From Acrocarpospora macrocephala (GTDB lineage: Bacteria; Actinomycetota; Actinomycetes; Streptosporangiales; Streptosporangiaceae): 64,000 nt of DNA. The stretch spans positions 1 through 64,000 of the forward strand of contig NZ_BLAE01000044.1 of the NCBI RefSeq assembly GCF_009687865.1, read 5' to 3'. A program made the position numbers and the translations under genes. The number at the start of each line of letters is the position of its first letter. Position 1 is the first letter of the stretch. This document shows, in pieces, positions 1 to 64,000 of this stretch. The notes under the pieces were generated by a model that saw nothing but the letters and a program-made list of their open reading frames with translations, was not told the DNA's origin and ran no database searches.

Positions 1-742
1 GTGGGGGTGGGGAGGGGGGTGGGGGTGTGCCGCGGTGGAGTTGGCGCCAGGCGGCGTGGGCGTCGCGGAGGGCGCCGTGGGCGGGGTTGCCGAGTTCGTC
101 GTCGGCCTGGCGGCGGCGGTCCAGCCACCATTCGCTCCAGGCGGCCCAGGTGCGTTTGATGGGCTCGGCCCGGGAGTCTCCGATGATCTTGATGTCGCCC
201 ATGATGGCGTAGCCGCGGACGCGGACGACGGGGACGTTCTGGCCGGGAGGCGCTTCGACGACCTTGACCTTCTTGTCGCCCATGATGGACATGCCGCTGA
301 GCTCGACGTCCACCCCGTCCGGGACGATGATCTTGATGTCGCCCATCACGCTGGTGGCGACGATGTCGACCTCGTTGGTCCTGACCTCGGCCTCACGCAG
401 ATCGAGCACGACGTCGCCCATCACGCAGACGACCCCGATCTCCTGATCGATCCGCCACTTGCCGCGACGCTTGGTGTCGCCCATGACGGCGACGAACCAC
501 TTCCTGGCCTTGCCCTTCGACCTGGACACGGCCGGAAAGGCGGGAGCGGGCCGGTCCATGCCAGCGGGAAGGTCCGCGGTGATCTGCGCCAGTTCGGCGT
601 GCGTCTGGGCGAGATAGGCCGCCTCGGTGCGTTCGGTCAGCTCGGCGAGCGTCAGCCGCCCCTCCACCGACGCGTCCCGCAGCCGCTCGACAACGGCTTC
701 GCGCTCCGCGTCCGACGCGCGCATTCCGCCTGGCTCGTTCAT
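1..742 (-). CDS. DUF1707 / LiaF-like C-terminal domain protein (3' end beyond window)
   Basis: The reading frame opens at an ATG (complement of 740-742) and is still open at the left edge, so the protein is C-terminally incomplete (about 247 codons visible). The N-terminus MNEPGGMRASDAEREAVVE is the classic DUF1707 start: an R-x-S-D-x-E-R pattern followed by an E-G-R-L-x-x-x-E-L/E-R helix seen in actinobacterial membrane or regulatory proteins. From about residue 85 there are four VMGD/IMGD turns in a beta-rich stretch, matching the cell-wall-active antibiotic response (LiaF/YvqF C-terminal) beta-helix domain. The visible end is Pro-rich. No membrane segment is seen in this part. Function is unknown; families of this kind are linked to envelope-stress sensing. 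It is divergent from the ankyrin gene with 107 bases between the two starts. Confidence 0.8.
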   Translation of the reverse strand, partial: MNEPGGMRASDAEREAVVERLRDASVEGRLTLAELTERTEAAYLAQTHAELAQITADLPAGMDRPAPAFPAVSRSKGKARKWFVAVMGDTKRRGKWRIDQEIGVVCVMGDVVLDLREAEVRTNEVDIVATSVMGDIKIIVPDGVDVELSGMSIMGDKKVKVVEAPPGQNVPVVRVRGYAIMGDIKIIGDSRAEPIKRTWAAWSEWWLDRRRQADDELGNPAHGALRDAHAAWRQLHRGTPPPPSPPP

Positions 743-849
743 ACCCTCGAATCTAGCCTCCCGGCGTCCCTCTCTCGATCCTCCGCAGGGACGATTCCGG
801 CGTCACCCCGCCCGTGGCCTGAGGAGGTTCGCGACTGTGTGACGATGGA

Positions 850-2520
850 ATGGTGACAGGCAGTGAGCTGATGGCCGCGGTGGCGGAGGACGACCTGGAA
901 CGGGCGCGCGAGCTCCTCCGTCCGGGCATGGACCTGAACCCGGCCCGCGGCACGACCCCGCTCTACGAAGCGGCCGTGCACGGCAACGGCGAGATGATCC
1001 GCCTGCTGCTGGAATATGGCGCGGATCCCGACCTGCCCAGTCACGGCGAGGACGAGGGCCTCCCGCTGTGCGCCGCCGCCTGCTGGGACCACGACGAAGC
1101 CGTCCGCGCCCTGCTGGACGGCGGCGCGAACCCGGACACTGCCGAGGACGGCGGCTGGACGGCGCTGCTCTGGGCCGCGAGTCTCGGCCATCTGGCCACC
1201 GCCGACGTCCTGCTGGACGGCGGCGCCACCCCCGACGCGGGCTGCCCGCACACCCCCCTCACCGCCGCCGCCCGATTCGGTGCGTACGGCATCGTCTGGT
1301 CCCTCCTCGAACACGGCGCCGACCCCGCCAAACCAGACGAAAGCGGAGCCAGAGCCCTGGAAATCGCCCTAGAGCTATCAGAAGCCGACATCGAGGCCCT
1401 ACTGACCTCCCAGATCGACACGGGCTCCACGTCCAGCGAGACCCGGAACGAATCCAGCAAGATCGGTGTCAGTGAAGGTGCTCCGGCTGAGCGCGTGCAG
1501 CGTGAGGGCGCTCAAGGTGAGCGTGTTCAGCGCGGGCGCATTCACGGTGAGCGCGTTCAGGGTAAGGGCGATCAAGGTGAGCACATTCACGGTGAGCGCG
1601 CTCGGGGCGAGAGCGATTCGCGTGGCGTGATCCTTGTGGTCAGCCGGTCGCACGCTGCCGATGGGACCGAGTTGGTAGAGGTGGAGGCCAACGGGACACG
1701 ATTGGCCATGCAGCGAGGGCATGCCGCGGTGGCCACGATTCTGGAGGATGCGCTGGGCATCCGGACTCCGGTCGCCGAGTTGGTCGCGCGGGCCTTGCCG
1801 TACCGGGATCGGGACGCGGATGGGGAGACGTGGTGGGCGGCCGTGCATTCGGTGCAGAACCGGCACGACGATGAGACCTTCAGGGCGGCGGTCGAGTTGT
1901 GTGCCTCGTCTGACCCGATGACCAGGGATTTCGGGGTCAATGTGCTGTCGCAGTTCGGCTTCACCGCCGATTCGCGGCCGTATCTGGAGCGCACGCTGCC
2001 AACCCTGCAACGGCTGGCCGAGCGTGAGCAGGATCCCCGTGTCGTGGAATCGGTGTTGAGCGCGCTGGGACAGCAGGGCGATCCGCGCGCGCTCCCCGAG
2101 GTCCTGGCCATCATCGGCAGACCTGGCCGCGAGCAGTCCGTCCGCGACCCAATCGCCCTGTCCGCAGTCCTGCCGCCCGGCCACGCCGAGGGCCTGGCCA
2201 CCCTCATCGTGCTCTCCCAGCACCCCTCCCCCGAGATCCGCGACTACGCCACCAACGGCCTTGCCGCACTGAACAGCGACGACTTCGACGACTCGCAGAT
2301 CCTCGAAGCCCTCTCCGCCCGCCTCACCGATCCCGACCTGAGCACCACCGCCGAGGCCGCAGCGGCCCTGGCCGCCCGCCACGACCGCCGCGCCATCGAC
2401 GCCATCCACCGAATCCTCTGCGAAACCGACCCCGACGACCCCGACGACGACTACATCCGCGACCTGGCCCTGGAAGCCGCCGCCCACCTCAACCTCGACC
2501 TCTCCGACCTGACCCACTAG
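850..2520 (+). CDS. Ankyrin-repeat and HEAT-repeat protein with internal 5-residue minisatellite
   Basis: 556 residues. Residues about 1-190 hold ankyrin repeats (for example GTTPLYEAAVHGNGEMIRLL and the DGGWTALLWAASLGHLATADVLL pattern, several ending in LLxxGADP). Residues about 208-258 are a low-complexity linker of repeating GERVQ/GERIH-like pentads encoded by a 15-bp tandem repeat. From about residue 320 to the end there are HEAT-like helical pairs (VVESVLSALGQQGDPRALPE, DYATNGLAALNSDDFDDSQI). There is no signal peptide or membrane segment, so it is probably a cytoplasmic protein-interaction scaffold; the partner cannot be told. The ATG at 850 is followed at once by an in-frame GTG at 853. 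The GAGGAGG at about 820-827 is too far upstream to decide between them. Confidence 0.8.
   Translation: MVTGSELMAAVAEDDLERARELLRPGMDLNPARGTTPLYEAAVHGNGEMIRLLLEYGADPDLPSHGEDEGLPLCAAACWDHDEAVRALLDGGANPDTAEDGGWTALLWAASLGHLATADVLLDGGATPDAGCPHTPLTAAARFGAYGIVWSLLEHGADPAKPDESGARALEIALELSEADIEALLTSQIDTGSTSSETRNESSKIGVSEGAPAERVQREGAQGERVQRGRIHGERVQGKGDQGEHIHGERARGESDSRGVILVVSRSHAADGTELVEVEANGTRLAMQRGHAAVATILEDALGIRTPVAELVARALPYRDRDADGETWWAAVHSVQNRHDDETFRAAVELCASSDPMTRDFGVNVLSQFGFTADSRPYLERTLPTLQRLAEREQDPRVVESVLSALGQQGDPRALPEVLAIIGRPGREQSVRDPIALSAVLPPGHAEGLATLIVLSQHPSPEIRDYATNGLAALNSDDFDDSQILEALSARLTDPDLSTTAEAAAALAARHDRRAIDAIHRILCETDPDDPDDDYIRDLALEAAAHLNLDLSDLTH
1472..1621 (+). repeat. 15-bp tandem minisatellite, about 10 units, inside the ankyrin/HEAT gene
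   Basis: Ten consecutive 15-base units (1472-1486, 1487-1501 and so on to 1607-1621) approximate GTGAGCGCGTTCACG. The period is a multiple of three, so the frame is kept and each unit codes a charged pentad such as GERVQ, GERIH or GEHIH. The units are diverged from one another, so the array is not brand new. It lies exactly between the ankyrin and HEAT parts and forms a linker of about 50 residues. Confidence 0.85.
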
Positions 2521-2683
2521 GACTTCGCGAAGGCCGCGAATACCAGGTCGCTGCGTTGGCGAAACATGGGTTCGGTTGACCTGTCCCGGGGCCTCGCGGA
2601 TGGCGGTGCTGCTCACCGACCTGGTCAGCTCGGACGGTTCGCGATAGCGGGCAGTGGGCAGGCGACGCCGGTCACCACCGGCC

Positions 2684-3078
2684 GGACAGCGTGTCCAGAT
2701 CGACACCACGCCCCTGGACGTGCTCGCGTTGTTCGATGACGGGGGCACGCACGCCGGGTTGAACTGACCGCTGCGGTCGACGTCGCGATGCGCACGATCT
2801 GCGCCGCGATCCTTCGGCCAGCGGGCACCAAAGCCGTCGATGCATCGCTGCTGCTGGCCCGGATGCTGGTGCCCGAACCGATGCGGCCAGGATGGGCCGA
2901 GGTGCTGCGCATGTCCGCCTCAGTCCTGCCCCACCGCCAACTCGCCGATATCGACGCACGGATCGCCGATGTAGCGGCCAAGCCGGTGGTGGTGCCCGAG
3001 ACGATCGTGTGTGATCGCGGCAGGGTCTGCGTCTCTCAGCCCCGATCCACCGAGCCGAATCTGATGCGAATGCCTTGA
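2684..3078 (+). pseudogene. Remnant of a DDE (rve/Mu-type) transposase
   Basis: The frame from 2684 reads QRVQIDTTPLDVLALFDDG and stops at 2767; a second frame (about 2757-3078) continues with LTAAVDVAMRTICAAILRP and ends with VVPETIVCDRG. Together they look like the catalytic core of an integrase-type transposase: the first acidic residue in QIDTTPLD and the second in the CDRG strand. A frameshift near 2765 separates the halves, and neither the N-terminal helix-turn-helix nor the C-terminal part with the last acidic residue is present. This is a dead insertion-sequence fragment. No terminal inverted repeats or target duplication could be recognised around it. Confidence 0.7.
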
Positions 3079-3151
3079 ATGAGGGAGAGGGCCCTCCGGC
3101 CTGGGATGATCTTCACGCTTCCATCGCCTCGCCCGAGAGGGCATCTCGCAA

Positions 3152-3547
3152 ATGCGATTATTTCATGCCTCCGCCAAGACTCATGCGATCTCCAACGAGG
3201 AGCATGTGATCGCCTACGCCGGGCTGGAGCCGGTGATGCGGCTGGCCGAGCGCTGCGGGTTGGCCGCCCTGGTGGCCGGCCACGTAGCCATCGCCGACCC
3301 GCTCGGAATGAACGCGCCCGCGAAAATCGGCTCGATCGTGGCCGGGATGGTCGCCGGGGCCGACAGCATCCAGGACCTGGACGCGTTGCGGCACGGCGGG
3401 ATGGACAAGCTCTTTGAGGGGACCCGCGCCCCGTCCACGCTCGGCCCGTTCCTGCGCTCGTTCGCCTGGGGGAACGTGCGGCACTTCATCTCACCTCACC
3501 GGCACCCGGCTGGCCCCACACGCTGCGCGCCATCCGCAGTTGACTGA
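3152..3547 (+). pseudogene. Truncated IS1380-type (DDE group 1) transposase N-terminus
   Basis: 131 codons resembling the start of IS1380-family transposases: a short beta-strand opening, then AGLEPVMRLAERCGLAALV, the APAKIGSIVAGMVAGADSIQ helix, the DLDALRHGGM turn and RAPSTLGPFLRSFAWG. Full transposases of this family exceed 400 residues; here homology stops at about 3485 and the frame continues into unrelated sequence before ending at 3547. The catalytic DDE residues are therefore missing. It lies just downstream of another transposase remnant, so 2.5-3.6 kb is a small graveyard of mobile elements. Confidence 0.7.
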
Positions 3548-3940
3548 GCCCCTCCATCACGCTTACACGCGCATGGAGAGCCTGGTCACAGCGCCCCCGC
3601 CCGCTGAACTCCACACCCTGATCAACGCCGTCAGCGCAGATCACGGCCTACACCTCTACCTCCCACCTTTATCCAACAAACTTCGCTAGCAGCACTGTAT
3701 TGAGACACCAAAAAAATACGACACGGTGATATGCGTGAATAAATCGGACTGTGTCGACCGGCGTTATCAAAAAAGCGATAGGTGGCCAGGCAAAAGTCAC
3801 CGGACTTCGTTTGCTGCTCTGATTGCGTGGCAACTAATGCGATGCAAGATATCCGCAACCGGCGGTCATAGTCGGCATTTTCTGGTCAATTTTGGATATG
3901 TCAGACATCCGGGCGGAATTCCTTTCAATGGAGGATTAAG
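3548..3940. other. Gene-poor, comparatively AT-rich spacer upstream of the PQQ-propeller gene
   Basis: No convincing gene. The first 140 bases may still belong to the truncated insertion sequence. From about 3690 the base composition drops clearly below that of the surroundings (A7 run at about 3710, many TTT/AAT tracts). This region probably carries the promoter of the following secreted protein. I could not fix a -35/-10 pair. A good ribosome site, GGAGG at about 3927-3932, precedes the TTG start at 3941. Confidence 0.5.
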
Positions 3941-5512
3941 TTGCCTAAACGCAGCAACCTGTTCGGGGTCTTGACCATCGCTACCGTGTTGACCACAGGG
4001 GCCATAGACCTGGGCGTCGCCGCCACTTCCGCCAGCGCTGCTACCGACAATGACCAGCAGAATTCTACCGACTGGACATCGGCGGGCCAGAACGCTTACA
4101 ACACCCGTAATGCCGCCGCTGAGCACATCCTGAACAGCCGGAATGTGAAGAACTTGAAGCCGCGTTGGGTCTACACTGCGGCGGGTTTCATCTCGGCGAC
4201 GCCGACCGTGGTCCGCGGGATGGTCTACGTGCCGGACTGGGGCGGAAAACTATCGGCCGTGAGCGCCGCCACAGGAAAGGCGCTGTGGTCGAACCCGGTC
4301 AGTATGTACAGCAGCGTCGCCGGGGACATTTCGCGGACCAGCCCCGCGTACGCGCGTGGCAGGCTGGTGTTCGGTTCAGGCGTGATAACCACCTCCAGCG
4401 TCGAGGGCGCCTACATAATGGCCGCCGAGGCCGCGACCGGCGCCCCGTTGTGGCGCACCAAGGTCGACCAGCACCCGGACGCGATCATCACCAGTTCGCC
4501 GGTGATCGACAGAAGGAGCGGCGTCGCCTACGTGGGCGTGTCCTCCAAGGCCGAGCTCCACGAGCCGCCGTACACATTCCGCGGCAGCATCGTCGCGCTG
4601 CGCGTGAGCGACGGACAAGTGCTGTGGAAGACCCCTACCATCGCGGCCAACCTGCCCGCCGGCTACACCGGTGGCGCGGTGTGGTCCAGCACCCCGGTGG
4701 TGGACCGCCAGACCGGGCTGCTGTACGTCTCCACGGGCAACAACTACACGGTGCCGGACGGTGTCTGCACAAGCCCGGACGAGACCGGGTGCACTCCGCC
4801 GTCGCCGGACAACCACGTGGACGCGATCCTGGCTCTCAACCTGAGGACCGGCCGGATCGTCTGGTCCCGTCACACCCTGAGTGCCGACTCCTGGACGCTG
4901 CCGATCCCGGATGGACCCGACTACGACTTCGGCTCGGGACCGAACCTCTACACCACCGTCGTCAAGGGCAGGCGCACCCGGCTGCTCGGGGCCGGGCAGA
5001 AGAGCGGCGTGTACTGGGCGCTGGACCCGGCCACGGGCAAGGTCGTGTGGCAAACGCAGGTTGGTCCGGGCAGCATCCTGGGCGGCATCCAGTGGGGCTC
5101 CGCGACGGACGGCAAGCGCGTCTACGTGGCGATCACCAACCTCGACCGCAAGCCCACCGTCATCACCTCGGTCACCGGCAAGAAGACGACCGTCACGAGC
5201 GGTTTCTTCTCTGCGCTCGACGCGGCCACCGGGAAGATCCTCTGGCAGACCGCGGACCCCAGGAACAACCTGGACATGGGCTTCGTCTCCAGCGCCAACG
5301 GTGTGGTCTACGCCGGCTCCGTGTCCGGCGACATGTACGCCCTGGACGGCGCCACCGGCATCGTTAAGTGGAGCTTCGCCAGCGGCGGGTCGGTGGTCGG
5401 TGGCGCCGCCGTCGTAAACGGTTCGGTCTACTGGGGCTCCGGCTACTACCCTCCCGCTCTCCCCAACAACAAGCTCTACGCCTTCTCTCTCGAAAGAGAC
5501 TGTACGGATTGA
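3941..5512 (+). CDS. Secreted PQQ-binding-like beta-propeller protein
   Basis: 523 residues starting at a TTG with GGAGG a few bases upstream. A signal peptide is visible (MPKRSNLFGVLTIATVLTTG, hydrophobic core, then ASAATD). The mature protein has repeated propeller blades with the PQQ-enzyme W-motif (G-x-x-x-W): GKALWS, GAPLWR, GQVLWK, GRIVWS, GKVVWQ, GKILWQ and GIVKWS, so at least seven blades. The pattern fits the PQQ-like/polyvinyl-alcohol-dehydrogenase or BamB-like propellers secreted by actinomycetes. I cannot see the calcium/PQQ ligand set with certainty, so enzymatic activity is not claimed. It is monocistronic, with a hairpin after the stop. Confidence 0.8.
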   Translation: MPKRSNLFGVLTIATVLTTGAIDLGVAATSASAATDNDQQNSTDWTSAGQNAYNTRNAAAEHILNSRNVKNLKPRWVYTAAGFISATPTVVRGMVYVPDWGGKLSAVSAATGKALWSNPVSMYSSVAGDISRTSPAYARGRLVFGSGVITTSSVEGAYIMAAEAATGAPLWRTKVDQHPDAIITSSPVIDRRSGVAYVGVSSKAELHEPPYTFRGSIVALRVSDGQVLWKTPTIAANLPAGYTGGAVWSSTPVVDRQTGLLYVSTGNNYTVPDGVCTSPDETGCTPPSPDNHVDAILALNLRTGRIVWSRHTLSADSWTLPIPDGPDYDFGSGPNLYTTVVKGRRTRLLGAGQKSGVYWALDPATGKVVWQTQVGPGSILGGIQWGSATDGKRVYVAITNLDRKPTVITSVTGKKTTVTSGFFSALDAATGKILWQTADPRNNLDMGFVSSANGVVYAGSVSGDMYALDGATGIVKWSFASGGSVVGGAAVVNGSVYWGSGYYPPALPNNKLYAFSLERDCTD

Positions 5513-5527
5513 TGATGCAGCCGCGCT

Positions 5528-5558
5528 CCGGCCCGTTGGGGTTCTCGCTACGGGCCGG
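5528..5558. terminator. Hairpin between convergent genes
   Basis: Perfect 9-bp stem CCGGCCCGT (5528-5536) with ACGGGCCGG (5550-5558) and a 13-base loop, located 15 bases after the propeller gene stop and 12 bases before the stop of the convergent SRPBCC gene. It can serve both strands. There is no long T tract. Confidence 0.65.
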
Positions 5559-5569
5559 ATCTAGAAGCA

Positions 5570-6229
5570 TCACACGGTGAGCAGGGTGGTCCAGTGGGAT
5601 TCGAGGGCGGCGAAGGTGTCGTCGTCGAGGTTGTAGGTGGTGAGGACGAGCATCGAGTTGTCGCCGCTGCCCCGGCCGGCGACCAGGAGGCCGTCGCCCC
5701 ATTCGGCGACGGTTACGCCGATCTGGTTGGGTGAGCGGTACCAGATCTCGCCGGTCAGGCCATTCGCCGCGTACGGAGTGCCCGGCGGGAGGTCGGCGAC
5801 GGCGGTGAGGCCGGCCAGGCCGAAGATGTCGGCGGAAGCCGTACCAGAGGTGAAGATGGTGCGGCGGTCGGCGGAGGGGTGGCGTTCGAGGGCGAACTTG
5901 AGCTGGTGGATGAAGGTGGTCCAGCCCTCGTTGATGTCGTCGTAGTAGGCGTCCCAGTCGGGGTTGCCGCCTTTGGGGGCGCGGGTCAGCCTGAGGCGGG
6001 TCGTGTCGCCGAGGTCGGTGAGCTCGAAGCGGTCGTTGCCCAGGTCCAGCCAGCGCTCCTCGGCCGATTCGACCGCGTTCTCCTGATAGATGACCTCGAT
6101 CTCCTTGTCGAGGCCGTCGAAATGCCAGCCGTGCCAGCGCCGGATCTCCTCCGGCTCGCGCAGCGCCCGCCATACGGCGTCCACCGGCGCGGCGATGGTG
6201 ACTTCTACGATGAATCCTTCTTCGCTCAT
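5570..6229 (-). CDS. SRPBCC / AHSA1-like domain protein
   Basis: 219 residues. The first 75 residues carry the START-like SRPBCC signature (TIAAPVDAVWRALREPEEIRRWHGW), the family of hydrophobic-ligand-binding helix-grip proteins related to activator of Hsp90 ATPase. The remainder is longer than a minimal AHSA1 domain. Its ATG overlaps the stop of the upstream HTH gene (ATGA), so the two are translationally coupled. HTH-regulator plus SRPBCC pairs are common in actinobacteria; the ligand is unknown. There is no signal peptide, so it is cytoplasmic. Confidence 0.8.
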   Translation of the reverse strand: MSEEGFIVEVTIAAPVDAVWRALREPEEIRRWHGWHFDGLDKEIEVIYQENAVESAEERWLDLGNDRFELTDLGDTTRLRLTRAPKGGNPDWDAYYDDINEGWTTFIHQLKFALERHPSADRRTIFTSGTASADIFGLAGLTAVADLPPGTPYAANGLTGEIWYRSPNQIGVTVAEWGDGLLVAGRGSGDNSMLVLTTYNLDDDTFAALESHWTTLLTV

Positions 6230-6807
6230 TTCTGATCCTCGGGTCGATGCGGCGCCGGATGACCCCCGGCAACCAACCGGTACGGACGCCCGCCGGCGTG
6301 GTCGAAACGGGCGACCACTTGCGCCATGGCCGCGGCGAGCTGGTCGGTGAACTCGTGTACGTCGCCCGGTTCGGCGAACCGGACCTCGGCTTCCAGGGTG
6401 AAGGTGAGCAACCGTACGCCCTGCCGTTCGGCGTTGGCGTTCATCCGGGCCACATCCCGGACGGTTCCGGCGGCCACCTCGACGAGGTGCTCGGCGGCGT
6501 GCCGGTCGGCGATCGCGGTGAACGTGTCCTGGATGAGCATGCCCGGGTCGACCAGGAGGGCGCTGGCGGCGACCTGCATGATCCGCTCCACGCAGCCGCG
6601 CCGGGAACGCTCCACGACGAGCTCGATCAGCCCGGCCCGCTCCAGCATCCGGAAGTGATATCCGACCCGCTGGCGCGGCATGCCCAGCTCAGCGGCCACC
6701 TGGGCGGCGGACGCGGGTTCACGCAGCCGATCAAGGATCTGGCGGCGTGGCGGCGACAACGCCAACCGCACCCGCTCCGGCTCATCCATGAGCACCATCT
6801 CGGCCAT
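6226..6807 (-). CDS. Winged-helix (ArsR-like) transcriptional regulator
   Basis: 193 residues. The N-terminal winged helix-turn-helix is clear at about residues 15-65 (SPPRRQILDRLREPASAAQVAAELGMPRQRVGYHFRMLERAGLIELV). The rest is a helical effector or dimerisation region with no recognisable metal-binding motif. It is co-transcribed with the SRPBCC protein through an ATGA overlap and probably controls this two-gene operon. A candidate -10-like AT-rich stretch lies just upstream (about 6825-6840), but I could not define an operator. Confidence 0.8.
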   Translation of the reverse strand: MAEMVLMDEPERVRLALSPPRRQILDRLREPASAAQVAAELGMPRQRVGYHFRMLERAGLIELVVERSRRGCVERIMQVAASALLVDPGMLIQDTFTAIADRHAAEHLVEVAAGTVRDVARMNANAERQGVRLLTFTLEAEVRFAEPGDVHEFTDQLAAAMAQVVARFDHAGGRPYRLVAGGHPAPHRPEDQK

Positions 6808-6880
6808 GCGGGCATCGAAGCATTAGACAAATAATTCTGTCAATTGCTGCGATGCCCCAGCGACGTCCGGGCTGGGAAGA

Positions 6881-7765
6881 TCAGGGGCCGGACAGCGCGG
6901 GGGCGGCCGTGAGGAGGTCGGCGGCGAGGGCGGCGTCGCCGTCGATGTCCCAGGTGAAGTCGTCGCCGCGCCCGCCGAGCAGGAAGCAGAATTCAACGGC
7001 GTCACAGGTGAGGGCGACATCGGTGGATTCGCCCTGGTACGGCTCCGCCACGTAGGACACATCCATGGGAATGTGCCAGTCGCCGCCACCGGGTCCGGTG
7101 AGCGTCAGCCGTACCGACCGGGACGTAGCGTCGAAGCCGGACAGCAGCATGGTCCACGGGACGAGGCGGGCGCAGAAGTCAGCCGCCGGATGGATGTGTT
7201 CGGCGACGGGATGCGGGAGCCGTATCCCGTTGAAGGTGGCGGCGTCGGCGGTGTGGATCCAGGTTTCGAGCATGCGGGCCAGCAGGTGGTCGCGGATCGC
7301 GAAAGGCGCGCCGTTGGTGTCCACGACCTGGTCGGGATCCACCTCGGGGAGCCGGGCGCAGACCACGTCGGCCTGCTCGCGCCAGAATTGGCGGGTTTCC
7401 ACGGGTGTGCGGTCACGCCCGAAGTCCTGGAGTTCCCGGGTCCTGGCCAGAGCCTCGTTGACGCCGATCGGCGGGCCGAGCACCGGCGCGCCGATGGCGG
7501 CGGCGAGCAGACCGTCCTTGGCCGCCAGGTGGGCGACCAGTTCCTGGAGCGTCCAGCCTTCGACGATGACCTGGTCCCAGCGTTCGGCCGAGGCCAGGAG
7601 CGCGTCCATCGCGGCGACCCGTCCCGCGTACGGCGCGGCCCAGCCGGGAGCCGCGGGTGCCGGGCGGCGGCGGGAGGCCGCCGCGGCCAGGAGCCGAGCC
7701 CGGGACGTGGGCAGCTCTTCGGCCGTCTCGGCCAGAGTGTCCAGATAGAGACGTTCGAGGCTCAT
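6881..7765 (-). CDS. Maleylpyruvate-isomerase-family (mycothiol-dependent) protein paired with an ECF sigma factor
   Basis: 294 residues from the ATG at 7765; an upstream extension to 7867 would run into the sigma gene and is not needed. The mycothiol-dependent isomerase/DinB four-helix fold is indicated by the N-terminal WTLQELVAHLAAKDG helix (His ligand) and by ETWIHTADA, an E-x3-H pair matching the Glu and second His of the three-residue metal site in this family. The C-terminal half is a beta-rich SCP2-like domain (GPGGGDWHIPMDVSYV). It starts 10 bases after the stop of the ECF sigma gene, so it belongs to the same transcript. In this position it could act as an anti-sigma or redox sensor. 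That is inference; a plain mycothiol transferase is the other option. Confidence 0.75.
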   Translation of the reverse strand: MSLERLYLDTLAETAEELPTSRARLLAAAASRRRPAPAAPGWAAPYAGRVAAMDALLASAERWDQVIVEGWTLQELVAHLAAKDGLLAAAIGAPVLGPPIGVNEALARTRELQDFGRDRTPVETRQFWREQADVVCARLPEVDPDQVVDTNGAPFAIRDHLLARMLETWIHTADAATFNGIRLPHPVAEHIHPAADFCARLVPWTMLLSGFDATSRSVRLTLTGPGGGDWHIPMDVSYVAEPYQGESTDVALTCDAVEFCFLLGGRGDDFTWDIDGDAALAADLLTAAPALSGP

Positions 7766-7775
7766 CGCCACCCCC

Positions 7776-8333
7776 TCATGGTTGCTCCCCTCCCAGGGAT
7801 TCGGCGAGTTTTCGCAGGCCAAGCCGGATACGCGACTTCGCGGTGCCCTCCGGGATGCCGAGTTCATCGGCCACTTGACGATAAGTCCTGCCCCGGTAGT
7901 ACGCGAGTTCGATCACCTCGCGTAACGCGCCGGGCAGCGTGGTGACCGCGTGCCGCACCCGGATCGCCTCGTCGGCGGCGAGCACGGTGTCCTCCAGCTC
8001 GTCCGGCCGCTCGTACACGCGCGGCCCGAGCACGCTGACCTTCCGCCGTTCCTCGCTCCTCACATGATCGACCGCGCGCCGATGCGCGATCGTCGCCAGC
8101 CAGGCCCGCAGCGAACCCCGTTCGGGATCGTACGCCAGCGGACGTTCCCAGAAGGTGACGAAAACCTCCTGAGCGATGTCCTCGGCGACGACCCGATCAC
8201 GGGTGACCCGCACGGCCAGACCGAAAATAAGAGCGGCGAAACGGTCGTAGAGCTCGCCGAGAGCCGTCTCGTCTCCACCCACGACGCGCTGGTGGAGCAG
8301 ACCGTCGTCGACAACCGGTGCCTCCACTGGCAC
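7776..8333 (-). CDS. ECF-type RNA polymerase sigma factor
   Basis: 185 residues. Region 2 (ELYDRFAALIFGLAVRVTRD through EDIAQEVFVTFWERP and WLATIAHRRAVDHVRSE) and region 4 (LPGALREVIELAYYRGRTYRQVADELGIPEGTAKSRIRLGLRKL) are both complete. It is similar to the SigK-like ECF groups. ECF factors usually autoregulate and are held by a co-encoded anti-sigma factor; here the next gene is a mycothiol-isomerase-like protein rather than a typical zinc anti-sigma. It is divergent from the acyl-CoA dehydrogenase gene across 100 bases that must hold promoters for both. Confidence 0.88.
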   Translation of the reverse strand: MPVEAPVVDDGLLHQRVVGGDETALGELYDRFAALIFGLAVRVTRDRVVAEDIAQEVFVTFWERPLAYDPERGSLRAWLATIAHRRAVDHVRSEERRKVSVLGPRVYERPDELEDTVLAADEAIRVRHAVTTLPGALREVIELAYYRGRTYRQVADELGIPEGTAKSRIRLGLRKLAESLGGEQP

Positions 8334-8433
8334 CTCCCCTGCTGAGCATCGGTTCGTCCGCGCGACCCGAGCATCGCACTATTCGCGTGAGATGTTGAGA
8401 TGGATGAAGAGATTACCCGTATAGGAGGATCAA

Positions 8434-10041
8434 GTGTCTCATGATGTGATCAATCAGCCCCCGCCGATGATCGGACACGATGTTTCGGCCGATCCTCAAC
8501 TGCTGGCGGCGCTCGACCGTGAGGGCGCCGGCTGGGCGGGCGGGGAGCTCCGGCAGCTCGGCATCCTCGCGGGCACGGCACGGGCGCAGGAGTGGGGGCG
8601 GCTGGCCAACGAGTACCCGCCGGTATTGCGGACGCATGACCGGTACGGGCATCGCATCGATGAGGTGGAGTTCCATCCGGCCTGGCATGAGCTGATGGCG
8701 GTCGCCGTCGAGAACGGGCTGCACGCGACGCCGTGGACGTCGGCCCGGCCCGGGGCGCATGTGGCGCGGGCGGCCAAGTTCTATGTGTGGTCCCAGGTGG
8801 AGGCCGGGCACGGGTGCCCGATTTCGATGACGTACGCGTCGGTCGCGGCGTTGCGTCACGCGCCCGCGCTGGCGTCCGAGTGGGAGCCACTGCTGGCTTC
8901 GCGGTCGTACGACTTCGGGTTGCGTCCGGCGGCCGAGAAGCGGGGCGTGCTGGCCGGAATGGCGATGACGGAGAAGCAGGGCGGCTCCGACGTACGCGCC
9001 GGAACCACCGTGGCCGAACCCCTCGGCGACGGAACCTTCGCCTTGACCGGCCACAAATGGTTCAACTCCGCCCCCATGTGCGACGCGTTCCTGGTCCTCG
9101 CGCAAGCTCCTGGCGGCTTGTCCTGCTTCCTGCTCCCCCGCGTGCTGCCCGACGGTTCCTTGAACGCGATGCACTTGATGCGCTTGAAGGACAAACTGGG
9201 CAACCGCTCCAACGCCTCCGCCGAAGTCGAGTACTCCCGCGCGATCGCCTACCTCGTCGGCGAAGAAGGCCGCGGCGTGCGGACGATCATCGAAATGGTC
9301 AACATGACCCGCCTGGACTGCGTGATCGGCTCCGCCGCCGGCATGCGCCTCGGCGTCACCCGCGCGGTCCACCACACCCGCCACCGCCACGCCTTCGGCC
9401 GCGCCCTGATCGACCAGCCCCTCATGCGCAACGTCCTGGCCGACCTCATCCTCGAATCCGAAGCCGCCACCATCCTCATGATGCGCCTCGCCGGCGCCAC
9501 CGACCGCGCCGTCACCGGCTCCGCCCCCGAAGGCCTCTTCCGCCGTACGGCCCTGGCCGCCGCCAAATACTGGATCTGCAAACGCGCCCCCGCCCACGCC
9601 GCAGAAGCCCTGGAATGCCTCGGCGGCAACGGCTACGTCGAAGAATCCGGCATGCCCCGCCTCTTCCGCGAATCCCCACTGAACGGCATCTGGGAAGGCT
9701 CCGGCAACGTAGCCGCCCTCGACCTGCTGCGCGTCCTCACCCGCCAACCTCCGGCCATCGAAGCCTTCTTCACCGAGGTCTCCCTAGCCGACGACCCCCG
9801 CATCACCACCGCCCTCACCGACCTCCAGAAAACCCTCACCACCCCCACCGAATCCAACGCCCGCCACATCGCCCAACAAATGGCCCTACTCCTCCAAGCC
9901 TCCCTACTGATCCGCCACGCCCCCGACCCTCTCGCCGACGCCTTCTGCACCTCCCGCCTCTCCGGAAACCACAGCGGAACCTACGGCACCCTCCAGAACA
10001 CAGACCTGGACGCAATCCTCGAACTCATTCCGCAGCGCTGA
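8434..10041 (+). CDS. AidB-like acyl-CoA dehydrogenase
   Basis: 535 residues, GTG start with AGGAGG about 7 bases upstream (8422-8428). Family landmarks are the FAD-domain signature MTEKQGGSDVRAGTT, GHKWFNSAPMCDAFLVLAQ, the NMTRLDCVIGSAAGMR helix, RHAFGRALIDQPLMRNVLADL and the C-terminal ECLGGNGYVEESGMPRL / NGIWEGSGNV region. These match the AidB branch (isovaleryl-CoA dehydrogenase-like, linked to the alkylation response in E. coli) rather than ordinary short-chain dehydrogenases. The actual substrate is unknown. The gene stands alone; it could be controlled by the divergent ECF sigma factor. Confidence 0.88.
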   Translation: MSHDVINQPPPMIGHDVSADPQLLAALDREGAGWAGGELRQLGILAGTARAQEWGRLANEYPPVLRTHDRYGHRIDEVEFHPAWHELMAVAVENGLHATPWTSARPGAHVARAAKFYVWSQVEAGHGCPISMTYASVAALRHAPALASEWEPLLASRSYDFGLRPAAEKRGVLAGMAMTEKQGGSDVRAGTTVAEPLGDGTFALTGHKWFNSAPMCDAFLVLAQAPGGLSCFLLPRVLPDGSLNAMHLMRLKDKLGNRSNASAEVEYSRAIAYLVGEEGRGVRTIIEMVNMTRLDCVIGSAAGMRLGVTRAVHHTRHRHAFGRALIDQPLMRNVLADLILESEAATILMMRLAGATDRAVTGSAPEGLFRRTALAAAKYWICKRAPAHAAEALECLGGNGYVEESGMPRLFRESPLNGIWEGSGNVAALDLLRVLTRQPPAIEAFFTEVSLADDPRITTALTDLQKTLTTPTESNARHIAQQMALLLQASLLIRHAPDPLADAFCTSRLSGNHSGTYGTLQNTDLDAILELIPQR

Positions 10042-10077
10042 GCCTGGATCCGCAGGTCGCAATTTGATGGGAATTGA

Positions 10078-10488
10078 TCAATCTGGCACCACATTCCAAA
10101 CCCCGAATACCTCAACAAAGTCCGGAGTTCGAATGATCAGATTCGGCGATCCCGCCCTGGCTGACAGGATCCCATCGACGATGCTGCGCACTTCAATCGA
10201 GCCGAGCCCACCAGAGACCGGCCAGACATGAGCACCTTGACCGGCCCCTCCGAACTCTTCACAGAGGATCGAGCTATCCGAATCCGGAATCACCCAGAGG
10301 CCGAAGAGCCTGTCGTCGAGAATGGAGGTTTCCAAACGCTCCGCGATCAGCTTGAAATACCAGCACGCATTTCCATCCCTACGCCTCACGATCCCTTCAA
10401 GTGGCCCATCGCGCCAATCGAAGATGATCAGAACTTCCAGCTGGCCAAGCTTCTCTACCGAATCCTCGCTCACCTTAACTCCGCCCAA
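10078..10488 (-). CDS. Small orphan protein in the toxin/immunity graveyard
   Basis: 136 residues, acidic, with alternating hydrophobic strands (LEVLIIFDWRDGPLEGIV, DRLFGLWVIPDSDSS). No family recognised. Size, charge and position at the far end of the RHS cassette region fit an immunity protein, but this rests only on context. GC content is lower than the flanking housekeeping genes. Its start overlaps the end of the upstream ORF by 14 bases; a GTG a few codons downstream is an alternative start. Confidence 0.55.
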   Translation of the reverse strand: MGGVKVSEDSVEKLGQLEVLIIFDWRDGPLEGIVRRRDGNACWYFKLIAERLETSILDDRLFGLWVIPDSDSSILCEEFGGAGQGAHVWPVSGGLGSIEVRSIVDGILSARAGSPNLIIRTPDFVEVFGVWNVVPD

Positions 10489-10831
10489 ACACGGTATTGA
10501 ACGCTCTTTGAACTACCGAGTCTACCGGTTTTGGCATTATCAGGGTGTGATGCATGGGAAGGTTCCGAGTGGGAGTGAAGATCAGAGAGAACCCGGCCGC
10601 CTCTATTTGCCCCTTGGTTGCTATCGACGCACCCTCGACTGGGCCGTCAACCGCTCGCACTGAAACTCCGTGCCCGAATGACTTGGGGTTCTCTTCCGCC
10701 TTTTGTGCTTGAGCCGAGAGTCGCCCAGTGCTTTCCTTGCTGGTCCCAAGGCGGGCAAAACCCTCTAACGCCCCCTCATCATGACGGCAACACAAGTGGT
10801 CCACCGGCCCCTTACACGCCCTCTGTGGCAC
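10475..10831 (-). CDS. Orphan small protein, possible displaced toxin tip
   Basis: 118 codons. The last 70 residues (KSFGHGVSVRAVDGPVEGAS, then AAGFSLIFTPTRNLPMHHTL, then PKPVDSVVQRAFNTVFGR) look like a compact folded domain with a conserved-looking GHGVSV and TPTRN-x-x-x-HHT pattern. The first 40 residues look unstructured and may not be translated as shown. In this setting it could be the C-terminal tip of an older RHS toxin that has lost its shell, with the next ORF as immunity partner. I do not recognise the domain with certainty. Confidence 0.45.
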   Translation of the reverse strand: MPQRACKGPVDHLCCRHDEGALEGFARLGTSKESTGRLSAQAQKAEENPKSFGHGVSVRAVDGPVEGASIATKGQIEAAGFSLIFTPTRNLPMHHTLIMPKPVDSVVQRAFNTVFGRS

Positions 10832-11108
10832 CCGCTACACGGATGCAGACGTCGCGATCAGCCGCTCGAAAGTCTCCAACTTTGTCCTGAATGAAAGCAT
10901 TCGGAAGGTCGTCAAAACCCTCGACAACGAAGTCCGAAAACTCCGAATCTGTCGGTTTGCCGTCAGGCCCGAGACTCCCCGGCTCAGCCTTCCAGGCGAT
11001 CAAATGGATGACCACCGACTGCCCTTGCCGAAGACCGCTCTCGGCCAGATCCGACGAGCGCGCCCTCAGCCGAGACGTGTAGGGGCATCTCTCTCTGTTG
11101 CAGAGCAT
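10812..11108 (-). CDS. Doubtful small ORF in the toxin/immunity region
   Basis: 98 codons. The segment from about residue 18 (SDLAESGLRQGQSVVIHLIAW) to the end is plausible protein, but no family is recognised and there is no clear ribosome site. It overlaps the next ORF by 20 bases. It may be a decayed immunity gene or a frameshifted part of one. The reading frame is open and its composition resembles that of the adjacent orphan ORFs. Confidence 0.35.
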   Translation of the reverse strand: MLCNRERCPYTSRLRARSSDLAESGLRQGQSVVIHLIAWKAEPGSLGPDGKPTDSEFSDFVVEGFDDLPNAFIQDKVGDFRAADRDVCIRVAGATEGV

Positions 11109-11141
11109 CTCCGGGCGCGCCCGAAAGCTTGACTGGCTGAA

Positions 11142-11624
11142 CTACGGCCGCAGACGCCCGGCAAGGTCTCCGTCCGAGAGCCAACCATCCTGCTCTTCCT
11201 GACTAATCATTTCAGTCAGGCGAGCCCGAAGGTCGGAGTCGAACCGCGAGGTAACCGAGTTGAACTCTCGAACACTGTCTTGGTGCCCGGCGACAGCCGC
11301 AAGCACTTCACCACCGTGATCTCTTGGGATCTCCACAAGTGACGGAGCAGCCATCGCCGTCCCTCGTCCAAGATCTGCCACCGGAAACAGCGCCAATGCG
11401 CCATGAGTGGCCTGATAGGCACCATAATCCTGCTCCGCACGCATGGAAGAGATCAGAGCGTCGACCACCGGTGGACCTTCGGCCCGGTCGACCATGCCAA
11501 CCAATTCGGTGTAACGGTTGAAGCGAGCTTCGGCTACATCCACGGGAACCGAGTTGTCGTCATCTTGCACGATGGCGCCCAATTCAACGAGCTCAGCCCG
11601 CCACTCATCGATTTCCGAAATCAT
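11142..11624 (-). CDS. Candidate immunity protein for the orphan RHS tip
   Basis: 160 residues, strongly acidic, largely helical (MISEIDEWRAELVELGAIV and later LRARLTEMISQEEQDGW). It starts 28 bases after the stop of the orphan toxin tail, with GGGAG in front of the ATG. A small acidic protein directly behind a toxin tip is the standard arrangement for polymorphic toxin immunity genes. The family is not recognised. There is no signal peptide, so it is cytoplasmic, as expected for protection against an incoming nuclease or other cytosolic toxin. Confidence 0.6.
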   Translation of the reverse strand: MISEIDEWRAELVELGAIVQDDDNSVPVDVAEARFNRYTELVGMVDRAEGPPVVDALISSMRAEQDYGAYQATHGALALFPVADLGRGTAMAAPSLVEIPRDHGGEVLAAVAGHQDSVREFNSVTSRFDSDLRARLTEMISQEEQDGWLSDGDLAGRLRP

Positions 11625-11652
11625 TACGCTCCCGCCTTCTCGATGGTTCCCA

Positions 11653-11800
11653 TCACCAGTATTTGTTCAGCATCTCGTAAATCGCGCCGTCATATTTATT
11701 GCCGAACTTCGTCTGGATATCATGTATACTCATCCGCATCGCGCCGATGAAGTCATTAGAATCGATTGCCGCCCGCTGGGCCGCACGGTAAGCATCAGGC
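11653..11800 (-). pseudogene. Orphan RHS toxin tip (C-terminal tail)
   Basis: The frame ending at the TGA 11653-11655 reads DAYRAAQRAAIDSNDF, IGAMRMSIHDIQTKFG, NKYDGAIYEMLNKYW. It is joined at about 11795 to the end of a degenerate YD-repeat region read in another frame, so the tip is detached from an intact shell. The tail looks like the last helices of a toxin domain; only about 48 residues are visible, and no catalytic motif can be named. It is followed after 28 bases by an acidic small gene, the expected immunity partner. Confidence 0.55.
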
Positions 11801-12860
11801 CCAGCACCTCAGCCGATAGTCCGAGGTAGGAGTAGTCGGTGGTCCTGGCGTCTGCGGTGCCGGTCTTTTCGGTCTTGGATGTGGTGCGGTCGAGTGGGTC
11901 GTAGGTGTAGGTGGTGATGGTGGAGGGGGTGCCGTCGGCGCCGAGCTTTTCGTGTTTGGTGAGGTGGTCGAACCCGTCGTAGGTGTACTTCTCCCACGCC
12001 TTGCCCCGCCGGTGATGGTCCGCAGCCGGTCGTAGGGGTCGTAGTTGTAGGTCGATGTCTGCCCGTCGGTGACCGAGGTCATCAACCGGTTGCGGTCGAA
12101 GGTGAACTCGGTGCGCTTGTCCTGGACGGTCTGGTCGTAGACGTTGCTGTTGGCGTCGTGGAGGTAGGTTTCGGTTTCGGCGGCGCCGCCACCGCCACCG
12201 AGGGGGGTTTTGACCGTCTTGGCGATCCGGTCCCGGGGTCGTAGGTGTAGGCGTAGGTGTTTTCCAGGTACGCGCCGGGGTTGTCGGCGTTTCGGAGTTT
12301 GGCCTGGTCGCTGGCCCGGTTGAGGTTGCCTTGGTAGCCGATGGTGTGCTCGGCCACCACCGTGCCGTTGGACTTCCTTTCCAGGCTGTGGCGGAGCAGG
12401 CTGTCGAGGAAGTAGTCGTAGGTGACGGTGTTGCCGTTGGCCTTGGTCTCAGTTTCACGTTCGGCCTTGGGCGTGTAGGTGTAGGCGGCGACCTTCGGGT
12501 TGGTGTCGGCCGCGGACTTGGCGTTCGTCACCTTCTCGACCAGGTCGCCGGCGTTCGCGGTCTGGTCGAGTGTGACGACCTCCTGACCGCCGTCACGCTT
12601 GATCGCGTACTTGGCGTTGGTCGCCGTCGCCCCCGACGGGTAGCGGACGTAGGCCGTGTAGCTGCCCTGTGCCGGGATGGTCAGGTTCCAGGCAAAGCTG
12701 GCCTCACCGCTGCCGGCGGGCGCGGTGGCGTAGTCATACCCGGTGAACTCCGAACCCTCGGCGACAGTGCTGCCAGCGGTGTCGGCGGTCGTGTTGGGGG
12801 CGGCGGGTCCCGCGGCCTGCGGCGCGGCGCCGCCACTGGTCCAGGTGCCCTGTTGGTGAT
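11790..12860 (-). pseudogene. Frameshifted RHS fragment: golvesin-like domain plus YD repeats
   Basis: Reading from high to low coordinates, the first frame (about 12858-12240) codes a golvesin-like beta domain (GSYTAYVRYPSGATATNAKY, then VVTLDQTANAG) followed by YD-repeat shell sequence (KANGNTVTYDYFLD, LENTYAYTYDP). A frameshift near 12240 leads to RTEFTFDRNRLMTSVTDG and STYNYDPYDRL. A second shift near 12005 leads to WEKYTYDGFDHLTKHE, TTYTYDPLDRTTSK and TTDYSYLGLSAEVL. Two frameshifts and the absence of an N-terminus make it non-functional. It is a relic of an RHS protein unlike the intact neighbour, left by cassette exchange. Confidence 0.8.
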
Positions 12861-13046
12861 GGGATTGCCGCCGGTGAATGCGTAGCGGTTGGCGGTCCAG
12901 GGGTCGGTGCCGAGGGACAGGTCTGCGAGAGCACCGTTGTAGGAGTCGAGGGTGAGGAAGCGGTTGAGGCTGGGGTTGTAGTTGCGGAACCCCATGTCGT
13001 ACATGCCGGTGGAGTTGTCCCAGCGCGGCGCGGACGAGGGCCGGAG
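12855..13046 (-). pseudogene. RHS core fragment from a second RHS lineage
   Basis: A 60-codon piece reading WDNSTGMYDMGFRNYNPSLN, RFLTLDSYNGALADLSLGTD and PWTANRYAFTGGNPITN. This is the conserved hyper-variable-junction core that precedes toxin tips in one class of actinobacterial RHS proteins. The intact gene upstream has a different core sequence (GARYYDPTIAKFISTDPLLD), so the fragment comes from another RHS lineage. It abuts the stop of the immunity gene at 13047 and is fused out of frame to the golvesin-like fragment at about 12857. The order, C-terminal core before mid-shell repeats, shows rearrangement rather than simple decay of one gene. Confidence 0.8.
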
Positions 13047-13616
13047 CTACTCCAGATCACGGAGCGAGTTGACGATCAACTCCCTGTGTGACTGCATTTC
13101 CGGCAGCTCCAGCGCGCTTGACAGAACATGCCTAGCCCGCTCCTTTAGTGCCCGCTCGTAACGCCCACAGGCCGTGATCAAATCAACGCAAGAGGCGCGA
13201 ATCTGTGAATTACTTGAAGTCTCAAGCAATTCACAGAGGAACGGAAACGTGAGTGAAATTTCCCTCACGCATTCCTCGACGCTAATAGGACCTAGACCCT
13301 GCTCTGCGGGTTCATGAACGTACCCGCCGGATATCTGCGCAAGCAGTTCGAGCGCATAAGCAAGAGAAGGCGTGGATAGTCGAGAAAGCGCCTGAACTAC
13401 AGTGGATGTGACCGCTGCTGCGGACTGAGTAAGACAGCCATCCAGCAGCGCCACATTATCGATACACCAGTACGCGGATCTTGCCGACTCTTTGTCGGTC
13501 GCTCCGACGAGGGCGCGGATAGCGTCAGGCAGGGCCGTCGAGTCTGCAAAGCTTCGCAACCCAGCCCAGTCGTGTCTTGCTAGTTCGATCTCCACGCATA
13601 CCCCCTTGTCGACCAC
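13047..13616 (-). CDS. Candidate immunity protein for the RHS deaminase toxin
   Basis: 189 residues from the GTG at 13616; an internal GTG at about 13596 is an alternative. All-helical, with repeated pairs of helices (SARSAYWCIDNVALLDGCL, SLAYALELLAQISGGYV, FPFLCELLETSSNSQI, ASCVDLITACGRYERAL) that resemble an ARM/HEAT-type solenoid. It begins 55 bases after the stop of the giant toxin gene on the same strand, the canonical place for the cognate immunity gene. Composition is less GC-rich than the toxin shell, as expected for a mobile toxin-tip/immunity cassette. The link to the deaminase is by position only. A strong hairpin lies directly before its start. Confidence 0.7.
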   Translation of the reverse strand: MVDKGVCVEIELARHDWAGLRSFADSTALPDAIRALVGATDKESARSAYWCIDNVALLDGCLTQSAAAVTSTVVQALSRLSTPSLAYALELLAQISGGYVHEPAEQGLGPISVEECVREISLTFPFLCELLETSSNSQIRASCVDLITACGRYERALKERARHVLSSALELPEMQSHRELIVNSLRDLE

Positions 13617-13647
13617 GAGTGGAGCCCGATTACTGCGGGCTCCACTC
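13617..13647 (-). terminator. Hairpin between toxin stop and immunity start
   Basis: 12-bp perfect stem GAGTGGAGCCCG (13617-13628) with CGGGCTCCACTC (13636-13647) and a 7-base loop. On the transcribed strand it begins 24 bases after the toxin stop codon and ends at the base next to the immunity start codon. It could end or attenuate the toxin transcript, leaving the immunity gene to its own promoter, or it may cover the immunity translation start. There is no clear T tract. Confidence 0.6.
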
Positions 13648-13671
13648 GGTGGTCAATCTATGGTGTTCTTC

Positions 13672-16600
13672 CTAGTAGAACCGCGCAAAGAAGTCCGAAA
13701 GGAATGTAGTTCCTCGCTGCACAAATGACGATCGCCCGTATCGGACCTCGCAAACCATGCAGACATCAACCGGGTCACCGGTACGAGGTCGGACCGCCGA
13801 GGTGAAACGAATCTTACTCGCGTCACCGCCAAGCTGGGAAACCACGCACATTTCCGCGCAGGCGCCCTTGAAACTTCCGCCCGCAGCGTACTGCCCAGTC
13901 TCCACGTTGTACCCAGCGGTGACCGTGGCAGGACGCTTGCTGTTGGAGAGCTTGGAAGCCGACTCGGCGAACTCATCCCTGAGACCCGATGCAGCTTCGA
14001 GGAGTCCATCCTCGGACAGCCCCGCACCGTCTCTCGCTCCAGATCCGCAGTTGTGGACGAGGACCGGCGTGGTTCCTGCGAGCACATAGTACGTGTGGAG
14101 GTCAGCGATTGTGAGGTTGTGAACAGATTTGTGGGGGCTGGTCCATCGGGTGATGGCGGTGACCTGGACGTGGATGCCAGCGCTGGTTCGAATCCAGGCC
14201 CGTGGCTGGAGTTGTCCTGCCGGGATCCATTCACGTAGCGCGGGGACCCAGATGGGATGCCCCTCAGTGGCGACCACGCTCGCGGTCGTGCCCTCCTCTG
14301 GACCGGCAAGGGCTGAAGCGGCAGAGGCCGTGCCGGGGTTGACGATGTCCTGTCGTGCTCCGGGCGTGGTGTAGCCGCTTAGGAGCCCGCTCTGTCCAGA
14401 GAGCGTGATGGTGATCCGGACAAGAGATTTCGTTCCTTCGCCGGGGATGAGGGCGGTGACGGGCTTGGAGGCGGTTTGGCCGGTTTCTGGGTCGGTGGCC
14501 AGAACCTTCTCGCCGATACGGATGTTTTCGATGGGTTTGGTGGAGCCATCGGCCATGAGTACGCGGGTGCCGGGAGTGAAGCTGTTTCCAGGGCAGCTGC
14601 CGCCTGCCCTTCCGCCGCCTGTGCCGGACCTGGCCTTACCGATGGTTCTGCCGATGGCGCCTGCGGCTTTGGAGACCAGGACGCCGCCGACGACGCTGGT
14701 GGCGGCGCCGATGGTCATGGCGCCTAAAGCGCCGAGGAGGCTTTGTTCTTCGGCTGGGGTGTCCATGGTGTAGCCGACCCAGCCGGCGACGGCTCCGCCC
14801 AGGGCCATGCAGCCGAGGCTGCCTGCTCCGGCGGTCAGGGCTAAGCATCCAGCGGTGGCGGCTACTCCGGCGACGGTGGAGACGATGGTGCTGGCGTTGT
14901 CCTCGATCCAGCCGCCGATGGAGCCCCAGATGCTTTCCTCTTCCTTCTCTTCTTCCTTGGGTTTGGGCGGGGCGATCTTGCGCTGTTGTTCATCCTTGCG
15001 GCGCTTGTCTTGGCGCTTGTTGTAGTCCCGGTTCTCGGCCTTCTTCTTGGCGCGGACCTTCTTGTTGGTGATCTTCTTGCCGCTGCCGTCGTAGTCCTCG
15101 CCCAGGGTGCGGTTGGCGGCGGCGTTTCCGGCGTCCATGTACAGCCCGGTCGGGTCGGACATGCCTACCGGGTTGTTTCCGGCGTAGGAGAACGGGTTGG
15201 CCCACTGGGGTTTACGGAAGTCGAGGAGGGGGTCGGTGGAGATGAATTTGGCGATGGTGGGGTCGTAGTAGCGGGCACCGATGTGGGTGAGGCCGGTGGA
15301 TTCGTCTTCGATCTTGCCGAGGAAGCCGAGGTCGGTGAAGGGCAGGTCGTCGGCGCCGCGGCGTTGGCCGAAGGGAAGGTAGCGTTCGCGGTTGACGGCA
15401 CCGGTGGTGTCGTCGATGGCGAGTTGGGCGGTGCCGTGCATGGCGGCGGCCATCCAGCGCACGCCCGGCTGGGTGCTGGTGCGCATGGCGACCAGGGCGC
15501 CGTCGGGGCCGGCGTAGTAGCGCTTGCCGGTCAGGCCGCTGCTGGAGAGTTGGATCTCCATCGAGCCGAGGTACAGCGTGGTGGATCCGTCGGGGTCACG
15601 GCGCAGGAGGCGGCCGCCGTCGAGGCCGTACACCATGGTGGTGTCTTTGCCGTCGACGGTGGCCTTGGTGAGTTCGCCGAGCTCGTTCCAAGTGAAAGTG
15701 CCGGCTTTGCCGCCGGCCATGCGGGTGGCGAGCTGGCCCGCGGCGTCGTAGGTGTAGGAGTCGTTGCCGCCCTGGGAGTGGCTGATCGAACCGACCGCGT
15801 CAGGGCGGATGCTGCCGGGACCTGAGGTGGGGTAGTGGTAGGTGTCGATCTGTCCGTTGTGGGTGCGGGTGCTGAGGTTGCCGATGGCGTCGTAGCTGTA
15901 GGCCTCCGCGTACGGATCCACGCCCTGACCATCGGCCGAGCCTTCGGAACAGGCGGACGCGGTCGTGGTCCACGCCGAGGACAGCCGGTGCAGGTCGTCG
16001 TAGGTGAAACATTCGGCCTGGTCGGTGGTGTCGTCCAGGATTCGGGTGATCTCGCCGGAGATGTCATAGGAGTAGTGGTCGTGCTGGGCGACGGTCGGGT
16101 TGGCGGTGTCGGCCCGGGACGTGGTGGCGACCTGGGTGATACGGCCGGTGGTGTCGTCCCAAGCGAGGGTCCGCTTAACCTGACCGTTCACGCCGTACGA
16201 CCGCTCGAAGAGCTGCCCGATCGCCGTATACGCCGTGGATTTGACGTAGGTGAACCCGCCGCCAAAGTCCGACGTCATGCCATAAGGCAGCCCGAGGTCG
16301 GTGTACGACGAGGTCAGGGTTTCCGCCGCGAGGCCTCCGGCCGAGGGCAGGGTCGTGGTGGCGACCGCACCGCCGGCCGTGTACGTGGTGCCGAAGGTGT
16401 AGTTACCGCCGAGAAGTCCTTCGCTGGCGGGGATCGTCAGCGTCGACCCGGTCGGGCGGTTCATCACGTCGTAGCCGACGACGCTGGTCGTGTACGCCTG
16501 CCCGCCCGTCCAGCGCGTGGCCGACGTCAACTGCCCAGGTGACAGCGTGTCGTACACCCATTCGGCGACCTTCGTCCCGGTTCCAACGTCGCCGATCCAC

Positions 16601-19600
16601 TGCGAGGTCTTCCGGCTGAGGTCGTCATAGCCGTTGGAGACCTTCTTGCCGTTGCCGTCGATCGACCACAGCAGCCGTCCGGCCACGTCGTAGGCCTGCT
16701 CGGACGAGCCCGCGTCAGGATCCTGGGCGGTAAGCCGCCGCCCAGCCAGGTCATACGTAAATGTCCGGACATTCCCGTTGGCGTCGGTGTGCTTAACGAG
16801 ATTGCCGTTGAGGTCGTACTCATATGTCGTGTCGTAGTGAGTCGGACCGCCCTCGGGAACCTGGATGGTGAGGACCTTCCAGTCGCTCCAGGCCGACGTG
16901 CCGTTAACGGCGACCGCGCGGGCCCGCCAGCGGACCTTCCAGCCGTCGGACAGCTCCCCGGCGGGGACGGTGATCGACGCCAGCGTCCCGGACAGCACAT
17001 CGTCCACGCCGCCCGCCCAGATCTGGCCGGTGCCCTGGCCAGGGACGGACAGGTCGTGCTCGACCTCGAACTCGGCACGCAGCGTGCCGCCCGCAGGTCC
17101 GGTGACCCGGGCATCCAAGGCCGGGGTGAGCGAAGGCGTGATGCTTCCTCCGCTACCGGACGGAGTGACTCCTAACTGGTCGACCGTGGGCGCGGGCAGC
17201 TCAACTGTGAAGGTCTGCCAATCCGACCAGGGCGACGTCGAACCTGTCGCGACCGCGCGAGCCCGCCACCGCACTGTCATGCCGTCTGACAGCTCGCCGC
17301 CGGGAACGGTGACGGCCGCGTCTGAACCGCTGGCGACATTGTCGACCGAACCCGCCCAGATCTGGGCGCCTTCGTGTTCAAGTTCGAACTCGCCGCGCAA
17401 GTCACCGCCGACCGGGTCGGTGAGGGTGGCGTGCAGGGCGGGCCTGAGCGAGGTCGTGATCACATCGTCGTCGACCGTGTGCGACGGCGTGACCTGAAGT
17501 CCCATGACCGTCGCCTTCGGCACCGCGACGCTGAACTCGTGCCAGTCCGACCAGGCCGAGGTCGCTGCGGAGGCAACCGCGCGGACTCGCCAGCGCGCCG
17601 TCTCCCCATCGGAAAGCTTCCCGGCCGGTACGGCTACCGCAGCGTCCGACCCAGAGGCGACATTGTCGATGGAACCGGCCCAGATCTGCGCGCCCTCGCG
17701 TTCAAGCTCGAACTCGCCGCGCAACGTCCCGCCGTTGGGATCGGTTACGGTCGCATGCAACGTCGGCGTGACCGAGAAGGCCACGGTCGCGCCTTCGACC
17801 GTCTCTGCCGGGGTGACCTGGAACTGGCTCAGGATCGGATCGGTGACATCGACCGACAAAGACTGCCAGTCCGACCACGCGGAGGAGGTCGCCCCGGCCA
17901 GCACGCGGGCTCGCCAGCGGACCTTGTACCCATCGGCCAGCTTCCCGGCCGGGACGGCCAGCGACGCCGAGGTACCGGAGGGCACATTGTCGACCGCGCC
18001 CGCCCAGATCTGCCCGCTCCCCTGCGAGGGCACCGCCGGATCATGCTCGACCTCGTACTCCGCGCGCAGGTTCCCACTCGCCGGGTCGAACACGCGCCCG
18101 ATCAGCGACGGCGTCGCCGAGGAGGTGACCGTCACCCCCTCGACCACGCTGGACGGGCTGACCTGCAACAGATCGATGCCGAGGTTGCCGCCCGAGGGGA
18201 GGGCGACAGTCAGGTTCTGCCACTCCGACCACGCCGACGCCACCGAGGTCGCCACGGTCACCGCGCGGGCACGCCAGCGGACCTTCCACCCGTTGGTCAG
18301 CTCCCCAGCCGGTACGGCTACCGCCGCCACCTGCCCCGACGCCACATCCGGCGACGAGCCAGCCCAAATCTGGCCGCTGCCCTGCTCACCGGACACCTCC
18401 GGATCGTGCTCGATCTCGAACTCGGCCTTCACCTGACCGGCGGCCGGTTCCGACACCGTGCCGCGCAGGCTCGGCGTCAGCGTCGGCGTGACCGTGTCCT
18501 CGCCCACCTGCGCGGACGGAACCGTCTGCAACTGGGCAATGCTCGGCTTGGGCACATCGACGGTGAAGGCATGCCAGCCCGACCAGGCCGAGGCCGACTC
18601 CCCGACCGGATTCACCGCCCGGACCCGCCAGCGGGTCCGCCAGCCGTCCATCAGCTCCCCGGCCGGAACCGTGACCGACACCTGCGTGCCCGACGCCGCG
18701 CCGGGCACGTTGCCGGCCCAGATCTGCCCGGTGCCCTGGCTTTCGGGGGCGTTCGGGTCGTGGTCGACCTCGAACTCGGCCCGCAACGCCTGCCCGGCCG
18801 GGTCGGTGACGGTGGCCGATAGCTGCGGCGTCACCGTCGAGGTGACCGTCACGCCTTCCACCTGCTGGGACGGCGTCAACTGGGGCCCGGTCACACTCGG
18901 CTTCGGCACATCCACGGTGAAGCTCTGCCAGGACGTCCAGGCCGAGACCGTGTCGCCGCGCACCGCGCGGGCCCGCCAGCGCACACCCCAGTTGTCCCCG
19001 AGCGTTCCGGCGGGGATGGCCAGGGAGGCGGTGCTGCCGGAGGCGATGTTGTTCTGGCTGCCGGCCCAGATGGTGCCGGTTCCGTGCTCGGTGTCGGCCG
19101 GGTCGTGCTCGACCTGGAACTCTGCCTTCACCGGCTGGCCGCCCGGTTCGGCGACCCGGGCCGAGAAGGTCGGGGTCAGCGAGGTCACCTTCGCCACCCC
19201 GCCCGTGGTCGAGGACGGGGTGACCTGCGGCTGATCGGCGGTCGGCGTACGGTCCGGGGCTGGGCTTCCGGCGGCCAGGGCGGCGATCTCGGTGGGGGTC
19301 AGGACCTTCTGGTAGACACGGATGTCGTCCAGCTTGCCGTTGAACACCGCGCCCAGCGTCATCGTCCCGTTGGCGTTCCAGGTGAGAGGGACGGTGTTGG
19401 TGCCGATCTGCTGCCCGTTCAGGTACAGGTAGACCCGCCCGGCCGTCCGATCATAGACGCCGGTCAGGTGGAACCAGCGCTTGAGCGGCACCGTCCCCGC
19501 CCACACCCCGTACCCGATCGCGCCCGAGGTGTCATTGTTGTAGATCACGAACTCGAGCTGCTTGTTCGGCGGGTTCACCCCCAGGTAGAAGGCCGGCTTG

Positions 19601-22600
19601 ACGCTGCCCATCTGCCGGAACACCTCATACCAGTTGCTGTCGTCCTCCAGGTTCAGCCAGGCCGATACCGTGAAGGACTGGTCGGTGCGCATCACCGGAC
19701 CCGTGGTGGCCGCCGAGTTGGGGTTGCCGGTGGCCGTCATCGCCCCACCCAGGACGCCCGGCGTCCACGACGCGGTCCCGCCCAAGGTGGCGGAGCGGCC
19801 CGCGCCGGTCGCGTCGCCCGCGACCGTGCCGGAGGTCTCGTCCAGCTTCCAGTGCACCACCGGGCTGCTAACCGGAGCGGGCGCCGCCGCCGGGTTCACC
19901 CGCAAGCTCTGCCAAGCCGTCCACTCCGAGGAGGTGGACTGTCCGGGATTGACCGCACGGGCCCGCCAGCGCACCAGCCAGCCCGCCTGAAGCTTGACCG
20001 GGGCCACCGTCAGAGCCGCCACCGCGCCGGTCGCGACCCCCGTCACCGAACCGGCCCAAATCTGACCGGAGCCCTGGGCGGGAACGGACGGGTCGTGCTC
20101 GACCTCGAACTCACCGGTCAGCGGACCGCCCGTCCCGTCGGAGACGGTCACCGCCAGCTGCGGCGTCAGCGAGGTGGCCGTCACCTGCCCGGCGACGGTC
20201 GTGACCGGCAGCACTGCCGGCGAGGCGAGCGCCACCGACGGAGCCGAGCCGACCGCGTAGGTGACACTCAGGCTCGGCTTGACCGCGCCTTCATTGGAGT
20301 CGAAACCCCGGTCGTAGTACGGCCTCCCGGAGACGGTCTCGTCCACCCCGCGCAGCATCAGCCCATTGTTGGCCGTCCCCGACGCCCACGCCTGGGCGAA
20401 CGCGGTGGCGTTCCAGCTCATGAGCCCCGGCGTGGGACAGGTGGCGAAATCCCGGGCGATCTGCTCCCCGGCCGTGGTCGTGGCCGGCTTGTTGGCCCAG
20501 GTGATCGTGCCCGGATTCCAGGCGGCGGTGATCCGCTGCACTCGAATCCCCGAAGCGGAGTCCCCGCATCCGTCCGACGCCTTGCGCTGCAACGTCAACG
20601 TCGCCGACGATACGTTCGCCCCGGCGATCGCGGCGGTGTTGAACATCAGATACGCCCGCTCCACCCCCAGGCTGCCGACGTTGTTGTAGGTGCCCACCCA
20701 CAACCAGTCGCCGGCCTGCTGCCCCGCACCGTCCACGCCGTAACTGGAGATCCACGTGTCCGACACCACCGGCAACGTCGTGGTCGGGTCCACCGTCACC
20801 GGATACCGGGTGGCGGGGTCGGCCAGGAACGCCGCATCCGGGCGAAGCACCAGCACCTGCCGGCCGTTCTCCTCCACCACCCGGGTATCGATCTTCCCGA
20901 CCTTGCCGCGGCGCCCGCCCGCGACGGAGGCGTCCCACATCACCGGCTTCGGCGCCGACGCCGCAGTCTTCCCCGCCGCGTCGACCAACGCCAGCCCAGC
21001 CTCACTCGCCCGCAGATTCAGACCCTCCGCCTGAACCGGCAGCCGATACTCCACCCCGGCGGCAGGCCGCGTCCGCAACACCACATCGTGCCGGAACCCC
21101 GCAGACAGCGCCGTCACCACCAGATCCGCGCCCGGACCCGCCGCATCCACATACGTCGCGACATTCCCCTTGACCTGCGGCTTCGGCAGCACACCCGGCC
21201 ACTCCAGCGCGAACACCGACTTATCCGGACGCGTCATCCGCGCGAACACCCCGGCCCCGCCCGCGGAGAACTCCACCTCGGCCAGCGCGGCCTTCGGCTT
21301 CAACACCCCACCAGCGGCCACCAGCGTGGTGTCCACCGCAACCCACGCGTTCCCCTGCCGCACCCGCACCGGCCCAGCGGACAACTCCGTGGTGAACGTC
21401 TTGCCATCCGCGTTCGCATACGTCAGCGACGACTCCGTGGTCGCCCCCTCGGCCAGCACCCGCTTACCCTGCTTGACCGCGGCCTGCGAAGCCGCCCGCA
21501 TCGCCTCAACGCCTACCGCCGGATCAGCGACCGCCGCGGCAGCCGCTTCGCTCCCAGCCGGACCCGAACTGTCCGCCGACTTTTCCGCCGAACCCGACTT
21601 GTCCGGGGAGAGTCCCGGGCCCTGCACAGCGGCGGCCTGGCCGTCGGCGTTCAGCCACTCCTCGATCTTGGTGACCTGGTCGTCGACATCGGTGTGGTAG
21701 ACGGTCTTCCCGCCCAGCGGCGGAACCACCTCATACACATCCGCGCCCAGATAGTTCGTCGTCGTCCGCCGCAACTCCGACGAACCCGACATGTCCACCG
21801 CCGCGACCGTGCGCCCGACCCCGTCATAGATCGGCTTCGACCACTGCGGAAGCGACGTCAACGCCGGATTCAGCAGCCCTGTCCCCGGATCCGCAGAGTT
21901 GTACGCCGGTCCCGAACTCGCCGCGACATTCCCCCGCGCGTCATACGTGGTCACCGACACAATCCGGCCGCCCGACGGGGACTCGGTCTGCGACTCGCGC
22001 TGGCGGCCGAGCCCATCCTGGAAGCTGTGCGAGACCGACCAGGTCGGCTGCCCGCCGATCACCGTGAGCAGCTTCTCGGACGTGGTGCGGGCGGGTGTTG
22101 TACCAGTGAGCTGGTAGCTGAACTTCGCCGCCGGAATCGTCCCGGTCCGCGGCTGCGCCGGTGTCCAGACCGTCGTGGTACGGCCCAAGGCGTCATAGTC
22201 GATGTTCGTGTCCCGGCCGCTGGTGTCGCGGACGCCGATCGTGCCGCCGTGCAGCGGGCTCTTCCACGTGGTCGCCGTGTGGCCCAGCGTGTTGGTGGTC
22301 GTGATGCCGTTGACCGGCCAGTTCGTCGGCGGGTTGTAGGTCAGCGTGGTCGTCTTGCCGAGCGCGTCGGTGGTGACCAGCGAACGGCCGTACTTGTCAT
22401 AGGTGGTCTTGGCGGTGGCCACGGTGTTAGCGTCCGTCCACGAGCGCGACTCGGTGATGTTGCCGTCCGAGGGCGTGTTCGTGGCCGGGTCGCTGCCGCT
22501 GTCGTACAACGTGACCTGGCGCGACAGCAGGGTGCCTGTGCAGTCCGCGCCCACGCGCTTCTCCTGCACGGACGGGAAGTCGATCATCCACTGGGTGGTG

Positions 22601-25377
22601 TTCCTGGCGTACGTCGTGGTGCTGCACGTGTCGTCATCGGCGTCGCCCAGATCTCCCCGGTCGACGAATTTGGTGACCAGACCGGTGGTGTTGTCATAGG
22701 TCGTCGCTGAGGCGGAGCGCCGGAACGAGCCGTCTGCGGTCACCTCGCGGGACTCTTCAGTGCTGGGCTTGACGATGATCGGGTCGTAGATGCCGGGGCC
22801 GTTGGCGGTGACATGCTGCCAGTACGTCGTACGGCTGGACGTGACTTCCTGCATGCCGCGTTGCGCGGGCGGCGTCCCCAGCGGGTCGGGCGTGGTGAAC
22901 CGCCAGGAGCGGGACTCCAGCGTCTGGCCGGAGAGCGTGCGCTGGTCGTTGACGGTGTTGCCGTCGAAGTCGGTCAGCGTGACCTGCTTCTTCGTGCCGT
23001 CGGCGTAGACGTCGTCGTACAGGCCGCGGAAGAAGGCGGTGCTGGTGACCGAGAAACCCTCGGGGTCGGTGCCGGTGCCCTTGATGGTGCGCACCAGGCC
23101 ATAGCCGCGGAAGTCACCCCAGGAGAGGTTGTCCGGGCGGGTATTGTAGTTGATCTCCTTCGCCCAGGCGGGGGTGCCGACGTACTCGTAGTTGGTGACC
23201 ATGTCGGGCGAGCCGCCGACCAGGTCCTGCTCGGTCACCTTGGTGACCAGGTGTTTGCGGTAGACGGCGAAGCTGGGGCGGCTGAACATGTCGCGGCCGT
23301 CGAAGACCGGATAGCAGTCGCTGGTGTTGCGATCCCACGCGATGCGGGTGGCCTGGTAGCCGGTGACGCACGGGTTCAGGTGCGCGTACGTCACCCGGAC
23401 CTGGGCGCCGAAACCATTGCCGATGATGCCGATACGCGGCCATCGCACCGTGTCGTTGAACTCGCCGTCCGGCATGCGGCCCACGTCCACGCGGTTGGAC
23501 AGCATCACCGCGCCGAAAGTCTGCGCGGGCATGCTGATCGCGTTGGCGTCATCCCCGATCAGGCCCCTGGTCTTGATCTCGTCCAGCCACAGGACGGGGG
23601 TGGGCGAGTCGCCCTCGCTGTAGACGTACTTGTGGGTCAGGCTGGTCTCGGCGATGTTCTCCCAGTCGCCGGCCGCGGCGTTCCAGGTGTACGAGACGGC
23701 GCTGGACAGCCGCGCAGAGATGAAGAACGTCGGCGAGGAAGTCGGGAAAGAGCAGGTCACCGGGCCGCCGCCAGGCGCGGGCGAGCAGGTCAAGTCGTCC
23801 GGAATGTCGGAGTCCAGGCCCAGGGCACGGCTGGTGGAGTTGAAGACGACCTTGGAAATGTGGCGGCTGCCGGGCACCTGCGTGTTGGTGCCCCACTCGA
23901 CGCGGTCGAGGTAACCGCCCCGGTCGTAGAGCAGGTTGAGCAGGCCGTGGGTGTAGTTGTTCTGCTCCTTGGTCCAGAAGTAGTCGGTGACGTTCTCGCG
24001 CGGGTCGATGGCCTGGTCGAGGTTCCAGCGCCAGATGCCGGAGCAGGTGTTGGCATACTGGCCGGAGGTGTTGTAGCTGCTCCGGCAGGGTTCGCCCGCG
24101 TCATCGCCCACGAACGGGACCCGCCACAGCGAGTCGGCGCGATAGCCGAGCCGGTAGACCAGGCCGACCTGTGTGGTGATCTTCCAGTACTCGGCGCCCT
24201 GGTCACCGCCGGTGAGCAGCTCGATCTTCCAGCCGAAGTCCTGCTCGGTCTTGTATCCGGCGCTGGTCTTGACCAGGCGGCTGGCCTGCCCGCCGAGGTT
24301 GATGAACAGGTCGGAGGCGGTGGCGTCGTTGGTGGCCGGGTCGCCGTCGTTCTCCTCCGGAGACTCCCAGCACAAGTCGCCCCAGCCGCTCTGGTTGGGG
24401 TTCTTGCCCGCGGCCGCGTCGGAGCTGCACGAGCGGTAGCGGCGCTCGACGTAGCCAACCGCCATATCCCAGCCTTCACCGACCCAGGACGCCTGGTTGT
24501 TGGTGACCTTGGTCAAGCCGTCGGCGCGGGAGGAGTCGTAGCGCAGGCCCAGGCCGAGGCCGCCGCCCGCGATCGAGGGCGGACTGCCGATCGGCACGCT
24601 GTAGGAGAAGCTTCCCGAGGTCAGACCCACATTCCAGGTCGACTGCGGGCGCAGGTCGGTGGCGGTGAAGTTACCGGCAGTGGGGCCTGCCGCGGCAGCC
24701 GCGAGCGTAAGCAGCGTCCCGGCCGAGGCGGCGTCGGTGTCCAAAGTGATCGTGCCTGCTTTGACGTCGTTGACCGCGGGGACCTCCTCGCCGTCGCGGT
24801 CGCAGCTCGCTGCGGCGGCGAGGGCGCAGGCCGGCATCCTGATCACCCGGAGCCGGTCCGCCCAACCACCGCCGTGCGCGTACCGGAAAGCCGAATAGTC
24901 CAGCTTGACCTGGGTGCGCGCTGGTTGGTCACCGCCGTCCACGCGGGCGATCCGGACGGCGAGACCGGTGCCGCCGAGCTTCTTCACGCTGTCTTGAGGC
25001 AGCGTCTCGACACTGACCCGGGCCGCCTCGCCGCCGGGACCGGCGCCGCCCGCGTTGCCCGTGGCCTTGGCGAGCCGGACGGGGAGGTCACCGACCTGGA
25101 CGGACTTATCCGCGAGGGTGGCCTCGGCCTTGCCCGCCGAAGGCCAGACCGGGCGTTTCGCCTTCGGCGTGTCGGCACGATCCTCGGCGCCCTTGGCCGG
25201 AACCTCGGGCTTCAACTCCCGGCCTTCGATGGGCTCCGGCTCGGGCGTGTCCATGACCGCGGCGGAGGCGGCGGGGATGAGCAGATCGTCGGGGACTCCA
25301 ACCCCGGAGACCAGCACTGCCGCCGACAGCGTCACGACAATCGTCCTGATCCGAGCACGCCGAAACACAGCGCCCAC
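13672..25377 (-). CDS. Giant secreted RHS/YD-repeat polymorphic toxin with HINT domain and deaminase tip
   Basis: About 3901 residues from the GTG at 25377, chosen because GGAGG lies 8 bases upstream and a signal peptide follows (RRARIRTIVVTLSAAVLVSG). Order of parts: an RHS N-terminal region and YD-repeat shell to about 1245. An inserted module follows at about 1245-2845, with a DNRLRE-type carbohydrate-binding-like domain (about 1540-1705), one FN3-like IWAG repeat, a LamG jelly roll (about 1840-2040) and seven more IWAG repeats. The shell then resumes (YDTTYEYDLNGNLV), with the core GARYYDPTIAKFISTDPLLD at about 3370. A glycine/alanine-rich hydrophobic region precedes a HINT domain (Cys3595 to the VHNC junction at 3777). 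The C-terminal 125 residues carry C-A-E (Cys3840, Glu3842) and C-M-V-C (3873-3876), the zinc and catalytic motifs of the cytidine-deaminase superfamily. By analogy with polymorphic toxins, the shell encloses the toxin, HINT releases it, and the deaminase attacks nucleic acid or nucleotides of a rival. Confidence 0.88.
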   Translation of the reverse strand: MGAVFRRARIRTIVVTLSAAVLVSGVGVPDDLLIPAASAAVMDTPEPEPIEGRELKPEVPAKGAEDRADTPKAKRPVWPSAGKAEATLADKSVQVGDLPVRLAKATGNAGGAGPGGEAARVSVETLPQDSVKKLGGTGLAVRIARVDGGDQPARTQVKLDYSAFRYAHGGGWADRLRVIRMPACALAAAASCDRDGEEVPAVNDVKAGTITLDTDAASAGTLLTLAAAAAGPTAGNFTATDLRPQSTWNVGLTSGSFSYSVPIGSPPSIAGGGLGLGLRYDSSRADGLTKVTNNQASWVGEGWDMAVGYVERRYRSCSSDAAAGKNPNQSGWGDLCWESPEENDGDPATNDATASDLFINLGGQASRLVKTSAGYKTEQDFGWKIELLTGGDQGAEYWKITTQVGLVYRLGYRADSLWRVPFVGDDAGEPCRSSYNTSGQYANTCSGIWRWNLDQAIDPRENVTDYFWTKEQNNYTHGLLNLLYDRGGYLDRVEWGTNTQVPGSRHISKVVFNSTSRALGLDSDIPDDLTCSPAPGGGPVTCSFPTSSPTFFISARLSSAVSYTWNAAAGDWENIAETSLTHKYVYSEGDSPTPVLWLDEIKTRGLIGDDANAISMPAQTFGAVMLSNRVDVGRMPDGEFNDTVRWPRIGIIGNGFGAQVRVTYAHLNPCVTGYQATRIAWDRNTSDCYPVFDGRDMFSRPSFAVYRKHLVTKVTEQDLVGGSPDMVTNYEYVGTPAWAKEINYNTRPDNLSWGDFRGYGLVRTIKGTGTDPEGFSVTSTAFFRGLYDDVYADGTKKQVTLTDFDGNTVNDQRTLSGQTLESRSWRFTTPDPLGTPPAQRGMQEVTSSRTTYWQHVTANGPGIYDPIIVKPSTEESREVTADGSFRRSASATTYDNTTGLVTKFVDRGDLGDADDDTCSTTTYARNTTQWMIDFPSVQEKRVGADCTGTLLSRQVTLYDSGSDPATNTPSDGNITESRSWTDANTVATAKTTYDKYGRSLVTTDALGKTTTLTYNPPTNWPVNGITTTNTLGHTATTWKSPLHGGTIGVRDTSGRDTNIDYDALGRTTTVWTPAQPRTGTIPAAKFSYQLTGTTPARTTSEKLLTVIGGQPTWSVSHSFQDGLGRQRESQTESPSGGRIVSVTTYDARGNVAASSGPAYNSADPGTGLLNPALTSLPQWSKPIYDGVGRTVAAVDMSGSSELRRTTTNYLGADVYEVVPPLGGKTVYHTDVDDQVTKIEEWLNADGQAAAVQGPGLSPDKSGSAEKSADSSGPAGSEAAAAAVADPAVGVEAMRAASQAAVKQGKRVLAEGATTESSLTYANADGKTFTTELSAGPVRVRQGNAWVAVDTTLVAAGGVLKPKAALAEVEFSAGGAGVFARMTRPDKSVFALEWPGVLPKPQVKGNVATYVDAAGPGADLVVTALSAGFRHDVVLRTRPAAGVEYRLPVQAEGLNLRASEAGLALVDAAGKTAASAPKPVMWDASVAGGRRGKVGKIDTRVVEENGRQVLVLRPDAAFLADPATRYPVTVDPTTTLPVVSDTWISSYGVDGAGQQAGDWLWVGTYNNVGSLGVERAYLMFNTAAIAGANVSSATLTLQRKASDGCGDSASGIRVQRITAAWNPGTITWANKPATTTAGEQIARDFATCPTPGLMSWNATAFAQAWASGTANNGLMLRGVDETVSGRPYYDRGFDSNEGAVKPSLSVTYAVGSAPSVALASPAVLPVTTVAGQVTATSLTPQLAVTVSDGTGGPLTGEFEVEHDPSVPAQGSGQIWAGSVTGVATGAVAALTVAPVKLQAGWLVRWRARAVNPGQSTSSEWTAWQSLRVNPAAAPAPVSSPVVHWKLDETSGTVAGDATGAGRSATLGGTASWTPGVLGGAMTATGNPNSAATTGPVMRTDQSFTVSAWLNLEDDSNWYEVFRQMGSVKPAFYLGVNPPNKQLEFVIYNNDTSGAIGYGVWAGTVPLKRWFHLTGVYDRTAGRVYLYLNGQQIGTNTVPLTWNANGTMTLGAVFNGKLDDIRVYQKVLTPTEIAALAAGSPAPDRTPTADQPQVTPSSTTGGVAKVTSLTPTFSARVAEPGGQPVKAEFQVEHDPADTEHGTGTIWAGSQNNIASGSTASLAIPAGTLGDNWGVRWRARAVRGDTVSAWTSWQSFTVDVPKPSVTGPQLTPSQQVEGVTVTSTVTPQLSATVTDPAGQALRAEFEVDHDPNAPESQGTGQIWAGNVPGAASGTQVSVTVPAGELMDGWRTRWRVRAVNPVGESASAWSGWHAFTVDVPKPSIAQLQTVPSAQVGEDTVTPTLTPSLRGTVSEPAAGQVKAEFEIEHDPEVSGEQGSGQIWAGSSPDVASGQVAAVAVPAGELTNGWKVRWRARAVTVATSVASAWSEWQNLTVALPSGGNLGIDLLQVSPSSVVEGVTVTSSATPSLIGRVFDPASGNLRAEYEVEHDPAVPSQGSGQIWAGAVDNVPSGTSASLAVPAGKLADGYKVRWRARVLAGATSSAWSDWQSLSVDVTDPILSQFQVTPAETVEGATVAFSVTPTLHATVTDPNGGTLRGEFELEREGAQIWAGSIDNVASGSDAAVAVPAGKLSDGETARWRVRAVASAATSAWSDWHEFSVAVPKATVMGLQVTPSHTVDDDVITTSLRPALHATLTDPVGGDLRGEFELEHEGAQIWAGSVDNVASGSDAAVTVPGGELSDGMTVRWRARAVATGSTSPWSDWQTFTVELPAPTVDQLGVTPSGSGGSITPSLTPALDARVTGPAGGTLRAEFEVEHDLSVPGQGTGQIWAGGVDDVLSGTLASITVPAGELSDGWKVRWRARAVAVNGTSAWSDWKVLTIQVPEGGPTHYDTTYEYDLNGNLVKHTDANGNVRTFTYDLAGRRLTAQDPDAGSSEQAYDVAGRLLWSIDGNGKKVSNGYDDLSRKTSQWIGDVGTGTKVAEWVYDTLSPGQLTSATRWTGGQAYTTSVVGYDVMNRPTGSTLTIPASEGLLGGNYTFGTTYTAGGAVATTTLPSAGGLAAETLTSSYTDLGLPYGMTSDFGGGFTYVKSTAYTAIGQLFERSYGVNGQVKRTLAWDDTTGRITQVATTSRADTANPTVAQHDHYSYDISGEITRILDDTTDQAECFTYDDLHRLSSAWTTTASACSEGSADGQGVDPYAEAYSYDAIGNLSTRTHNGQIDTYHYPTSGPGSIRPDAVGSISHSQGGNDSYTYDAAGQLATRMAGGKAGTFTWNELGELTKATVDGKDTTMVYGLDGGRLLRRDPDGSTTLYLGSMEIQLSSSGLTGKRYYAGPDGALVAMRTSTQPGVRWMAAAMHGTAQLAIDDTTGAVNRERYLPFGQRRGADDLPFTDLGFLGKIEDESTGLTHIGARYYDPTIAKFISTDPLLDFRKPQWANPFSYAGNNPVGMSDPTGLYMDAGNAAANRTLGEDYDGSGKKITNKKVRAKKKAENRDYNKRQDKRRKDEQQRKIAPPKPKEEEKEEESIWGSIGGWIEDNASTIVSTVAGVAATAGCLALTAGAGSLGCMALGGAVAGWVGYTMDTPAEEQSLLGALGAMTIGAATSVVGGVLVSKAAGAIGRTIGKARSGTGGGRAGGSCPGNSFTPGTRVLMADGSTKPIENIRIGEKVLATDPETGQTASKPVTALIPGEGTKSLVRITITLSGQSGLLSGYTTPGARQDIVNPGTASAASALAGPEEGTTASVVATEGHPIWVPALREWIPAGQLQPRAWIRTSAGIHVQVTAITRWTSPHKSVHNLTIADLHTYYVLAGTTPVLVHNCGSGARDGAGLSEDGLLEAASGLRDEFAESASKLSNSKRPATVTAGYNVETGQYAAGGSFKGACAEMCVVSQLGGDASKIRFTSAVRPRTGDPVDVCMVCEVRYGRSSFVQRGTTFLSDFFARFY
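16860..20260 (-). repeat. Eight about 95-100-residue FN3-like repeats (IWAG repeats) in the RHS protein
   Basis: Eight copies of a beta-sandwich-like unit can be aligned on the pattern T-P-x-L-x-A-x-V/L, then F-E-V-E-H-D-P, Q-I-W-A-G, S-G, P-A-G-E-L-x-D-G-W/M and R-W-R-A-R-A-V. One copy precedes the LamG domain (about 19890-20260) and seven follow it (about 16860-19235). Copies six and seven are the most alike and have a shortened loop (EGAQIWAG), so they are probably a recent duplication. They look like a spacer stalk or adhesion array. Confidence 0.8.
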
Positions 25378-25470
25378 GCGGCACACCTCCACGAGCGTCG
25401 CGAGGTCTAGAGCACGCCTGAGCGCTCCCACCACCCCGTTACGGGATCTTCAACGGCCCCGCCCGGCAGT

Positions 25471-25499
25471 TGTACATCAGCGCTGTACTAACTAGTCAA
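25471..25499 (-). promoter_or_regulatory. Candidate promoter of the RHS toxin gene with a small inverted repeat
   Basis: On the minus strand TTGACT (25499-25494) is followed after 17 bases by TGTACA (25476-25471), a fair -35 with a weak -10, about 95 bases before the toxin start. Between and across these lies GTACA (25472-25476) with TGTAC (25484-25488), an inverted repeat around CAGCGCTG that could be a repressor site. Confidence 0.4.
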
Positions 25500-25636
25500 G
25501 AGCCAGCAAAGAAGAACACTTAGTAAACTTCTTCCTCCATGATCATTAATTGGTCGATATCCGTACATATTTCTGCAGGTAGAGGCTTCGAATGTCAGAA
25601 TTTGTCAGATATTTCAAACGATCACCAAACAAGATC

Positions 25637-25660
25637 GCAGTCAAGTCACCGCTTGACTGC
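25637..25660. promoter_or_regulatory. Inverted repeat upstream of the secreted protease-like gene
   Basis: Perfect 9-base arms GCAGTCAAG (25637-25645) and CTTGACTGC (25652-25660) with a 6-base spacer. Too short and unaccompanied by a T tract for a good terminator; an operator is more likely. It lies about 85 bases before the gene start and overlaps a possible -35 hexamer. Confidence 0.4.
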
Positions 25661-25745
25661 TGCCAGCACCGCGAGCGATGATCTCGATTCGATCGCTCAA
25701 TTCCGGACACGCGACACATTCCCGACAGGGCGTCGAAGGAGACCG

Positions 25746-26840
25746 ATGGCCACCTCAGCACCAAGACTCACGATCACCCTCATCGTGGGTACGGCTGTCG
25801 CCGCCCTGTTGACCGCCATCCCGGCACCCGCTTCGGCCCACCGGATCATGGCGGTGACCCAACCGGGTGGCCTCACCCAGTTCCAGGAGAACGCCCTCGA
25901 AACCAACCGGAAGCTCACACCCGCCGCCGCCCGCGACGCCAAGCCCCTCGAAGTCGTGAAAAAGAACGCGCCGAAGTCAGCCAAGCGCGGCCCGACAGGA
26001 CCGGCCGGAGTCGTGCCGGCGGCAGCTGCGGCAACCCCCGCCGGGAAATCCCTCGCCGCGCTCGACGACATTGAATTCCCCATCAACGTCGGCAAGATCT
26101 TCATCTACAAGGAAGCCACCGACGAGTGGGTCTACTGCTCGGGCACCGTGCTCACCAGCCAGTTCAAGAACGTTGTCGCCACCGCGGGCCACTGCATCGT
26201 CGACCCCGCCACCGGCCAGGTGTACGAACACTGGGCATTCATCCCCGGCTACAACGACGGCCTGCTCAAATGGCCGTACGGGAGTTGGTCGCCGTACATC
26301 GGCTGGGTGTTCGAGGACTGGGCCGTGTTCGGGGATCCCGACTCCGACTACGGGTTCGTGAACGTGTCCAAGCTGGACAGCCAGACCGGCCAGCCTTCCG
26401 GGGCCCGGATCGGCGACTTCGTGGGTGGGAACGGGCTGGCCTGGAATCAGGGGATCGACAAGACGGGGTACGTGTTCGGGTACCCGCATCATGGGCATCT
26501 GGACGGCGACAAGCCGTACAGCGGGTGGACGATGAAGTGGTGTTACGGGACCATCGGGCAGCTGGCTCCGTACCAGGGCGCGGACGCGCACGTCGGATGG
26601 GGACCCCCCATCAACGACCAGATCTGCTCGTTCACCCCCGGCGCCGACGGATCACCGTTCCTGTGGAGCTACAACACCGGCGGCGACGACCCGATGTCCC
26701 GCGTCGGAAACCTCAACTCCGTCATCAGCCGAGTCCGCGACACCGACGGCAACAACCGCTACGACACCTGGACCGGCCCCTACTTCGACGGATACACGAA
26801 GCAGCTGTACGACCTGGCCAACGCGCGCTGGAGTCCCTGA
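25746..26840 (+). CDS. Secreted trypsin-like (V8/S1) serine protease homologue, catalytic Ser apparently replaced
   Basis: 364 residues from the ATG at 25746, with GAAGGAG just upstream and a clear signal peptide (LTITLIVGTAVAALLTAIPA, then PASA). After a Lys/Pro/Ala-rich propeptide-like stretch to about residue 100 comes a chymotrypsin-fold domain: VYCSGTVLTS, the catalytic His in VVATAGHCIVD, and a candidate Asp in DSDYGFVNV. At the place of the nucleophile motif G-x-S-G-G/S-P the sequence is PGADGSPF, so by direct alignment the Ser is Asp and only the following GSP remains. Either the protein is an inactive homologue or the Ser next to Pro is displaced. The gene is alone. A weak second copy of its 3' end may lie at about 26975-27035. 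Confidence 0.8.
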   Translation: MATSAPRLTITLIVGTAVAALLTAIPAPASAHRIMAVTQPGGLTQFQENALETNRKLTPAAARDAKPLEVVKKNAPKSAKRGPTGPAGVVPAAAAATPAGKSLAALDDIEFPINVGKIFIYKEATDEWVYCSGTVLTSQFKNVVATAGHCIVDPATGQVYEHWAFIPGYNDGLLKWPYGSWSPYIGWVFEDWAVFGDPDSDYGFVNVSKLDSQTGQPSGARIGDFVGGNGLAWNQGIDKTGYVFGYPHHGHLDGDKPYSGWTMKWCYGTIGQLAPYQGADAHVGWGPPINDQICSFTPGADGSPFLWSYNTGGDDPMSRVGNLNSVISRVRDTDGNNRYDTWTGPYFDGYTKQLYDLANARWSP

Positions 26841-27038
26841 ACCGGCCGAAGACCAGGCTCGCCGTGTTCCTCCTCCCCCCGGGCAGGGTTCGCGGCCGAC
26901 TCATGGAGATCGCCGAGCGAGGTCATGATCACGTCGTCGACTGAGTAGCATGACCCGGCGGCGATGACCCAATATCCCGTGTCGGCAACCATCGGCCGAG
27001 TCCGTGACACCTACAAATCGACCACCGGCCCCAGGGTC

Positions 27039-28484
27039 TCAGGTTCGCCAGGCTTCGATGACATCCTGCGGTCGCCATAGGACATCGACAGATCGGTGGT
27101 CGACGTCCTGGTTGAGGCCGTTCAGCGAGGAGACGACCAGGCCGGTGGCCAGTGGGTCGTACCCCGGGATCTGGGTGGCGGCGCGGCGCAGTATGTCGAG
27201 GTCATGACCGTCGAAAGGGGTGTTCAGCCACTTGATCGAGCCGGCGAAGAAGATCCGGCCCGCGACCGGTGCGCTGTCGGTGCCGACGAGGTCGATCTCG
27301 GGGTCGAACTGGCGATTCCACCAGCCGCCGACGGCCGCCACCTCTGGCCACGGCAGGTCCCCTGCCAGCCCGGCGAATTCCAGCGATTCCCTGATCAACG
27401 GCTCGACCGCACGGCCGCGCCACGCCGTCCAGCGCCGTTCGACCACCCGGAATGCCGCCTCGTAACGTCCACGGCGGGCCTGTTCGTGCGTCATCCGCAG
27501 TATGCCCAGGTAGAGGCGGAGATTGCTGTCAGCCACCCGATAGAGCGCGGGCTTGCTCGGGCGGGTCGACAACGGTTCATCGAGGGCCAGGATCTGCTTC
27601 TCCACGGCCAGCTGTCGTAGCAGGGGCGACAACGTGCCCGAAGGCAGCGCGCCCTCGCGACTGCCCGCGGTGGCGGCGATGTTGGCGTGCGTACGGTCAC
27701 CGGCCCCGATCGCCTCCATGACTCGCCGGGAGGCGTTCGGATTGGGGAACTCCGCCATCAAAGCCGCCTCAGGCACGCTGAACACGGCGGCGGCGGGGTC
27801 GGCGGCCTCCTGCTTCAGGAAATCCATCGCGGGCATGCCATGCGGCCAGGTTCGCACGATGCCGGGCAATCCACCGGAGACCAGAACCGCGTCGATGGCG
27901 TCCGGTGCCGCGAGCCCCAGCGCGTCGCCGGTGTCGGCCGGGTTCAACGCCCCCAGGACCAGGTTGTCGGCACGCCCGTAGAAGGGCCGGTCATAGGCGG
28001 TCAACCGCTCCATCATGTGCAGATCACTGCCAAGCAGGAGAAGCAGCACCGGCCTCGACGAGAACAGCCGGTCCCAAGCCGTCTGCAAGGCCCCATCGAA
28101 GAGACTGTCCTGCTCGGAAAGCCAGGGCAGCTCATCCAGCACGATCACACACGGCGTCGGCGGCAACACCGAGGCCAGCGCACGAAACACGTCAGGCCAG
28201 CTTCCTCCGCCAAGCGCGGGCACCAGCGCCGGATCCGTCGGTAGGGATGACTCCCTCAAATCCGCCAAGAACGACGCGACCGCTTCGACGGGCGAGGCTC
28301 CCTTCGTCGCGGTCGAGAAGACGTATGGAACCCCCGCCCGATCACAGAACTCCTGCACCAGCCGGGATTTCCCGACCTGACGTCGCCCCCGCACCGCCAC
28401 GGCGACGCCCGCACCCGAAGCCTCCACCCGCTGAAGCCTCTTGCCGAGCAGCGACAGCTCTGTCTTCCTGCCAATGAACTCCAT
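27039..28484 (-). CDS. AAA ATPase with DUF234-like C-terminal domain
   Basis: 481 residues. Walker A is GRRQVGKSRLVQEF at about residues 33-46 and Walker B is CVIVLDELPWL at about 114-124. Sensor-like LLLLLGSDLHMME and a winged-helix region (RRVMEAIGAGDRTHANIAAT) follow. The C-terminus (WTAWRGRAVEPLIRESLEFA, then WWNRQFDPEIDLVG) matches the DUF234 region of archaeal-type ATPases, whose ExD pattern resembles a PD-(D/E)xK nuclease half-site. The family is widespread; its role is poorly known, with proposals in DNA transactions and mobile-element biology. It stands alone, with two tandem palindrome-like sites directly before its start, so autoregulation is plausible. Confidence 0.82.
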   Translation of the reverse strand: MEFIGRKTELSLLGKRLQRVEASGAGVAVAVRGRRQVGKSRLVQEFCDRAGVPYVFSTATKGASPVEAVASFLADLRESSLPTDPALVPALGGGSWPDVFRALASVLPPTPCVIVLDELPWLSEQDSLFDGALQTAWDRLFSSRPVLLLLLGSDLHMMERLTAYDRPFYGRADNLVLGALNPADTGDALGLAAPDAIDAVLVSGGLPGIVRTWPHGMPAMDFLKQEAADPAAAVFSVPEAALMAEFPNPNASRRVMEAIGAGDRTHANIAATAGSREGALPSGTLSPLLRQLAVEKQILALDEPLSTRPSKPALYRVADSNLRLYLGILRMTHEQARRGRYEAAFRVVERRWTAWRGRAVEPLIRESLEFAGLAGDLPWPEVAAVGGWWNRQFDPEIDLVGTDSAPVAGRIFFAGSIKWLNTPFDGHDLDILRRAATQIPGYDPLATGLVVSSLNGLNQDVDHRSVDVLWRPQDVIEAWRT

Positions 28485-28494
28485 GCCAACCTTC

Positions 28495-28524
28495 GTAGAT
28501 TCAGTCTATGTAGATTCAATCTAC
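28495..28524. promoter_or_regulatory. Tandem 15-bp palindromic sites before the AAA ATPase
   Basis: GTAGATTCAATCTAC (28510-28524) is a perfect palindrome with a central C. It is preceded head to tail, without spacer, by GTAGATTCAGTCTAT (28495-28509), the same sequence with two changes. The sites lie 11 to 40 bases upstream of the ATG at 28484, where a promoter or operator is expected. They are AT-rich in a GC-rich genome. Confidence 0.6.
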
Positions 28525-28583
28525 CAAGTGCCGAGCCGGGTCACCTGAGAGCTAGGCCTCGCGGAGGTCACACCCGCTAGCGA

Positions 28584-30053
28584 TCAGCTTGGGTGGGCAG
28601 GTCCGCGCCAGGGGTCGCCGCCGCTGTTCCCGGTCCATCGATCACGCGTGTTCGCCTGGTTGAAGAGGGGAACCTCCCCCAGGCTCTTCGGGAACTGCGC
28701 GGTGTGCTCGCCGGTGTCGTCGTAGCCGGTGCTCCGCAGGCGGGACGGGATGCGGGCCTCGACCTCGTGAATCCAGCCAAGCCTGCGGCCGACCCGGACG
28801 CGGACCTGGTCGCCCTCGCCGAGCCGCCCCCAGTCCTGCTCCCCGATCCCAAACGCCTTGACCCTCTGGTCACGGCCCTCGTCGATCGCGCACCAGTGGA
28901 TGTACTTGGCATTGTCCTCCCCCGAGGAGGTCTGGACCCGGCGAAGCCGTACCACCTGGCCCTCGACCCTCTCCCCGGTGGCCAGGTCGATTGCGGCGGA
29001 GGCAAGGGGAAGCGCGGCCACGGCAAGGCCGGCCGTCCACGCGCCGGGCAGCACCAGTCCAGTGGGCCAGGCGTCGAACGCCGAGGCGATCAGCAGCGCG
29101 ATCCACGTCCAGAACCCGGTGAACGCGCCTGCGGCCAGCCCACGAAGGATCGTGGGACCCACCGGACGCCCCCAAAGGAGCCGCGACGGGTAGCGCACGT
29201 GCACCACATGCCACAGACCGCCGTAATCAGACCAGGCGCGGCGATCGTCGGCCGGAGTGCTGACCGGCAGCCCGGCCACGGCGCGCGGGGCCAGGCCGAG
29301 CACCGCCGCGAACGCCAGATGGCGCCCCCAGATCGTGACCGAGGCGGCGGGCTGCTCGGCGAACCGGCCGCCGGACAAGTGCTCGCGGACTCCCAGCCAG
29401 TATCTGGCGCGCTGCGCGCCCAGCGCCGTGCCGCGCTCGCCGTTCAACCGGCCCATCAGGGTGACGAGCAGGAAGAACAGCACGACGGCCGCACCGATAC
29501 CCGCGTCGCCCTCAGGGTCGGAGACAGCGGTCGCGATACCGGCCGCCGCCGCGGGCACCCCGGCCGCTGCGGTGAGCAGCACGGCGTGCGCCCGGCTCCA
29601 GCGAGCCTGCGACAGGCCGCGCGACCGGGCGTCGGCGATCACCTTCCGCCGGAAGCTCCGCCACCAGCGGCCCAGGTCCCGCGCTCCCTCGGCGAGGGCC
29701 CCCGTCGCCACCACGCCGTCGACCGCCAGGCCGCGCACGTGATCGTAGACGAGCTTCTCGTACGGCCGCAGGTTGCCGGGATCACGGCGGAGCCGTACCA
29801 GGGAGAGTTCGGGGCCGACGTCCTCGATCCCGACCACGCCCCTGGCGGCGAGGTCGAGCAGGGTGGCGGCGGAGGCCTCGTCGCACAGCCGCCAGCCTCC
29901 GGTGATGAGGTCGACGACCGCTGGAGGCTCATCGGCCAGTTCGGCGGTGGCCGGTCCCGCGGCGACATCGGGGTTGCGGGTGGTGTAGGCCAGCGCGAGC
30001 AGGAGCAGGAGCCACAGGCCGGTGGCGACGGCCGCGGCAAGCCACAGAGCCAT
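28584..30053 (-). CDS. DUF2207-like membrane protein
   Basis: 489 residues. There is an N-terminal membrane helix (LAAAVATGLWLLLLLALAYT), then a cytoplasmic winged-helix-like segment (LITGGWRLCDEASAATLLDL, then RGVVGIEDVG). Two closely spaced helices follow (AVLLTAAAGVPAAAAGIAT and GAAVVLFFLLVTLMG), another pair lies at about residues 315-365, and a soluble C-terminal beta domain closes the protein. The pattern fits DUF2207-type proteins, which commonly travel with LemA. Here the LemA gene ends one base before this start, so the two form an operon. The function is unknown. Confidence 0.75.
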   Translation of the reverse strand: MALWLAAAVATGLWLLLLLALAYTTRNPDVAAGPATAELADEPPAVVDLITGGWRLCDEASAATLLDLAARGVVGIEDVGPELSLVRLRRDPGNLRPYEKLVYDHVRGLAVDGVVATGALAEGARDLGRWWRSFRRKVIADARSRGLSQARWSRAHAVLLTAAAGVPAAAAGIATAVSDPEGDAGIGAAVVLFFLLVTLMGRLNGERGTALGAQRARYWLGVREHLSGGRFAEQPAASVTIWGRHLAFAAVLGLAPRAVAGLPVSTPADDRRAWSDYGGLWHVVHVRYPSRLLWGRPVGPTILRGLAAGAFTGFWTWIALLIASAFDAWPTGLVLPGAWTAGLAVAALPLASAAIDLATGERVEGQVVRLRRVQTSSGEDNAKYIHWCAIDEGRDQRVKAFGIGEQDWGRLGEGDQVRVRVGRRLGWIHEVEARIPSRLRSTGYDDTGEHTAQFPKSLGEVPLFNQANTRDRWTGNSGGDPWRGPAHPS

Positions 30054-30054
30054 G

Positions 30055-30606
30055 TCAGAACCGGACCCGCACTGGGCCGCGCTCCTCGTCGGGAGCCCGG
30101 AAGTACTCGCGCCGCCTGAACCCGGCCGCCGCCGCGACGATGTTGGCCGGGATGGTCTCGACCGCGTTGTTGTACGCCAGGACGGCGTCGTTGTAGTACT
30201 GCCGCGAGTAAGCGATCCGGTTCTCGGTCACCGACAGTTCCTCGGCGAGTTCGCTGAAGTTCTGGCTGGCCTTGAGGTCCGGGTACGCCTCGGCCAGCGC
30301 GAACAGGTTCTTGAGGGCGCCGGTCAACAGGTCCTCCGCCGCCGCGTGCTCCCGCGGGGTGCTCGCGCCGACGGCGCGGCCTCGGGCCGCGACCACCGCC
30401 TCCAGCGCGCCCCGCTCGTGCGCGGCGTACCCCTTGACGGTCTCCACCAGGTTGGGCACGAGGTCGTGTCGCCGTTTGAGCTGGACGTCAACCTGCGCCC
30501 AGGCGTTGTCCACGGCGTTGCGCTTGCGGACCAAGCCGTTGTACACCCCGATGAACAGGACGGCGACGAGGACGACAAGTGCGACGAGGACGATGAGGGG
30601 GGTCAT
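30055..30606 (-). CDS. LemA family protein
   Basis: 183 residues, ATG with GAGGAG five bases upstream. One N-terminal membrane helix (PLIVLVALVVLVAVLFIGVY) is followed by the LemA signature YNGLVRKRNAVDNAWAQVDV, QLKRRHDLVPNLVETVKGYA, the long coiled helices and the ending SRQYYNDAVLAYNNAVETIP / N-I-V-A. LemA proteins are N-out membrane-anchored helical bundles of unknown biochemical role, nearly always next to DUF2207 or TPM-domain genes, as here. Confidence 0.88.
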   Translation of the reverse strand: MTPLIVLVALVVLVAVLFIGVYNGLVRKRNAVDNAWAQVDVQLKRRHDLVPNLVETVKGYAAHERGALEAVVAARGRAVGASTPREHAAAEDLLTGALKNLFALAEAYPDLKASQNFSELAEELSVTENRIAYSRQYYNDAVLAYNNAVETIPANIVAAAAGFRRREYFRAPDEERGPVRVRF

Positions 30607-30785
30607 TGGGGCTCCTCGCTGTGGAACATTGAGGACGGTAGAGCGTCCGGTCCCATATGACCAACACGTGCTTGCACAGCACTTGCATCGCCGGACGCAC
30701 CGATGCTGACGGGAGTCATCTGACCGCTACTCGGGGGAAACACGGGTGAAACAGGGCGGCGCTGTCATGAAGGGGACTCACTCCG
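30607..30785. other. Divergent spacer between lemA and the guanidine riboswitch
   Basis: 179 bases without a gene. It must hold the promoter for the riboswitch-led operon on the plus strand and the promoter for the LemA operon on the minus strand. No strong consensus hexamers could be picked out. Confidence 0.5.
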
Positions 30786-30902
30786 ATGGGTGGGGCGCAC
30801 CTAGGGTTCCGTTCTGGCCGGTGGGCTGGGGGCTGGTCCGAGAGGTGCAGGCGGGCGCCTGAGCGGCGGCCGTTCCACGGCGGGAGAAAAGCCCGGGAGA
30901 CA
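30786..30902 (+). promoter_or_regulatory. Guanidine-I riboswitch (ykkC-yxkD class) aptamer
   Basis: The three conserved blocks of the guanidine-I aptamer are present in the correct order and orientation: ACCTAGGGTTCCG (30799-30811), CTGGTCCGAGAG (30833-30844), and ACGGCGGGAGAAAAGCCCGG (30877-30896) followed by GAGA. The two last blocks are the strongly conserved P1/P1a flanking and loop elements of this class. The aptamer ends about 50 bases before the GTG start of the agmatinase-like gene. A small GCCTC/GAGGC hairpin (about 30915-30931) and the GAGGAG ribosome site (30941-30946) lie between. In known members guanidine binding turns on the downstream genes; whether control here is by termination or by access to the ribosome site is not clear. 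Confidence 0.92.
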
Positions 30903-30951
30903 GTCATTCCGGCTGCCTCTGTGTATGAGGCTTTCCCGATGAGGAGTGCCC

Positions 30952-32073
30952 GTGGGACACCTTCACCACAACTACGGACCCGAGGCGCGGAACGCGGTCG
31001 AGCGTGAGGCGATGCTGCCCACGACGATGCACGAGCGGGAGATCGCGCGCGGGCTCGAATACGGCCTGCCGGGGGCGGATTCCATTGTGGATCGCAGCAT
31101 CCCGACGTTCTCCCGGGGAGAGTTGCCGCATTTCGCGGGCATCAACACCTTCCTCAAAGCACCATATGTCGAAGATGTCAGGAAATGCGGCGAGTTCGAT
31201 GTAGCCATTCTGGGGGCGCCCTTCGATGGGGGCACCACCTATCGGTCGGGGACTCGTTTCGGACCGCAGGGGATTCGGAAGATATCCGCGTTGTACGGGC
31301 CGTACAGCTTCGAGCTGGGGGTTGACCTGCGGGAATCCATTACGATGTGTGATTTGGGGGATATTTTCACCATCCCCGCGAACATCGAGAAGACCTTCGA
31401 CCAGATCTCGAAGGGCGTCTCGCATGTGTACGGCTCGGGCGCGTTTCCCGTCATTCTCGGGGGCGACCACTCGATCGGCTACCCCACCGTGCGCGGCATC
31501 GCCGAACACCATTCCGGAAATATCGGAATCATCCATTTCGATCGGCATGTGGACACCCAGGAAACCGACCTGGACGAGCGCATGCACACCACGCCCTGGT
31601 TCCACGCCACCGATATCCCGAATGTCCCCGCCAAGAACCTCGTACAGATCGGGATCGGCGGCTGGCAGGCGCCCCGGCCGGGAGTGAAGGTCGGTCGCGA
31701 GCGCGGGACCACGATCATGACGGTGACCGACTGCGTGGAAATGGGGATCGATCGGGCGGCCGAGCGCGCGCTGGAGGTCGCCTGGGACGGCGCGGAGGCG
31801 GTGTGGCTGTCGTTCGACGTGGACTGCCTGGACGCCGCGTTCGTGCCGGGCACCGGCTGGCCCGAGCCGGGCGGGTTCCTGCCGCGTGAGGTGCTGAAGT
31901 TCATCCAGCTCATCGCGGACGCCCGGCCGCTGGCCGGGATCGAGGTGGTGGAGTGCTCCCCGCCGTACGACAACGCCGATATCACCTCTCTTATCGCCAC
32001 CCGCGTGATTTGCGACACCCTCGGGTGCTTGGTCCGCGCGGGCCACCTCCCCAAGAAGAAGGGAGCGGCGTGA
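30952..32073 (+). CDS. Agmatinase/ureohydrolase-family enzyme, probable guanidine hydrolase
   Basis: 373 residues from the GTG at 30952 (GAGGAG six bases upstream; an in-frame GTG at 30946 overlaps that site). The arginase fold is shown by the metal-ligand motifs GGDHSIG, HFDRHVDTQE and SFDVDCLD, by APFDGGTTYRSGTRFGPQGI near the N-terminus, and by the end IEVVECSPPYDNADITSLIA. The second motif has Arg where arginases have D-A-H-x-D. The enzyme sits under a guanidine-I riboswitch and in front of an ABC importer. The guanidine-hydrolysing members of this family (nickel enzymes that release urea and ammonia) are therefore a better guess than agmatinase. That assignment is from context. The stop overlaps the ATG of the binding-protein gene (TGATG). 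Confidence 0.85.
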   Translation: MGHLHHNYGPEARNAVEREAMLPTTMHEREIARGLEYGLPGADSIVDRSIPTFSRGELPHFAGINTFLKAPYVEDVRKCGEFDVAILGAPFDGGTTYRSGTRFGPQGIRKISALYGPYSFELGVDLRESITMCDLGDIFTIPANIEKTFDQISKGVSHVYGSGAFPVILGGDHSIGYPTVRGIAEHHSGNIGIIHFDRHVDTQETDLDERMHTTPWFHATDIPNVPAKNLVQIGIGGWQAPRPGVKVGRERGTTIMTVTDCVEMGIDRAAERALEVAWDGAEAVWLSFDVDCLDAAFVPGTGWPEPGGFLPREVLKFIQLIADARPLAGIEVVECSPPYDNADITSLIATRVICDTLGCLVRAGHLPKKKGAA

Positions 32074-33062
32074 TGTTCCGTCGCTTACTGCCCGCCCTGG
32101 CCGCCCTCGCCCTGTTCGGTACGGCATGCGCCAGCGAACCCGAAGCCACCCCCTCGGCCGCCCCGGCCGCCACGGAGAAGATCACCCTGGGCTTCAGCGC
32201 CTGGCCGGGCTGGTTCCCCTGGCAGGTGGCCGCCGAGCAGGGCCTGTTCGAGAAGAACGGCGTGCAGGTGGAGCTGAAGTATTTCGACAGCTACACCGAC
32301 TCGCTGAACGCGCTGGCCACGGGGACGATCGACGCCAACAGCCAGACCTTGAACGACACGCTGGCCTCGGTCGCGGGCGGCGCCAAGCAGAGCATCGTGC
32401 TGGTGAACGACAACTCCACCGGCAACGACCAGATCATCGCGGCGCCCGAGATCAAGACGCTGGCCGACCTCAAGGGGAAGACGGTCGCGGCCGAGCAGGG
32501 CACGGTCGATCATTACCTGCTGCTGCTCGCGTTGCGCAAGGCGGGGCTGACCGAGGCGGATGTGCAGTTCACCCCGATGCTGACCGACGCCGCGGCGGCC
32601 GCGTTCGTGGCGGGGCAGGTGGACGCGGTGGGCGCGTTCGCGCCGTTCACCTCGACCGCGCTGCAGCGGGAGGGCAGCAAGGCGATCGCCACCTCGGCGG
32701 ACTTCCCGGGCGCGATTCCCGATCATCTGGTGGTGACGAAGGATCTGCTGGGCCGGGACGAGAAGGCGGTGCAGGGCCTGGTCGCGACCTGGTTCGACAC
32801 GATCGAGTGGATCGCCGCGAACCGGCCGAAAGCGCTGGAGATCATGGCCAAGCGGGGCGGGGTGAGCGTGGCCGACTACGAGACGTACGACAAGGGGACG
32901 ACGATCTTCAGTTTGGAGCAGAACCGGGAGGCGTTCACGACCGACCTGCCCGCTCAGGCCAAGCTGATCTCCGACTTCCTGGTGTCGACCAAGCTGGTGG
33001 ACAGCGCGCCGCCGCTGGACGGCCTGTTCGAGCCCAAGTTCGTCCAGGCAGTCCAGCCGTGA
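32073..33062 (+). CDS. ABC importer substrate-binding lipoprotein, probably for guanidine
   Basis: 329 residues from the ATG at 32073. There is a lipoprotein signal peptide (MFRRLLPALAALALFGTAC, lipid Cys followed by ASEPE). The body is of the SsuA/TauA/NrtA (NMT1-like) periplasmic-binding type: KITLGFSAWPGWFPWQVAAE, GLFEKNGVQVELKYFDSYTD, ALATGTIDANSQTLND, ADLKGKTVAAEQGTVDHYLL. Proteins of this type are often mis-annotated as nitrate, sulfonate or taurine binders when they sit under guanidine riboswitches. It is translationally coupled to the enzyme upstream. The ligand is inferred. Confidence 0.85.
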   Translation: MFRRLLPALAALALFGTACASEPEATPSAAPAATEKITLGFSAWPGWFPWQVAAEQGLFEKNGVQVELKYFDSYTDSLNALATGTIDANSQTLNDTLASVAGGAKQSIVLVNDNSTGNDQIIAAPEIKTLADLKGKTVAAEQGTVDHYLLLLALRKAGLTEADVQFTPMLTDAAAAAFVAGQVDAVGAFAPFTSTALQREGSKAIATSADFPGAIPDHLVVTKDLLGRDEKAVQGLVATWFDTIEWIAANRPKALEIMAKRGGVSVADYETYDKGTTIFSLEQNREAFTTDLPAQAKLISDFLVSTKLVDSAPPLDGLFEPKFVQAVQP

Positions 33063-33111
33063 CCGGGATCCGCCCGCCCGACATTTCCCGAAATTTCGTC
33101 AGGCGTTCGGG

Positions 33112-33936
33112 ATGGTGAGCGTGCGGTCGGCTCCGCCGGAAATACGGGCGACGCCACGGCGGGTCAAGCTGCTCAAGACCGACGTGTCGCGCCGGACCGC
33201 GTGGATCCTGCGGGCGGCCTCGATTCTGGTGCCGCTCGCGGGCTGGTGGGCGCTGAGCGTGAGCGGCCTGGTCGAGGACACGTTCCTGCCGTCCCCGCCC
33301 GACGTGTGGGCGGCGGGCCTGACCATGGTCGAGAGCGGCGATCTGCCCGCCGACCTGCTGGCCAGCCTGGGCCGGATCGGCGCGGGCTTCGGCGCGGCCG
33401 TGCTGATCGCGGTGCCGCTCGGGTTCGCGATGGGCACGCTGGGGTGGGCGCAGCCGCTGCTGGAGCCGGTGATCGGCATCCTGCGCTACCTGCCCGCCTC
33501 GGCGTTCATCCCGCTGCTGATCATCTGGCTCGGCATCGGCGAGACCTCGAAGATCGCCCTGCTCGTGCTCGGGGTGGTCTTCTTCAACACGCTGATGACC
33601 GCCGACGTGGTCCGCCAGGTGCCGGCCCGGTTGCTGGAGGTCTCGGCCATCCTCGGCGCCGGCCGGGCCCGGGTGGCCGCGCGGGTCGTCTTCCCGTACG
33701 CGCTGCCGGGCATTCTGGACGCGATGCGGGTCAACGCGGCGGCGGCCTGGAACTTCGTGGTCGTGGCCGAACTGATCGCGGCGACGTCCGGGCTCGGCTA
33801 CCGGATCACCCGGGCGCAGCGATTCCTGCAGACCGATCGTATTTTCGCCATCCTCATCGTGATCGGGCTGATCGGCCTGACCATCGACATCACGCTCCGG
33901 CTCGTCCGGGCCCGCGTCGGACGGTGGGCGCAATGA
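33112..33936 (+). CDS. ABC importer permease (SsuC/TauC type)
   Basis: 274 residues. The BinDing-protein-dependent transport fold has about six membrane helices (first about residues 34-52, AASILVPLAGWWALSVSG). The EAA-loop equivalent is at about 178-200 (EVSAILGAGRARVAARVVFP with YALPGILDAMR following). The segment FLPSPPDVWAAG ahead of the core is typical of the nitrate/sulfonate/guanidine-type permeases. A 49-base gap follows the binding protein; the end overlaps the ATPase start by ATGA. Confidence 0.87.
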   Translation: MVSVRSAPPEIRATPRRVKLLKTDVSRRTAWILRAASILVPLAGWWALSVSGLVEDTFLPSPPDVWAAGLTMVESGDLPADLLASLGRIGAGFGAAVLIAVPLGFAMGTLGWAQPLLEPVIGILRYLPASAFIPLLIIWLGIGETSKIALLVLGVVFFNTLMTADVVRQVPARLLEVSAILGAGRARVAARVVFPYALPGILDAMRVNAAAAWNFVVVAELIAATSGLGYRITRAQRFLQTDRIFAILIVIGLIGLTIDITLRLVRARVGRWAQ

Positions 33937-34724
33937 GCAATGGTCTGCAACTGGTCGATGTGAGCCGGGAGTACGTCGCCGGGATCCCGGTGCTTTCGGG
34001 CATCGACCTGGCCATCGAGCCAGGCGAGTTGGTCACCGTCGTCGGCGCCAGCGGGTCGGGAAAGTCCACGCTGCTCTGCCTGATCGCCGGCCTGGCGCGC
34101 CCGACGACCGGGCAGGTGCTGCTGGACGGCCAGGAAGTGCTGGGCCCCGGACCGGATCGTGGCATGGCCTTCCAGACGGCCTCGCTCTACCCGTGGCGGA
34201 GCGTCGCCCGCAATGTCGCCTTCGGCCTGGAGGCGCTGGGCGTGCCCCGGGCCGAGCGGGACGAGCGGGTGCGGTGGCTGCTGGACGAGGTCGGCCTGAC
34301 CGCGTTCGCCGGGACGTTGCCGGGCAAGCTGTCCGGCGGCCAGCAGCAGCGGGTGTCGATCGCCAGGGCGCTGGCCTGCCAGCCGAGGGTGCTCCTGCTC
34401 GACGAACCCTTCGGCGCACTCGACGTCCAGACGAAAGAAGATATGCAGCTGTTCATCCGGCAGATCTGGCAGGACGTCGGCACCACGATCGTCATGGTCA
34501 CCCACGACGTCGAGGAGGCCGTCTTCCTCGGCCAGCGGGTGCTCGTGCTGTCCAGCGACCCCGGCCGGATCAGCCAGGACATCCCGGTCGACCTCCCCGA
34601 ACCCCGCACCCTGGAGGTACGGCGAAGCGCCGAGTTCCTGTCCCTGCGGGCCCGCGTGGAGGACCTGGTCCGGGCCGAGCATCGGGCACACCAGGCCCTC
34701 AAGAGGCATGCCGGTTCGTCATAG
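33933..34724 (+). CDS. ABC importer ATP-binding protein (SsuB/TauB type)
   Basis: 263 residues. Walker A GASGSGKSTLL (about 38-48), Q-loop AFQTASLYPW (the SsuB/TauB-like Q-x-x-x-L-x-P-W form), ABC signature LSGGQQQRVSIARAL, Walker B VLLLDEPFGALD and switch His in VTHDVEEAVFLG are all intact. The start ATG overlaps the permease stop. It is the last gene of the guanidine operon, giving the order enzyme, binding protein, permease, ATPase. Confidence 0.9.
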   Translation: MSNGLQLVDVSREYVAGIPVLSGIDLAIEPGELVTVVGASGSGKSTLLCLIAGLARPTTGQVLLDGQEVLGPGPDRGMAFQTASLYPWRSVARNVAFGLEALGVPRAERDERVRWLLDEVGLTAFAGTLPGKLSGGQQQRVSIARALACQPRVLLLDEPFGALDVQTKEDMQLFIRQIWQDVGTTIVMVTHDVEEAVFLGQRVLVLSSDPGRISQDIPVDLPEPRTLEVRRSAEFLSLRARVEDLVRAEHRAHQALKRHAGSS

Positions 34725-34784
34725 CCGACGCCTTCGGCATTAGGGTCGGCGGTGACAGTCTCTGAACTGAAAGGGATATCGACC

Positions 34785-35213
34785 ATGGCGACCACGCGTA
34801 CCGCGACGACCCAGTGGAAGGGCGCGCTTCTCGACGGCTCCGGCACGGTATCGCTCGACACCTCGGGGGTCGGCACCTTCGATGTGACGTGGGCCTCCCG
34901 CTCCCAGGAGGCGAACGGCAAGACCAGCCCAGAGGAGCTGATCGCGGCTGCGCACTCCTCCTGCTTCTCGATGGCGCTGTCGCACGGGCTGGCTCAGGCG
35001 GGGACCCCGCCGCAGTCGGTCGAGACCAAGGCGGACGTGACGTTCCAGCCGGGTGAGGGCATCACCGGCATCGTCATCTCCGTCCGGGCACACGTCCCCG
35101 GCATCACCGCCGAGGACTTCCAGGCCGCCGCCGAAACGGCGAAGGCCAACTGCCCGGTCAGCAAGGCCCTCGCCGGAACCACGATCAGCCTTAACGCCGA
35201 ATTGCTCAGCTAG
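34785..35213 (+). CDS. OsmC-family peroxiredoxin
   Basis: 142 residues from the ATG at 34785, which has AAAGGG about 10 bases upstream; an upstream in-frame extension to 34752 lacks support. The OsmC pattern is complete: NGKTSPEELIAAAHSSCFSM with the first redox Cys and ANCPVSKALAG with the second, plus the central helix and beta-sheet segments. OsmC enzymes reduce organic hydroperoxides with two catalytic cysteines in the cytoplasm. It follows the ABC ATPase by 60 bases; it may be co-transcribed but has no evident link to guanidine. A strong terminator follows. Confidence 0.87.
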   Translation: MATTRTATTQWKGALLDGSGTVSLDTSGVGTFDVTWASRSQEANGKTSPEELIAAAHSSCFSMALSHGLAQAGTPPQSVETKADVTFQPGEGITGIVISVRAHVPGITAEDFQAAAETAKANCPVSKALAGTTISLNAELLS

Positions 35214-35221
35214 GACCAGTT

Positions 35222-35252
35222 CGGCCCCCGTCGCGAGTGACGGGGGCCGTTT
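35222..35252 (+). terminator. Strong intrinsic-type terminator after the OsmC gene
   Basis: Perfect 11-bp stem CGGCCCCCGTC (35222-35232) with GACGGGGGCCG (35239-35249), 6-base loop, followed by TTTCGGTT. It lies 8 bases after the OsmC stop and just before the stop of the convergent ligase gene, so it can insulate both. Confidence 0.85.
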
Positions 35253-35257
35253 CGGTT

Positions 35258-36364
35258 CTACCGGGCGAGAATGTCGTCCAGGTTGTACGCGATCGGCTTC
35301 TCCAGCTGGTCATAGGTGCACGACTCCGGCGAACGGTCCGTCCGCCAGCGCCGGAACTGGGCGGTGTGGCGGAAGCGCTCGCCCTCCATGTGGTCGTAGG
35401 CCACCTCGATCACCAGCTCGGGCCGCAGCGGAATGAACGACAGATCCTTCTTGGCGTTCCACCGCGACACCGCGCCCGGCAGCCGCTGCCCCTCCGGGCC
35501 GCCACCGACGCCGTTGACCGCCCAGGCCGCCCACTCCCCCCACGGATGCTCCGACATCTCCGTGATCCGGTAGGGCGCCAGCTCGGCCACCAACTCCTCC
35601 CGCCGTTTCATCGGGAACGACGCGGAGACGCCGACATGGTGCAGCTTCCCGTCGTCGGAATACAGCCCCAGCAGCAGCGACCCCACGATCGGCCCGCTCT
35701 TGTGCTCCCGATACCCGGCGACCACGCAGTCGGCGGTGCGCTCGTGCTTGACCTTGAACATCGTCCGTTTATCCGGCTCGTACGGCAGGCTCCCCGGTTT
35801 CACGATGATCCCGTCAAGCCCGGCGCCCTCGAACATCTCAAACCACTCGTTGGCGCGTTCTTCGACGGTGGTGATCGGCGTGAGCCGTACCGAATCGCCG
35901 GCCTTGGCGGTGACCTCTTCCAGGCGGGCGCGGCGCTCGGCGAACGGGTGGGCCATCAGGTTCTCCTCGCCCACGGCGAGCAGGTCGAAGGCGATGAAGG
36001 ACGCGGGGGTGTTCTCGGCGAGCAGTTTCACCCGGGAGGCGGCGGGGTGGATGCGCTGCTGGAGGGAGTCGAAGTCGAGGATCTGCCCGCGCATGATGAC
36101 GATCTCGCCGTCCACCACGCAGCGGTCGGGCAGCTCGCGCTTGATGGCTTCGACCAGTTCGGGGAAGTAGCGGGTGAACGGGCGCTCGTTGCGGCTGCCC
36201 AGGAAGACCTGGTCGCCGTCGCGGAACACGATGCACCGGAAGCCATCCCATTTGGGCTCGTAGAAGAGCGAGCCGTTCTGCGGCGGCATGCCTTTGACCG
36301 CTTTGGCGAGCATCGGCGAGACCGGCGGCAGCACCGGCAGCGTCAAATCCGAAATTTCCGTCAT
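35258..36364 (-). CDS. ATP-dependent DNA ligase (LigC-like)
   Basis: 368 residues from the ATG at 36364. The adenylation-domain motif I is YEPKWDGFR (active Lys of K-x-D-G at about residue 38). Further nucleotidyl-transferase motifs follow (FLGSRNERPFTRYFPEL; VDGEIVIM; GLDGIIVKPG; TMFKVKHERTADCVV). The OB-fold C-terminus contains LVIEVAYDHMEG, RFRHTAQFRRWRTDRSP. Length and motif set match the stand-alone actinobacterial LigC-type ligases linked to end joining and repair. The start overlaps the stop of the reductase gene (ATGA). A separate LigD-type polymerase gene lies 7 kb away. Confidence 0.88.
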   Translation of the reverse strand: MTEISDLTLPVLPPVSPMLAKAVKGMPPQNGSLFYEPKWDGFRCIVFRDGDQVFLGSRNERPFTRYFPELVEAIKRELPDRCVVDGEIVIMRGQILDFDSLQQRIHPAASRVKLLAENTPASFIAFDLLAVGEENLMAHPFAERRARLEEVTAKAGDSVRLTPITTVEERANEWFEMFEGAGLDGIIVKPGSLPYEPDKRTMFKVKHERTADCVVAGYREHKSGPIVGSLLLGLYSDDGKLHHVGVSASFPMKRREELVAELAPYRITEMSEHPWGEWAAWAVNGVGGGPEGQRLPGAVSRWNAKKDLSFIPLRPELVIEVAYDHMEGERFRHTAQFRRWRTDRSPESCTYDQLEKPIAYNLDDILAR

Positions 36365-37086
36365 GATGCGCCCTCCCGGACGTAGCGGCAGAAGAGGAAG
36401 CCGTCCTCCTCCAGCACGTGCGCCAAGCCCAGCGCGTGCTGGGTGGCGATGCCGTTGGAGATCCGGGCCGCGTCGCCGCCGATCAGCAGCGGACTGACGG
36501 TCAGGCACAGTTCGTCCACCAGACCGGCCGCGGACAGCTGGGCGTTCAGCCGGGGCCCGCCCTCGCACAGGATCCGGCCGAGCCCGCGAGCGCGTAATTC
36601 CCTCGTCGCCCGAACCAGGTCCACCCGCTCGTCCCCGGCCACCACGACCTCGGCGGAGCGGGCCGCCTCGCGCCGCCGGTCCTTGGGCGCGGCCTCGGTG
36701 GTGAACACGATCGTGCGCGCGGACGGCTCGGTGTCGGCGAACAGCGGGCCGCCGAGATCGAGGTCGAGCCTGCGGGTGACGACCGCGATCGGCGGCGCGG
36801 CCGAGCGGCCGACGCGGAGCGCGCGCCAGGATTCGCGCGGCTCGACCGGCCCGTAGCCCTCCACCCGCACGGTCGCCGCGCCCGCCAGGATCACGTCGGC
36901 CAGGCCACGCAGCAACCCGAAGATCCGCTTGTCCCCCGCGCCGGACAGCCCGCCGGAGACGCCCTTCAGCCAGGCTCCGCCGTCGGCGCTGGACACCATG
37001 TTGAGGCGCAGCCACGCGGCTCGCGGATAGCCGTACGCGGCGACGAGATCCGGCTCCTCCGTCACGTGAGGATGTATCTGACGCAC
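36361..37086 (-). CDS. RibD C-terminal-like pyrimidine reductase / DHFR-fold protein
   Basis: 241 residues. The dihydrofolate-reductase-like fold of the RibD C-terminal family is seen in LRLNMVSSADGGAWLKGVSG, DKRIFGLLRGLADVILAGAA and the NADPH-binding GLGRILCEGGPRLNAQLSAA, followed by DELCLTVSPLLIGGDA. This family reduces the ribosylamino-pyrimidine in riboflavin synthesis or related flavin-like compounds. There is no deaminase domain, so it is a stand-alone reductase. It is translationally coupled to the ligase behind it, an association seen in many actinomycetes without a clear functional reason. Confidence 0.83.
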   Translation of the reverse strand: MRQIHPHVTEEPDLVAAYGYPRAAWLRLNMVSSADGGAWLKGVSGGLSGAGDKRIFGLLRGLADVILAGAATVRVEGYGPVEPRESWRALRVGRSAAPPIAVVTRRLDLDLGGPLFADTEPSARTIVFTTEAAPKDRRREAARSAEVVVAGDERVDLVRATRELRARGLGRILCEGGPRLNAQLSAAGLVDELCLTVSPLLIGGDAARISNGIATQHALGLAHVLEEDGFLFCRYVREGAS

Positions 37087-37238
37087 GTTTCTACAGTGGC
37101 ACAGCGCACTGACAGTCTGGGAGCCCGGCCACCCCCCGAGTAACGGTTTAATCTCTCCTGATGCCCGAATGTCAAGATCGGTGTTGGATCGAGGCAGATG
37201 TTACCGATGGGTGGGGAGACTTGTCGGAGGGGGCATTC

Positions 37239-37639
37239 GTGCCGCTTGTCGCTTTGGCGGCGTGGCTCTTGGCCGCGATCGTCGGAATCTACTTACTGTT
37301 CATCTGGCTCGGCGGCGGCGGCTTCCGCCGGCAGGCCACCAAGGTCACCCGCTTCCCGACCACGCTGATCTTCAGCCATCCGCTGCTGGCGGTCACCGGG
37401 CTCGGCCTGTGGGGCGCATTCCTGATCACCGGGCAGCACTGGTACGCGTGGGTCGCCTTCTTCGTGCTCACCGTGGTCGCGCTGCTCGGTTTCACCATGT
37501 TCACCCGATGGCTGGGAGGAGAGGGGCGGCACGCCCGGGGTTCGGAACGGCGGTTCCAGCGGCTGGCCGTGCTGCTGCACGGTGTGGCCGGAGTGTCGGC
37601 GTTCGTCCTGGTCCTGCTGACGGCCACGCAGATCACGCG

Positions 37640-37643
<4 letters not shown>
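37239..37643 (+). CDS. Small four-helix membrane protein
   Basis: 134 residues from the GTG at 37239, chosen because GGAGG lies 8 bases upstream and a membrane helix begins at once (PLVALAAWLLAAIVGIYLLF). Three further hydrophobic helices follow (LLAVTGLGLWGAFLITG, WVAFFVLTVVALLGFTMF, LLHGVAGVSAFVLVLLTA). The family looks conserved in actinomycetes but has no known function. Its stop overlaps the stop of the convergent glgX gene within the shared CTAG. Confidence 0.7.
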
Positions 37644-39754
<2,111 letters not shown>

Positions 39755-39855
39755 GTATCCCCATTGTCCACTGATGAGCCCCCTTCTGCACCCCGTGAAT
39801 TTCCCGGTCGATAGTCTGTTTTGGTAGGCCGTATCGTGGAGCATCGGGGGAGCTC

Positions 39856-40479
39856 ATGAGGTACGTGGGGTTTCATACCCTATTGCCGAGCATCGTCCTC
39901 CTGGCCGGATGTACCCACGCGGCGCCCGCCCTGGCCCTCGCGGCCGCGGGCGGACCGTCCACCCCCGAGGACTGGTGCCAGGCCCAGGGCGGGACAGTGC
40001 AGTCCTACGTGCCGAAGAACCCCGAAGCGCCCACCATCGAACAACCCATGTGCGTCTTCCGCAATCCCGACGGCACCAAGATCCTCATCAGCACCACCAC
40101 GCTGGCGGCCCCGCACGCCACGCTGGCCGCCGTCGCCTACGTCAACAGCCCACCCGCGCCCGACCTCGACGGCGCCATCAACCCCGCCGCCGCCTACTGC
40201 CTGGCCATGGGCGGCAAGACCGATCCGAAGGGCTGGGTCCCCACCGACAACCAGTCGACCCGCCCGATCCCGCTGTGCGTCTTCACCGACAATTCCATCA
40301 TCGACAACTGGGGGCTGGCCTCTCGCGCGTCCAGCCCGCCCGTGGGCCCTGACCTGACCTACAAGTTCCGCTATCGGAGCCCGAGCCCTTCGCCCTCGCC
40401 GACCGGGACCAACACCGTCCAGATGCCGCCGAAACCGGCGCCCCCTGCTACGGCCACGCCCCCTCTTCCCCTTCCATGA
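39856..40479 (+). CDS. Lipoprotein with two DUF333-like cysteine repeats
   Basis: 207 residues. Signal peptide with a perfect lipobox (LPSIVLLAGCTHA). Two repeated units of the DUF333 hemolysin-like type follow: DWCQAQGGTVQSY with MCVFRNPDGTKILI, and AYCLAMGGKTDPKGW with LCVFTDNSIIDNW. Each has a Cys-x3-G-G pair and a later C-V-F, likely forming disulfides outside the cell. The C-terminus is a Pro/Ser/Thr-rich tail. It is divergent from glgX and convergent with the Sel1-repeat NTPase. The function is unknown. Confidence 0.72.
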   Translation: MRYVGFHTLLPSIVLLAGCTHAAPALALAAAGGPSTPEDWCQAQGGTVQSYVPKNPEAPTIEQPMCVFRNPDGTKILISTTTLAAPHATLAAVAYVNSPPAPDLDGAINPAAAYCLAMGGKTDPKGWVPTDNQSTRPIPLCVFTDNSIIDNWGLASRASSPPVGPDLTYKFRYRSPSPSPSPTGTNTVQMPPKPAPPATATPPLPLP

Positions 40480-40484
40480 TCGGC

Positions 40485-43049
40485 TCAGGACTCATCTTGA
40501 GGCGTGTTCGCCTCCTCAGGTCCCCTCGCGTCCAGGAACTGATCCAATACGAATATCCCATCGCTGTTGCCCGTCTCGTATAAGGAACGGTCCATGCGCT
40601 CCGGGACGGCCTCATGCAGATTGCTGAGCATCCCGCGTAGGCGGTATTGGGTTACGGCACGGCCAGAGGGATCGGCCAGCCGGAACCAATTCTCGGCCTC
40701 CTGGTCTCTGCCGCTCTTCTCGAGCAGAGCGGCCAGCAGGTACATCGCCTGGTCGTGTTTCATCTCAGCGGCCCGGCGAAGCCAGCGTTCAGCCTCCTCG
40801 AGATTGTCAGTCATCATCAACTGGAAAGCGTGCTGATACATCGCCTCATCCTGGCCCGCCTCCGCCGCTCGGAGAAACCAGTACTCGGCCTCTTCGTTCC
40901 TGCGCCGCTTCATCAGCAGCGCGCCGAGCTCGTACATCGCCTGGCCATGGCCGGCCTTCGCCGCCTTGGCGAACCAGAGTTCGGCCTCGTCCCGATCGAC
41001 TACGGCGTGGCGTAGCCCAAGGGCGTACATGGCCTTGCTCTGACCGGCTTTGGCCGCCTGGAGGAACCAGGTTTCGGCTTCTGTCTCCCGATTGTTCTGG
41101 GTCAGGAGAGTGGCGAGGTTGTAGGCGGCTGTCGCATTCCCGGCTTCGGTCGCCCGCCGGTACCATTCCTCGGCCTCCTCGGTCAGGCCCCTGTTGTGCA
41201 GGCTGAGACCCAGATTGTTCATGGCGCTGCCATGATTGGCCTCGGCCGCGCGCCGATACCATGCCTCGGCTTCCTCGCTCTTCGCGCGATCCTCAAGGAC
41301 GGATCCCAGATTGCACATGGCGTCCACGTTTCCGGCCTCGGCCGCCGAGCGGAACCAGTCCAGGGCTGCTTTCCGCCGACCGGAGTTGACCAGCAGGACG
41401 CCGAGGTTGTTCATCGCGCCCGGATGACCTGCTTCGGCCGCCTGCCGATACCACTGTTCGGCCTCATCCTGGCCCTTGAGCAATTTCGCCAGATTGTAGG
41501 CGGCGCTCCTGTGCCCGTCATCGGCTGCGCGGCGATACCACTGTTCGGCCTGCTCCTGATCGCCGAGTTCCTTGTGCAGTTTGGCCAGGTTGAACATGGC
41601 GGAGGTCTGCCCGCTTTCGGCGGCCCGCCGATACGAGGTATCCGCCTCCTCTACCCGTCCGGCCTCCTGCTGGAGGAATCCAAGAATGCCGTTGGCCCAT
41701 TCCTCGCCGCTCTCGGCAATGCGGAGGAACGCCTCCTCGCTGATGTCGGATCGGCCTGCCCGATAAGCGGACAGGCCGATGGGCGTCAGATCCGCGATGT
41801 CCACCGTCGAAATCAGTTCGGACCAGAGCGCGCCCGGGATCGTGTCGATGCCCTCGGTACGCTGGACATGATCGACCAGATAGTCGAATGGCTCGAAATT
41901 CTCCGTGCCTACGGGCACGAGGCAGGAACTCGCCCCTTTCACCGGCTGAATCGCCCATTCGATCCCAAGATCGAACGCGTCGTCGCTCTGCCGTTCACGG
42001 CTCCGGTGGTCCAGATAGAGGGGAACGCTGCTCGCCAGCATGGAACGGCTGATCGGCCCTGGTAACCCCGCACGCCGTACGTCGATCGCGGCGCTGATAA
42101 TCGCCCCGGCCACCACGTTCTGCCCGTGGTGTGCGGACTGCCAGCGTTCGAGCGCCGCCGGACCGGCCGCCAGATATTCGGCGAATCCCGCGTCGCCCGA
42201 CTGGTCGAGGGCGGCGGCGATGCGCAGGTCGCTCCTCAGGTCCGCCGCCCGGGTGCGCTCCTGCTCGGTCAGCTTCAGATCCAGATAGAGCACCCGAGCG
42301 CGTCGCATGACGTCGTCGACGGCTCGGGAAATGGCCGTCTCCAGCTGCACGTCCGTCAATTCGTTGCGTGCCTCCGCCCGCAGCGTGGCCAGCATGAGGA
42401 CATCTTTCGAGTCCTGCGGACAGAGCGCGTCGAGAACGCTGCCGTCGAGGCCGCCGCCGATCAGATGCCGGTCGATGTCGTCGAGCCAGACCACCGCGTT
42501 TCCGATCGGAACTCCGGCCAGGGCGATGTCCCTCAGCGAGGTGGGTCCCGCGGGCACGACCAGCCATCGGTCCGCTAAGAATTCTCGAACGAACTCGTAG
42601 GCGAGCCTGCTCTTTCCCGCGGTCGACGCGCCCTCGATGATGACCAGACCGCCCTCATCCGCCGCTTCCTTCAGGCGTTCCTGTAAATCGCGTTCGACAT
42701 ATGGGGGCTGACCGGCGTCGCCGTCGGCGGTCTCCGCCCGAGCGGCCGGATGCACGCCAAGCGCCATGGCATTGGCGCAGTTACGGACTCGCTGGAGCCG
42801 GCCCGAGCGGCTGTGCATCCGGGTATGCGCCAGCAGGGCGGCGTGTTGCTGGCGCGGTTGCTCGATCCATTCGCCGCTGAGTTTCTTGAAAGGGTCCGCG
42901 GCGAGCCCGACGCAGAAAGCGACTCCCGCGATCAGCACCGCCAGCCAGGTGGGCGGTTGGGGAATCCGGGAGAGCGCGACGAGCGCGATTGTCGCCGTGG
43001 CCGCCACCGCCAGCGCGAGCCCCGAGACCAATCGCCGCCATCTGCCCAT
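40485..43049 (-). CDS. Membrane-anchored P-loop NTPase with C-terminal Sel1 repeats
   Basis: 854 residues from the ATG at 43049 (GGAG upstream; an extension to 43097 lacks a ribosome site). Two membrane helices at the N-terminus (LVSGLALAVAATATIALVAL and TWLAVLIAGVAFCVGLAA) are followed by a STAND/AAA-like NTPase: Walker A variant EGASTAGKSRLAYEF, Walker B AVVWLDDIDRHL and helical subdomains. From about residue 440 there are about eleven Sel1-type repeats (AEQWYRRAADDGHRSAAYNL and similar). The plan, membrane anchor plus NTPase plus superstructure-forming repeats, resembles signalling or defence STAND proteins; no effector domain is seen. The role is unknown. Confidence 0.75.
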   Translation of the reverse strand: MGRWRRLVSGLALAVAATATIALVALSRIPQPPTWLAVLIAGVAFCVGLAADPFKKLSGEWIEQPRQQHAALLAHTRMHSRSGRLQRVRNCANAMALGVHPAARAETADGDAGQPPYVERDLQERLKEAADEGGLVIIEGASTAGKSRLAYEFVREFLADRWLVVPAGPTSLRDIALAGVPIGNAVVWLDDIDRHLIGGGLDGSVLDALCPQDSKDVLMLATLRAEARNELTDVQLETAISRAVDDVMRRARVLYLDLKLTEQERTRAADLRSDLRIAAALDQSGDAGFAEYLAAGPAALERWQSAHHGQNVVAGAIISAAIDVRRAGLPGPISRSMLASSVPLYLDHRSRERQSDDAFDLGIEWAIQPVKGASSCLVPVGTENFEPFDYLVDHVQRTEGIDTIPGALWSELISTVDIADLTPIGLSAYRAGRSDISEEAFLRIAESGEEWANGILGFLQQEAGRVEEADTSYRRAAESGQTSAMFNLAKLHKELGDQEQAEQWYRRAADDGHRSAAYNLAKLLKGQDEAEQWYRQAAEAGHPGAMNNLGVLLVNSGRRKAALDWFRSAAEAGNVDAMCNLGSVLEDRAKSEEAEAWYRRAAEANHGSAMNNLGLSLHNRGLTEEAEEWYRRATEAGNATAAYNLATLLTQNNRETEAETWFLQAAKAGQSKAMYALGLRHAVVDRDEAELWFAKAAKAGHGQAMYELGALLMKRRRNEEAEYWFLRAAEAGQDEAMYQHAFQLMMTDNLEEAERWLRRAAEMKHDQAMYLLAALLEKSGRDQEAENWFRLADPSGRAVTQYRLRGMLSNLHEAVPERMDRSLYETGNSDGIFVLDQFLDARGPEEANTPQDES

Positions 43050-43156
43050 GCCCGCTCCGCCGCTAGCCCAGCCCCCTGACCACCCATGGCGGTCCATGGA
43101 TGTATCGAATTGTCACTTCCACCCGTTTCAGCACCAAGCAAGCGTGCGCTTGGCAC

Positions 43157-44155
43157 CTAGTCGTCGTGTCGTGCCTTCGAGGGCTGGACTCGCTTCGGCT
43201 CGCCCGGCATCTTCGGATAGTTCGGTGGGTACGGCATATCGCCGCGATCGTCCTCCTGGTACATCCGGAGCAGTTGCTCCAGCGAGAACGACTGGTCGTC
43301 GATCGTGCGGTGCACGTCCCCGAGCTTGGCGAATCGCTCCGGCATCGTCCGGATGTCGAAGTCGCGGGGGTCGCAGTCGGTCAGTTCCTCCCAGGTCACG
43401 GGGGCGGAGACCGGCGCTTCTGGTCTGGCGCGGACCGAGTAGGCGCTGGCGACCGTACGATCTTGGGCGTTCTGGTTGAAGTCGATGAAGACCTTCTCGC
43501 CGCGCTCCTCCTTCCACCAGGCGGTGGTGGCCAGGTCGGGCGCCCGGCGTTCGACCTCGCGGGCGAAGGTGATCGCCGCGTACCGGACTTCGGTGAAGGT
43601 CCAGCGCGGCTCGATCCGTACGGCGATGTGGATGCCGCGGTTTCCGGAGGTCTTCGGGAAACCGGTCAGGCCGAGGTCGTCGAGGACGGTCTTGGCCGTG
43701 AACGCCACCTTTCTGGCCTGGTCGAAGCCGGTGCCCGGCTGGGGGTCGATGTCGATGCGGAGTTCGTCCGGATGGTCGAGGTTGCCGCGCCGGGAGTGCC
43801 ATGGGTGGAAGTCGATCGTGCCCAGGTTGGCGCACCATGCGATGCCGGCGACTTCGGTGGGGCAGAAGGCGTCAGCCGTACGACCGCTGGGAAAGCGGAC
43901 GTTCACCGTTTCGATCCAGTCGGGGTGTTTGGGCATGCGTTTCTGGTAGATCGCATCGGTTTCGATGCCGTCGGGGTGGCGTTTGATGTAGGTGGGGCGC
44001 TCGCGCACCGCCCGCAGGACGCCGTCACCGACGCTCACGTAGTACTCCACCAGCTCGCGCTTGGTCGCGCCGATGCCCGGGAAGTAGACCTTGTCCGGGT
44101 TGCTGACCTTGACGGTCCGACCCTCGACGTCGAGTTCTATGTACGGCGATGCCAT
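43157..44155 (-). CDS. LigD-type polymerase domain (NHEJ primase/polymerase)
   Basis: 332 residues from the ATG at 44155; an ATG six codons upstream is possible but no ribosome site separates them. The archaeo-eukaryotic-primase-like PolDom is clear: LSNPDKVYFP-like opening (VSNPDKVYFPGIGATKRELV), the ERPTYIKRHPDGI segment, catalytic D-x-D in LRIDIDPQPGTGF, TSGNRGIHIAVRI and KVFIDFNQNAQDRTVASAYS. This stand-alone domain fills ends in bacterial non-homologous end joining with Ku and a ligase. Neither a ligase nor a nuclease domain is fused. Its likely partner is the LigC-type ligase encoded nearby. No Ku gene is in the window. Confidence 0.88.
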   Translation of the reverse strand: MASPYIELDVEGRTVKVSNPDKVYFPGIGATKRELVEYYVSVGDGVLRAVRERPTYIKRHPDGIETDAIYQKRMPKHPDWIETVNVRFPSGRTADAFCPTEVAGIAWCANLGTIDFHPWHSRRGNLDHPDELRIDIDPQPGTGFDQARKVAFTAKTVLDDLGLTGFPKTSGNRGIHIAVRIEPRWTFTEVRYAAITFAREVERRAPDLATTAWWKEERGEKVFIDFNQNAQDRTVASAYSVRARPEAPVSAPVTWEELTDCDPRDFDIRTMPERFAKLGDVHRTIDDQSFSLEQLLRMYQEDDRGDMPYPPNYPKMPGEPKRVQPSKARHDD

Positions 44156-44292
44156 AGCTCGGACGATACCCACTTATGGCCAGCGGGATGGCCGCCCTCC
44201 CCCACCCGGATATGTGCGGAAATGTCGCCCGGGAAGTTTCCGGCGGGGGATCGGGTTGACTCCAGCGAACCCGACGAACAAGGCTGGTGAGC

Positions 44293-44691
44293 ATGGACAA
44301 GGTGGTCAAGAGCGAGGCCGAGTGGCGTGTGCAGCTGTCCCCGGAGGAGTTCCGGGTGCTGCGGCAGGCGGGCACCGAGCGGCCCTTCACGGGGGAGTAT
44401 GTCGACACCAAGACCGTGGGCGTCTACAGTTGCCGGGCGTGCGGGACGGAGCTGTTCCGTTCGGAGACCAAGTTCGAGTCGCACTGCGGCTGGCCGTCCT
44501 TCTTCGAGCCGACCGAATCAGACGCCGTCACCCTGATCGAGGACCGCACCCTGGGCATGACCCGCGTCGAGGTCCGCTGCGCGACCTGCGACTCCCACCT
44601 GGGCCACGTCTTCCACGGCGAGGGCTACCCCACCCCCACCGACGACCGATACTGCATCAATTCAGTAAGCCTGACCCTCAAGCCCGCCTAA
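44293..44691 (+). CDS. msrB: Peptide-methionine (R)-S-oxide reductase MsrB
   Basis: 132 residues from the ATG at 44293; a GTG two codons earlier is equally possible. Two zinc-binding CxxC pairs are present (CRACG and CATCD), along with SHCGWPSFFEP, HLGHVF and the catalytic Cys in RYCINSVSL. The enzyme reduces methionine-R-sulfoxide in proteins, using thioredoxin-type donors. It is separated from the divergent LigD-type polymerase gene by about 140 bases. Confidence 0.93.
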   Translation: MDKVVKSEAEWRVQLSPEEFRVLRQAGTERPFTGEYVDTKTVGVYSCRACGTELFRSETKFESHCGWPSFFEPTESDAVTLIEDRTLGMTRVEVRCATCDSHLGHVFHGEGYPTPTDDRYCINSVSLTLKPA

Positions 44692-44881
44692 GCCCCAGGT
44701 CGAATGCGCTGAGCAGTCGTGTGTTGCGCAAGCGCCTAAGCCCGGTTCGGGAGATCTGGTGAGATGCCCTGTGCCCATCACGCGGCCGCTCTTGGGCGCC
44801 GGTGCGGCGAGAACCACCACCTGCGTGAACGGCGCCGGATAACGGCGAGCAAGCCGACGACCTGCTCATTGCGTTGAGCGT

Positions 44882-45433
44882 TCAAGCCTCAGGTTCGGGG
44901 TGGGTGACGCGGCAGTCGGTGTCGTCCGGGCCGAGGATGTTGGCGAGGACGGGGTTGCCGTTCTCGCCGAACTGGGCCTGGACGAAGACGACGGGGTTAC
45001 GCTCGCCGATCGAGGCGAGGTAGAGCAGGCCGCGTTCGCAGAGCCGGAGGGCGGTCTTGGAGTTGTTGGCGCTCTCCGGCAGGTCGGTGTATATCCGCAG
45101 GTAGCGGCCGGTGGCTCGGATGTCGGTCACCCGGCCGTTCGTTTTGTCGGCCCAGCGGTTGTTGAAGTAGGCCACGGCGGAGTCGCTCGTGTATTCGGAC
45201 TTGCCGGAGGCCTTCTTTTCGTCGCCTTTGTCGGTGTTGACCACGGGAAGCTCGCCCGTGGCCGTCGGAGTGGCGGAGGCGGCCGCCGGGGCGGGGGGCG
45301 GGTCGGATCGCAGCAGGTGGGTGCCGATGGCCGCACCGCCGAGGATCAGGCAGGCCACCCCGATGCTGATCTCGACGACCCGCGATCGTGGCCGCCGTCG
45401 TTTTCCCCTGGAACGTGCCACCCCGACCGACAT
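44882..45433 (-). CDS. Single-pass membrane protein of unknown function
   Basis: 183 residues from the ATG at 45433, with GAGGGG just upstream. The basic N-terminus (ARSRGKRRRPRSR) is followed by one membrane helix (EISIGVACLILGGAAIGTHL), a Pro/Ala/Thr linker and an extracellular alpha/beta domain (SDSAVAYFNNRWADKTNGRV, TDIRATGRYLRIYTDLPESA). The topology is N-in, C-out. No family recognised. The domain contains two cysteines that could pair. It is divergent from the sensor kinase gene. Confidence 0.65.
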   Translation of the reverse strand: MSVGVARSRGKRRRPRSRVVEISIGVACLILGGAAIGTHLLRSDPPPAPAAASATPTATGELPVVNTDKGDEKKASGKSEYTSDSAVAYFNNRWADKTNGRVTDIRATGRYLRIYTDLPESANNSKTALRLCERGLLYLASIGERNPVVFVQAQFGENGNPVLANILGPDDTDCRVTHPEPEA

Positions 45434-45575
45434 CGCCCCTCGCAAATGACATGGAATTTGCCCGAGTATCGCAATAGAGGCGAGATCGTGACCGGCAAAC
45501 ATGCGGAACAGGCATACGCGTTCCCGGGATGCCGGGCATATCGTCCCGTGACAGCGGGAACGGGATTATGGGGAA

Positions 45576-47447
45576 ATGAGTCCCGTGAGCGTACGATCGG
45601 CTCTGGCCTGGGGTGTTTTTGGGCTGTCCTGCGCATTGGTAGCCGTGGGCAGTGTGATCCGACCGGGTGATCCGGTCGACGCGGCGCTGGCGCTGGGATT
45701 CACGCCGCTGGGGGCATACCTGGTCAGCCATCGCAAAGGCGGCGCGGTCGGACCTCTCTGCCTGCTGGCCGGACTCAGCGCGGTCACCTACGCCGCCGGT
45801 GCGTATGGCTCACGCGCGGACTGGCCCGCGGCCGACTGGGCGGTCGGGCTCGCCGCACTGACCTGGGCGCCGCCGCTGCTGGCCGGATGCACGCTGCTGC
45901 TGTTACTGGTACCCGACGGGAAACTGCCCGGCCCTCGCTGGCGGCCGGTGGCGGCGGTCGCGATCATCGCGATCGTGCTGTTCACGGTCACCGCCGCGCT
46001 GATCCCGGCCGATGACGGACGCAGCCCCATCGCGATCGAGGCGCTGCGCCCGCTCCAGCTGTTCACGCTGCCGATCGTCGGCACCCTGGCGGCGATCGCG
46101 GCCGTCTCCGCGGTCGGCCTGGTGGTGCGAACGGCTCGCGCCCGTGGCCCCCTCCGCCTGCAACTGCTGTGGATCTGCGTCGGCGCGGTACTGGCCGTGC
46201 TGGGCGCGTTCCTCCCCGCCCTCGTCCCCCTGCCCGGAGCCGGCGTCCCCTTCATCCTCGCCCTACCGATCTGCGTCGCCGTCGCGATGCTCCGCCACGA
46301 CCTGTACGACACCAGCCTCCCCCTCCGCCGCTTCCTGACCTTGGCCCTACTCGCCGGCGCACTCGTCCTGCTCTACCTCCTGGTCGTACGGCTAACCGGC
46401 ACCACCATCCCCGCCACCGTCGCTGTGGCCGTGGCCGTCGAACCCCTGCACCACTGGCTCGGCCGCGCCGCCGGGCGCATCCTGTACGGCGGGCGTTCCG
46501 ACCCCCAGGAAGTCCACGCCCGCCTGGCCCGCCGCCTCGCCGACACCTCGGACCCGGCCGGAATCCTGGCCGCCGTCGGGGACGCCGTGGTGGAAGCCGT
46601 CAGGACTCCGTACGCGCGAATCGAGCTCGGCGGCCACGACGAGCCCTTGAAGATCGTCGAAAGGGGTCGTCCCGCGCCCGTCACGCTGACGGTTCCGCTC
46701 CGGTTCCAGGGCGAGGAGCTCGGCGCCGTCCTAGTCTCGCGGGAATCGTCGGGCGACCGGCGGGCCCTCGACCAGCTCGCCCTGCAGGCGGGCGCCGCGC
46801 TCGCCGCCGCCCACCGCGCGGCCGCGCTGCAACGCTCCCGGCTGCTGCTGGTCACCGCCAGGGAGGAGGAGCGCCGGCGCATCAGCAGAGACCTGCACGA
46901 CGGGCTCGGCCCCGTCCTGGCCGGAATCGGCTTCACCGTCGACGCGGCCGGAAACGCGCTCGCGGCCAATCCGGACCAGGCACGCGGCCTGCTCACCCAG
47001 ATCCGCACCCAGGTCCACGAGGCCGGCACCAGCGTACGCGGCGTGGTCCGCGGCCTTCGTCCCCCCGAACTCGCCCAACTCGGCCTGGCCAGGGCGATCG
47101 AACAATCCGTCGCCGAACTCCGCGCGGGCGGCCTCCCCATCGACGTCACGATCACCGACACGTCGACCCTCACCGCCGCCGCCGAAGTGGCCCTCTACCT
47201 CGTCGCCCGCGAAGCCCTCACCAACGCGGTACGCCACGCCACCCCCACCCACTGCACAATCCATCTACACCCAGCCCAAAAGGGATTCGAAATCACGGTG
47301 ACCGACAACGGCTCCGGCCTTCCACCCCACACCCACCCAGGCACCGGCCTCACCTCCATGCGCGAACGCATCGAAGAACTCGACGGCACCCTCACCATCC
47401 AGTCGGCCCCATCCGGAACGACCGTACGCGCCTGGATCCCCCAATGA
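45576..47447 (+). CDS. NarL-type membrane sensor histidine kinase
   Basis: 623 residues. The N-terminal half has about eight to ten membrane helices (starting with LAWGVFGLSCALVAVGSVI). It is followed by a GAF-like region and the HisKA_3 dimerisation helix with the phosphorylated His in RRRISRDLHDGLGPVLAG, then a HATPase_c domain with an N-box-like EALTNAVRHA and G-box GSGLPPHTHPGTGLTSMRER. This is a cytoplasm-facing kinase of the LiaS/DesK/NarX type; the signal is unknown. Its stop TGA overlaps the ATG of the first mini-ORF, and the true response regulator follows 250 bases later after a tandem duplication. Confidence 0.9.
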   Translation: MSPVSVRSALAWGVFGLSCALVAVGSVIRPGDPVDAALALGFTPLGAYLVSHRKGGAVGPLCLLAGLSAVTYAAGAYGSRADWPAADWAVGLAALTWAPPLLAGCTLLLLLVPDGKLPGPRWRPVAAVAIIAIVLFTVTAALIPADDGRSPIAIEALRPLQLFTLPIVGTLAAIAAVSAVGLVVRTARARGPLRLQLLWICVGAVLAVLGAFLPALVPLPGAGVPFILALPICVAVAMLRHDLYDTSLPLRRFLTLALLAGALVLLYLLVVRLTGTTIPATVAVAVAVEPLHHWLGRAAGRILYGGRSDPQEVHARLARRLADTSDPAGILAAVGDAVVEAVRTPYARIELGGHDEPLKIVERGRPAPVTLTVPLRFQGEELGAVLVSRESSGDRRALDQLALQAGAALAAAHRAAALQRSRLLLVTAREEERRRISRDLHDGLGPVLAGIGFTVDAAGNALAANPDQARGLLTQIRTQVHEAGTSVRGVVRGLRPPELAQLGLARAIEQSVAELRAGGLPIDVTITDTSTLTAAAEVALYLVAREALTNAVRHATPTHCTIHLHPAQKGFEITVTDNGSGLPPHTHPGTGLTSMRERIEELDGTLTIQSAPSGTTVRAWIPQ

Positions 47448-47566
47448 CCCACCTCCCGACCACCGACGATCACCCGCTCATCCAGTGGAACCCATTGATC
47501 CGGCTCCTGGCCACTGACAATCACCCGCTCATCCAGCACGGCCCGCACACCTGGATCCCCCGATGA
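47444..47566 (+). CDS. Mini-ORF 1 in the duplicated kinase-regulator junction
   Basis: 40 codons. The ATG overlaps the kinase stop (ATGA) and the stop overlaps the ATG of mini-ORF 2 (ATGA). It contains two copies of the regulator N-terminus: MTHLPTTDDHPLIQ, then LIRLLATDNHPLIQ, ending in TWIPR, which mirrors the kinase C-terminus AWIPQ. No fold can form from two first-strand peptides. If translated it may serve to pass ribosomes from kinase to regulator. It may equally be a non-functional by-product of duplication. Confidence 0.5.
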   Translation: MTHLPTTDDHPLIQWNPLIRLLATDNHPLIQHGPHTWIPR

Positions 47567-47700
47567 TCCGCCTCCTGATCACCGACGATCACTCGGTCGT
47601 CCAAGACGGCTTAAACACCCGGAACCCAGTGATCCAGCTCCTGGTCGCTGACAATTACCCGCTCAGCCAGGACGATCTGCATGCCTGGAACCCCCGATGA
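47563..47700 (+). CDS. Mini-ORF 2 in the duplicated kinase-regulator junction
   Basis: 45 codons, again with two degenerate copies of the regulator start (MIRLLITDDHSVVQDG, then VIQLLVADNYPLSQDD) and an end AWNPR matching the kinase end. The ATG overlaps the stop of mini-ORF 1 and the stop overlaps the ATG of the regulator at 47697. The open frame and both ATGA overlaps have survived divergence between copies, which hints at selection for translational coupling. The evidence is small in size. Confidence 0.5.
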   Translation: MIRLLITDDHSVVQDGLNTRNPVIQLLVADNYPLSQDDLHAWNPR

Positions 47701-48347
47701 TCCGCCTCCTGGTCGCCGACGATCACCCAGTCGTCAGGGATGGCCTGCGCGCCCTGATGTCCACTGTCGAGGGAATCGAGGTCGTTGCTGTCGCCGGAGA
47801 CGGTGTCCAGGCCCTGCGCGCGGTTCGAGAGCAGCCGGTGGATGTGGTCCTGATGGACATCGCCATGCCGGTCATGGACGGCATTGAGGCCACCCGCCGC
47901 CTGACCAGGGAACCATCCCCGCCGACGGTGATCATGCTCACCATGTCCGACGACGACCTGTCCCTGCTGGCCGCCGTACGCGCCGGAGCCCGCGGCTACC
48001 TCCTCAAGGACTCCGGCCAGGACGACGTCATCGCCGCCGTCCGCGCCGCCGCGCGAGGCCAGGCCGTCTTCGGCCCCGGCACGGCCGAGTCGTTGATCGC
48101 CCTCCTGCACGCTCCCCCCAGGACGGCCGCTCCCCCGTTCCCGCAGCTCACCCACCGGGAACGCGAAGTCCTCGACCTCCTGGCGAGGGGCCTGGGCAAC
48201 CAGGCGATCGCCCAGAAACTCCACCTGAGCCCCAAGACCGTAGCCAACACGATCTCCGCGATCCTCCCCAGAATCGGCGCCCACGACCGCGCCCACGCCA
48301 TCGAGTCCGCCCGATCCGCCGGTCTTGGCCTCCCAGACAATCCGTAA
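47697..48347 (+). CDS. NarL/FixJ-family response regulator
   Basis: 216 residues. The receiver domain has the acidic pair DD in MIRLLVADDHPVVRDG, phospho-acceptor Asp in VDVVLMDIAMPVMDG, the Thr/Ser in IMLTMSDDD and the Lys in YLLKDS. The C-terminal LuxR-type helix-turn-helix (LTHREREVLDLLARGLGNQA, IAQKLHLSPKTVANTISAIL) binds DNA. It is the partner of the upstream kinase, translationally linked to it through two mini-ORFs. The target genes are unknown. Confidence 0.92.
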   Translation: MIRLLVADDHPVVRDGLRALMSTVEGIEVVAVAGDGVQALRAVREQPVDVVLMDIAMPVMDGIEATRRLTREPSPPTVIMLTMSDDDLSLLAAVRAGARGYLLKDSGQDDVIAAVRAAARGQAVFGPGTAESLIALLHAPPRTAAPPFPQLTHREREVLDLLARGLGNQAIAQKLHLSPKTVANTISAILPRIGAHDRAHAIESARSAGLGLPDNP

Positions 48348-48430
48348 CTACCGGGATGCTTTTCCCTGGTGATCAGGAAAGCACCAGTTCGACGCTGGAC
48401 AGAAAATCGATCCTCGTTAAGGAGGGCGAA

Positions 48431-49033
48431 ATGTCCAGGCTCGCTAGGTTGTTCAAGCTCTCTCGGTTGTTCAAGCTCTCTCGGTTGTTCAAGCTCTCTC
48501 GGTTGTCCAGGCTCTCTGGATTGTCCAGGCTCTCTGGCTTGGGGCCATGGCCGCCGCTGGTGGCCACCGCCTCGGCAGTGCTGGGCGTCGCCCAGCTGGT
48601 TCACACACAGGTGGTGCCGTTCGCCAGCGCGGGCGACTACCTGATCGAGGCGGCATACATGCTCTATCTGGCCAGCGCCATCCCAGGCGTGCTCACGATC
48701 CGCCGACTAAATCCGAAATGGGGCCTCCCCGGAAACATCGGCACCGCGCTGTACGCGCTGGCCCACGCCCTGATCGCCATCCCCGTCAGCATGACCCTGC
48801 TCCTAACCAACCAACCGCCCCCACAACTATCCATGCTGTTCCTACCGGGCCTAGCCCTATGGCTAGCCGGAGCAGCACTGATGGGAATAGCCATGTTCCG
48901 CCAGAACCAGCCAATTCTCGGCATCGCACTCCCAGCAGCACTACCGCTCGCCATGCTGCTCGGAGCAGCGGGCCCCCTGGTGGAAGCGGCTCTGTGGGTG
49001 ACACTGTCCACATCAGGAGACCACCGACGGTAA
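48431..49033 (+). CDS. Small multi-pass membrane protein with N-terminal hexapeptide repeats
   Basis: 200 residues from the ATG at 48431 (GGAGGGCG six bases upstream; the frame opens further up at 48356). The first 37 residues are a repeated basic-hydrophobic hexad (LFKLSR / LSRLSG) encoded by an 18-bp tandem array. Four or five membrane helices follow (for example AALVGVAQ-like LVATASAVLGVAQLVHTQV, IEAAYMLYLASAIPGVLTI, ALYALAHALIAIPVSMTLLL). It lies just after the response regulator and may be part of its operon or a target. No family recognised. Confidence 0.65.
   Translation: MSRLARLFKLSRLFKLSRLFKLSRLSRLSGLSRLSGLGPWPPLVATASAVLGVAQLVHTQVVPFASAGDYLIEAAYMLYLASAIPGVLTIRRLNPKWGLPGNIGTALYALAHALIAIPVSMTLLLTNQPPPQLSMLFLPGLALWLAGAALMGIAMFRQNQPILGIALPAALPLAMLLGAAGPLVEAALWVTLSTSGDHRR
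48432..48539 (+). repeat. 18-bp tandem array, six units, at the start of the membrane protein gene
   Basis: Units start at 48432, 48450, 48468, 48486, 48504 and 48522. Three central units are identical (TGTTCAAGCTCTCTCGGT) and the outer ones have TGTCCAGGCT. The period is a multiple of three, so the frame is preserved and each unit adds one amphipathic hexapeptide. The identity of the three central copies points to recent expansion and possibly to length variation between strains. Confidence 0.92.
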
Positions 49034-49141
49034 TCACCGCACGCAGGGCCCGCCCAGACCGGGCTGCCACCGTGCTCGGCACCGGACTGAGCCCACCGTT
49101 TGACCGGACCCGTTTGCGGTGGGGGTTCGGCTCGCGGGGCG

Positions 49142-49855
49142 TTACGGGAGAGCGGCGATCAGTTCGCTGATGGGTTTGCGGGTGCCGGTGTAGAAGGGGA
49201 TCTCGATGCGGGTGTGGCGGCGGGCCTCGGCGCCTCTGAGGTGGCGCATCAGGTCGACGATGCGGTGGAGTTCGTCGGCTTCGAAGGCGAGCATCCATTC
49301 GTAGTCGTTCAACGCGAAGCAGGCGACCGTGTTCGCGCGCACGTCGGGGTAGTCGCGGGCCATCTTGCCGTGTTCGGCGAGCATGGTCCGGCGCTCCGAC
49401 TCGTCCAGGAGATACCAGTCCAAGGAACGGACGAACGGGTAGACGCAGACGAAACCCTTCGGCTCTTCCTCGGCGAGGAAGGCGGGAATGTGCGACTTGT
49501 TGAACTCGGCCGGGCGGTGCAGCGCCATCGCCGACCAGACCGGCTCGCTGGCCCTGCCCAGACCGGTACGGCGGAACCGCCCGTACACCTCCTGGAGGTC
49601 CTCGGCCGAAGGGGCGTGCCACCACAGCATGAAGTCCGCGTCAGCGCGGAACCCGGCCACGTCGTAGACGCCACGGGTCACCACGTCTTTCTGCGCCGAC
49701 TGCCCCAGCAGCTCCGCCACTTCCTCGGCCAGGGTCTCACGGTTACCAGGCAGGACGTCGCGCAGCCGGAAGACCGACCACATCGTGTAACGGATCACGT
49801 TGTTGAGATCACGTGCCTTGAGCCGCGGGCTGGTTTCCTGGGTGTCTTCCGTCAT
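49142..49855 (-). CDS. hemQ: Coproheme decarboxylase HemQ/ChdC (chlorite dismutase family)
   Basis: 237 residues from the ATG at 49855. Features of the actinobacterial HemQ family: [17 protein letters not shown] at the start, the [16 protein letters not shown] strand, [30 protein letters not shown] with the catalytic-type Tyr, and [20 protein letters not shown]. It converts coproheme to heme b by two oxidative decarboxylations, the last step of the coproporphyrin-dependent pathway, in the cytoplasm. Its 5' end lies inside the 3' end of hemY in another frame (47-base overlap), so the two are coupled. Confidence 0.92.
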
Positions 49856-51587
49856 GAGGCCATTCTCCCCCTGGATCGAGGTGCTCCAGAATCCGGGATG
49901 CTGCTCTCCTCGCCGTCCCCACACAGGCGGGAATTCCAAGACCGTCGTAAGCGGCCCCGCAGACCGCCAGCCCAGGATGAACATCGACGGCGGCACGAAC
50001 ACGGGCAATCCGCTCATTGTGACCAACGTTGTACTGCGGCAGCCCGCCACCCCACCGACTGACCCGCGAGTCGACCGGCCGCCCCCGCACGCCGACCGTC
50101 TCGACCAACTCAGCCATAGCGAGAGCGACCAGGTCAGCGTCATCACGCTGAAGCACATGCTCTTCACCGATCCGCCCGATCGAACAACGAACCAGAACGA
50201 GATCGGAACCAGAAACACGCCGTGTTCCAGGAACAAAGCCAGCGACGGAGCCGCGAGCACCAGCGGAGCTGCGACCAGATCCGCTAGGAGATACACCAGC
50301 GGATTCCGCAGCATCTCCAGCAGTAGATCGGCTGCCAGATCCAGCGACAGTCCCCGTAACCGAGTCGACCCCATGGTCCGGAGCGGAGTGGGCAACGAAA
50401 CCGCCCGCCGAATCGGAAGCGGAACGGCCTGCGAAACTGCCCGTCGAGTCGGCATCGGAGCGGGTTGGGAAACTGCCCATCGAGTCGGCATCGGAGCGGG
50501 TTGGGAAACTGCCCGTGGAGTTGGCAGTGGAGTCGGCGAGATGCGGCCACTTGGACGTGCTGAACGTGACGGCCTTGACCGCGCGGCCTTCGATTGGCGG
50601 GACGAGGTATCCGGTGCCCTCGGGTAGGGCGGAGAACGCGTCCCGGGGGTAAGCGAGGGTGACGATGGCCATGCTCGCGTATTCGATCTGAGCGAGTTCG
50701 CTGGCAGCGGTGGGCACGTCGTGGCTGAGCAAGCGGGATGCGGCTGGGCCGGGGACGGCGAGGATGACGGCGTCGGCCTCGATCATCGCCTCTTCCCTGG
50801 TCGGACCGGTCACGAGCCGCCAGCCCGTCTGGGTACGGCTCAGCCCGCGCACCATCACCCCGGTCCTGATCTGCGCACCCGAGGCCTCAGCCAGAGCGGC
50901 CGGGAGGCTGCCCAGGCCGCCCCTGAGGGTGGTGAACACCGGCCCGGCGTCTTTCGGCGCGGCGGCCACGATGTCTTTGGCCGCCCGGAGCAGTGATCGT
51001 TCCGTCCGCGCGGCCGCCGCGATCGCGGGCATGGTGGCGGCCAGCGACAGGTGATCGGCTCGTCCCGCGTAGACCCCGCCCAGCAGCGGCTCGACCAGCC
51101 GGTCGACGATCTCGTCGCCCATCCGGGCCTTGATGTATTCCGCGACGGATATGTCGTCATTCACCAGCGTGGGCGGCAGCACCTGATCCATGGGCACCCG
51201 GGCCAGACCGCCCGGCGACAGGATGCCCGATCGCGCCAGCGCGGCCAGATCGGACGGCACGCCCATCACCTGACCGGCGGGCATCGGACGCAACTCGCCC
51301 CGCGAAAGAATCAACGACCGCGTGGTGCCGGGATCCACAAGCTGGTCACCCAGCCCGATGGCCTCGACCAGCTCCTTGCCTTCGGGCCGCCGCGCCAACA
51401 TGGACTCGGCTCCCGAGTCGATCAGCACACCCGCGACCTCGGACGCGTGCAACTTCCCGCCGATCCGGGACGCGCCTTCCAACACCGTGATCCGCAACCG
51501 CGGCCCACCCGCCGATCGCAGGAACCACGCCGCAGCCAGACCAGCGATCCCCGCCCCCACGATCACAACGTGCCTGTCCATCCCCAT
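49809..51587 (-). CDS. hemY: Coproporphyrinogen III oxidase HemY with an inserted Ser/Gly-rich repeat region
   Basis: 592 residues from the ATG at 51587 (a second ATG at 51581 is possible). The FAD-binding motif [69 protein letters not shown] and the C-terminal [20 protein letters not shown] are all typical. The normal length is about 460-480. The excess of about 115 residues sits between [12 protein letters not shown] and [17 protein letters not shown] and is made of S/G/D/T-rich 12-residue repeats ([12 protein letters not shown]). The catalytic fold should tolerate a surface loop there, but that is inference. It oxidises coproporphyrinogen to coproporphyrin. A TnpB gene lies immediately upstream. 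Confidence 0.88.
50373..50516 (-). repeat. 36-bp tandem array inside hemY, about four units
   Basis: Units lie at about 50373-50408, 50409-50444, 50445-50480 and 50481-50516. The two units 50445-50480 and 50481-50516 differ at only two positions (GAGTCGGCATCGGAGCGGGT is shared at their start). Each unit codes twelve residues such as [12 protein letters not shown]. The flanking insert (to about 50200) is compositionally similar and probably older copies. Confidence 0.88.
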
Positions 51588-51623
51588 GCCGCTCAACGCT
51601 ACTCGGCACCACCGACAGTCCGT

Positions 51624-53003
51624 TCACTGAGTTGCATTTCCCAGTGATCCGTCCATTACTGGGCGGAGGTCCCCGTCTGACCCGGACGGTGCCCGGTGCG
51701 GGGTAGACGTTTCACAGCCACCAGCCCCGGCAGGCGGGGTCTTATGGTCGGCTCCACATCCGTTTATCGTCTCCGGGCCACTCCCGGCGACGGTCTGCTT
51801 CACCAGGGAAGCCAGATTGAGCGCAGCGTTCACGTCCCGGTCCAAGACCAAGCCGCAATCCGCGCAGGTGAAGGTGCGCTCGGAGAGGGCGAGTTTGACT
51901 TTCACCGCGCCGCACCCGGAACACGTCTTGCTGGAGGCGAACCAGCGGCCGGCCACCATCAACCGACCGCCGCCCCATTCGGTCTTATAGGCGAGTTGGC
52001 GGCGGATCTCGGCGAACCCGGAGTCGGAGATCGCGCGGGCCAGCCGCCGGTTCTTCACCATCCCGGCGATGTGGAGATCTTCGACCACCAGCGTGCCGTA
52101 CTCGCCCGCCAGCGTCGTGGTGAGCTTGTGAATGGCATCGCGGCGCAGCGCGGCCACCCGGTAGTGGACCCGGTTACGGGCGGCGTCGGCTTGACGCCAC
52201 CGGCCGGACGGTTGCTGCCCGCTGCGCCGGTCCGGGCCCTGCTTGCGGGAGACCGCCCGGGACAGACGGCGGAGCTTTCGGGCTGCAGCGGCCAGGTGCC
52301 GGGGGTTGGCGGCGGCGGGGCGGCCGTCGGAGTAGACGGCGAGGGTCTTGACGCCCAAGTCCACCCCGACCACCGTCTCCGGCCGTGAGGGCGCCCTGGC
52401 CGCGCGTTCGATCTGGACGGAGAACGAAACGAGCCATCGCCCGGCTTCGAGCCGGACGGTTGCCGAGCGGATCCGCGCGGTGCCCGCCTCGATCCGGCGG
52501 GCCAGCTTGCGGGTGGACTCGTGGGTTTTCATACGCCCGAGTACCGGCAGCACCACGTGGGTGCGGCCGTCCAGGCGGATCGTTCCGGTGGTGAACCGTA
52601 CCGACATGGCCTTCTTGCGTTTGGTCCGGAATCGGGGAAAGCCGACCTTCGGGCCTTTACGGGTGCCTTTCCTGGACTCGCTCCAGTTCGTCAGCGCGGT
52701 GGCGAGCCGCTCCAGGCCGCAGGCGTAGGCCTCTTTGGAGTTCTCCGCCCACCACGGCGCCACCTCCTGCTTGGCCCCGTTCCAGGCTTTACGCAGCGAA
52801 TACATCGACCACGACAGGGACGGGGTCAGCTGGGCGTCCGGGATGCCGTAGGAACGTTCGGCCTCCCGCTGGCCCAGGTTGGCTTTAACCCGGGCTAGGC
52901 CCCAGTTGAAGGCCAGGCGGGCGGCGCCGCAATGGGAACGGAGCATGCGTTCCTGGCGCGGGGTGGGGTCGAGCGCGTACCGGTAGGCGTGGACGACCTG
53001 CAT
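51624..53003 (-). mobile_element. tnpB: IS200/IS605-type TnpB (RNA-guided nuclease / OrfB), no TnpA
   Basis: 459 residues from the ATG at 53003 with GGAGG six bases upstream. The N-terminal helix-turn-helix/OrfB region is MQVVHAYRYALDPTPRQERM. The RuvC catalytic residues are intact: Asp in VVGVDLGVKTLAVYS, Glu in LVVEDLHIAGM and Asp in DRDVNAALNL. A zinc ribbon (CSGCG and CADCG) is present. TnpB proteins are guided by an omega RNA made from the 3' end of the element; the low-complexity C-terminal codons (about 51624-51800) are the expected source. There is no TnpA transposase gene beside it, so it is a solitary or non-autonomous copy. It splits the heme cluster. Confidence 0.9.
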
Positions 53004-53076
53004 CAACCCTCCCAACCATGGCTAACCCACGTAAACCCATGGTGAACAAGTGACTACAGTTTATCAGGGTGTCGTA

Positions 53077-53283
53077 ATGAGCGGCCATCTGAGCAGCGAA
53101 GACGCGTGCGCCCGGCTGGGGATCACCTGACGCGTCCTCGGCAACTGGTCCAAACGATCCAAAGGGTTCCCGCTGCCCATCAAGGTCGGCCCAGCCCTAC
53201 TGCGGCCCGCCGACCAACTCGACGCCTGGCGAGCCAGTCACGCCACCAGACCCAGGAAACCGAAACGACCTGATAAACGCTGA
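53077..53283 (+). pseudogene. Small AlpA/excisionase-like HTH gene with an in-frame TGA
   Basis: The frame from the ATG at 53077 reads MSGHLSSEDACARLGIT, then TGA (53128-53130), then RVLGNWSKRSKGFPLPIKVG, PALLRPADQLDAWRASH and ends at 53283. Both sides of the stop together match the excisionase/AlpA-type winged helix-turn-helix (L-G-I-x-R-x-L-x-N-W ... F-P-x-P-I ... D-x-W). The stop sits in the recognition helix region, so the gene is probably dead. It lies 74 bases upstream of and divergent from the TnpB gene and may be residual cargo of the inserted element. Confidence 0.6.
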
Positions 53284-53487
53284 CGAACCGCGCAGCAGTT
53301 CGTACCCCACCTCGCCCATGTTCACCAACTCGTCCAGGATCGCCGGATCCGGCAGAGGGTCGCCGTGACGCAACAGAGCCAAGCCGAGGTGGCGAGATGC
53401 GAACAGTGACGGAGTGGGAGGTTAGCCGTGACAGCATCGTGACGACCCGGGCAAAACCGGTGATGCGCATGAAGCGTCTTCAAGGGC

Positions 53488-54567
53488 ATGAAGAGATTGC
53501 GGCTCACGGCCGGCAGGGCGCGAGGAGCCCGGTGGGCATCCTCGCTGATGGGATACCTGGTGATTCCGCTCGCGATGGCGGCGTTCCTGCTCGCGGGGTG
53601 CGCGGGTGGCGCCGAAACGTCGTCGGGGAACTCCGCTCCGATGCCCGCGGTCGGCACCGCCGCCGACGGGGCGGCGCAGAGCAAGGCGATGCCGGAAGCA
53701 CCAGCTTTGGCAGAGTCTGCCGCCGACGACGCTTCTCGTTCCGGGGGCGGGAGCGAACCCGTCCAGGCGATCAAGATCGAGACCGTGGATCGGTCGATCA
53801 TCTACACGGCCGAGCTGACCGTGCAGGCACAGGACGTGGCGAAGGCGAGTGACAGCGCCAAGCAGATCGTGCTCGGCGCGGGCGGTTATGTCGCGGACGA
53901 GAAGAGCACGGCTTTCAGCGGGAGCAGCAGCGAGGCCGTGGTCACGTTCAAGATCCCCCCGGCGCGTTACGCGGAGGTGCTGGTCAAGCTAGGCCGCGAT
54001 CTCGGTGAGCGGCGGTCGCTGCACCAGGGCGCGCAGGATGTCACCGGTGAGGTAGCCGACGTCGCGGCCCGGGTGAAGTCGGCGGAGGCGGCACTGGACC
54101 AGTTCCGGCTGCTGCTCACCAAGGCCGACAAGATCGGGGAGATCCTGGAGATCGAGCGGGAGATCCAGAACCGGACCGCCGAGCTGGAATCACTTCAGGC
54201 CCGGCAGAAGGCACTCGCCGAGCAGACCGGCATGGCCACGGTCACGCTGACCTTGATCGGCCCCAACATCGTGGTCGACATCCCCGAGGAGGAGCCGAGC
54301 GGCTTCCTCGGCGGCCTGGAGGTCGGCTGGAACGCCCTGGTCGACGCGGTCGAGATCGGCCTCACCCTACTCGGCACCCTGCTCCCCTGGCTCATCGTCC
54401 TCGCCGTCCTGTGGTTCGCCACCTGGCGCATCCTCCGCCGCGTACGCCCCGCGCGCCCGGCCCCGACTCCTGCCCCCGCATTCACGGCAGCCGAGAAGGC
54501 CCCCGAAACGGAAGCCCCTCCCGCCCCCGTTGAAGCGTCTTCGACTAGCGCCAAATCCGAGAGCTGA
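53488..54567 (+). CDS. DUF4349 lipoprotein
   Basis: 359 residues. Lipoprotein signal peptide (YLVIPLAMAAFLLAGCAGGA). The DUF4349 domain runs from about residue 100 (VDRSIIYTAELTVQAQDVAK) through a long coiled coil (GEVADVAARVKSAEAALDQF, RLLLTKADKIGEILEIEREI). One C-terminal membrane helix (LTLLGTLLPWLIVLAVLWFA) follows, then a Pro/Ala-rich tail. The protein is tethered at both ends of its domain, outside the membrane. DUF4349 genes are a regular neighbour of hemE/hemY/hemQ in actinomycetes; no function is established. A 34-bp perfect palindrome lies 86 bases after its stop. Confidence 0.82.
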   Translation: MKRLRLTAGRARGARWASSLMGYLVIPLAMAAFLLAGCAGGAETSSGNSAPMPAVGTAADGAAQSKAMPEAPALAESAADDASRSGGGSEPVQAIKIETVDRSIIYTAELTVQAQDVAKASDSAKQIVLGAGGYVADEKSTAFSGSSSEAVVTFKIPPARYAEVLVKLGRDLGERRSLHQGAQDVTGEVADVAARVKSAEAALDQFRLLLTKADKIGEILEIEREIQNRTAELESLQARQKALAEQTGMATVTLTLIGPNIVVDIPEEEPSGFLGGLEVGWNALVDAVEIGLTLLGTLLPWLIVLAVLWFATWRILRRVRPARPAPTPAPAFTAAEKAPETEAPPAPVEASSTSAKSES

Positions 54568-54653
54568 CAACCACACGACACGGCGATCACCAGGGTTGCT
54601 CGCCGTTCCCCGGCGCCGATCACCCCTGATCCACGTCCCGCCGTACCGGCGCC

Positions 54654-54687
54654 AAGAGGGGTTGCCCACATGTGGGCAACCCCTCTT
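54654..54687. terminator. 34-bp perfect palindrome, bidirectional terminator candidate
   Basis: The left arm AAGAGGGGTTGCCCACA (54654-54670) is the exact reverse complement of the right arm (54671-54687) with no spacer. As RNA it folds into a very stable hairpin with a few bases of loop on either strand. It lies between the DUF4349 gene and the convergent hemE gene, with A/T bases at both ends, so it probably terminates both. Confidence 0.8.
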
Positions 54688-54725
54688 CTAATTCGCAGCG
54701 TCCAGGACCGGTGGCCGGGATCTTT

Positions 54726-54980
54726 GCGCCACCTCTCCCGCGTTCGCCCTGTCCGCAGTGGCTGGCCCGCAACTTTGTGCCGCTTCCGCATTCGCGGTTG
54801 CTGGCCCGCATCTTGCGCCACCTCTCCCGCGTTCGCCCTGTCCGCAGTGGCTGGCCCGCAACTTTGTGCCGCTTCTTCCGCATTCGCGGTTGCTGGCCCG
54901 CATCTTGCGCCACCTCTCCCGCGTTCGCTCTGTCCACGGTTGCTGGCCTGGATCTCGTGGCAAGTCGGGCGGGGGCGTGG
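54726..54980. repeat. 89/92-bp tandem repeat array between DUF4349 and hemE
   Basis: The block starting GCGCCACCTCTCCCGCGTTCG occurs at 54726, 54815 and 54907 (periods of 89 and 92 bases; the third copy is partial). Each unit itself consists of two related halves of about 45 bases, both containing GCTGGCCCGCAWCTT, so the array arose by two rounds of duplication. There is no conserved reading frame, and the array lies downstream of the palindrome, before the hemE stop. Possibly a mobile intergenic repeat or a structured RNA. Confidence 0.85.
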
Positions 54981-54992
54981 TGGGTTTCGGGG

Positions 54993-56030
54993 TCAGCGGA
55001 TGGTGGTGGTGTGGATGTGGTTGGTGAGGCGGGCTAGTTGGTCGGGGTTGGTGGAGGGGAGGACGCCGTGGCCCAGGTTGAAGATGTGGCCTTCGGCGAC
55101 GCGGCCGGATTCGAGGATGGTGGTGGCGCGGTCGGCGACGATGGGCCAGGGGGCGAGGAGGACGGCGGGGTCCAGGTTGCCCTGGAGGGCTTTGCCGGCA
55201 CCGACGCGGAGGGCGGCCTCGTCTAGGGGGACGCGCCAGTCGACGCCGACCACGTCGGCGCCGGCCTCGCCCATGATGCCGAGGAGTTCGCCGGTGCCGA
55301 CGCCGAAGTGGATGCGGGGCACGTCGAGGTCGGCCAGGCCCGCGAAGATCCGGCTGGTGTAGGGGAGCACGTAGGTGCGGTAGTCGCCGGGGGCGACCGC
55401 GCCGACCCAGGAGTCGAACAGTTGCAGGGCGGAGGCGCCCGCTTCGGCCTGGATGCGGAGGAAGCCGAGGGTGATGGTGGTGAGGCGGTCCATGAGCTCG
55501 TGCCACAGGTCGGGATCGCCGTACATCATGGCTTTGGTGCGGTCGTGGTTCTTGGAGGGGCCGCCCTCGATGAGGTAGGAGGCCAGGGTGAAGGGGCCGC
55601 CGGCGAAGCCGATCAGCGGCACCCGGTCCAGCTCCTTGACCAGCGCGCCGATGGCCTCGGTGACGTAGGGCACGTCGTCGGGTTCGATCGGACGCAGGCG
55701 GGCGGCGGCCGCGGCGTCCCTGATCGGGTCGGCCACGACAGGGCCGACGCCGGGCTTGATGTCGAGGTCGACGCCGATGGCCTTGAGCGGGACCACGATG
55801 TCGCTGAAGAAGATCGCGGCGTCGACGCCGTAGCGGCGGACCGGCTGCATGGTGATCTCGACGACCAGGTCGGGGGTGGCGCAGGCGTCCAGCATGGCCG
55901 TGCCCGCGCGAAGCTCGCGGTATTCGGGCAGGGACCGGCCCGCCTGGCGCATGTACCACACTGGTGTGTACGGAACGGGCCTGCGGCGGCACGCCAGAAG
56001 GAACGCGGAGTCGGCAAGCTGGGGATTCAC
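54993..56030 (-). CDS. hemE: Uroporphyrinogen decarboxylase HemE
   Basis: 345 residues from a GTG. Signatures are [16 protein letters not shown] (the substrate-binding Arg region), [20 protein letters not shown] with the catalytic Asp, [30 protein letters not shown] and the end [21 protein letters not shown]. It removes the four acetate carboxyls of uroporphyrinogen III to give coproporphyrinogen III, the substrate of HemY. It is on the same strand as hemY and hemQ but separated from them by the DUF4349 gene and the TnpB insertion, so a shared transcript is unlikely here. Confidence 0.95.
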
Positions 56031-56277
56031 CCGTCAAGCGTGCCATGCCCGGCGGCCGGTCGGTGCGGCAACCCCAAGCCGATCATGAAATCCGGCAATC
56101 CCGAAGACATCAGTCACCAGTCGATCACAACGGCCCGGCAAAGTGTTCGCCAAACAGGCCTCCCGCATCGATTCCATTACCACTTTCGAGACACGCCGAG
56201 CGCGATGCGGGGAAATGTCGGCGAGACATGTCAACGTCGGACCGAGTTCCGGGTTCCGACGAAAGGCGATTACTTCG

Positions 56278-56472
56278 ATGTGGAGTTCCCCCGAACACCG
56301 CACTGAGCGCTGTGCCGCCTGCGCCACCGAGCGCACGTTCGAGCAGCCGCCCGGCAGCGAAACCGGCCGCGAAACCAGCACCCAGACCGGTCACGACGGC
56401 CATGACACCTGGAGCGAATGGTTCTGCGTCGATTGTGGCAGCGCCCTGTTCCTTGCGCAGGCAGCGGCTTGA
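56278..56472 (+). CDS. Small zinc-ribbon-like protein
   Basis: 64 residues from the ATG at 56278 (AAAGG about 10 bases upstream; the frame is open further up). It has two CxxC knuckles, RCAACATERT near the start and WFCVDCGSAL near the end, separated by a charged, Thr/Gly-rich spacer; together they can bind one zinc. It lies between hemE (divergent) and the DUF3000 gene. No family is certain, but the cysteine spacing argues for a real protein. Confidence 0.55.
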   Translation: MWSSPEHRTERCAACATERTFEQPPGSETGRETSTQTGHDGHDTWSEWFCVDCGSALFLAQAAA

Positions 56473-56541
56473 TCATCAAATATGGCGACGACGACCTCCC
56501 CTCTGCTTCGCGCGCTCCCGAATCCGGCCTACGCTTCGGTC

Positions 56542-57132
56542 ATGACCTTCGGTGACCCACCGGCGGCGCCGGCCGCCTTCCGGCGCGCGCTGGAGACGCT
56601 GCGCCCCGCCGAGGTCCGCCCTGAGATCGAGCTGGAGGACATTCCGGCTCCGCAGCGGCTGGCGCCGTACTCGGGCGCGGTGGGCGCGTCGGTCTACCGG
56701 GACGACGACGAGCTGGCGATCGGCCGCCTGATCATGCTCTTCGACCCGGACGGCCAGCGCGGCTGGGAGGGCCCGTTTCGGTTAGTGGCCTATGTCCGGG
56801 CGGACATGGAGCCGGAGATCACCTCCGATCCCCTGCTCGGCCCGGTCGCGTGGAGCTGGCTGACCGAGGCGCTGGAGGCGCACGGGGCGGCGTTCGCGGC
56901 GGCGGGCGGCACGGTCACCCGCGCGGTTTCCGAGGGATTCGGTAACAAGGACAACGATCCCGTCACAACCGAGCTGGAATTGCGTGCGTCCTGGTCGCCG
57001 CTGGACGAAGATCTGTCCGCCCACGTGGCCGCGTGGTGCGACTTGATGTGCCTGGCAGCGGGTATTCCCCCGCTGCCCCCTGATGTCGCGGCGCTCAAGC
57101 CGCGACGCGCCGACCAACCGAAAGTGCTCTGA
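56542..57132 (+). CDS. DUF3000 family protein
   Basis: 196 residues from the ATG at 56542; the frame is open to 56482, but homologues of this family begin close to FRRALETLRPAEVRPEIELE. TACGCT seven bases before the ATG resembles a -10 element, so the gene may be leaderless. Conserved stretches: IPAPQRLAPYSGAVGASVYR, GRLIMLFDPDGQRGWEGPFR, LVAYVRADMEPEITSDPLLG. DUF3000 is an actinobacteria-specific protein of unknown role, usually beside hemE and RNase D as here. Confidence 0.83.
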   Translation: MTFGDPPAAPAAFRRALETLRPAEVRPEIELEDIPAPQRLAPYSGAVGASVYRDDDELAIGRLIMLFDPDGQRGWEGPFRLVAYVRADMEPEITSDPLLGPVAWSWLTEALEAHGAAFAAAGGTVTRAVSEGFGNKDNDPVTTELELRASWSPLDEDLSAHVAAWCDLMCLAAGIPPLPPDVAALKPRRADQPKVL

Positions 57133-57313
57133 AAGGCTCTTTCTCCGCCCTACCGAGAGGAGGCTCGGTTGATCGTCTCGGTCGCCGCCTCCCCATGCGG
57201 TCGCGGCATGCCATAGCTTGAGACATCAACCGATACCCGGAGCACACCGTGCCGGACCGTTCCAAAATTCCCGAATCAGCTACGGGACGAGGTAGTCACC
57301 CCGAAGGTGTTCA

Positions 57314-58540
57314 GTGACCGATGAGAAAGACGTCCAGCCGCTGCTGGAACCGCGTGAGGGCATCCCGTCCGTAGTGGAGAGCGACGCGGCGCTGGCCGCG
57401 ACCGTGCAGGCGTTCGCGATGGGCGCCGGGCCGGTCGCGGTGGACGCCGAGCGGGCGTCGGGCTATCGGTACAGCGGGCGCGCGTATCTGGTGCAGTTGC
57501 GCCGGGCGGGCGCGGGCAGCGCGCTGATCGACCCGATCCAGTGCCCGGATCTGACCGGTCTGGACGCCGCGCTGGACGGCGCCGAGGTGGTGCTGCACGC
57601 GGCGACCCAGGATCTGCCGTGCCTGGCCGAGCTGGGTTTCCGGCCGAAGCTGCTGTTCGACACCGAGCTGGCCGGGCGGCTGCTCGGCTACGAGCGGGTC
57701 GGGCTCGGCACGATGGTGGAGGTCGTGCTGGGGCTCGGCCTGGTGAAGGGGCACAGCGCGGCGGACTGGTCGACCCGGCCGCTGCCGGAGGACTGGCTGC
57801 GTTACGCCGTCCTGGACGTCGAGGTGCTGATCGAGCTGCGTGACGTGCTCCACGCCGAGCTGGTGGACAGCGGGAAGCTGCCCTGGGCGATGGAGGAGTT
57901 CGCGGCGATCCTGGCCGCGCCGACCGCGCCGCTGCGCAGCGATCCGTGGCGGCGCACCAGCGGCATCCATCGCGTCCGGACCCTGCGCGGCCTGGCCGTG
58001 GTCCGCGAGTTGTGGACGCTCAGGGACGAGCTGGCCAGGGACGCCGATCTGGCGCCGGGCCGGGTGCTGCCGGATTCGGCGATCGTGCAGGCCGCGCTGG
58101 ACCTGCCGCGCACCACCAAGGCGCTCACCGAGATCGCGCCGTTCACCGGCCGCAGCGCGCGGCGGCATCTGCGCGAGTGGCTGAACGCGGTGACCCGGGC
58201 CCGGATCATGGCCGAGGACGAGCTGCCGCAGCCGATCGGCCCGGGCGACGGGCCGCCGCCGGCGAACCGGTGGGCGGACCGGGATCCGGTCGCCGCGAAA
58301 CGGCTGCACGCGGCCAGGTCGGTGGTGGCCGCCCTGGCGGACGAGCATCGCATGCCGACGGAGAACCTGCTCCAGCCGGACGCGGTGCGCCGCCTCACCT
58401 GGGAGCCGCCGGAGATCGCGCTCGAGGACGTGATCGCCGAGCGGCTGCGCGAGCTGGGGGCCCGGGAGTGGCAGGTCGGCTTGACCGCGCTGCCGCTCGC
58501 CAAGGCCCTCCAGCGGCTGGAGACGAAGGGCGAGATCTAG
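57314..58540 (+). CDS. rnd: Ribonuclease D-like 3'-5' exoribonuclease
   Basis: 408 residues, GTG start with GAAGG about 8 bases upstream. DEDD exonuclease motifs: VAVDAERASGYRYSGRAYLV (D-x-E), VVLHAATQDLPCLAEL (Asp) and LRYAVLDVEVLIELRD (Tyr-x3-Asp). The HRDC helical domain lies at about residues 210-290 (GLAVVRELWTLRDELARDAD). The actinobacterial C-terminal extension completes the protein. It trims structured RNAs including tRNA 3' ends. Its stop shares the CTAG with the stop of the convergent alpha-glucosidase gene. Confidence 0.9.
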   Translation: MTDEKDVQPLLEPREGIPSVVESDAALAATVQAFAMGAGPVAVDAERASGYRYSGRAYLVQLRRAGAGSALIDPIQCPDLTGLDAALDGAEVVLHAATQDLPCLAELGFRPKLLFDTELAGRLLGYERVGLGTMVEVVLGLGLVKGHSAADWSTRPLPEDWLRYAVLDVEVLIELRDVLHAELVDSGKLPWAMEEFAAILAAPTAPLRSDPWRRTSGIHRVRTLRGLAVVRELWTLRDELARDADLAPGRVLPDSAIVQAALDLPRTTKALTEIAPFTGRSARRHLREWLNAVTRARIMAEDELPQPIGPGDGPPPANRWADRDPVAAKRLHAARSVVAALADEHRMPTENLLQPDAVRRLTWEPPEIALEDVIAERLRELGAREWQVGLTALPLAKALQRLETKGEI

Positions 58541-60084
58541 CGCAGGCGCAGCCACACGGCGGTGTCCTGGGGCAGGACGTCGTCGGTGATGGTGCCGCTG
58601 GCCAGGAGCACCGACTCATGCGCCGGGAGCGGCACGGGTTCCGCGCCCAGGTTGAGCACGCACGCGAAGTCCTCGCCCCGGGTGAAGGCCAGGTCGTAGC
58701 CGTCCAGCCAGGCGAACTCGCCCGCGGGACGCCCGGCGATGGCCTCGCGGTAGAGGGCGAGGGTGGACGAGGGGTCGGCGAGCTGGGCTTCCACCGTTAA
58801 GGATCCCCATCCGGACGGCTGGGGCAGCCAGGTGGCGGTGCCTTCGGTGAAACCGTAGGGCTGTGCCGTACCAGACCAGGGGATGGGGACGCGGCAGCCG
58901 TCGCGGCCGAGGCGGGCGCCTTGGCTCCGGCGGTAGACCGGGTCGTCGCGGTCGGCGGCGGGGATGTCGAGGAACTCGGGCAGGCCGAGTTCCTCGCCCT
59001 GGTAGACGTAGGCGGAGCCGGGCAGGGCCAGCAGCAGGAGGGCGGCGGCGCGGGCGCGGCGGGTGCCGAGGGCGACGTCGACCTCGGCGTCGGAGCGGGC
59101 GGGGGCGGGCGCGCCGTAGCGGCTGACCGGGCGCATCACGTCGTGGTTGCTGATCACCCAGGGGGCGACCACGTCGGAGCCCTCGGCCAGGGCGATCGAG
59201 GCGGTGATCGTGTGACGGAGCGCGGCGGCGTCCCAGGCGGTCTGGAAGAGGAAGAAGTTGAACGCCTGCGGCATGCCGCCGGGGATGAAATAGGGCTCCA
59301 GATGGGTGATCTCGTCGCCCCAGAACTCGCCCACGGCGGTGCGGCGGCCGGGGAACACGTCCTCCGGGTAGGAGTCCAGGATGGCCCGCCAGGTGGCGTA
59401 GTGCGCGACCAGCTCGGGCCGGTGGAACCAGGGCGAGGGCCGGTCGGAAGGGGTGGGGTCGGGCACGTCGGGCAGTTCGGGGTCTTTGAACAGGCCGTGC
59501 GCCACGTCCACCCGCAGCCCGGCGACACCCCGGTCCAGCCAGAACCGCAGCACCTTCTCGAACATCGCCGGCACGGCCGGGTTGGCCCAGTTCCAGTCGG
59601 GCTGGGAGGAGTCGAACAGGTGCAGGTACCACTGGCCGTCCGGGGTCTGGGTCCAGGCCGGGCCGCCGAACAGGGACTGCCAGTTGTTGGGGGCGTCGCG
59701 GAAGATGAACAGGTCACGTTCCGGGCTGCCGGGTTCGGCGGCGAGCGCGGCCTGGAAGGCCGGGTGCGCGCTGGAGCAGTGGTTGGGCACGATGTCGACG
59801 ATCACCCGGATGCCGTGCCCGGCCGCCGCCGCGACGAAGGTGTCGAAGTCGGCCAGCGTGCCGAACCGGGGGTCCACGTCGCAGTAGTCGGCAACGTCGT
59901 AGCCGCCGTCGGCGAGCGGGGAGGGGTAGAAGGGCGAGAACCAGACGGCGTCCACGCCCAGCTCCGCCAGGTACGGCAGGCGGGCCAGCGCCCCCGCGAA
60001 GTCGCCCGTGCCGTCGCCGTTCCCGTCGGCGAAGCTGCGGGGGTAGATCTGGTAGACGACGGCATCACGCCACCATTGCGTCAC
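58537..60084 (-). CDS. GH13 alpha-glucosidase (oligo-1,6-glucosidase type)
   Basis: 515 residues from the GTG at 60084, which has GGGAGA upstream; a longer frame to 60114 lacks a ribosome site. GH13 motifs: WWRDAVVYQIYPRSFADGNG, DIVPNHCSSAHP, nucleophile Asp in GLRVDVAHGL, acid/base Glu in AVGEFWGDEI and final Asp in VISNHDVMRP; then AYVYQGEELGLPEF. It hydrolyses alpha-glucosidic bonds of small oligosaccharides in the cytoplasm. The divergent sugar operon and two LacI-family-like operators in the shared promoter region suggest sugar-controlled expression. Confidence 0.92.
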   Translation of the reverse strand: MTQWWRDAVVYQIYPRSFADGNGDGTGDFAGALARLPYLAELGVDAVWFSPFYPSPLADGGYDVADYCDVDPRFGTLADFDTFVAAAAGHGIRVIVDIVPNHCSSAHPAFQAALAAEPGSPERDLFIFRDAPNNWQSLFGGPAWTQTPDGQWYLHLFDSSQPDWNWANPAVPAMFEKVLRFWLDRGVAGLRVDVAHGLFKDPELPDVPDPTPSDRPSPWFHRPELVAHYATWRAILDSYPEDVFPGRRTAVGEFWGDEITHLEPYFIPGGMPQAFNFFLFQTAWDAAALRHTITASIALAEGSDVVAPWVISNHDVMRPVSRYGAPAPARSDAEVDVALGTRRARAAALLLLALPGSAYVYQGEELGLPEFLDIPAADRDDPVYRRSQGARLGRDGCRVPIPWSGTAQPYGFTEGTATWLPQPSGWGSLTVEAQLADPSSTLALYREAIAGRPAGEFAWLDGYDLAFTRGEDFACVLNLGAEPVPLPAHESVLLASGTITDDVLPQDTAVWLRLR

Positions 60085-60136
60085 GTCTTCTCCCTGTTTG
60101 TACGTTCTTCGCAAAGTTAATCAGCAGATCCCCGCC

Positions 60137-60190
60137 GGAAAGCGCTTGCCCAACCCCCATCGCCCCCATATCCTCAGGAAAGCGCTTTCC
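60137..60190. promoter_or_regulatory. Two LacI/GalR-family-like operators in a divergent promoter region
   Basis: GGAAAGCGCTTTCC (60177-60190) is a perfect palindrome. GGAAAGCGCTTGCC (60137-60150) is the same with one change. Both have the central CG typical of LacI/GalR-family sites. They are 40 bases apart centre to centre, close to four helical turns, and lie between the GH13 gene start at 60084 and the oxidoreductase start at 60216, so one repressor could control both directions. No LacI-type regulator gene is inside the window. Confidence 0.8.
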
Positions 60191-60215
60191 ACCCCCATAT
60201 TCAGGAGATATCGCG

Positions 60216-61361
60216 ATGGGCGACCACGTCCTCGGCGTCGTGATGAACGGCGTCACCGGCCGGATGGGCTATCGCCAGCATCTGGTCAGGTCCGTGCTGG
60301 CGATCAACGAGCAGGGCGGGGTCACCCTGCCCGACGGCGGCCGGATCATGCTCCGGCCGGTGCTGGTCGGGCGGAACTCCGCCAAACTCGCGGAGCTGGC
60401 CGACCGGCACGGCATCGCCGAGCACACCACCGACCTGGACGCGGCGCTGGCCGACCCGGCGAACACGATCTACTTCGACGCGCAGGTCACCCAGGCGCGG
60501 GTGCCGGCGACGCTGCGGGCGATCGCGGCCGGCAAACACGTCTACACCGAGAAGCCGACGGCCGAGTCCGTGCCGGAGGCGCTGCGGCTGGCCCAGGCCG
60601 CCGAGGACGCGGGCCTGAAGAACGGCGTGGTCCAGGACAAGCTCTTCCTGCCTGGCCTGCTCAAACTGAAGCGGCTGATCGACGGCGGATTCTTCGGGCA
60701 GATCCTGTCGGTGCGCGGCGAGTTCGGCTACTGGGTGTTCGAGGGCGACTGGCAGGCCGCGCAGCGTCCGTCGTGGAACTACCGGGCCGAGGACGGGGGC
60801 GGCATCGTGCTGGACATGTTCCCGCACTGGGCCTATGTGCTGGAGAACCTGTTCGGCCGGGTCGTGTCGGTGTACGCCCATGTGAGCATCCACATCCCGG
60901 AGCGGTGGGACGAGAGCGGCCGGCCGTACAAGGCGACCGCGGACGACGCCGCCTACGGGGTGTTCGAGCTGGCCGGGGGTGTGGTCGCGCAGATCAACTC
61001 GTCCTGGGCCGTGCGGGTGAACCGGGACGAACTCGTGGAGTTCCAGGTGGACGGCACGCACGGCAGCGCGGTCGCCGGGCTGCGCGGCTGCCGGGTCCAG
61101 CACCGGAGCGCGACCCCGAAGCCGGTCTGGAATCCCGATGTTCCGGCCACGGCGCGCTTCCGGGATGGCTGGCAGGAAATGCCGGACAACGGCGAGTTCG
61201 ACAACGGGTTCAAGGTGCAGTGGGAGCAGTTCGTCCGGCATGTCGTGGCCGGGACGCCGTTCCCCTACACGCTGCGATCCGGCGCGCGGGGCGTGCAGAT
61301 CGCCGAACTGGGGCTGCGCTCGCACGCCGAAGGCCGCCGCCTCCCGGTGGCCGAGCTGTGA
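60216..61361 (+). CDS. Gfo/Idh/MocA family sugar oxidoreductase
   Basis: 381 residues, ATG with AGGAG 8 bases upstream. There is an N-terminal Rossmann fold (VLGVVMNGVTGRMGYRQHL; the usual G-x-G-x-x-G is here GVTGRMG) and the family signature AAGKHVYTEKPTAES with the catalytic-type Lys of E-K-P. The C-terminal alpha/beta domain (SWNYRAEDGGGIVLDMFPHW) completes it. Such enzymes oxidise or reduce sugars and inositols with NAD(P). It is the first gene of a three-gene operon with DUF993 and a TIM-barrel isomerase, a set that often handles unusual sugars. The substrate is unknown. Confidence 0.87.
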   Translation: MGDHVLGVVMNGVTGRMGYRQHLVRSVLAINEQGGVTLPDGGRIMLRPVLVGRNSAKLAELADRHGIAEHTTDLDAALADPANTIYFDAQVTQARVPATLRAIAAGKHVYTEKPTAESVPEALRLAQAAEDAGLKNGVVQDKLFLPGLLKLKRLIDGGFFGQILSVRGEFGYWVFEGDWQAAQRPSWNYRAEDGGGIVLDMFPHWAYVLENLFGRVVSVYAHVSIHIPERWDESGRPYKATADDAAYGVFELAGGVVAQINSSWAVRVNRDELVEFQVDGTHGSAVAGLRGCRVQHRSATPKPVWNPDVPATARFRDGWQEMPDNGEFDNGFKVQWEQFVRHVVAGTPFPYTLRSGARGVQIAELGLRSHAEGRRLPVAEL

Positions 61362-62707
61362 CCGCCTCGATCGACCTGCCGGGCGGAACCTACCGGCTCC
61401 GCGAGCCGGTCACCTGGCCGCATCCGCCGGGCCCCCCGGCCAACCGCGTCGTGTACGCCGCCGCCCACGTGGTCGCCGATCCGATGGGCGACAACACCCC
61501 CGGCTCCCCCGCCGCCGTCGACTGGGAGGCCACGCTCCACTTCCGGCGCCACCTGTGGTCGTACGGCCTGCGCGTGGCCGACGCCATGGACACCGCGCAA
61601 CGCAACAACGGCCTGGACTGGGCGGCCACCCGCGAGTTGATCCGCCTCAGCGCGGCGGCGGCCCGCGAGCTCGGCGACCCCGCCGACCTGATCGCCTGCG
61701 GCGCGGGCACCGACCACGTCCCCGGCGCGCGCACCCCGCAGGCCATCGAGGCGGCCTACCAGGAGCAGATCACAACCGTCCAGGAGAGCGGCGCGACCGT
61801 CATCCTGATGGCCAGCCGCCAGCTGGCCGCGATAACGCACGCCCCGGAGGACTACCAGGCGGTCTACGGCAAGCTGCTGGCCGAGGTCGAACGCCCGGCC
61901 ATCCTGCACTGGCTGGGCGAGGCGTTCGACCCCAACCTGGCGGGCTACTGGGGTTCCAGGAACATCGAAGCGGCCACCGCGTCCTTCCTCGAACTGATCC
62001 ACGCGAACGCCCCGAAAATCGACGGCGTGAAGGTCTCACTGCTGGACGAATCCCATGAGGTACGCCTCCGCGCGGCGCTACCCGAAGGCGTCCGGCTGTA
62101 CACAGGGGACGACTTCAACTACCCATCCCTCATCAAATCCGGCTCACACGCCCTGCTCGGCATCTTCGACGCCATCGCCCCGGCAGCCGCGGCCGCCTTC
62201 CAGGCCCTGGACGCGGCCGAAGGACCCCATCCCCGGCGGCTTCCCACGGGGACAGCACCTCAGCCCGATGTCCTGGATCGGCCGCACCCCGGCGTAGTTC
62301 TTGGACCCGGCGACGATCCGGCGAGTGACGAGCTCGGGATCGAACCCCAGCCCGGCCCACCGGAGAAAGCCGGAGGAACAAGCACCCTCACCGATCCCGA
62401 CATTTCCGAAATATCAGCATCGACGGCGGACCGGCTGGCGGATTACGACCGGATCCTGGCCCCCACGGTCGCCCTCTCCCGGAAGATCTTTGAAGCGCCG
62501 ACATTTCACTACAAGACCGGGATTGTCTTTCTGGCCTGGCTCAACGGGCATCAGGATGCCTTCACGATGGTGAACGGAGCTCAGTCGGCGCGGTCGCTGA
62601 GCCACCTGGCCGAGGTGTTCCGTCTCGCCGACCAGGCTGGGCTGCTGGCCGATCCCGAGCTCGCGGTGTCGCGAATGCGGGCGTTCCTGGCGGTGCACGG
62701 GCGATGA
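61358..62707 (+). CDS. DUF993 (dihydrodipicolinate-synthase-like) family protein with internal insertion
   Basis: 449 residues, GTG overlapping the upstream stop (GTGA). The TIM-barrel aldolase-like DUF993 family is seen in NRVVYAAAHVVADPMGDNTP, WEATLHFRRHLWSYGLRVAD, AMDTAQRNNGLDW, GADHV-like GAGTDHVPGA and IDGVKVSLLDESHEVRLRAA; the C-terminal part is DYDRILAPTVALSRKIFEAP, TFHYKTGIVFLAWLNGHQ. Between the helix ending AFQALDA (about 62215) and DYDRIL (about 62440) there are about 65 extra residues rich in P, D and G that do not look like the family. The enzyme may be a keto-deoxy sugar aldolase; this is inference. Confidence 0.8.
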   Translation: MTASIDLPGGTYRLREPVTWPHPPGPPANRVVYAAAHVVADPMGDNTPGSPAAVDWEATLHFRRHLWSYGLRVADAMDTAQRNNGLDWAATRELIRLSAAAARELGDPADLIACGAGTDHVPGARTPQAIEAAYQEQITTVQESGATVILMASRQLAAITHAPEDYQAVYGKLLAEVERPAILHWLGEAFDPNLAGYWGSRNIEAATASFLELIHANAPKIDGVKVSLLDESHEVRLRAALPEGVRLYTGDDFNYPSLIKSGSHALLGIFDAIAPAAAAAFQALDAAEGPHPRRLPTGTAPQPDVLDRPHPGVVLGPGDDPASDELGIEPQPGPPEKAGGTSTLTDPDISEISASTADRLADYDRILAPTVALSRKIFEAPTFHYKTGIVFLAWLNGHQDAFTMVNGAQSARSLSHLAEVFRLADQAGLLADPELAVSRMRAFLAVHGR

Positions 62708-63546
62708 GAAGGTTCTCGCTGAACCAGTGGACGACCAAACGCTGGACGGTCGCCGAAGCTGTGGACGGGTGCGTGCGGCACGGGGTCGAGGCGATCGGCC
62801 TGTGGCGGCAGGACGTCGCCGCGCAGGGCTTGGACGAAACGGTCAAGCTCGTGCGGGCCGCTGGGCTGCGGGTGTCCTCGCTCTGCCGTGGCGGGTTTCT
62901 GACCGGGCCGGACCCGCTGGCGAACAACCGGAAAGCCATCGACGAGGCCGCGGCGCTGGGGGCGTCCTGCCTGGTCATGGTGGTGGGCGGGCTGCCGGGC
63001 GTCGTGCCGGGCGAGCCGTTGGGCGCGTTCTCGCGGGATCTGGCGGGCGCGCGGGCGCGGGTGGCGGAAGGGCTTGAGGCGCTCGCGCCGTACGCGGCGG
63101 AGCGGGGGGTGCGGCTGGCGCTGGAACCCCTGCATCCGATGTATTGCGCCGACCGGGCCGTATTGTCCACGCTCGGCCAGGCGATCGACTTCGCGGAGCC
63201 GTACCCGCCCGAGGTGGTGGGCGTGGTCGTGGACAGCTTTCACCTCTGGTGGGATCCGGACGTGCTCCCCCAGATCGCCCGCGCGGGAAGCCGGATCGCG
63301 AGCTACCAGGTCTGTGACTTCCTGGTCCCGCTCCCAGCTGACGTGCTCCTGGGCCGGGGCATGATGGGCGACGGCGTGATCGACTTCGCGCCGCTCACCC
63401 GGGCCGTGGCCGAGGCCGGGTACGACGGCGACGTCGAGGTGGAGATCTTCAACGCGGACCTCTGGGCAGCCGACCCCGAGACCGTGCTGACCACCGCACG
63501 TCACCGCTACGCGCAGCTGATCGCGCCGGATCTCCAGGAGGTTTGA
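62704..63546 (+). CDS. Sugar phosphate isomerase/epimerase-like TIM barrel
   Basis: 280 residues, ATG overlapping the DUF993 stop (ATGA). Xylose-isomerase-like AP-endonuclease-2 fold: FSLNQWTTKRWTVAEAVDGC, LCRGGFLTG, the Glu ligand in VRLALEPLHPMYCADRAVL, the metal-site DSFHLWWDPDV, then YQVCDFLVPL and DVEVEIFNADLW. It is the third gene of the operon with the oxidoreductase and DUF993, probably converting a keto intermediate of the same sugar. Confidence 0.87.
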   Translation: MRRFSLNQWTTKRWTVAEAVDGCVRHGVEAIGLWRQDVAAQGLDETVKLVRAAGLRVSSLCRGGFLTGPDPLANNRKAIDEAAALGASCLVMVVGGLPGVVPGEPLGAFSRDLAGARARVAEGLEALAPYAAERGVRLALEPLHPMYCADRAVLSTLGQAIDFAEPYPPEVVGVVVDSFHLWWDPDVLPQIARAGSRIASYQVCDFLVPLPADVLLGRGMMGDGVIDFAPLTRAVAEAGYDGDVEVEIFNADLWAADPETVLTTARHRYAQLIAPDLQEV

Positions 63547-63770
63547 GCGCTCTCCCGGTTCGGGCCCGAAAGCCCGCCACCCCACGTGGGACCTGAGCGC
63601 TATATCCCCAAAGAAGCACAGAGACCATTCTGTTACGGAAAAATCCCGAAACGACCAGAATGACGGCTTGACGAAGATCTTCCGCCTGGCCAAGACTGCC
63701 TTGGACTTGCGTGCTTTTCCGCCAGGCTGACCCCCTACCTGGCGGGCCACGCCAGATGGAGGAAACCCAG

Positions 63771-64000
63771 ATGAGGAGCTCCCCCAACGGCAGCAAGGCC
63801 CGTCGCCTCGCAGCCGTGCTCTTTCTCCCCTTAGCGATGATTTTGAGTCCGCTTCCGGCCCTCGCCGATCCGTCCCCTCCGGTCAGCGAGGTCGTCCCCG
63901 ACCGCCAGCCCTCCACCGCGCAGGACGGCGTCGCCCTGATCCGGATCATCGTCCCGGACCAGGCGAGCGTGGACCGGCTGAACGACATGGGTGTCGACCT
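63771..64000 (+). CDS. Start of a secreted protein, probably an M14 zinc carboxypeptidase (3' end beyond window)
   Basis: The ATG at 63771 has GGAGGA 7 bases upstream and opens a frame that runs off the window (76 codons). There is a signal peptide (RRLAAVLFLPLAMILSPLPA, then LADPSPP). After it comes VALIRIIVPDQASVDRLNDM-GVDL, which resembles the N-terminal propeptide-like region of secreted actinobacterial M14 carboxypeptidases. No catalytic residues are visible yet, so the family call is tentative; the secreted nature is well supported. The 224 bases upstream hold no gene; TTGACG at about 63669 could be a -35. Confidence 0.6.
   Translation, partial: MRSSPNGSKARRLAAVLFLPLAMILSPLPALADPSPPVSEVVPDRQPSTAQDGVALIRIIVPDQASVDRLNDMGVD

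Follow-up and report, generated by a model that had tools for sequence, protein, structure and literature searches.

A predicted guanidine-inducible operon for guanidine uptake and hydrolysis in a soil actinomycete

Results

In the stretch of Acrocarpospora macrocephala DNA analyzed here (64,000 nt; hereafter the window), a leader RNA and four genes follow one another on the plus strand. The leader carries a Guanidine-I (ykkC subtype 1) riboswitch aptamer (30790..30901; full Rfam model RF00442, positions 1-107) and a presumed expression platform (30902..30951), and is followed by a gene for a gdmH-type guanidinase of the arginase family (30952..32073) and by genes for an ABC importer: a substrate-binding protein of SsuA/TauA fold (32073..33062), a permease (33112..33936; PF00528, 88.3 bits) and an ATPase of NrtD/SsuB/TauB type (33933..34724; PF00005, 116.3 bits). 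The enzyme reading frame is open from GTG 30946 (30946-32073), but GTG 30952 appears the likelier start, because the Shine-Dalgarno sequence GAGGAG at 30941-30946 gives it a 5-nt spacing and in L006 and L011-L013 the matches start from the same residue. The initial annotation described the genes as coupled by overlaps, which holds for gdmH and the binding-protein gene (1 nt; TGA 32071-32073, ATG 32073) and for permease and ATPase (4 nt; ATGA, 33933-33936), but not for binding protein and permease, where a 49-nt gap separates the stop at 33062 from ATG 33112.

The enzyme matches PF00491 (arginase superfamily) and is 83% identical to the guanidinase of Nitrospira inopinata (9FEK) and 68% identical to Synechocystis GdmH (7ESR). 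In a phmmer search of the PDB these two scored 727.5 and 578.5 bits, the next match being proclavaminate amidinohydrolase at 187.1. Thr105, His222 and Trp313 are required in the N. inopinata enzyme, and Glu344 is named, in the active-site passages of PMC11410670; the counterparts of all four are kept here as T98, H214, W305 and E336 (counted from GTG 30946), as are all six metal ligands of the binuclear site (H175, D199, H201, D203, D291 and D293). These ten residues and the Arg of the D-R-H-V-D motif are conserved in 95 of 99 alignment rows, the four deviating rows being two paralogues from the same genome and two distant rows. The D-R-H-V-D motif, put forward earlier as a distinguishing feature, is indeed present but loses its novelty, since both characterized guanidinases have it. 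In a tree built by a quick method, the enzyme sits, as would be expected of a guanidinase, in a starred branch of 86 rows that includes 9FEK and 7ESR (the latter a flagged long branch), apart from the two in-genome paralogues, which are the only other ureohydrolases in the tree.

Automatic annotation would make of these genes an agmatinase/guanidinobutyrase-like ureohydrolase and a sulfonate, taurine or nitrate importer, in keeping with PF00491, with sub-threshold matches to agmatinase models and with SsuA, TauA and NrtD as the importer's top families. We consider this very improbable, given that the enzyme falls short of both agmatinase cut-offs (TIGR01230 and PRK02190; 161.5 < 174.3 and 208.6 < 302) while closely resembling a guanidinase of solved structure, that its W305, T98 and R200 are T, S and A in both paralogues, and that a guanidine-I RNA precedes the gene.

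The aptamer is complete and stands directly before the enzyme gene, as had been proposed: its three conserved blocks (CUAGGGUUCCG, CUGGUCCGAGAG and CACGG...GGGA-AAAAGCCCGGGAGA) all lie on the plus strand within the single RF00442 match at 30790-30901. The covariance-model score of 63.6 bits exceeds the gathering score of 63 by a slim margin and is significant (E-value 9.2e-10 for the 10 kb searched and 5.9e-9 for the whole window). With 150 of 401 first-look candidates scored, no second Guanidine-I match at E <= 1 was found in the genome (12.1 Mb). So marginal a score might suggest a ykkC subtype 2 aptamer, responsive to ppGpp or PRPP, in place of a guanidine aptamer, a reading that we find scarcely credible. 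According to the portion of PMC6031431 that compares them, guanidine aptamers are distinguished by an adenosine, A46, at a position occupied by a pyrimidine in subtypes 2a and 2b; block CUGGUCCGAGAG matches the consensus in full and keeps each of its A's, A46 presumably among them. Moreover, the neighboring genes are guanidine-related, and matches to the same Rfam model in close relatives reach 89.7 bits.

Between aptamer and start codon, a terminator scan found no intrinsic terminator in 30902..30951, which has no terminator-type T run. With start codons assigned by a fixed rule, five consecutive T's occur in this region in none of 39 leaders, and two of the leaders have at least 5 T within a stretch of 8 positions; this scarcity speaks against a canonical terminator, although it does not thereby show translational control. 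When the P3 helix was forced, accessibility of the Shine-Dalgarno sequence rose by >0.1 in six of 38 leaders and fell in two, the leader in the window going from 0.39 to 0.45. A candidate 'anti-aptamer' strand shared by Herbidospora and the window (GGCTTTTCCCC against GGGGAAAAGCC) was rejected, as it reached p <= 0.05 against shuffles in only 3/38 leaders, all from Herbidospora (window, p 0.095). Leader L034, whose start is implausible, was left out of both the accessibility and the 'anti-aptamer' tests.

The binding protein scores 218 bits against a TIGR01728 cut-off of 163.5 and, together with PF00528 and PF00005, identifies an SsuA-family ABC importer. TauA and SsuA are the top structural matches to its structure model (pLDDT 87.9), and the top NCBIfam models for the ATPase are TauB, SaoA and NtrCD, each below its own cut-off. 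The binding protein's list of 50 solved structures has no entry described as guanidine-binding; the nearest bind sulfonates. No match at E <= 1e-60 to TIGR03427, which models the binding protein of urea-carboxylase systems, was found among 198 actinobacterial genomes; a comparison within the phylum was therefore precluded and plasmid records were used, of which 186 carry a homologous binding protein and five were inspected. In three of the five, a guanidine-I RNA lies immediately 5' of the homologue: in Cupriavidus, with permease, ATPase, UAAP1/2, 'urea carboxylase' and a guanidine-II RNA; in Burkholderia, with a lone binding protein adjoining UAAP/carboxylase genes; and in Paenibacillus, at an unannotated locus. 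The other two showed no guanidine context. An importer of the same kind is found in a Rhodobacteraceae guanidinase operon. The view that the importer is dedicated to guanidine gains support from its Cupriavidus homologue, which lies under a guanidine-I RNA and next to the gene for a urea/guanidine carboxylase. The motif D-x-S-x-G-N-D (113-119) is conserved in the guanidine-context binding proteins (with one N replaced by G, in Paenibacillus) and differs in SsuA and in a Rhizobium homologue without such context; it is also kept in a Chondrocystis homologue for which no guanidine context was seen, and is only a hint of a mark of guanidine-context proteins. D146 of the binding protein is not conserved throughout.

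The 80 nearest gdmH loci include 30 in which three ABC genes stand behind gdmH. Within these 30, a Guanidine-I match, ending 44-146 nt ahead of the gdmH match, was recognized in 25 (20 of them over the gathering score) and was missing from three Lentzea loci, one Pseudonocardia locus and one MAG; the RNA is therefore not obligatory. These counts of gdmH-ABC-riboswitch synteny among the nearest loci are what is new here.

Urease is encoded in the same genome, away from the operon, and, as we read the translations, it is accompanied by UreG and by an ABC transporter of urea type. We sampled 200 genomes of the family, 30 with guanidinase and 170 without; urease is present in 30/30 of the former and 100/170 of the latter (Fisher p 6e-7; by genus, p 0.001).

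Discussion

Homology of the parts, signature residues, phylogenetic placement, conserved synteny and co-occurrence with urease together make it very probable that this is a guanidine-inducible nitrogen-acquisition operon for uptake and hydrolysis of guanidine. We infer that guanidine is the substrate of both enzyme and importer, that the switch direction is ON and that the metal is nickel. With guanidine bound to the leader RNA, expression would be turned on; guanidinium would enter the cell by way of the permease and ATPase, served by the SsuA-type binding protein; the GdmH-type enzyme, a binuclear metal hydrolase (probably Ni/Mn), would convert it to urea and ammonium; and the urease encoded elsewhere would release ammonia and CO2 from urea. 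Alternatively, the main role of the operon could be to detoxify guanidine of intracellular origin, with the importer taking up another substrate or recapturing guanidine. Exporters and detoxification are also governed by guanidine riboswitches, as noted in the overview within PMC12186494, yet the enzyme is adjoined by an importer, not an exporter, in the 30 loci counted above, and urease is present in every sampled family genome that has the enzyme, so that we hold detoxification to be unlikely.

In reading these genes as a guanidine uptake and hydrolysis operon, we replace 'agmatinase plus sulfonate/nitrate transporter' with guanidinase and guanidine importer. A pathway that, in the literature found, is characterized in a cyanobacterium and a nitrifier is thereby extended to soil actinomycetes, where it takes the form of a conserved operon. 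The host belongs to a little-described bacterial branch; the operon is of a known nitrogen-scavenging kind. In Synechocystis PCC 6803, sll1077-sll1082 comprise GdmH, HypA, HypB and an SsuA-type ABC importer under a guanidine-I RNA, as outlined in sections of PMC8390497 and PMC12186494, and picocyanobacteria resemble this arrangement in the account excerpted from PMC10119275. Riboswitch class, enzyme family and kind of importer are those of the operon described here, which, however, lacks the hypA/hypB of the cyanobacterial operon. The N. inopinata operon, from a comammox organism, has the closest characterized enzyme, a guanidine-I RNA and, in the relevant part of PMC11410670, no nickel chaperone genes nearby, all as here, but there an APC permease, located upstream of the enzyme, takes the place of the ABC importer that lies downstream here. 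The guanidine/urea carboxylase operon at locus L110 of a Cupriavidus basilensis plasmid shares the guanidine-I RNA and has a homologous importer of ABC type, whose binding protein is 40.8% identical, but there degradation proceeds through the carboxylase and not through a hydrolase. The operon type is thus already known, and the novelty that the initial annotation implied for the enzyme-importer unit is weakened: a passage in PMC8390497 reports, 'in a wide range of microorganisms', operons in which a riboswitch governs this enzyme together with importer genes of SsuA/TM_PBP2/NrtD type. Among the papers surveyed, none was seen to deal specifically with guanidinases or guanidine riboswitches of actinobacteria; we do not claim absence from print. 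The N. inopinata enzyme has a high Km (13.6 mM), and its authors weighed another substrate, according to the kinetic portion of PMC11410670.

The cyanobacterial-type combination of hypA and hypB with the enzyme was not found. That no nickel chaperone adjoins the operon is correct (the genome's single HypA match is on contig C8, and two HypB-model matches, both below cut-off, are on C4 and C18, the window being on C44, so that no HypB over cut-off was found in the genome), but the comammox operon is similar in this respect. HypA was found in 17 of 31 genomes tested (a set that holds L022 and L036 but not L037 and L052, and so differs from the companion Hyp set) and is therefore not diagnostic alone. 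HypB is absent from 29/30 family genomes with guanidinase. It is, however, rare across the whole family, carried by 25/170 genomes without guanidinase, which weakens its absence as a sign. The tie to urease and the absence of HypB make the question of guanidinase nickel loading testable in culturable strains. Perhaps the guanidinase of these actinobacteria is loaded with nickel not by HypAB but by the proteins that mature urease (UreG and its partners), two successive nickel enzymes of one nitrogen pathway sharing one loading system. We offer this tentatively and think it rather doubtful, HypB being scarce anyway; the guanidinase may need no chaperone at all, or urease may be there only because urea must be used. 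A shared loading system would be consistent with the universal presence of urease and near-universal lack of HypB among the guanidinase genomes, and with the gene order of some relatives (L042, L057, L062 and Rubrobacter L107), in which gdmH, permease and urease genes lie in a row.

Results and discussion

By every sequence test made, the arginase-family ORF of the operon (gdmH, 30952..32073 on the plus strand, with GTG 30946 as an alternative start) is a guanidinase. Two characterised guanidinases head its PDB matches, 9FEK from N. inopinata (727.5 bits, 83% identity) and 7ESR from Synechocystis (578.5 bits, 68% identity), followed by proclavaminate amidinohydrolase at 187.1 bits, and it missed the curated agmatinase cut-offs. 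Excerpts of PMC11410670, which give the source organisms of both structures, make Thr105, His222 and Trp313 a condition for naming an enzyme a guanidinase, and also point out Glu344 and six metal ligands; equivalents of all of these are present in the window protein. These residues, together with the Arg of D-R-H-V-D, are all conserved in 95 of 99 aligned rows; the other four are the genome's own two paralogues, in which S, A and T replace Thr, Arg and Trp, and two distant rows from actinobacteria (T for W). The D-R-H-V-D motif, presented as distinctive in the initial annotation, thus characterises known guanidinases and is not novel. In a tree made by a quick method, with 20 of 93 inner branches starred and 34 open and the Synechocystis row flagged as a long branch, the enzyme grouped with Acrocarpospora and Herbidospora, inside a starred branch of 86 rows containing both characterised guanidinases. 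The enzyme places the genome in Acrocarpospora or close to it: the nearest named record is from A. corrugata (98%), and all four other genomes of its genus in the family survey carry the enzyme at 94-99%. Counting the window's own genome, matches occurred in 14 of 396 phylum genomes at E <= 1e-120 and in 30 of 200 family genomes at E <= 1e-180. Two paralogous ureohydrolases on other contigs of the window's genome (L002 on C70, 37%; L003 on C71, 34%) have D-A-H and lack the guanidinase Trp and Thr.

Running Rfam over the leader confirmed the guanidine-I aptamer proposed ahead of the enzyme gene: RF00442 matched 30790-30901 on the plus strand significantly, at 63.6 bits against a gathering score of 63 (E 9.2e-10 over 10 kb and 5.9e-9 over the whole window). 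Permissive settings over 30700-31000 gave four further matches (E 3.8 to 5.8), all far below their own cut-offs, and with 150 of 401 candidates scored the window's was the sole Guanidine-I match at E <= 1 in the 12.1-Mb genome. Guanidine-I is called transcriptional in the excerpted text of a review (PMC12186494). A terminator scan found no terminator-like site in the window leader, none of 39 leaders had a run of five T, and neither Shine-Dalgarno release nor an anti-aptamer strand gained clear support in tests. Elsewhere in the window, a Transposase-2 RNA (RF03015; 51644-51713, minus strand) scored marginally over its gathering score.

Downstream on the same strand lie the binding protein (32073..33062), permease (33112..33936) and ATPase (33933..34724). 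The coupling by overlaps described initially stands for gdmH and the binding protein (1 nt) and for permease and ATPase (4 nt); a 49-nt gap separates the permease from the binding protein. An OsmC-type peroxiredoxin gene follows the ATPase (34785-35213), and such a gene adjoins the operon in 11 of the best 80 loci compared, all Streptosporangiaceae. The importer is of the SsuA/TauA kind (TIGR01728 at 218 bits, with a BPD permease and an ABC ATPase), and the binding-protein model, built from 30 sequences (pLDDT 87.9, pTM 0.82), best matched TauA and SsuA; none of 50 listed among its 1709 matches carried a guanidine-binding description.

Gene context, with a different partner enzyme, supports guanidine as the importer substrate. 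Plasmid homologues of the binding protein at E <= 1e-20 numbered 186 records, of which five were inspected. In Cupriavidus basilensis a guanidine-I RNA occurs with genes for binding protein, permease, ATPase, UAAP1, UAAP2 and 'urea carboxylase' and with a guanidine-II RNA. Burkholderia stagnalis carries two guanidine-I RNAs, one in front of the binding-protein gene and one in front of UAAP/carboxylase genes, and an unannotated Paenibacillus record has one ahead of the binding-protein gene. The Chondrocystis homologue, first in the list, and that of Rhizobium had no guanidine-I RNA. According to the excerpts of PMC12186494, annotated 'urea carboxylases' of this sort can be guanidine carboxylases. 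On a Rhodobacteraceae plasmid the order is guanidine-I RNA, ABC importer, gdmH.

Wang et al. 2021 (PMC8390497), in the excerpted text, describe such enzymes in many microbes under guanidine riboswitches, their operons often including hypA, hypB and SsuA/TM_PBP2/NrtD-type genes. The operon of the window has no hypAB. It is well supported as an actinobacterial member of this described kind, and the initial observation of riboswitch plus genes holds overall, with small corrections of gene boundaries. At least 566 relatives were confirmed in genome contigs, and among the best 80 loci homologues of the window's three ABC genes lie 3' of gdmH on its strand in 30 (Streptosporangiaceae, Micromonosporaceae, Lentzea, one Pseudonocardia, Pseudofrankia and one unplaced MAG). 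In 25 of these 30, the gdmH match is preceded by a Guanidine-I match that ends 44-146 nt before it and in 20 exceeds the gathering score; the remaining five had no conserved block, no genome-wide match under stricter filters and no Rfam match within the loci at gathering thresholds. Three Lentzea loci (L025, L033, L041) keep enzyme and ABC importer with no guanidine-I RNA or other Rfam family at gathering score, and their regulation may be different.

The reported lack of nickel chaperone genes beside the operon was confirmed, and across the whole genome HypA matched once and HypB never above its cut-off. Its urease lies on contig C4, adjoined, as read from translations, by UreG and a urea-type ABC transporter. 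In the family survey, in which only part of the candidates was scored in genomes with many, 130 of 200 genomes had urease alpha, 129 of them above cut-off: 30/30 with gdmH versus 100/170 without (Fisher p 6e-7), or, by genus from tallies, 14/14 versus 31/54 (p 0.001), p values that overstate the association because the genomes are related. HypB was found in 26 of the 200, one of the 30 with gdmH (G477) and 25 of the 170 without; most genomes of the family thus lack it, with gdmH or without. All 30 genomes of the ABC-operon loci had urease over cut-off, and HypB exceeded it in 4 of 31 when the window's own was included. The need to use the urea is enough to explain the tie to urease; a sharing of the urease chaperones by the guanidinase is a hypothesis of low probability. 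For the comammox enzyme, too, no dedicated nickel loader is known according to the excerpts of PMC11410670.

Other arrangements among the best 80 loci were ABC genes 5' of gdmH (3) or on the opposite strand (1), an amino-acid-type permease after gdmH (7), another permease from the same Pfam families with urease genes behind it (3), and, upstream, an APC-type permease (15; Nitrospira records, one titled Nitrosospira). In the other 21 loci these queries gave no same-strand transporter next to gdmH, which in several cases is due to the end of the contig; in four of them a permease matched weakly on the opposite strand, at a distance of 2.6-2.8 kb. The genomes behind 50 of these 80 loci were scanned for Guanidine-I, and 41 had a match anywhere, 35 over cut-off. 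We infer that the switch is often retained with the enzyme as one transporter replaces another.

In three actinobacterial MAGs (L042:7866-14137, L057:3414-9366, L062:7986-14224), riboswitch and gdmH precede a permease of amino-acid type and urease genes, of which UreC was identified by tblastn and the others were read from sequence, placing guanidine to ammonia in one row. A Rubrobacter indicoceani plasmid (L107:4735-11077) carries a guanidine-I RNA, a guanidinase-like gene, a sodium:solute symporter, formamidase on the opposite strand and then urease; the symporter is a third kind of transporter in this position. A second guanidine-I match, in some cases weak, occurs elsewhere in the genomes of loci L005, L014, L017, L021, L022, L035, L040, L048 and L072. 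Relative to its gdmH, L048 also has two further arginase-family frames, one on the minus strand at -4533 and one on the plus strand at -3249, and a guanidine-I block at about -3.4 kb.
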